IMG/VR virus record: IMGVR_UViG_3300028840_000175
Span: 1 to 20,132 of that record
DNA: 20,132 nucleotides
Direction: 5' to 3' (one strand)
From: a virus
The notes beneath the pieces are model-generated. The model was not told where the DNA came from, made no database searches, and saw only the letters and a list, made by a program, of their open reading frames with translations. Every line of letters starts with the position of its first letter. Within the stretch, counting starts at the first letter, position 1. The translations under genes and the position numbers were made by a program. This document shows positions 1-20,132 of the stretch, piece by piece.

Positions 1-1
1 G

Positions 2-142
2 AGCCAGGCTGTGGAAAATATTCAACTACTTAATGAGGCCTTGGCCCGCCTGGAGGCGTTCAAGAACGCCAATCCTTCCAACGAGACGGTGGAAACCCTC
101 GTGGATGACTTTGTGGCCGCAATCAATACCGAGGTAAGATAA
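2..142 (+). CDS. Partial CDS, C-terminal 46 residues of an unknown helical protein
   Basis: The only open + frame at the left edge ends in TAA at 140-142 and has no start inside the window. The visible 46 residues are rich in Leu, Ala, Glu and Asn, with charged and hydrophobic residues alternating as in an amphipathic helix or short coiled coil. There are no Cys or His motifs. The TAA overlaps the ATG of the next gene by one base (TAATG), so the two are probably co-transcribed and translationally coupled. I do not recognise the family. Its position just upstream of the packaging genes is the only hint of role. Confidence 0.7.
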   Translation, partial: SQAVENIQLLNEALARLEAFKNANPSNETVETLVDDFVAAINTEVR

Positions 143-738
143 TGGCTGAAGTGCTAATTGATCAAACCACTAATGCGTTTCAAACTAACTGGGGCGGAGG
201 AGCCTCATATGAGGGCCAACTATTTACCGTACCCTCCGGGGAGCTTTGGTGGGTAGAGGAAATTTCAGTATTCGGTGACGGAATCGGTGCAGGGGAGGAC
301 TGGAATACGTATGGGGCGTACTGCCATATTGGTATCTGTAAGCACTGGACGGACCTGAATCCTAACAATGGTTTCCAGTACGGCTGGGCGGTTGGATGCG
401 TCGATAGTGGTGGTTCGGAAAAGAAACACACATGGAACATGAAGAATCCTCAATATCCTAATGGAATTCTGTGTTATCCTGCCAACATGTACTATTTTTA
501 TGTGCGTATTGCGGACTCTGGGTTTTCTTCTGCGGGAGGAGGAAACATTCGAGGATCTGTAGGATACGCAGAGCATGCAAGTTGTAAGGCGATTGATTCT
601 TCCAACTCTGGTGGGACATGGAACATCCCCGCCTCCTGGGTTACTGATCCGAATGACCTTCGTTTTGAGATGGTTGGTACAAAAGCAGGCGGTGGTGGTG
701 GAGCCTCCTTCGGAGCCAGCGGTAACTGGAGCTTTTAA
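142..738 (+). CDS. Hypothetical glycine/aromatic-rich protein upstream of terminase
   Basis: 198 residues from an ATG preceded by GAGGTAAG about 7 nt away. The composition is unusual: many Gly, Trp, Tyr, Asn and Ser, few charged residues, and a Gly-rich C-terminal stretch (about residues 181-195) ending in an aromatic. A segment near residues 28-44 (TVPSGELWWVEEISVF) alternates polar and hydrophobic residues like beta strands. No signal peptide or membrane helix is seen. This looks like a secreted or virion-surface beta-rich protein, such as a small fibre, spike or decoration, rather than an enzyme. That is inference from composition alone. The stop is followed one base later by the TTG start of TerS, and the terminase ribosome site lies inside this gene's last codons. 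Confidence 0.7.
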   Translation: MAEVLIDQTTNAFQTNWGGGASYEGQLFTVPSGELWWVEEISVFGDGIGAGEDWNTYGAYCHIGICKHWTDLNPNNGFQYGWAVGCVDSGGSEKKHTWNMKNPQYPNGILCYPANMYYFYVRIADSGFSSAGGGNIRGSVGYAEHASCKAIDSSNSGGTWNIPASWVTDPNDLRFEMVGTKAGGGGGASFGASGNWSF

Positions 739-742
739 TTTG
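728..742 (+). promoter_or_regulatory. Ribosome binding site that sets a TTG start for TerS
   Basis: GGAG at 728-731, then 8 nt, then TTG at 740-742. The site lies in the last codons of the upstream gene, whose TAA is at 736-738. Ribosomes finishing that gene would stop almost on top of the TTG, which favours coupled initiation. No ATG or GTG in this frame nearby has a comparable site. Confidence 0.6.
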
Positions 743-1252
743 AACTGGGATCTGGCGAAAAGACTACCGGCATACCCGGAGATCACCCCGGAAGCTGTGA
801 AGCTTTATCTCTCGTACCTGTCCATCAAAGGAGTGAAACGTCACTCCGCTATCATGGCAGGTATCGAGCCGTCCAGGCTCCGGGCATTGATCAAGAAAGA
901 CAACGAGCTTGCTGCATTGGAGCAGGCTGCACTTGAAGAGTATCATGAGCAGATTGACATGGAGATCCACAGTCGTGCGATCACCGGTCAGAAGAAAGCT
1001 GTTTACTTCAAAGGAAAAATTATCGGGTACGATACGGTGAAGTCCGACAGGCTGTTGGAGTTCATGGCCCGAGCAAACAATCCGGAGAAATACCGGGAGC
1101 ACGTCCAAGTGGATGCTACAGTCCGTGCCGGTGTCCTGGTCGTGCAGCAATCTTTGGACCCTGACGATTGGGAGAAACAATATGGTGACATGCGAACTGA
1201 CAAAAAACGAGTTGAGAGTGCTTGTACACAGCCGGATCAAACCAGCGAGTAG
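740..1252 (+). CDS. terS: Terminase small subunit (TerS)
   Basis: The small terminase recognises the phage genome's packaging site and loads TerL at the portal. I place the start at TTG 740: GGAG at 728-731 sits 8 nt upstream and the start lies one base after the previous TAA. This gives 170 residues, normal for TerS. Residues about 27-50 (KGVKRHSAIMAGIEPSRL) look like a helix-turn-helix. They are followed by a long charged helical stretch and a segment YDTVKSDRLLEFMARANNPEKY that recurs in phage small terminases and related HTH packaging proteins. The in-frame ATG at 575 would overlap the upstream gene by 164 bp and adds unconvincing sequence. The family call rests on the HTH, the size and the position two genes before TerL. 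Confidence 0.75.
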   Translation: MNWDLAKRLPAYPEITPEAVKLYLSYLSIKGVKRHSAIMAGIEPSRLRALIKKDNELAALEQAALEEYHEQIDMEIHSRAITGQKKAVYFKGKIIGYDTVKSDRLLEFMARANNPEKYREHVQVDATVRAGVLVVQQSLDPDDWEKQYGDMRTDKKRVESACTQPDQTSE

Positions 1253-1253
1253 T

Positions 1254-1556
1254 ATGACCTTCACATGCAAGCCTGGGGAGGCCGACAAGGCTTTAGTTGG
1301 TGCAGCCCAGGCCGCAGTATGGTGTAACGAGCGATTCGGGGACAACCTCGATCCCAAGCATGCCATGCAGTGCGTGCAACGGTTCATCGCTCAATGTCCC
1401 CATATGAAGTGCGGGACCTGCGGGTGGCGTAGTGAAGAGACCGGCAAATGTGGTCTGCACAATATTTCGGTTGGTGCTGGTGATAGATGTGACCACTACC
1501 GCCATGAGTTTAAAGTAGTTGATGACTGTACCCTGAACGGAGGAATTATCACATGA
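1254..1556 (+). CDS. Cys-rich small protein, probable zinc-binding, unknown function
   Basis: 100 residues from ATG 1254, one base after the TerS stop (TAGTATG). Nine cysteines are present. C53-x2-C56, C66-x2-H69 and C79-x-H81 form a plausible zinc-ribbon-like cluster in the C-terminal half (CGTCGW, then CGLH, then CDH). The N-terminal half is helical. An alternative start at ATG 1182 has a better ribosome site (GGGAG 7 nt upstream) and would add 24 residues, but it overlaps TerS by 71 bp and the added residues look like a shadow of the TerS frame. The gene ends in ATGA overlap with the next one. Lying between terS and terL suggests a packaging accessory or DNA-binding role, which is inference. 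I do not recognise the family. Confidence 0.7.
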   Translation: MTFTCKPGEADKALVGAAQAAVWCNERFGDNLDPKHAMQCVQRFIAQCPHMKCGTCGWRSEETGKCGLHNISVGAGDRCDHYRHEFKVVDDCTLNGGIIT

Positions 1557-1720
1557 CAAAGCAAAATATCATCAAGGCCGTGTTGAAGCTTATCCTGTTT
1601 GGACTCAAGCGTAACCCGATACTGCTTAGATGGTTTTTGCGGGAACTGATTAAAGCATGTGATATGCAAACTCTGGCATCAGTGACATTTAATATTAAGG
1701 ACAAATTGCGTGGCAAGTAA
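1553..1720 (+). CDS. Small basic hydrophobic protein (55 aa), unknown
   Basis: A short gene between the Cys-rich protein and TerL. ATG 1553 overlaps the upstream TGA (ATGA). GGAGG at 1539-1543 sits 9 nt upstream, a strong ribosome site that argues for real translation. The 55 residues are basic (many Lys and Arg) and hydrophobic. The segment IIKAVLKLILFGLKRNPILLRW is amphipathic with scattered lysines, so it looks more like a membrane-surface or nucleic-acid-binding helix than a clean transmembrane span. The stop overlaps the GTG start of TerL by 11 nt. No family is recognised. Without this gene there would be a 150-nt gap between neighbours that otherwise abut. Confidence 0.6.
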   Translation: MTKQNIIKAVLKLILFGLKRNPILLRWFLRELIKACDMQTLASVTFNIKDKLRGK

Positions 1721-3224
1721 CGTAGAATGGTTAATGCAGGACGGAAGGCTCCAAGCTTACCTGGATGGACAGCCGGTTACGTGGTTTCCACAACCGGGCA
1801 GCCAGGAGGCCTTCATGCGTTGCCCGATCTATGAAGCACTGCTTGCCGGTAACCGTGGCGGCGGTAAGACGGATACCTTGCTTATGGACTTCGCACAGGA
1901 AGTGGGGAAGGGCTATGGACGTGAATGGCGGGGTGTTCTCTTTCGCCGCACATACCCGGAACTGGATGACGTCGTGAACAAATCGCAGAAGTGGTTCCAG
2001 GAGATTTGGCCACTGGACGGACCAAACCCTGCGATCTTTAATGTGCAGAAGATGACATGGACCTGGAAGACTGGCGAAGTGTTGATGTTCCGGCACATGT
2101 CCAAAGAGAACGACTACCTGTCCTACCACGGTCACGCCTATCCTTGGATTGGATGGGAAGAATTGACGACGTGGCCGGACTCTGGCTGCTACACTCGTAT
2201 GTTCTCTTGCTGCCGTTCGAGTCACCCGGCTGTCGCGAAAAAGGCACGCTGCCGTTCGACGACCAACCCGTATGGCCCTGGGCATAACTGGGTGAAGAAA
2301 CGCTTCCGTCTGCCTATCGCCAACGAAAGAGTCATTGGGCCTGTGATCCGTGACAGTGTCAACCGTGCGGGTGACATCGAGCCGCCTCGTGTCGCTATCC
2401 GTAGCTCACTGGCTGAGAACAAGATTCTATTGATCGCTGACCCGACGTACATCCAGAAGCTGAAGGCCTCTGCCCGTAATGCAGCCGAGCTTGCAGCATG
2501 GATCGACGGAGACTGGGACATCACCTGCGGTGGTATGTTCGATGATATTTGGAACACCCATATCCACGTCATCGAGGACATCCCATATGAGATGCTACTC
2601 CGGTCCAAGTGGAAGTTGAACAGAGCATACGACCACGGGCAGGCCAAGCCGTTCTCTGTAGGATGGTGGGCTGAGTCCAATGGTGAAGGCCTGGAGTTCA
2701 ACGGCAAGATCTACGGCCCTGTGAAGGGTGACCTGATCCTGTTCGATGAATGGTATGGCTACACCGGTGAGGATAATGAAGGTATCAACATGCCGTCCTC
2801 CAAGATTGCTGAAGGCATCCTGGAGCGTGAATATCGCATGGGACTGAAGGGACGTATTAAGAGAGGTCCAGCCGACTCTCAGATCTTCGCCAAGCATGAT
2901 GGATCTACGTCACCTGCCAGTGAGATGAAAAGGAAAAGAGTGTACTGGGATTCCGTAGACAAGTCTGCCGGATCACGGGCACAAGGCTGGGAACGAATCA
3001 GAGAGTATCTGACCGGTGCCGTACCTGTAGGTGATGGCTACCGTGAAGAGGCTGGAATGTTTGTCTGTGAGAGAAATACTGAATGGCGTAGAACTGTGCC
3101 ATGTCTCCCACGTAGTGACACTAACCTAGATGACGTTAATACCAAAGTCGAAGATCACGCTGGTGACATGACTCGGTATCGAGTACGATGGACTCGTAAA
3201 TCAATTACACGAAGGAAATGGTAA
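1710..3224 (+). CDS. terL: Terminase large subunit (TerL), packaging ATPase and nuclease
   Basis: 504 residues from GTG 1710 (AAGG 9 nt upstream). TerL drives DNA into the prohead by ATP hydrolysis and cuts the concatemer. The ATPase domain shows Walker A GNRGGGKT (residues 47-54), a Walker B-like YPWIGWEEL (144-152) with Glu150/151 as acid and catalytic residues, and a coupling-motif segment STTNPYGPGHNW (183-194). The RNaseH-like nuclease domain shows acidic residues in the expected order: D308 in AYDHG, D346 in LFDEW and D389 in GPADS. A final DHAGDMTRY (482-490) resembles the usual C-terminal acid motif. Length is normal and all key residues are present. The stop TAA overlaps the portal ATG by one base. 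Confidence 0.95.
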   Translation: MASNVEWLMQDGRLQAYLDGQPVTWFPQPGSQEAFMRCPIYEALLAGNRGGGKTDTLLMDFAQEVGKGYGREWRGVLFRRTYPELDDVVNKSQKWFQEIWPLDGPNPAIFNVQKMTWTWKTGEVLMFRHMSKENDYLSYHGHAYPWIGWEELTTWPDSGCYTRMFSCCRSSHPAVAKKARCRSTTNPYGPGHNWVKKRFRLPIANERVIGPVIRDSVNRAGDIEPPRVAIRSSLAENKILLIADPTYIQKLKASARNAAELAAWIDGDWDITCGGMFDDIWNTHIHVIEDIPYEMLLRSKWKLNRAYDHGQAKPFSVGWWAESNGEGLEFNGKIYGPVKGDLILFDEWYGYTGEDNEGINMPSSKIAEGILEREYRMGLKGRIKRGPADSQIFAKHDGSTSPASEMKRKRVYWDSVDKSAGSRAQGWERIREYLTGAVPVGDGYREEAGMFVCERNTEWRRTVPCLPRSDTNLDDVNTKVEDHAGDMTRYRVRWTRKSITRRKW

Positions 3225-4720
3225 TGGCTAACAACACAGAACCTAATGTTGCAACTACAAGTTTGGCCTACAATGCGATGGAGCCTGAGTGGTATAAAGC
3301 CACCACAGTTTTGGCCGGTACTCAGTCTATGCGTGACGCAGGGGCAGCGATGACTCCCCAGCATGAGCACGAATCTGACGAGACGTACAAAGAGCGTGTA
3401 GCCGCCAACGTTCTATTCAACGTCTCGGACATTACGTTGAGCACATGGGTAGGTAAGCCATTCTCCGCGTCGATCCAATACACGGAAGACTTCACGCCGG
3501 AACTGAAGCCGTGGACCGAGGACATCGACCTGCAAGGGAACAACCTGGACGTGTTCGCACGCCAAGTATTCCGTAAAGGAATCTCCCACGCACTGACCCA
3601 CGTTCTCATCGACCATCCGCGTATTAGCTATGATCCCGCTCGTTCTGCACAGGATGATATGGATGAGAACATTCGTCCGTACTGTGTACACATCGCTCCT
3701 GAGGATCTGTTGTTTGCCGAGAGCACACGTCGTGACGGTAAGGAAATCCTTACGCATGTCAGAATTCGTGAGCTAGTGACATACCGTGACGGCTGGGAAG
3801 AAGTTATCGAAGAGCGTGTGAAGGTCCTTGACCTTGTCACGATCTGGGAAGACGCTGAAGGAAACCCTCTACCTGATCCTATTGAGAAGGTACAGGTCAC
3901 GATCTGGACCTGGGACAGTGACTCTGAGGAATGGGTCGAAGGTCCCGCATGGTATATGGACATTGATGTCATCCCCCTAGTGACATTCTACTCCAACCGT
4001 ACAGGCTTCATGACAGGCAAGTCTCCGTTGCTTGACCTGTTTGACTTGAACATCCGTCACTGGCAGTCTATGTCTGACCAGATTGCTATCCTGACTGTCA
4101 CGCGGTTCCCTCTGCTGGCATGCTCCGGCGGTGACGGCGAAGATGACGGCGAAGGCAACCACCTGGTTGTTGGGCCTAAGGAGTGGTTGTTCGCTTCTGA
4201 TCCTTCTGCCAAGTTCTACTATGTCGAGCACCGTGGTGCCGCAATCAAGGCAGGCTCTGAAGACCTGGCCGAACTGGAAAAGAGAATGAAGTCCTACGGG
4301 GCCGAGTTTATGAAAGAGGCACCGGACCGTCAGACCGCCAGTGCTCGTAACCTTGAATCCTCTGAAGCAATGTCACCGCTTCAGGATGTTGTCTACAGAT
4401 TCAACGATGCCTTGACGCAGATCATGTGGTACATGGCATATTGGATTAACAAAGAACTGCAAGGCAAGGCTTTCTTGCCGACCGATTTTACAGCCGCTGA
4501 TGCAGCCCAGCTTCAGACGCTTACTGAAACGTGGAAGGAAGGAGGACTCTCTGATGAAGCTTACCTAAAGGAATTGCAACGCCGTAGCATCCTAGACGAG
4601 CACTTTGATTTTGCGAAGAATAAGACGCAACTCAAAGCCGCAGCAAAAGAGCAAGCAGCAAAAGCAGCCGCGATGGCTACTGTAGCCACAGCAAAACAAG
4701 AAGATACCGAGACGGTATAA
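3224..4720 (+). CDS. Portal protein, DUF4055 type
   Basis: 498 residues. The portal forms the dodecameric ring at one capsid vertex through which DNA enters and leaves and to which TerL and the connectors dock. The N-terminal region (residues 19-82), with EPEWYKATTVLAGTQSMRDAG and later NVLFNVSDITLSTWVGKPFS, matches my memory of the DUF4055 phage family, which occupies the portal position. The C-terminus is an Ala/Lys/Gln-rich helix, as is usual for portals. I start at ATG 3224, where GAAGGA (3211-3216) sits 7 nt upstream. The in-frame ATG at 3218 would be one base from that site. Position between TerL and scaffold agrees. Confidence 0.9.
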   Translation: MANNTEPNVATTSLAYNAMEPEWYKATTVLAGTQSMRDAGAAMTPQHEHESDETYKERVAANVLFNVSDITLSTWVGKPFSASIQYTEDFTPELKPWTEDIDLQGNNLDVFARQVFRKGISHALTHVLIDHPRISYDPARSAQDDMDENIRPYCVHIAPEDLLFAESTRRDGKEILTHVRIRELVTYRDGWEEVIEERVKVLDLVTIWEDAEGNPLPDPIEKVQVTIWTWDSDSEEWVEGPAWYMDIDVIPLVTFYSNRTGFMTGKSPLLDLFDLNIRHWQSMSDQIAILTVTRFPLLACSGGDGEDDGEGNHLVVGPKEWLFASDPSAKFYYVEHRGAAIKAGSEDLAELEKRMKSYGAEFMKEAPDRQTASARNLESSEAMSPLQDVVYRFNDALTQIMWYMAYWINKELQGKAFLPTDFTAADAAQLQTLTETWKEGGLSDEAYLKELQRRSILDEHFDFAKNKTQLKAAAKEQAAKAAAMATVATAKQEDTETV

Positions 4721-4739
4721 TTAACGAAAGGATAACGAG

Positions 4740-5534
4740 ATGTTTGATTTCGCAGCCAACAAAGAAGTAGCAGACCTGACAAACGTTCCCAAGAACATGC
4801 ACGCATTCTATGAGCCAAAAGATCCTGAGGATGATTCCCAGGGATATCAACTGTGCCAGAACAACCCCGTGGTATCCACCGCCGTTGGAATCATCACCGG
4901 CCAGCAGACCGCCCTGCAAAAAGAACGTAAGGCGAAAGCCGCCAACGCAGTGGACCTGAGTCCTCTGAGCGAGTACGGCACAGATCCCGCAGCCATCGCC
5001 GAGGCCTTCAACCAGAAGACCACGCAGTTGGAAGCACAGATCAAGGACAGTGGTGCCGTCAAGACACAGATCGAGGACATGAAGCGTGAGATGACCACAG
5101 CCCACGCCGCCGCCCTCAAGGCCGAGCAGGACAAGAATCAGAACCTGACATCCCAGTTGGATGACTACATGGTCAACACGCAGATTGCCACTGCGGCCAC
5201 CGCCTTCCCTGGGCTTGACCCCACGCTGGTTGCCCCGTTCGTCCGTAAGCACCTCCAGGTTGATGTGGACCAGTCCACCCAGAAGCGTACCGTGCAGGTC
5301 CTGGACAAGGACGGAAGCCCCCGGTACTCCATGGATCGCCCCGGTGAGTTGGCCGGTGTTGGTGAGCTTCTTGCCGACATGAGCAAGAGCGACAAGTACG
5401 CCCGGCTGTTCCCCTCCCAGCACCGTAGTGGAGCGGACACCAAGCCCAACGATGGCGTGCGTCGTCCTTCCCGTAAGGATGCGGACCTGAGCCCCGCAGC
5501 CCGGATCTCCAGAGGGCTGGCTAACCGAAGCTAA
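4740..5534 (+). CDS. Capsid scaffolding protein (probable)
   Basis: 264 residues from ATG 4740 with AAAGGA 7 nt upstream. A scaffold templates prohead assembly inside the shell and is later expelled or degraded. Residues about 83-143 are charged, Ala/Gln/Lys/Glu-rich and almost free of aromatics, a typical coiled coil. Residues 150-225 contain a more folded part ending SDKYARLFPSQHR. The last 25 residues are basic (RRPSRK... SRGLANRS), like the coat-binding tail of known scaffolds. It sits exactly between portal and major capsid protein. No serine-protease motif is seen, so this phage appears to use a separate scaffold rather than a protease-fused one. Confidence comes from shape and position, not a named family match. 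Confidence 0.78.
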   Translation: MFDFAANKEVADLTNVPKNMHAFYEPKDPEDDSQGYQLCQNNPVVSTAVGIITGQQTALQKERKAKAANAVDLSPLSEYGTDPAAIAEAFNQKTTQLEAQIKDSGAVKTQIEDMKREMTTAHAAALKAEQDKNQNLTSQLDDYMVNTQIATAATAFPGLDPTLVAPFVRKHLQVDVDQSTQKRTVQVLDKDGSPRYSMDRPGELAGVGELLADMSKSDKYARLFPSQHRSGADTKPNDGVRRPSRKDADLSPAARISRGLANRS

Positions 5535-5566
5535 CCCCTAGGGATTCAGTAGTTTAAAAAATTAAG

Positions 5567-5601
5567 CGTCCGATAAAGTTTATGCTTGACTTTATCGGAC
5601 G
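5567..5601. promoter_or_regulatory. Perfect 13-bp inverted repeat overlapping the capsid promoter (operator or terminator)
   Basis: CGTCCGATAAAGT at 5567-5579 is exactly matched by its reverse complement at 5589-5601. One extra wobble pair each side leaves a loop of about 7 nt. The right arm covers half of the -35 hexamer and the first 10 bases of the spacer of the promoter below, the usual place for a repressor or activator site. As RNA it would form a strong hairpin followed by TTTCTGTT, so it could also end transcription arriving from the scaffold gene. The downstream U-run is imperfect, so I rate the operator reading at least as likely. Confidence 0.6.
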
Positions 5602-5614
5602 TTTCTGTTATCAT
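5582..5614 (+). promoter_or_regulatory. Sigma70-like promoter with extended -10, upstream of major capsid gene
   Basis: TTGACT at 5586-5591, a 17-nt spacer and TATCAT at 5609-5614, with TG at 5606-5607 forming an extended -10. Each hexamer matches 5 of 6 consensus bases. The box is preceded by ATGC, and the same ATGCTTGAYT recurs in the promoter at 11647. The predicted start near 5621 gives a leader of about 110 nt before the capsid ATG. This would let the capsid gene be transcribed independently of the packaging genes. Confidence 0.65.
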
Positions 5615-5731
5615 ACCACTATAGAGCACTGGCTACATAAGGGCGACCCTTGGCCGAACCGAGATGGTTTTCAAATGTGCAACTGGAATGTAACGTAACG
5701 AAAACTGTATTGTAAACCAAGGAGAACAAAG
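5615..5731 (+). other. Leader of the capsid gene with a small hairpin
   Basis: No gene is present. AAGGG (5639-5643) and CCCTT (5647-5651) form a 5-bp stem with a 3-nt loop, and flanking GGC/GCC may extend it after an internal loop. The capsid ribosome site AAGGAGA at 5719-5725 is strong and well spaced (about 7 nt). A very short ATG frame at 5664 has no ribosome site. A hairpin near the 5' end could stabilise the abundant capsid mRNA, which is inference. Confidence 0.4.
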
Positions 5732-6649
5732 ATGGCTAGTGTAACCCTTGCCGAGTCGGCAAAACTTTGTCAAGACGAAATGATCCAGGGCGTGATCGAA
5801 AGTATCGTGACCGTGGACAACTTTTATGAGTTGCTGCCCTTCCAAGGCATTGATGGTAACGGTTTGACATACAACCGTGAGAACGCCCTAGGTGACGTCG
5901 AGAGCATCGGTGTTGCGGGTACTATCACTGCGAAGGCTGCTGCAACCTTCACCCAAGTCACTTCCAGCCTGACCAAGATCATCGGTGACGCCGAAGTTGA
6001 CCAAATGCTGCAAGCCACTCGTTCCAGCATCAACGACCAGACTGGTACGCAGATTGCCTCCAAGGCCAAGTCTGCCGGTCGTAACTACCGTAACCAGTTG
6101 ATCAACGGTTCCGGTGCGGCGGATGAGTTCAACGGTCTTATCAACCTCTGTGCATCCGGCCAAAAGGTTGCCACAGGTGCGAACGGTGGAGCCCTGAGCT
6201 TCGAGTTCATGGATGAGTTGCTTGACCTTGTCACGGCCAAAGACGGCCAGGTTGACTACATTGCCATGCACGCCCGTACACGTCGTTCGTACAAGACGTT
6301 GCTTCGTGCTCTCGGTGGTGTGACCATGGATGAGGTCTTCACCCTTCCTTCTGGGAAGCGTATGCTGGCCTACTCCGGCGTGCCTGTGTTCCGTAACGAC
6401 AACATCCCCATCACCCAGACCAAGGGTACTGGTTCTGCTCAGACAACCATCTTCGCGGGTGTGTTTGATGACGGTAGCCAGAAGATGGGTCTCGCAGGTC
6501 TGTCTGCTCGTAACGCTTTCGGTCTCATGATCGACGACGTTGGAATCAGCGACACCAAGGACGAGCGTATCTGGCGTGTGAAGTGGTACTGCTCTCTGGC
6601 CCTCTTCAGTGAGTTGGGTCTGGCCTGTGCTGACGGAATCACTAACTAA
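5732..6649 (+). CDS. Major capsid protein, HK97-like fold
   Basis: 305 residues. This is the shell subunit of the head. The sequence follows a recognisable family pattern: an N-terminal helix with TLAESAKL, then LPFQGIDGNGLTYNREN (residues 35-51), GDAEVDQMLQATRS (85-98), LINGSGAADEFNGL (123-136), a central YIAMHARTRR, and a C-terminal W/Y-containing strand before GLACADGITN. LTYNREN and GDAEVD recur in a group of HK97-fold coat proteins that I recall from many siphoviruses. There is no obvious N-terminal delta domain or protease site, consistent with the separate scaffold upstream. It has its own promoter, a strong AAGGAGA site and a terminator directly behind it, as expected for the most abundant virion protein. 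Confidence 0.88.
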   Translation: MASVTLAESAKLCQDEMIQGVIESIVTVDNFYELLPFQGIDGNGLTYNRENALGDVESIGVAGTITAKAAATFTQVTSSLTKIIGDAEVDQMLQATRSSINDQTGTQIASKAKSAGRNYRNQLINGSGAADEFNGLINLCASGQKVATGANGGALSFEFMDELLDLVTAKDGQVDYIAMHARTRRSYKTLLRALGGVTMDEVFTLPSGKRMLAYSGVPVFRNDNIPITQTKGTGSAQTTIFAGVFDDGSQKMGLAGLSARNAFGLMIDDVGISDTKDERIWRVKWYCSLALFSELGLACADGITN

Positions 6650-6663
6650 GAAACCCTAATCCA

Positions 6664-6692
6664 GGGCCGGGCATGTCCCGGCCTTGTTTTTG
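6664..6692 (+). terminator. Rho-independent terminator after major capsid gene
   Basis: GGCCGGG (6665-6671), a 5-nt loop and CCCGGCC (6677-6683), followed by TTGTTTTTG. It lies 15 nt after the capsid stop. The T-run merges into the first of the twin palindromes that follow. Confidence 0.88.
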
Positions 6693-6743
6693 TCTACATA
6701 TATGTAGACATGTTTCGAAGTTTTGTCAACAAATATATAGACA
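6688..6743. repeat. Twin 23-bp direct repeats, each a TGTC-N12-GACA palindrome
   Basis: Copy 1, core 6691-6710, is TGTCTACATATATGTAGACA, a perfect 20-bp palindrome. Copy 2, core 6724-6743, is TGTCAACAAATATATAGACA, nearly palindromic at its ends. Including a leading TTT, the copies match at 20 of 23 positions, and their centres are 33 bp apart, about three helical turns. The arrangement looks like a double operator for a dimeric DNA-binding protein. I find no good sigma70 promoter around it, although it lies just where a promoter for the next gene would be expected. A recombinase or other site is possible. Confidence 0.7.
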
Positions 6744-6761
6744 AATGGAAAGGAATTACCC

Positions 6762-7322
6762 ATGGCTGAAGCTTTCTACATGGTATCTCTACCCGCGTCG
6801 GCAAAGACGCACTTGAAGAATGGTAAGGACAAAGTTGTTGTGTCCGCCGAATCCGGAGCCGAGGCTCTATTGGTAGCCAAAGCTGCCGTTCATCTGCCTT
6901 CCGACGCTGCCTGGGCTGCTGCAACCGCAACCGCTCTCGCTCACGTCACAGACCTTGAGGGATGGCGGGCAAAGGTGACGCTGAGCACCGGTGGAGCCGT
7001 TGTCGAGACAGTGACTGTCACTGCCGCATCTGGTGATGATTTTGATGACATCGGGGGTGATCTGGTGACAGCGTTGAATGCGACGACATCCATCGCCAAC
7101 GCCGCATACGCCACACCGAACCTGACCGTAGCCGCTATCGCTGACGGCCTGGGCGATCACACGCTCACCGTTGCGTTCCTACCTCCTACGACCTGGGACG
7201 ACGACACAATTGAGTTCAGTTCGCTGTTTGGTGCCATTGTCCATGAAGGTATCGCCGGTGCTGATGTCACTGTCGTGTTGAACGACGTTGTCGCTCCAAC
7301 CAAGCTGTACGAAGTCAACTAA
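6762..7322 (+). CDS. Probable capsid accessory (decoration-like) virion protein
   Basis: 186 residues from ATG 6762 with AAAGGA 7 nt upstream. It is rich in Ala, Thr, Val and Asp, with alternating patterns (KVTLSTGGAVVETVTVTAASGDDFDD, residues about 71-95) that suggest a beta-sandwich. No Cys or membrane helix is seen. It follows the major capsid gene directly and is bracketed by terminators on both sides, as is common for abundant virion proteins that coat or stabilise the shell. The decoration role is inferred from position and composition, and I do not recognise a named family. How it is transcribed is unclear: either read-through of the capsid terminator or a non-standard promoter in the twin-palindrome region. 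Confidence 0.6.
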   Translation: MAEAFYMVSLPASAKTHLKNGKDKVVVSAESGAEALLVAKAAVHLPSDAAWAAATATALAHVTDLEGWRAKVTLSTGGAVVETVTVTAASGDDFDDIGGDLVTALNATTSIANAAYATPNLTVAAIADGLGDHTLTVAFLPPTTWDDDTIEFSSLFGAIVHEGIAGADVTVVLNDVVAPTKLYEVN

Positions 7323-7340
7323 GCATTGATTTGCATTTAA

Positions 7341-7372
7341 AGGGGTGGCCACCGGGGTCACCCCTCTCTTTC
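7341..7372 (+). terminator. Hairpin terminator after the decoration-like gene
   Basis: AGGGGTG (7341-7347) pairs perfectly with CACCCCT (7359-7365) around an 11-nt loop. It is followed by CTCTTTCT, a weak pyrimidine tract. It is likely a partial terminator that lets some transcription into the connector genes, for which no promoter is seen. Confidence 0.65.
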
Positions 7373-7394
7373 TAATCCGTAGAGAGGACATAGC

Positions 7395-7883
7395 ATGCAA
7401 CAGACAAAGCTCGTAGTAACAATGAATGCCAAGATGGCTGGCATCACAAAAGTCATCAATCGGTGTAGCTTCGTAGATGGCAAGTTTGAATTCATCGGCT
7501 CCATGCAGGACTGCAACGGCCTTGCCCGCTATCTGGACGCCAGCTTCAACTGCAACGTCTGGATGGGACCTCCCACCGCCAACCCGATTTTCCCGGAAGC
7601 CGCCCCCGCTCCTGTAGTGGAAGAGGTCACTCCTGAGGATCTGGTCAATGAAGACGAAGAGATCACCGAACGTGAACAGAAGATCCTGGACGCAATCAAC
7701 TGTGTGGATCTTGAAGCCTGGGTTGACGATGTTGTCGCTCATCCTTCTGTTTCCACCATTGCCGAACTGATCGAAGACTCCACCGTGACCAAGGAGGAGA
7801 TCGTTGCCGTCATCGAAAACTGGATGGAAGATGACGCCGAAGCCGAGGAAGAGGCTCCTGCTGACGAGGATAAGAAAGACTAA
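7395..7883 (+). CDS. Hypothetical acidic virion-module protein
   Basis: 162 residues from ATG 7395 with GAGAGGA about 6 nt upstream. The N-terminal third (KLVVTMNAKMAGITKVINRC...) looks beta-rich and contains three Cys. A proline/alanine linker around residues 63-75 leads into a very acidic helical C-terminal half ending in a Glu/Ala/Asp-rich tail with a lysine pair. This two-part plan with an acidic extension could be a head-associated accessory or connector factor. I do not recognise it, and nothing indicates catalysis. It precedes the first connector gene by 2 nt, so it is probably translated together with the connector genes. Confidence 0.6.
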   Translation: MQQTKLVVTMNAKMAGITKVINRCSFVDGKFEFIGSMQDCNGLARYLDASFNCNVWMGPPTANPIFPEAAPAPVVEEVTPEDLVNEDEEITEREQKILDAINCVDLEAWVDDVVAHPSVSTIAELIEDSTVTKEEIVAVIENWMEDDAEAEEEAPADEDKKD

Positions 7884-7885
7884 TC

Positions 7886-8434
7886 ATGGCATTTGTTTTT
7901 GAAGTACAAGATCAGGATGTACCCACCGACACGGCTAATGCCTACGTGTCTGTGGCCGACTTTAAGGATTACTGTGACGGACGTGGGTATGATTACACTA
8001 CCCCTTCGTACACAGATACTCAGATCCAGAACGCTATTGTCAGGGCTACGGATTACATGGATGGTAGATGGACCTTCGCAGGGTATCGGTATGACGACGA
8101 TCAGAGTACCGAATGCCCTCGGAGGGACGTCTGGAATAAGGCGGGGACTACATATCTGGACTACTTCCCGCTCCATTTAATTCAAGCCTGCTGTGAGTAC
8201 GCCAAGATCGACCTGATCGACGGCCTATCTCTTATGCCAAATTCGGTTGACAACACCGTCCCTGGACAGTTGACATACCTGCGTACCCGTGTTGAGGGTG
8301 CCGTCGAGAAGGAGCAGCACTTCAACTCCTTCAAAGGCTACGGGGGGAAATATCCCTCATGGCCCCTGCCTGACAAGATGATGCGGCAGTCTGGGCTTTT
8401 GGGCTCCAGTCGTAGAACACTCGGGAGGGGCTAA
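7886..8434 (+). CDS. Head-tail connector (adaptor), DnaT-like family
   Basis: 182 residues. The N-terminal part, with SVADFKDYCDGRGYDY (about residues 22-37) and then TDTQIQNAIVRATDYMDGRW, follows the pattern of phage proteins often annotated as 'DnaT-like ssDNA-binding'. In structural modules these are adaptors binding under the portal (like HK97 gp6 or SPP1 gp15). The short helical bundle, size and place right after the capsid genes agree. The ssDNA label is probably only an annotation habit here. The start ATG 7886 follows the upstream TAA by 2 nt and has only a distant GAGGA, so it may depend on translational coupling. The stop overlaps the next ATG (TAATG). Confidence 0.75.
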   Translation: MAFVFEVQDQDVPTDTANAYVSVADFKDYCDGRGYDYTTPSYTDTQIQNAIVRATDYMDGRWTFAGYRYDDDQSTECPRRDVWNKAGTTYLDYFPLHLIQACCEYAKIDLIDGLSLMPNSVDNTVPGQLTYLRTRVEGAVEKEQHFNSFKGYGGKYPSWPLPDKMMRQSGLLGSSRRTLGRG

Positions 8435-8811
8435 TGGCTGCTCTTCCTGCTGAGTATCAATGGATCGCCGACCTTATCGAGGATGAGGGCCGAGTGGTTA
8501 CCCTCCAGAAGCTGACAGGCGGAGCCACGGACCCGGCAAAACCTTGGAGAGGAGACTCCGCCGCCCTTGACGCTCCAGACGTGTCTGTCTCCGCTGTGAC
8601 GGTCATGTACACGCCCAAGGAGGTCGATGGGTCCTCGATCCTGAAGACCGATCTGAAGGCATTTGTGGCCCCTCACGCGACCGCTGACCTGGGCTTGTAT
8701 GACTTTTTTGTGGACACCAACGGCGATGGCCGGACCTGGAGTATCACAAATATTGAAAAAATTGAGCCCGGAACAGATATTTTGCTTTACATTTTGCAAC
8801 TAAGGCGTTAA
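8434..8811 (+). CDS. Head closure (stopper) protein, probable
   Basis: 125 residues, start overlapping the upstream stop (TAATG), with GGGAGG close upstream. The sequence opens with a helix (YQWIADLIEDEGRVVTLQKL) and then is mostly beta. GSSILKTDLKAFVAP and WSITNIEKIEPG resemble the small beta-barrel stoppers (SPP1 gp16 / HK97 gp7 type) that plug the portal after packaging and receive the tail. Residues 60-75, with a VDGSSI loop, match a pattern I recall from this group. The call depends strongly on order: adaptor, stopper, tail terminator. Confidence 0.65.
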   Translation: MAALPAEYQWIADLIEDEGRVVTLQKLTGGATDPAKPWRGDSAALDAPDVSVSAVTVMYTPKEVDGSSILKTDLKAFVAPHATADLGLYDFFVDTNGDGRTWSITNIEKIEPGTDILLYILQLRR

Positions 8812-8820
8812 TATAGGACT

Positions 8821-9252
8821 ATGATCTCTACGAGAACTGAGGCCAAAGATTTGATGATGGCGTTACTGAAGACTGTAACGGACGCTCAGGCTCTGTATGT
8901 GATCTGGGAAGACGCCGACGCTGGCACCCAGGACCAGAAGCCTGATACCAAGGTTCCTTTTGTTCGGGTGGCCTGTCGTCACCGGGAAGCCCCGGCCACG
9001 AGTCTTCCGCATGATGGTAAGAAAAAATATCAGGAGAATGGATTTCTTTTGATCGAAGTCCTAACCCCGCAAGGGGATGGCACCGTTACCGCTGACACAT
9101 TGGTTCAAGCGTTCCAGACGGCGTTGCGTACACGTCAGTCACTTAATGCGAGCGTGTGGTACACTAATGTTCGAGCCCAGGAGATCGGGCCGGATAATGG
9201 ATGGTTTAAAACGAACGTGGTGGCAGATTTCCACTACAATATTATTGAGTAG
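8821..9252 (+). CDS. Tail terminator protein, probable
   Basis: 143 residues. Tail terminators (lambda gpU / DUF4128-like) form a ring capping the tail tube before it joins the head. Features: an N-terminal helix with the start of an alpha/beta fold, a central FLLIEVLTPQGDG strand-loop (about residues 74-86), a helix TADTLVQAFQTALR, and a C-terminal strand WFKTNVVADFHYNII, which is the usual ending in this family. It lies immediately before the tail tube gene, as expected. The ribosome site is poor (AGGA only 2 nt from ATG), unusual in this module, so expression may be low, fitting a six-copy protein. Confidence 0.7.
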   Translation: MISTRTEAKDLMMALLKTVTDAQALYVIWEDADAGTQDQKPDTKVPFVRVACRHREAPATSLPHDGKKKYQENGFLLIEVLTPQGDGTVTADTLVQAFQTALRTRQSLNASVWYTNVRAQEIGPDNGWFKTNVVADFHYNIIE

Positions 9253-9261
9253 GAGTAAACA

Positions 9262-10812
9262 ATGGCTGCGGTAAACAAGATTAATTCCAACGACATCGAC
9301 CTCTACTTCGCGGAAGAGACTTCGATCAAAACCCTGCCTGGGACGCCTGACTGGTATGGCGTGCAGGCCAACACAACAACTGACTTTGGTGGGAATGTCA
9401 CCAAGACTCCTCGTGAATTCTTGACGTCCGACCGTCAACGTCGTAAGGGACAGACAACTGACTTGGATGCGGCTGGCTCGATCAACCACGACCTGGTTCA
9501 GGAAGGTCTCCAACGACTGATGCAGGGCTTCATGTTCGCCGACTTCCGATACAAGGCCGAGACAGGTGGAATGGGTGACACTGGTGTCATCACTTCGATT
9601 GGTGCATCCAACGACTACACTCGTACCACTGGAAGCTTCGTGACCGATGGCTACGAAGCGGGTGACCTTGTGTATGTGACAGGCTTTTCCAACTCTGCCA
9701 ACAACGGCCTCAAGACAGTGTCCGCAGTACTGGCATTGACCTTGACCGTGAGTGAGACTCTGGTTGCCGACGCTTCTCCGTCCGGCTGCAAGATCGTCAA
9801 GGTTGGTTTTGAGTTCGCAACTGGTGACCTGGATGTTGACGCCTCCGGTGACCTACCAACGCTGACCACAACCGCCAAGGACTGTACTGAGCTTGGCTTG
9901 GTTCCCGGTGAGACCATCTATATTGGTGGTGACGTTGCGAGCAATAATTTCACTAACTCCGCGAATGCCGGGTTCGCCCGTGTTCGTTCTGTTGCTGCCA
10001 ACGTGATCACGCTGGACAAGACAGAGGATACCTTTGTCACTGAGGCGGATGCCACACAGGATGTACGTATCTTCTTCGGTCGTGTATTGAAGAACGAAAC
10101 AGGCACCGACATCGTCCGTCGTACCTACAACGTCGAGCGTCAGCTTGGTGCTCCCGATGACGCAAGTCCGTCTCAGATCCAGTCTGAGTATTTGACAGGT
10201 GCTGTTCCGAATGAACTGACCTGGAACATCCCCACGGCTGATCTAGCGAAGCTGGACATCATGTGGATGGCGGCGGACCATGAGCAACGCACTGGTGCTA
10301 CTGGCATCAAGAGTGGTAACCGATATGCTGCGAGCGAAGAGGAAGCCTACAACACCAGCAGCAACGTCCCTCGTATTAAGATCGCCGTAGTGGACAGCAC
10401 CGACAGTGCTCCCACGGCTCTGTTCGCCTTCGCCGAGGAAGTGACATTGGTTGTTAACAACAACATCAGCCTGGATAAGGCCGTGGGTGTTCTTGGCTCC
10501 TTCGATGCTACCCACGGAAATTTTGAAGTGAGTGGAAACATCACAGCCTACTTCGCAGATGTTTCTGCCGTTACCGCCGTGCGTAACAACAGTGACGTCA
10601 CATTGGAAATTCACCTGGTAAGGGACAACGCCGGTATCAGCATCGACCTACCTCTGCTGTCTCTGGGCGATGGTCGTCTGAATGTTGAGAAGGATGAGTC
10701 TATCAAGCTGCCTCTGACTCACGATGCTGCCACAGGTGCCAGCATCGACTCTGGGCTTGACCACACACTTTGTCTTGTATACTGGGATTACTTGCCTGAC
10801 GCAGCCGAGTAA
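9262..10812 (+). CDS. Major tail tube protein with two inserted beta domains
   Basis: 516 residues with AGGAG 6 nt upstream of ATG 9262. The N-terminal ~100 residues (INSNDIDLYFAEETSIKTLPGTPDWYGV) and C-terminal ~240 residues (NELTWNIPTADLAKLDIMWM; VTLVVNNNISLDKAVGVLGSFD) follow the pattern of phage tail tube proteins that stack as hexamers. Between them, about residues 105-180 and 183-272 form two related beta-rich units (GDLVYVTGFSNSANNGLKTV and GETIYIGGDVASNNF...NAGFARV), each an insertion likely displayed on the tube surface. They explain the unusual length. A strong terminator follows, in keeping with high expression. Confidence 0.85.
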   Translation: MAAVNKINSNDIDLYFAEETSIKTLPGTPDWYGVQANTTTDFGGNVTKTPREFLTSDRQRRKGQTTDLDAAGSINHDLVQEGLQRLMQGFMFADFRYKAETGGMGDTGVITSIGASNDYTRTTGSFVTDGYEAGDLVYVTGFSNSANNGLKTVSAVLALTLTVSETLVADASPSGCKIVKVGFEFATGDLDVDASGDLPTLTTTAKDCTELGLVPGETIYIGGDVASNNFTNSANAGFARVRSVAANVITLDKTEDTFVTEADATQDVRIFFGRVLKNETGTDIVRRTYNVERQLGAPDDASPSQIQSEYLTGAVPNELTWNIPTADLAKLDIMWMAADHEQRTGATGIKSGNRYAASEEEAYNTSSNVPRIKIAVVDSTDSAPTALFAFAEEVTLVVNNNISLDKAVGVLGSFDATHGNFEVSGNITAYFADVSAVTAVRNNSDVTLEIHLVRDNAGISIDLPLLSLGDGRLNVEKDESIKLPLTHDAATGASIDSGLDHTLCLVYWDYLPDAAE

Positions 10813-10829
10813 TCAACCGTAACCAAATA

Positions 10830-10861
10830 GGGAGGTGCCATAGGGGCACCTCCCAGTTTTT
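10830..10861 (+). terminator. Strong rho-independent terminator after tail tube gene
   Basis: GGGAGGTGCC (10830-10839) and GGCACCTCCC (10845-10854) form a perfect 10-bp stem with a 5-nt loop, then AG and TTTTT. It lies 17 nt after the tail tube stop. I see no promoter between it and the chaperone gene at 10888, so downstream genes would depend on read-through or antitermination. Confidence 0.92.
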
Positions 10862-10887
10862 CTGACAATAGCAATCGGAGAAAACAC

Positions 10888-11322
10888 ATGTCAAACGTAC
10901 TACGCAAAATGTTCAAAACCGTCCCCTCCCTTGAAGAGAAGGGTGTAGTTATTGAGTATGGTGAAGGTGTTGAGATCACCGTGGCCCGTGCCGGTGGAGC
11001 CAACAAGAAGTTCGCCCGCATGCTGACCCGGCTGACTAAGCCCCATCGTCGTGCGATCCAGACAGAGACCGTGCCTGAGGGTGTGGAGAAGAAGATCGTC
11101 ATGGAGACCTACGCCAACTCAATCGTCAAAGATTGGAAAGGTATCACCAAGGACATCATCACCGGCGACGATGCAGACGCTGAGATCCAACTGGAGTGTA
11201 CCGCAGAAAACATCATCGCAGTGTTCGAGGCCCTGCCCGACCTGTTTGAAGATGTGGCCAAGTGCTCTCAGAACATCTCCCTATATCGGGCCGAGATCCT
11301 GGAAGCTGATTCGGGAAACTAA
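10888..11322 (+). CDS. Tail assembly chaperone, short form (gpG-like)
   Basis: 144 residues from ATG 10888 with GGAG 7 nt upstream. In lambda, gpG and the frameshifted gpGT hold the tape measure protein and recruit tube subunits. This protein sits between the tail tube and tape measure genes, is acidic toward the C-terminus, and ends at a slippery heptamer (GGGAAAC, 11313-11319) directly before its TAA. The sequence itself gives no distinctive motif. The call rests on position plus the frameshift site with an open -1 frame continuing into the next chaperone. Confidence 0.82.
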   Translation: MSNVLRKMFKTVPSLEEKGVVIEYGEGVEITVARAGGANKKFARMLTRLTKPHRRAIQTETVPEGVEKKIVMETYANSIVKDWKGITKDIITGDDADAEIQLECTAENIIAVFEALPDLFEDVAKCSQNISLYRAEILEADSGN

Positions 11323-11654
11323 TTGAGTGTCTGCTCTACTTCCAGGACATGGGAAAGAGTGAGGCACGCATTCTCAAGGAGTGCTACGCCTGGCGACGTC
11401 CTGTCCCGGACAAGATCCAAAATGCTCCAGACCTGTTGATGGGTCTGGAGTTTTATTTCCAGGCATTTATAGACCTAACAACTTGTAGGTCTTCTGGCTG
11501 GACCCCTGGACCGATCCCGTGGGGCGATATCGAAGCATACGCCATCGCCCTGGGCCTGGATGAGGAAGAGACAGACACGCTACATTACCACATATCTAAG
11601 ATGGATAATGCATATTTAGCAAGAATCGAGCAGAAAAATAAAAATAATGCTTGA
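10888..11654 (+). CDS. Frameshifted tail assembly chaperone fusion (gpGT-like)
   Basis: Produced by -1 slippage: read 10888-11319, back up one base, and continue 11319-11654, giving about 255 residues. At 11313-11319 the heptamer G GGA AAC is in the correct zero-frame phasing (tcG GGA AAC TAA). The -1 frame is open from 11310 to the TGA at 11652-11654 and carries convincing sequence from the first codon after the slip (LIECLLYFQDMGKSEARILK). The first ATG in that frame (11349) has AGGA only 1 nt upstream and would discard the conserved-looking LLYFQDM stretch, so independent start there is unlikely. The T part contains a Trp/Pro segment (WTPGPIPWGDIEAY) resembling lambda gpT-type domains. Confidence 0.85.
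11313..11319 (+). promoter_or_regulatory. Programmed -1 ribosomal frameshift site GGGAAAC
   Basis: A canonical X XXY YYZ heptamer (X=G, Y=A, Z=C) in zero frame, immediately followed by TAA. Lambda uses GGGAAAG in the same gene. The abutting stop codon probably promotes pausing. I did not identify a clear downstream pseudoknot by eye. Confidence 0.88.
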
Positions 11655-11679
11655 TTCGTCCGATAATATGTGATACACT
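11647..11679 (+). promoter_or_regulatory. Promoter for the gp10-like gene, positioned for a leaderless mRNA
   Basis: ATGC-TTGATT (-35 at 11651-11656), a 17-nt spacer, TG at 11671-11672, and TACACT (-10 at 11674-11679). Only six bases separate the -10 from the ATG at 11686, so transcription should begin at or beside the A of the start codon. The spacer starts with CGTCCGATAA (11657-11666), the same 10-mer that forms the arms of the dyad at 5567-5601. The hexamers match consensus only 4 of 6 each, so the extended -10 and the resemblance to the 5582 promoter carry the call. Confidence 0.55.
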
Positions 11680-11685
11680 TGGCTT

Positions 11686-12123
11686 ATGGCTAATAAGTTT
11701 TCCAGTAGGATGGCCCGTCTTGGTGACCGGATTCTGAAGAATTTCGAAAATACCATTAAGGATGCGGCCCTCGCAGGCACTGAAGAAGCGGTGATGCGTA
11801 CCCCGGTAAAGACCGGTAACGCCCGCACCAACTGGAGAATTTCTTTCGCAAGGCCCAATCTTGCCTTGATTAGTGCTCCCGATACTGGAGATCGGAACGT
11901 TAATCGAGAGACCGCATCAGCACGAGCCCTGATTGCTGCGGCCAACAAGATCAAGGGATGGAAGATGGTATCAGGACAGAACATTCTGATTGTTAATCCT
12001 GTACACTATATTGGCGACTTAGATAAAGGATCGTCCACGCAAGCCATGGAAGGGATGAGTTTGTTCGCTATTGCAGCTATCAAAGATAAGCTGCGGAAGG
12101 GAAGGTTGCTACGTGGCAACTGA
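11686..12123 (+). CDS. HK97-gp10-like tail completion / neck protein, displaced
   Basis: 145 residues. TPVKTGNARTNWRI (39-52) and LIVNPVHYIGDLDKGSSTQAMEGM (101-124) are the two signatures I associate with the HK97 gp10-like family. In that family the Thr-Gly-x-(L/A)-R element and the (N/S)x-x-Y-(A/I)-x-x-hydrophobic-(D/E)-x-G-T/S element are spaced as here. These proteins are usually encoded between the head closure and tail terminator genes. Here the gene lies after the chaperones and abuts the tape measure. There is no Shine-Dalgarno site upstream, and a promoter ends six bases before the ATG, so leaderless translation is likely. The gene overlaps the tape measure start by 11 bp. Confidence 0.75.
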   Translation: MANKFSSRMARLGDRILKNFENTIKDAALAGTEEAVMRTPVKTGNARTNWRISFARPNLALISAPDTGDRNVNRETASARALIAAANKIKGWKMVSGQNILIVNPVHYIGDLDKGSSTQAMEGMSLFAIAAIKDKLRKGRLLRGN

Positions 12124-14482
12124 TAAAGAAATTCTGATTATTGAAATTCGTGCTGACGGGGCTCGTGTCGTCAAACGAAATCTTAATGATATCGGCGGCA
12201 CAACCGCCGACAAGGTGACAGATGTAGCTACCAAACTTAGTACGGTCCTTGGTGGTGTGATCTCTGCCCGTGTGATTAAAGATACTGTGATGCTCGCAGA
12301 TAGATACGCCAACCTATTGAACCGTATGCGTGTTGTTACAAGCAGTAACTATGAGCTTAACCGTGCGATGGAGGGGGTCTACCAGATTACCCGTGAGACT
12401 CGTACTGCCCTTGAGGGCAACGTTGATATGTACGCTCGTGTTGCGTTGAACACCCGTAAGATGGGATTCGCTATGCAGGATGTTCTGCGGTTCAGTAAGC
12501 AGTTGAACCATGCGATTATCCTTTCTGGTGTGACCGCCCGAGAAGCTCAGTGGGGTATGGTTCAGTTCTCCCAAGCCTTGGCTGCCGGTGCCCTACGTGG
12601 TGACGAGCTTCGTGCTGTTATGGAGCAATTGCCTGTTGTGACAGACGTCATCGTCGATCACCTGGGAGTCACTCGTGGTGAGCTTCGTAAGCTGGCCTTC
12701 GAAGGTAGAGTGACATCCAAGGTTATCATTGAAGCTTTCAACGCTGCTGAGAAGGACTTGGCAGAGCGTTTTGGAAAGCGTGTACCTACACTTGACCAGG
12801 GCATCACTGTCCTGAGAAGTTCATTCATCCGCTTCATTGGTGAGCAAGACAGAGTATGGCAAGGGACAAGTACATTGGCCCAAGTCCTACTCTGGGCCTC
12901 TGACAACATGGACACCCTTGGGCGTTTTGCCCAGATTGCTGGTGCCGTGATCGGTGGGATCTTGCTCAACAACACCATCAAAATCATCGCACAATGGAAA
13001 CTGTTTAGCCTACAGGTTCTAAAAACCCATGGATGGCTTGTTTTGTTGGCCGCAGCAACCGCAGCAATTGTGGTATTTGCCGACAAGATTACTTTGGCAG
13101 CCGGAGAGACCGCTACCTTGGCCGATGTAGTGCGTGGCCTGGGACCTGAGTTCAAGGCTGCTGGCGAAGGAGCCGCCATTATGTGGAACAATTTGGCAGA
13201 CGCCAGTGGTCTTGATAAGCTTAAGGTCTCTGCGAATGTCACACTGGAAGGGATTCTAATCACAATCGGTAGAGTGGCTGACAGATTTGCAGGAATCATG
13301 CAAGGAATCGTAGCCACAATCATTAACGGTGTCCGAGTAATCGGGGATCAGTTAATGCGAGTCCTTAGACACCTTGGTGCATTCTTTAAAGCCATCTTCA
13401 TGGGCTTCAAGCAAGACCTAGCTGCCATGCGTTCTTCTATTATTGCGACTGCTAAGGCAGCACAGGCCGCCCTGCGTGGAAACCTTGAGCAGGCGAAGAT
13501 GGCGGGCAACGTTGCAGTGGCGGCGTTGAAGGTAGGGGCCGGTACAGGTGTTATTGACTTCTATAAGCAGCAAGCCGCAGAGATTGAGGCCAACTTCTCA
13601 AGCACTGGCAAGACGTCTGGTGAAGCCTTCTGGGAAGCCTTCCATGGAGCAGGGACAGCCTCCGAAGACATGATGAAGCGTGCCATCGAACGTGGACGAG
13701 TAAGTGCAGCACAGAGAGATGCGGGAGGGCTCGGTGCTGGTAAGGATGAAGGGGCATTGACGCCTCAGCAGTCCCAACTGCTGGACAAGGTGACAGGTAA
13801 CTTGGAGAAGATTACCGCAGGTAAGGATGACCTGAAGGTTCTGTTCGACCAAGGCTGGATCAGTGCTCAGCAGTTCAACCGTGCAATGGGTGAGTTTGAG
13901 TTGAAAGGCCTGGAGGCCAGCACGTCTGTAGCTGACGGCTTTAGACGTGGCTTCCTGGAGATGGGGCTTGAGATCACTAACTTTGCGGATATGGCGGCAA
14001 AGACTGTTACGAATGCGTTCAAGGGAATGGAGGATGCTCTAGTGTCCTTCGTGACCACAGGTAAGGTGGACTTCAAGTCCATGGTAGACAGCATGCTTGC
14101 CGACCTGACGCGGCTACTGGCCCGTCAGTTGATCGTTAAGGCTCTTGGCTCCCTCGGTGGCGGCGGCGGAAGTGCCCTGGCTGGATTGTTCTCCAGTACA
14201 GCACCGACCGCAGCACGAGCCGCTGGTGGACCCGTATCTCCTGGGCAACCCTACGTAATCAATGAGCACTCCGGTGCCGGACCCAAGGAAGTCTTCATCG
14301 CTGGGTCTCAGGGCCGTGTAGTAAACAACCGTGAAGCCCAAGGGATCGGTGGTCAACAGCCGGTCGAAGTTAAGGTTGTAAACGTCTGGTCTGAAGCTGA
14401 TGTCCTCCGCATCATGGACACTAACAAGGGGCAGCAAATTATTGTAAACAGATCACCTGGCAAAGGTGCCGCGAAAGCATAA
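12113..14482 (+). CDS. Tape measure protein
   Basis: 789 residues from GTG 12113, with GAAGG 7 nt upstream. A TTG at 12071 is possible but lies deeper in the previous gene and lacks a site. The protein sets tail length, and by the rule of about 0.15 nm per residue the tail would be roughly 120 nm (inference). Residues about 60-220 match the conserved tape measure domain, including GALRGDELRAVMEQLP (about 160-175). Hydrophobic segments near 275-290 (IAGAVIGGILL) and 307-323 (GWLVLLAAATAAIVVFA) could cross a membrane during DNA entry. The rest is long helix rich in Ala, Lys and Gln. Near the C-terminus, AAGGPVSPGQPYVINEHSG..EVFIAG is the recurrent end motif of lambda-type tape measures. Confidence 0.92.
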   Translation: MATDKEILIIEIRADGARVVKRNLNDIGGTTADKVTDVATKLSTVLGGVISARVIKDTVMLADRYANLLNRMRVVTSSNYELNRAMEGVYQITRETRTALEGNVDMYARVALNTRKMGFAMQDVLRFSKQLNHAIILSGVTAREAQWGMVQFSQALAAGALRGDELRAVMEQLPVVTDVIVDHLGVTRGELRKLAFEGRVTSKVIIEAFNAAEKDLAERFGKRVPTLDQGITVLRSSFIRFIGEQDRVWQGTSTLAQVLLWASDNMDTLGRFAQIAGAVIGGILLNNTIKIIAQWKLFSLQVLKTHGWLVLLAAATAAIVVFADKITLAAGETATLADVVRGLGPEFKAAGEGAAIMWNNLADASGLDKLKVSANVTLEGILITIGRVADRFAGIMQGIVATIINGVRVIGDQLMRVLRHLGAFFKAIFMGFKQDLAAMRSSIIATAKAAQAALRGNLEQAKMAGNVAVAALKVGAGTGVIDFYKQQAAEIEANFSSTGKTSGEAFWEAFHGAGTASEDMMKRAIERGRVSAAQRDAGGLGAGKDEGALTPQQSQLLDKVTGNLEKITAGKDDLKVLFDQGWISAQQFNRAMGEFELKGLEASTSVADGFRRGFLEMGLEITNFADMAAKTVTNAFKGMEDALVSFVTTGKVDFKSMVDSMLADLTRLLARQLIVKALGSLGGGGGSALAGLFSSTAPTAARAAGGPVSPGQPYVINEHSGAGPKEVFIAGSQGRVVNNREAQGIGGQQPVEVKVVNVWSEADVLRIMDTNKGQQIIVNRSPGKGAAKA

Positions 14483-14491
14483 GGAGACCAT

Positions 14492-16261
14492 ATGGCTTGG
14501 TTTAAAGGAACAGCAACAGATTATAAGGATATGATGGACGAGATTGCTACCATCGGTGACGATGAGCATATCAGTGCAGCTACCATCTACGCTGGAGGCT
14601 CTGGCTACGCTATTGGGGATACTGTATCCTTGAACACTGGGACATATGATCACGCTCCTGAGATTGAGGTGCGTGGTATCGTCACGGCTGACGTGGTGGC
14701 CACCGTGGCCTCTATCGTTGCCGGTGGAACTGGCTACTCCGTGGGGGACACTCTTAACATCGACGGTGGGACATTCACTACAGCCTGTGTCCTTGAAGTG
14801 GTGACAGAGTCCGCAGGTGTTGTCACATCATTGCAGATTAATAACCCTGGGGCATATTCTGTACAGCCTGCGGGAACGCTGACAACTACGGCTCTGACCG
14901 GATCTGGTAATGATGACCTGACCGTCACCGTGACTTGGACATCCTCCGTGGCAGGAATCGTTACCGATATCCTTATCTCAGATGCAGGGGCAGCTACGGT
15001 TACACCTACAGATCCTGTGGCCACGACTGCAACAATCGGAACAGGCACTGGCCTTCAGGTTGATCTCACTTGGACAGAGACAGCGTGGGAAACGCTGATG
15101 GACTATCAACCTGCCGTCATTGCTTCTGCGGTTGTATCCGCAGGAGGGACGGGCTACACCGTGGGTGACACACTCGTGGTTAATCCTGGGGCAGGGACGG
15201 CGGTAGAGTCCGCAAGCTTTACCGTGGCAACCGTGTCTGGTACGGCAGTGGCTACCGTGACACCTGCGGTGGACGGGTACTACGCGGCGACACCGGCCAA
15301 CCCCGCAGCCACTACAAGCACCGGAGGTGGGACTGGATGCACCCTGACCATCACCTGGGGAGTATATGCCTCTTCAACATATACGGACGAAAAAGTAATG
15401 ATCCTGCATAATACTGTTGAGGATGTATATGTGGGATGGAAGTCCTACAACAGAACCAGTACTGATGGTGACGTTTGGCTGTGCGAAGGCTTCACTGGAT
15501 TCAACACACTGGCGGGCAAATGGGAAGATCAGCCCGGAGCCAGCGGCCTAGACATCGCCTTCGTGCCCTTGCATGATTCATCGTTCAGTTATTACCTGTC
15601 TATAACTAACAGAAGAATTGTTGGAGTGTTTGATCTAGGCTCCACCATCAATTCCATGTACTGTGGTCTGATTGATCCTCATATGACAGAAACAGAGTAC
15701 CCGTATCCTCAGGTAATTCTGGGGTGCATCACCGGGGCACAGAAGTATACCTATACTTCTCCAAGCTATGCTGGACTACCGCACCCATGCTCGGCGAGTA
15801 CCAGCTATGGGCCGGGGTGGATCAGACGTCCTGACGGTACGTTTGACTATGTGGTAAACGGCGTTTTGTCTCTAGGGAACATTTCACCGCTGGATGATTA
15901 TGTGGCTATTCAGCCTACCGGGCACCAATACAACTATACTCCAACAGGTTCAGCAGGGTGGTATGTTCCATCCCAAAGTAAGTCCTGGTGGACTCTGGTT
16001 CGGCCTCAAGATGTTGACTCATCGCAGTTGGAGCACCTAAGACGATTCAATGATGAATACAACCTGTGGCCCCTGACGTTGGACGACAACGAGACCAACC
16101 AACGGCTGCTTGGTCAAATGACCGAATGCTATTGGCTTGACAACTTTGACGGAAACTTGAGTAACGCTGACAGAGTTTGGGTAGACGGAGAACCTTACCG
16201 TGTATTCCAAAACTGTAAGAAAACAAACAAGACTAATTGGTGGGCACTAAAGGAGGCGTAA
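14492..16261 (+). CDS. Tail protein with GGxGYxxGD beta repeats
   Basis: 589 residues with AAGGAG 5 nt upstream of ATG 14492. Three copies of an AGG(S/T)GYxxGDT(V/L) motif occur at about residues 34-45, 77-88 and 217-228, each beginning a Thr/Val/Gly-rich beta unit that ends in a TVTWT/DLTW/TITW strand (147-150, 190-194, 285-289). A different C-terminal half (about 295-589) is rich in Trp, Tyr and Asn (WICEGFTGF-like, LPHPCSAS, WWTLVRP, WWALKEA). It resembles virion proteins I have seen next to tape measure genes but cannot name. The N-terminal repeats look like a stalk or surface-exposed array and the C-terminal half like the tail-bound domain. Function is inferred. The stop overlaps the next start (TAATG). 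Confidence 0.75.
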   Translation: MAWFKGTATDYKDMMDEIATIGDDEHISAATIYAGGSGYAIGDTVSLNTGTYDHAPEIEVRGIVTADVVATVASIVAGGTGYSVGDTLNIDGGTFTTACVLEVVTESAGVVTSLQINNPGAYSVQPAGTLTTTALTGSGNDDLTVTVTWTSSVAGIVTDILISDAGAATVTPTDPVATTATIGTGTGLQVDLTWTETAWETLMDYQPAVIASAVVSAGGTGYTVGDTLVVNPGAGTAVESASFTVATVSGTAVATVTPAVDGYYAATPANPAATTSTGGGTGCTLTITWGVYASSTYTDEKVMILHNTVEDVYVGWKSYNRTSTDGDVWLCEGFTGFNTLAGKWEDQPGASGLDIAFVPLHDSSFSYYLSITNRRIVGVFDLGSTINSMYCGLIDPHMTETEYPYPQVILGCITGAQKYTYTSPSYAGLPHPCSASTSYGPGWIRRPDGTFDYVVNGVLSLGNISPLDDYVAIQPTGHQYNYTPTGSAGWYVPSQSKSWWTLVRPQDVDSSQLEHLRRFNDEYNLWPLTLDDNETNQRLLGQMTECYWLDNFDGNLSNADRVWVDGEPYRVFQNCKKTNKTNWWALKEA

Positions 16262-17310
16262 TGGCATACTCTACCACTACATCTATTACAGACCAAGACG
16301 ACCTAATGTCACAAGTATCTACATTCGCGGTAGCTCGTGGGTGGACTGAGGATAATTATGACGCGGTCAATAAGAAGATGTCACTACATAAAGGCAACTG
16401 TTATGTACACTTCTTCTGGAACGATACCTCCACCAACGGAGCCACCTACGGAACCAGCATCGGTATGTATCAGTCCTTGGGATATATTGATGCAGCAACG
16501 GCCTCCCACGCCCACACGAATGACTCTCAGAATGGAGCATCGACCGCTGCCACCCTATCTAAGGAACGTGGTATCAAATACATTGGACCGGGACCGTACA
16601 CTGCATTGCACCTTCACGGCCACACGGATACCGATGTCATCTATTGCATCCTAGAGTACGCACCTGGGCTTTACTCCCACTTCGCTTTTGGAAATATCGA
16701 GAAGGTAGGGACATGGACAGGAGGAGAGTTCGTTGCTGGGCATCACTGGACTCCTGAACAGAGCGGTACGAGCTTGGACGACCCTAAAAGTACGCTGCAC
16801 AATTTCCTGTTGGACGGGGTGAACTTCAATAACGCATTTAACTATCCAGACTCTATTAGGATCGCGTCCACTATCCACATGGAAGGGCTGCCTAATCAGC
16901 AGACAGAGAATCCGTACTACGGAGCAGTTGGTAGTTGGTCTAATATGATAACTGCATCTGCATACACAGAAGGGCGTGACGGAAACGAGCGGGCTATTGT
17001 GTATGGTGGATGTCGCGACGGTATCGGAGTACAGCAGTTTGGATGGGCTGTGGCGGATGTAAGTAAAGGATATATTCCCATCATTCCCGTTGAGCTTTTC
17101 TATGTGTATAATAAAACGGGCGAGTCTGATGACTTCTACTACCTAGGGCGTATGGCCCATGCGGGTATGATTCAGTTGGCTGGAATTGATCCAGCACAGG
17201 CCCTGACAATTGGAGCAGAAACCTGGAGAGCATATCCATGTGTCCGCAAGTCTAAGGTAGGTAGCAACGCCAAAGAGTCTTGGGACATGGGAATGATTTA
17301 CAAACAATAA
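16261..17310 (+). CDS. Tail-associated virion protein
   Basis: 349 residues from ATG 16261, which overlaps the upstream stop and has AAAGGAGG about 4 nt upstream. An in-frame ATG at 16237 lies before that ribosome site and is rejected. The N-terminus (SITDQDDLMSQVSTFAVARGWTED) and a central HFAFGNIEKVGTWTGGEFVAGHHW resemble tail-tip proteins of siphoviruses that I recall only as 'virion structural protein'. The last 30 residues (WRAYPCVRKSKV...SWDMGMIYKQ) carry a W-x-x-(F/Y)-P-x-x-x-K...G-x-(A/I)-Y-K ending that recurs in that group. No catalytic motif is seen. It is likely a baseplate-like or tail-tip component. Confidence 0.7.
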   Translation: MAYSTTTSITDQDDLMSQVSTFAVARGWTEDNYDAVNKKMSLHKGNCYVHFFWNDTSTNGATYGTSIGMYQSLGYIDAATASHAHTNDSQNGASTAATLSKERGIKYIGPGPYTALHLHGHTDTDVIYCILEYAPGLYSHFAFGNIEKVGTWTGGEFVAGHHWTPEQSGTSLDDPKSTLHNFLLDGVNFNNAFNYPDSIRIASTIHMEGLPNQQTENPYYGAVGSWSNMITASAYTEGRDGNERAIVYGGCRDGIGVQQFGWAVADVSKGYIPIIPVELFYVYNKTGESDDFYYLGRMAHAGMIQLAGIDPAQALTIGAETWRAYPCVRKSKVGSNAKESWDMGMIYKQ

Positions 17311-17319
17311 GGAGTTGTT

Positions 17320-17694
17320 ATGAGTTTTAGTAATACAGTTGAGACAGCAGTCCTCACCTACCTTATGGGGACATATGCTACATGGTATGTAGGCTACGGA
17401 ACCGCATCAGCGGGGGAAGATGGCAGCACTGCGGCAGAGCCCGCAGGTGGTACAGGCTACGCCCGTGAAGCATACGGAGCATACACTGTCACCGGGAACA
17501 CTGTCACCAACGATGCGGCCATTACTTTTGATGCTGCAACGTCGTCTCAAGGGACAATCACCCACATTTATTTCTACAGTGCCTTGACATCAGGAACCTT
17601 CCTGGGCGAGAAAGCCTTGACGACTCCTCTATCTGCCATCGCTGGGTTTATCCTTGAGTTCGATGCGGGTGACTGTAAAATCACACACGACTAA
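17320..17694 (+). CDS. Small tail-tip/fibre protein (gp80-like fold)
   Basis: 124 residues with AAGGAG 5 nt upstream. The pattern is N-terminal helix (SNTVETAVLTYLMGTYATWYVGYGTA), then AGEDGSTAAEPAGGTGYARE, then ITFDAATSSQGTITHIYFYSAL and ALTTPLSAIAG. It is recognisable from many small phage tail proteins with the consensus 'YVGL...P.EDG...EP.G.GYAR...ITF..AT...GTITH...' (related to mycobacteriophage gp80-type minor tail proteins). It is a small beta-sandwich thought to sit at the tail tip or fibre base. The key EDG, GYAR and GTITH elements are all present. It is followed 17 nt later by the large adhesin gene. Confidence 0.75.
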   Translation: MSFSNTVETAVLTYLMGTYATWYVGYGTASAGEDGSTAAEPAGGTGYAREAYGAYTVTGNTVTNDAAITFDAATSSQGTITHIYFYSALTSGTFLGEKALTTPLSAIAGFILEFDAGDCKITHD

Positions 17695-17711
17695 TTAAAA
17701 GGTAATTCCTT

Positions 17712-20132
17712 ATGGCTGCAATTCTTGACGGCGTAGACCAGTATTTCAGTACAGGTGTAGGTTACCCTATGATCACTACCACACCATTCACTATGGTGGG
17801 GTGGGCTCTTCATGACAATGTCACTAAATCGGGCATCCTATGTAGTGTCACAGACGATTCTAATGATATTCATATCATTCAGCCTCGTGGGTCGATTGAT
17901 GACTACAACTCCGCATCATCCTATGATGGGTCTTGGTCTAGTGCTGTCGGTACTGTAGCGTATGATGATACAACCTGGCAACACTTCGCAGGAGTGTTCA
18001 CTAGTTCTACATTAAGAGCGTGTTTTCTGGACGGTGCCGATAAACAAACAAATACCGGATCGCAGAATCCTTCCGGTATGAACCAGTTTATGGTAGGGGC
18101 TCACAAGACCGGAGGTAGTAATTACTTTCAAGGTAAGGTGACCCATGTCGCTATCTGGGATGTCGCTCTAACTGACGATGAGATTCTCGCGTTGGCCCAC
18201 GGGGCTCTTCCTACTTCCATTCAACTTAGCAATCTACAAGGATACTGGCCTCTGGTTGATGATGGCGTGGATGAAACAGCCACTAGAAACCTTACCGGAT
18301 ACAATAGCCCAACCTTCGACGCCACTCAGGCTCTGAGTACTTTCATCTTAAGGGATTGGCATTTTGGAGAGACCGCCTGGGACGGATCGTTGTCAAGTAC
18401 ATTCTGGATGGGACACACGTTCACTACCACATCTGCCTATACTAGTACCAAGGCTAAATTGAAGTACTATCGGGCAGGCTCTGGGGAGACTGGAACCTTG
18501 GATGTTAGCCTACGTGCTACCTCTGGTGGGCTACCTACAGGGGCCGACCTAGCCTCTGCCTCTATTGACGTCACTACTCTGACAACAAGTTCTTCGGGAG
18601 CTTGGTACGAGTTTGAGTGGACTACTCCTGTGGCCCTGTCCGACGCTACTCAGTATGCCCTTATAGCCAGACCAAGCAGCAGTGCTGGGTCTGTATACAC
18701 CAGAACTGAAGCTCCACCCACCAATTCAGGTGGGACACTGGTCTATTCTGCGGACAGTGGTTCGTCGTGGGTATCTAACAGTTCTTATGATGTCCCATTT
18801 GAACTATTTTCTGCCGGGGCTGGAACAGCAACACAAGCGGTGATCGAGCTTGACGGGGCGGGTGACTTCGACCTTAGCCCTAAGGCAAAATATCAGCAGA
18901 TTATCGAGCTTGACGGGGCTGGAGACTTCACTCTATTGCCCAGCTATTCTAATTCGGAAAACCTAGGTAGCATTGTCAGCACGCCATTCCCTGGGCATAC
19001 CCCTGGAGTAGTTCGCCATAATGAAGGGCATGACCCACGTCATGATGAAAGAACCCCTGTACTGTTTGACAGCATTGGCACCGGAGAGGCTACGGATGAG
19101 GATCGTATCACCATCCCTATTAAGAATGAGGCAGGACACCACAGGGCAGAAATCTTTGACCACTGGTATGAACACACTCACCTGTTGCCCAGAGTTGTGC
19201 AAGAGTTGGGGAACGTTGTTTCTGCGACCTCCTTCCCTGTTGACTTGTATAATGCTGACCGGTTTAACGACATTACCATCGTCAGCATCACAGATAATCT
19301 GGACCCTGGTGTGACAATTGTTGGCGTACCTGCGACTCCGTTTGTTATTAAGAGCCAAGATAGTATGGCCGCCACGGTGTATATCGACACTACCGGTGGG
19401 CTTACTATTGACTCAAGCTACACCTTCACTGCCGACGACGCTACAACATATACTCTGTATATCGAAGGTTCACGTATCGTGCTTCTGCCTATCCGGCCTG
19501 AGACTCCAATGCGTGAGCACTTGATCTTCGACACCAAGATCCTGGAAGCTACTGACGGAACAGAGCAACGTATCGCCATGCGTAAGACTCCTCGATCCAT
19601 GTTCGAGATGACAATCAAGCATGACAACCGGCGTATGATGGAAATGCTCCTGTTCGACCGTCAATCTAAGGTAGTTGCTTGTCCTGCATGGCATGAGCCC
19701 TCTTACCTGACCTCAGACGTCACGGTGGGGGACTATACTGTTAATGTTAACACAACAGATTATGCAAACTTCTATGTCGGCGGGCACGCTATCATCCTAC
19801 AGGATGAGTGGACATACGATGCCTTGCAGATCGCCTCTATGACTGCAACATCATTGACTTTTGATTCTCCTGCGGCCACTGCCTATTCTTCTAAAAATAA
19901 GAAGATCCACGTCATGCCCCTGATGACTGCTTGGATGAATTCCAATGTAGCTGCCTCCAAGAATTTGTACAACCAGCAGACGTTCAACATCCGGCTAGAT
20001 GTGGGATCGGTGGATCAAGACATCGCCGATGCGAGCACCTGGAGCACCTTCGACAGTAAGGTCTTCTTGGATGATCCTAATATGGTAGAGGGAAACATCT
20101 TGAATGAAGCTCTGGAGACTAAGGTCCTGGTG
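17712..20132 (+). CDS. Large tail-tip/adhesin fusion with LamG-like lectin domain, 3' end outside window
   Basis: ATG 17712 (AAGG 9 nt upstream) opens a frame with no stop up to the window end, at least 807 codons. Residues 1 to about 170 form a LamG/concanavalin-like jellyroll: TTPFTMVGWA, WQHFAGVFTSSTLRACFLDGA, and the hallmark FQGKVTHVAIWDVALTDDEILALAHG (139-164). Residues about 218-370 are a second beta-sandwich of carbohydrate-binding appearance (GHTFTTTSAY, LKYYRAGSGETGTLDVSL, ATQYALIARP). A 20-residue tandem repeat follows (377-396, 397-416). Residues about 595-807 (FDTKILEATDGTEQRIAMRKTPR, then YLTSDVTVGDYTVNVNTTDYANFYVGG) match a phage tail hub/distal-tail family. It probably anchors receptor-binding domains directly to the tail tip. 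Confidence 0.85.
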   Translation, partial: MAAILDGVDQYFSTGVGYPMITTTPFTMVGWALHDNVTKSGILCSVTDDSNDIHIIQPRGSIDDYNSASSYDGSWSSAVGTVAYDDTTWQHFAGVFTSSTLRACFLDGADKQTNTGSQNPSGMNQFMVGAHKTGGSNYFQGKVTHVAIWDVALTDDEILALAHGALPTSIQLSNLQGYWPLVDDGVDETATRNLTGYNSPTFDATQALSTFILRDWHFGETAWDGSLSSTFWMGHTFTTTSAYTSTKAKLKYYRAGSGETGTLDVSLRATSGGLPTGADLASASIDVTTLTTSSSGAWYEFEWTTPVALSDATQYALIARPSSSAGSVYTRTEAPPTNSGGTLVYSADSGSSWVSNSSYDVPFELFSAGAGTATQAVIELDGAGDFDLSPKAKYQQIIELDGAGDFTLLPSYSNSENLGSIVSTPFPGHTPGVVRHNEGHDPRHDERTPVLFDSIGTGEATDEDRITIPIKNEAGHHRAEIFDHWYEHTHLLPRVVQELGNVVSATSFPVDLYNADRFNDITIVSITDNLDPGVTIVGVPATPFVIKSQDSMAATVYIDTTGGLTIDSSYTFTADDATTYTLYIEGSRIVLLPIRPETPMREHLIFDTKILEATDGTEQRIAMRKTPRSMFEMTIKHDNRRMMEMLLFDRQSKVVACPAWHEPSYLTSDVTVGDYTVNVNTTDYANFYVGGHAIILQDEWTYDALQIASMTATSLTFDSPAATAYSSKNKKIHVMPLMTAWMNSNVAASKNLYNQQTFNIRLDVGSVDQDIADASTWSTFDSKVFLDDPNMVEGNILNEALETKVLV
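18840..18959 (+). repeat. Two 60-bp tandem units encoding a 20-residue repeat
   Basis: The bases at 18843-18868 recur at 18903-18928 (exact period 60) with two differences, encoding IELDGAGDF in both units (residues 378-386 and 398-406). The second half of each unit has diverged. The repeat links the carbohydrate-binding-like domain to the tail domain of the adhesin and may be a short beta-hairpin spacer. Confidence 0.8.

Follow-up and report, generated by a model that had tools for sequence, protein, structure and literature searches.

Two predicted promoters lie about 6 kb apart in one phage fragment, the first before the major capsid gene and the second before the gene for a gp10-like connector (Neck1), and both carry the same 10-bp word between their -35 and -10 boxes, in mirrored orientation. 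What might this word do, and does the mirrored arrangement bind the two genes into a special pair? The window, meaning here the whole analysed stretch of 20,132 nucleotides, is a late-gene fragment of an uncultured phage with terminase, portal, scaffold, capsid, connector, and tail genes. Its capsid protein shares at most 67% identity, over the full length, with those of cultured Mesyanzhinovviridae phages of Stenotrophomonas and Pseudomonas. We assigned phages to the YuA-like group (Mesyanzhinovviridae and allies) by a related major capsid protein together with a matching head-gene order, and the window has both. In IMG/VR, 66 related loci were found. Cultured phages showed DNA similarity neither to the window nor to a repeat array from one of its relatives.

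Two promoters and three sites in the window

Direct reading agrees with the preliminary description in that both promoters consist of ATGCTTGAYT, 14 nt, TGN, and a -10 hexamer. At the capsid promoter (P1), ATGCTTGACT (5582-5591) is followed by the 14 nt (5592-5605; TTATCGGACG and TTTC), TGT (5606-5608), and TATCAT (5609-5614). At the Neck1 promoter (P2), ATGCTTGATT (11647-11656) precedes the 14 nt (11657-11670; CGTCCGATAA and TATG), TGA (11671-11673), and TACACT (11674-11679). The two spacer 10-mers are, as described, exact reverse complements at the same offset. Transcription is predicted to start near 5621 from P1 and near 11686, at the Neck1 start codon itself, from P2.

Chance had been considered an unlikely source of the match, and our counts bear this out: CGTCCGATAA has three exact matches in the window versus 0.01 expected from shuffled sequences, and none of 100 shuffles reached three. 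The word is indeed present at both promoters, but the copies total three instead of two, the one at 5567-5576 having been overlooked. Sites 1 and 2 together (5567-5601) make up an inverted repeat, CGTCCGATAAAGT-N9-ACTTTATCGGACG, which overlaps the P1 -35 (Table 1). The shared ATGCTTGAYT box is also present at both promoters but is less special than it had seemed, as TTGA is an ordinary -35. At P2, the stop codon of the preceding gene (TGA, 11652-11654) also falls within the box, and beyond the nearest relatives of the window mainly its TTGA core is retained.

Table 1. Positions of the promoters, sites, RNA structures, and genes in the window
Feature	Position	Strand	Remarks
P1, predicted capsid promoter	5586-5614	+	TTGACT, 17-nt spacer, TATCAT; TGT before -10; kept in relatives
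P2, predicted Neck1 promoter	11651-11679	+	TTGATT, 17-nt spacer, TACACT; TGA before -10; kept in ten phages
Site 1, CGTCCGATAA	5567-5576	+	Exact match; precedes the P1 -35 and forms the left arm of the inverted repeat
Site 2, TTATCGGACG on the + strand	5592-5601	-	Exact match; P1 -35/-10 spacer; kept in L004-L009 and L049
Site 3, CGTCCGATAA	11657-11666	+	Exact match; P2 -35/-10 spacer; present also in L006 and L009, with related words in seven other phages
Inverted repeat, 17-bp RNA hairpin	5564-5604	+	Arms 5564-5580 and 5588-5604; loop 5581-5587
Capsid-gene leader, two GNGAY-loop hairpins	5626-5680	+	Loops 5643-5647 (GCGAC) and 5661-5665 (GAGAT); in the P1 transcription unit
Major capsid protein gene	5732-6649	+	phrog_212, E 5e-66
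Neck1/gp10-like connector gene (tail connector)	11686-12123	+	phrog_169, E 5e-21; orthologues in relatives

The 9-bp word in related phages

Among 20 records chosen only by capsid similarity, two of which (G008 and G009) look like near-duplicates, the 9-mer GTCCGATAA occurs 129 times versus two occurrences of the reversed word. No other 9-mer is as over-represented in G011 (44 copies versus 0.8 expected), and the same holds for G027, G021, G030, G012, G016, and L092. Because G021, G027, G030, and L092 were retrieved by the array search itself, only the capsid-selected records can be taken as unbiased. Nine related records hold 179 exact copies versus two of the reversed word; their one-mismatch variants are near background, save for G5 changed to T or C and A9 changed to T. 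The preferred flanks are A and then C/G before the word and C/T after it, giving A-C/G-GTCCGATAA-C/T. Longer relatives have 12-44 copies and the 20-kb window only three. None of nine YuA-like records from outside the clade (G031-G039) contains the word, and no paper naming it as a phage element was found among the matches listed. Arrays in host genomes (110 stretches) were set aside, nearly all of them being regular tandem repeats or lacking the C/G flank, with L142 as an irregular exception. The records G023, G026, and G024 (L085, L089, and L087) share few proteins or none with the clade, yet they contain arrays of 4-6 TTATCGGAC sites, which hints at a host-encoded or horizontally shared regulator.

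In the relatives, arrays of 4-17 copies in both orientations lie among small early-type or hypothetical genes, about 4.5 kb before the terminase gene in the case of L092, and arrays are also found just upstream of predicted promoters. Sites at promoters are single or paired, with about 21 placements in the -35/-10 spacers of predicted sigma-70 promoters versus about 1.2 expected, including four in L092 and G030 that belong to weaker promoter calls inside arrays. Some early-type promoters have a site 27-47 bp upstream of their -35, and some sites are located within genes. The preliminary description had proposed a regulator of selected structural genes. A conserved promoter-associated element, most simply the binding site of a regulator, is what we observe, but it extends beyond structural genes, since most copies lie in the arrays and upstream of other promoters. 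In G030 (841-1135; L095), an array enters a coding region (gene 776-1270) where the sites are read as Ser-Asp-Asn codons, so that the protein sequence seems bent to preserve the DNA word.

The orientations are mixed, with 22 copies each way in G011, six each way in G009, and 11 versus 13 in G021. The capsid promoters of the window, L004-L009, and L049 carry the site on the minus strand, those of L010-type phages, G009, G011, G012, G027, and G030 carry it on the plus strand, and L012-type phages have it with one mismatch. Between clades, the offset of the site within the spacer shifts by about half a helical turn, in either orientation. The notion that the mirrored orientation represents a special pairing of P1 with P2 must consequently be abandoned, because orientations mix freely and flip between clades at capsid promoters.

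Both promoters are nevertheless kept in relatives that retain the flanking genes, the conservation on which the preliminary description had made its proposal depend. Neck1 orthologues were collected by tblastn against the collected loci, a pattern search with the Neck1 protein having yielded no relatives. Ten phages, the window and nine relatives, have a Neck1 promoter with a TTGA -35 and a good -10 about 6-8 nt from the start codon. P2 is kept by L006 and L009, whose Neck1 proteins are 74% and 51% identical to that of the window, and the more distant L032 is without a P2-type promoter. Three of the ten P2 spacers (window, L006, and L009) contain GTCCGATAA, and the remaining seven have the related words CCGATAATATCGG and ATTATCGGG. 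As no clear Shine-Dalgarno sequence precedes the Neck1 start codon in the window, L006, and L009, Neck1 is likely to be expressed from P2 as a leaderless mRNA.

A putative operator and its presumed reader

We suggest that GTCCGATAA represents the sites of one sequence-specific DNA-binding protein in the YuA-like clade, most likely a repressor blocking RNA polymerase, and we give this reading about an even chance. A protein bound between the -35 and -10 boxes of P1 and P2 would obstruct RNA polymerase, and the variable offset and orientation of the site in the spacer fit such blocking better than a fixed contact with an activator. The sigma-70 promoters P1 and P2 would thereby stay repressed until late in infection, when the regulator would be lost, inactivated, or titrated. 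Arrays among the early-type genes, with 4-17 sites each, might serve as the main control region with the primary operators, and the arrays in multiplying phage DNA could also titrate the regulator. Against a repressor, the sharpness of the 9-mer is unusual for an operator family, and the promoters concerned are predictions.

Instead of a repressor, the protein on the sites might be an activator or have an architectural role, and might come from the host, switching on or co-ordinating phage promoters as CtrA does; we regard this as rather unlikely. An activator could sit at the sites 27-47 bp upstream of early-type -35 boxes and in the arrays just upstream of predicted promoters, and the arrays common to apparently unrelated phages would fit a host protein equally well. 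There is a precedent in the host CtrA boxes found in promoters of alphaproteobacterial phages, including a phage branching near the YuA-like group (PMC9437464). The present phages similarly have regulatory boxes in their promoters, but the CtrA box is TTAA-N7-TTAA, whereas the conserved box here is GTCCGATAA. An activator would also agree with the outcome of family scans of 50 accessory proteins of the near-full-length G027, in which no repressor (HTH or other) and no integrase or recombinase family was recognised, although a divergent repressor could escape such scans. However, a protein bound within a spacer, as it would be at P1 and P2, is normally a hindrance to RNA polymerase, and the shift in offset by about half a helical turn between clades, in either orientation, also argues against activation.

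It is less probable still that the arrays are replication-origin iterons bound by an initiator, the promoter copies being side sites that link virion-gene transcription to replication. Iterons would suit the short identical sites, which are densely packed at comparable positions in several genomes, with a shared G-rich hairpin close by. The sites are nevertheless in both orientations and irregularly spaced, no initiator was recognised beside the arrays, and the cumulative GC skew has no turning point at them, although, with genes that run one way, the skew is uninformative.

Which protein could be the putative repressor? The scans of G027 gave hits to DUF7178, an HD-domain protein, DUF2284, and zinc ribbons. 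In each of the six records that encode the close form of DUF7178, its gene adjoins an array or lies between arrays; G018 has the sites and lacks the gene. The AlphaFold model of the DUF7178 protein (pLDDT 73.5), the sole protein given a fold-level search, had no significant fold match, and we consider this protein a weak candidate. A trypsin-like protease was rejected as the regulator, the internal sites encoding the SDN of a conserved protease motif. A Z-genome (diaminopurine) phage, brought to mind by dGTP diphosphohydrolase-like and HD proteins, was also rejected, as ten genomes contained no adenylosuccinate-synthetase (PurZ-type) homologue. Origin as a host uptake signal, which the strict 9-mer and inverted pairs in terminators might recall, is argued against by the promoter positioning and the low copy number.

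Several phage systems resemble the proposed one in part. In cluster A mycobacteriophages (L5/TipsytheTRex), operators and stoperators are bound by a monomeric repressor, and their orientation follows transcription and is needed for function (PMC9283540). Both systems have short asymmetric sites, many per genome (more than 20 in some cluster A phages), at promoters and in intergenic spaces, with one reader protein, which is presumed here. Unlike stoperators, the present sites use both orientations about equally and are packed in arrays; they are 9-mers instead of 13-mers, and no homologous repressor was recognised. We did not class the system as a stoperator system because it does not follow the orientation rule. 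In SPbeta, SPBRE elements in many promoter regions are read by the master regulator MrpR, which has a tyrosine-recombinase fold (PMC10516654). In both cases, one element recurs at many promoter regions within a phage, but the sequence is different, and no tyrosine-recombinase fold was recognised here by the family scans and the fold search of one protein. SPbeta is also temperate, whereas no integrase or repressor was recognised here. We propose only tentatively that the reader of GTCCGATAA is a new type of regulator, one that has no homologue recognisable among HTH proteins, recombinases, or repressors and that acts on the early arrays as well as on the virion promoters of apparently virulent phages. 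The regulator may also be a host factor adopted independently by several phage lineages, because the apparently unrelated G023/G026 and G024 carry the same arrays.

The capsid-gene hairpin and leader

The inverted repeat at P1 can also be read as RNA. The hairpin folds with -23.8 kcal/mol (75-nt stretch), and over about 20 relatives its stem positions 7-13 vary on both sides with pairing kept. In these sequences, the right arm, which overlaps the -35 and spacer, pairs with the upstream arm. A U-rich tract follows the stem in the window clade, for example TTTTTTG in L006. L009 has an ordinary terminator directly upstream of the capsid promoter instead, and many distant relatives have terminator-like hairpins there. 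A search of Rfam gave no match to the promoter or the capsid leader of the window. The hairpin is probably a terminator (or a processing hairpin) of upstream read-through that has merged with the promoter, which would explain why the site looks mirrored at P1. That the repeat is only an RNA hairpin or terminator, with the P2 match reflecting no shared protein, is very improbable despite the strong covariation, the U-rich tract, and the terminators in L009 and distant relatives, because GTCCGATAA is not needed for the hairpin yet is kept where the left arm is lost (L009 and L049), runs past the stem in L010-type phages, and occurs without such a hairpin at P2 and in most array copies.

Past the capsid gene, the window has other strong terminator-like hairpins between late genes (6662-6686, 7341-7365, and 10830-10854), and their presence implies a need for read-through, antitermination, or internal promoters such as P2.

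A scan that let the fifth loop base vary found 98 GNGAY-type hairpins in about 60 capsid leaders versus 10 in shuffled sequence. They usually occur as two in tandem, with conserved loops and varying stems, in most of the loci L004-L062 and in the cultured phages PAE1, Epa5, Bhz59, and RcSimone-Hastad (L268-L271). These cultured YuA-like phages share with the window the gene order around the capsid gene and the hairpin or terminator, promoter, and GNGAY leader before it, but the capsid promoter regions read in them are without GTCCGATAA. The GNGAY element might be bound by a virion protein or might affect transcription or antitermination. Tandem GTGAT-loop hairpins just before the RBS of another gene in G019 (30521), G020 (31870), and G037 (17146; gene-sense coordinates) indicate that the element occurs outside capsid leaders too.

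Part of the clade is also enriched in a second word, AGTGACAT. With one mismatch allowed, the window has 17 matches versus five expected, at 1680, 3774, 3978, 16378, and 17818 among others, and G011 has 50 sense and 10 antisense copies, often overlapping gene starts.

Dispersed phage operator systems have earlier yielded novel DNA-binding proteins such as the L5 repressor and MrpR. The present site is short, strict, and highly repeated, which makes a protein pull-down practical given a cultured host-phage pair. A near-invariant and testable cis-element seems to link early control regions and single virion promoters of the clade to one regulator. The order of probable hairpin terminator, promoter with its putative operator, structured leader, and gene suggests that the capsid gene of YuA-like phages is transcribed as an insulated unit, with an RNA leader that is conserved, and is not simply part of a late operon.
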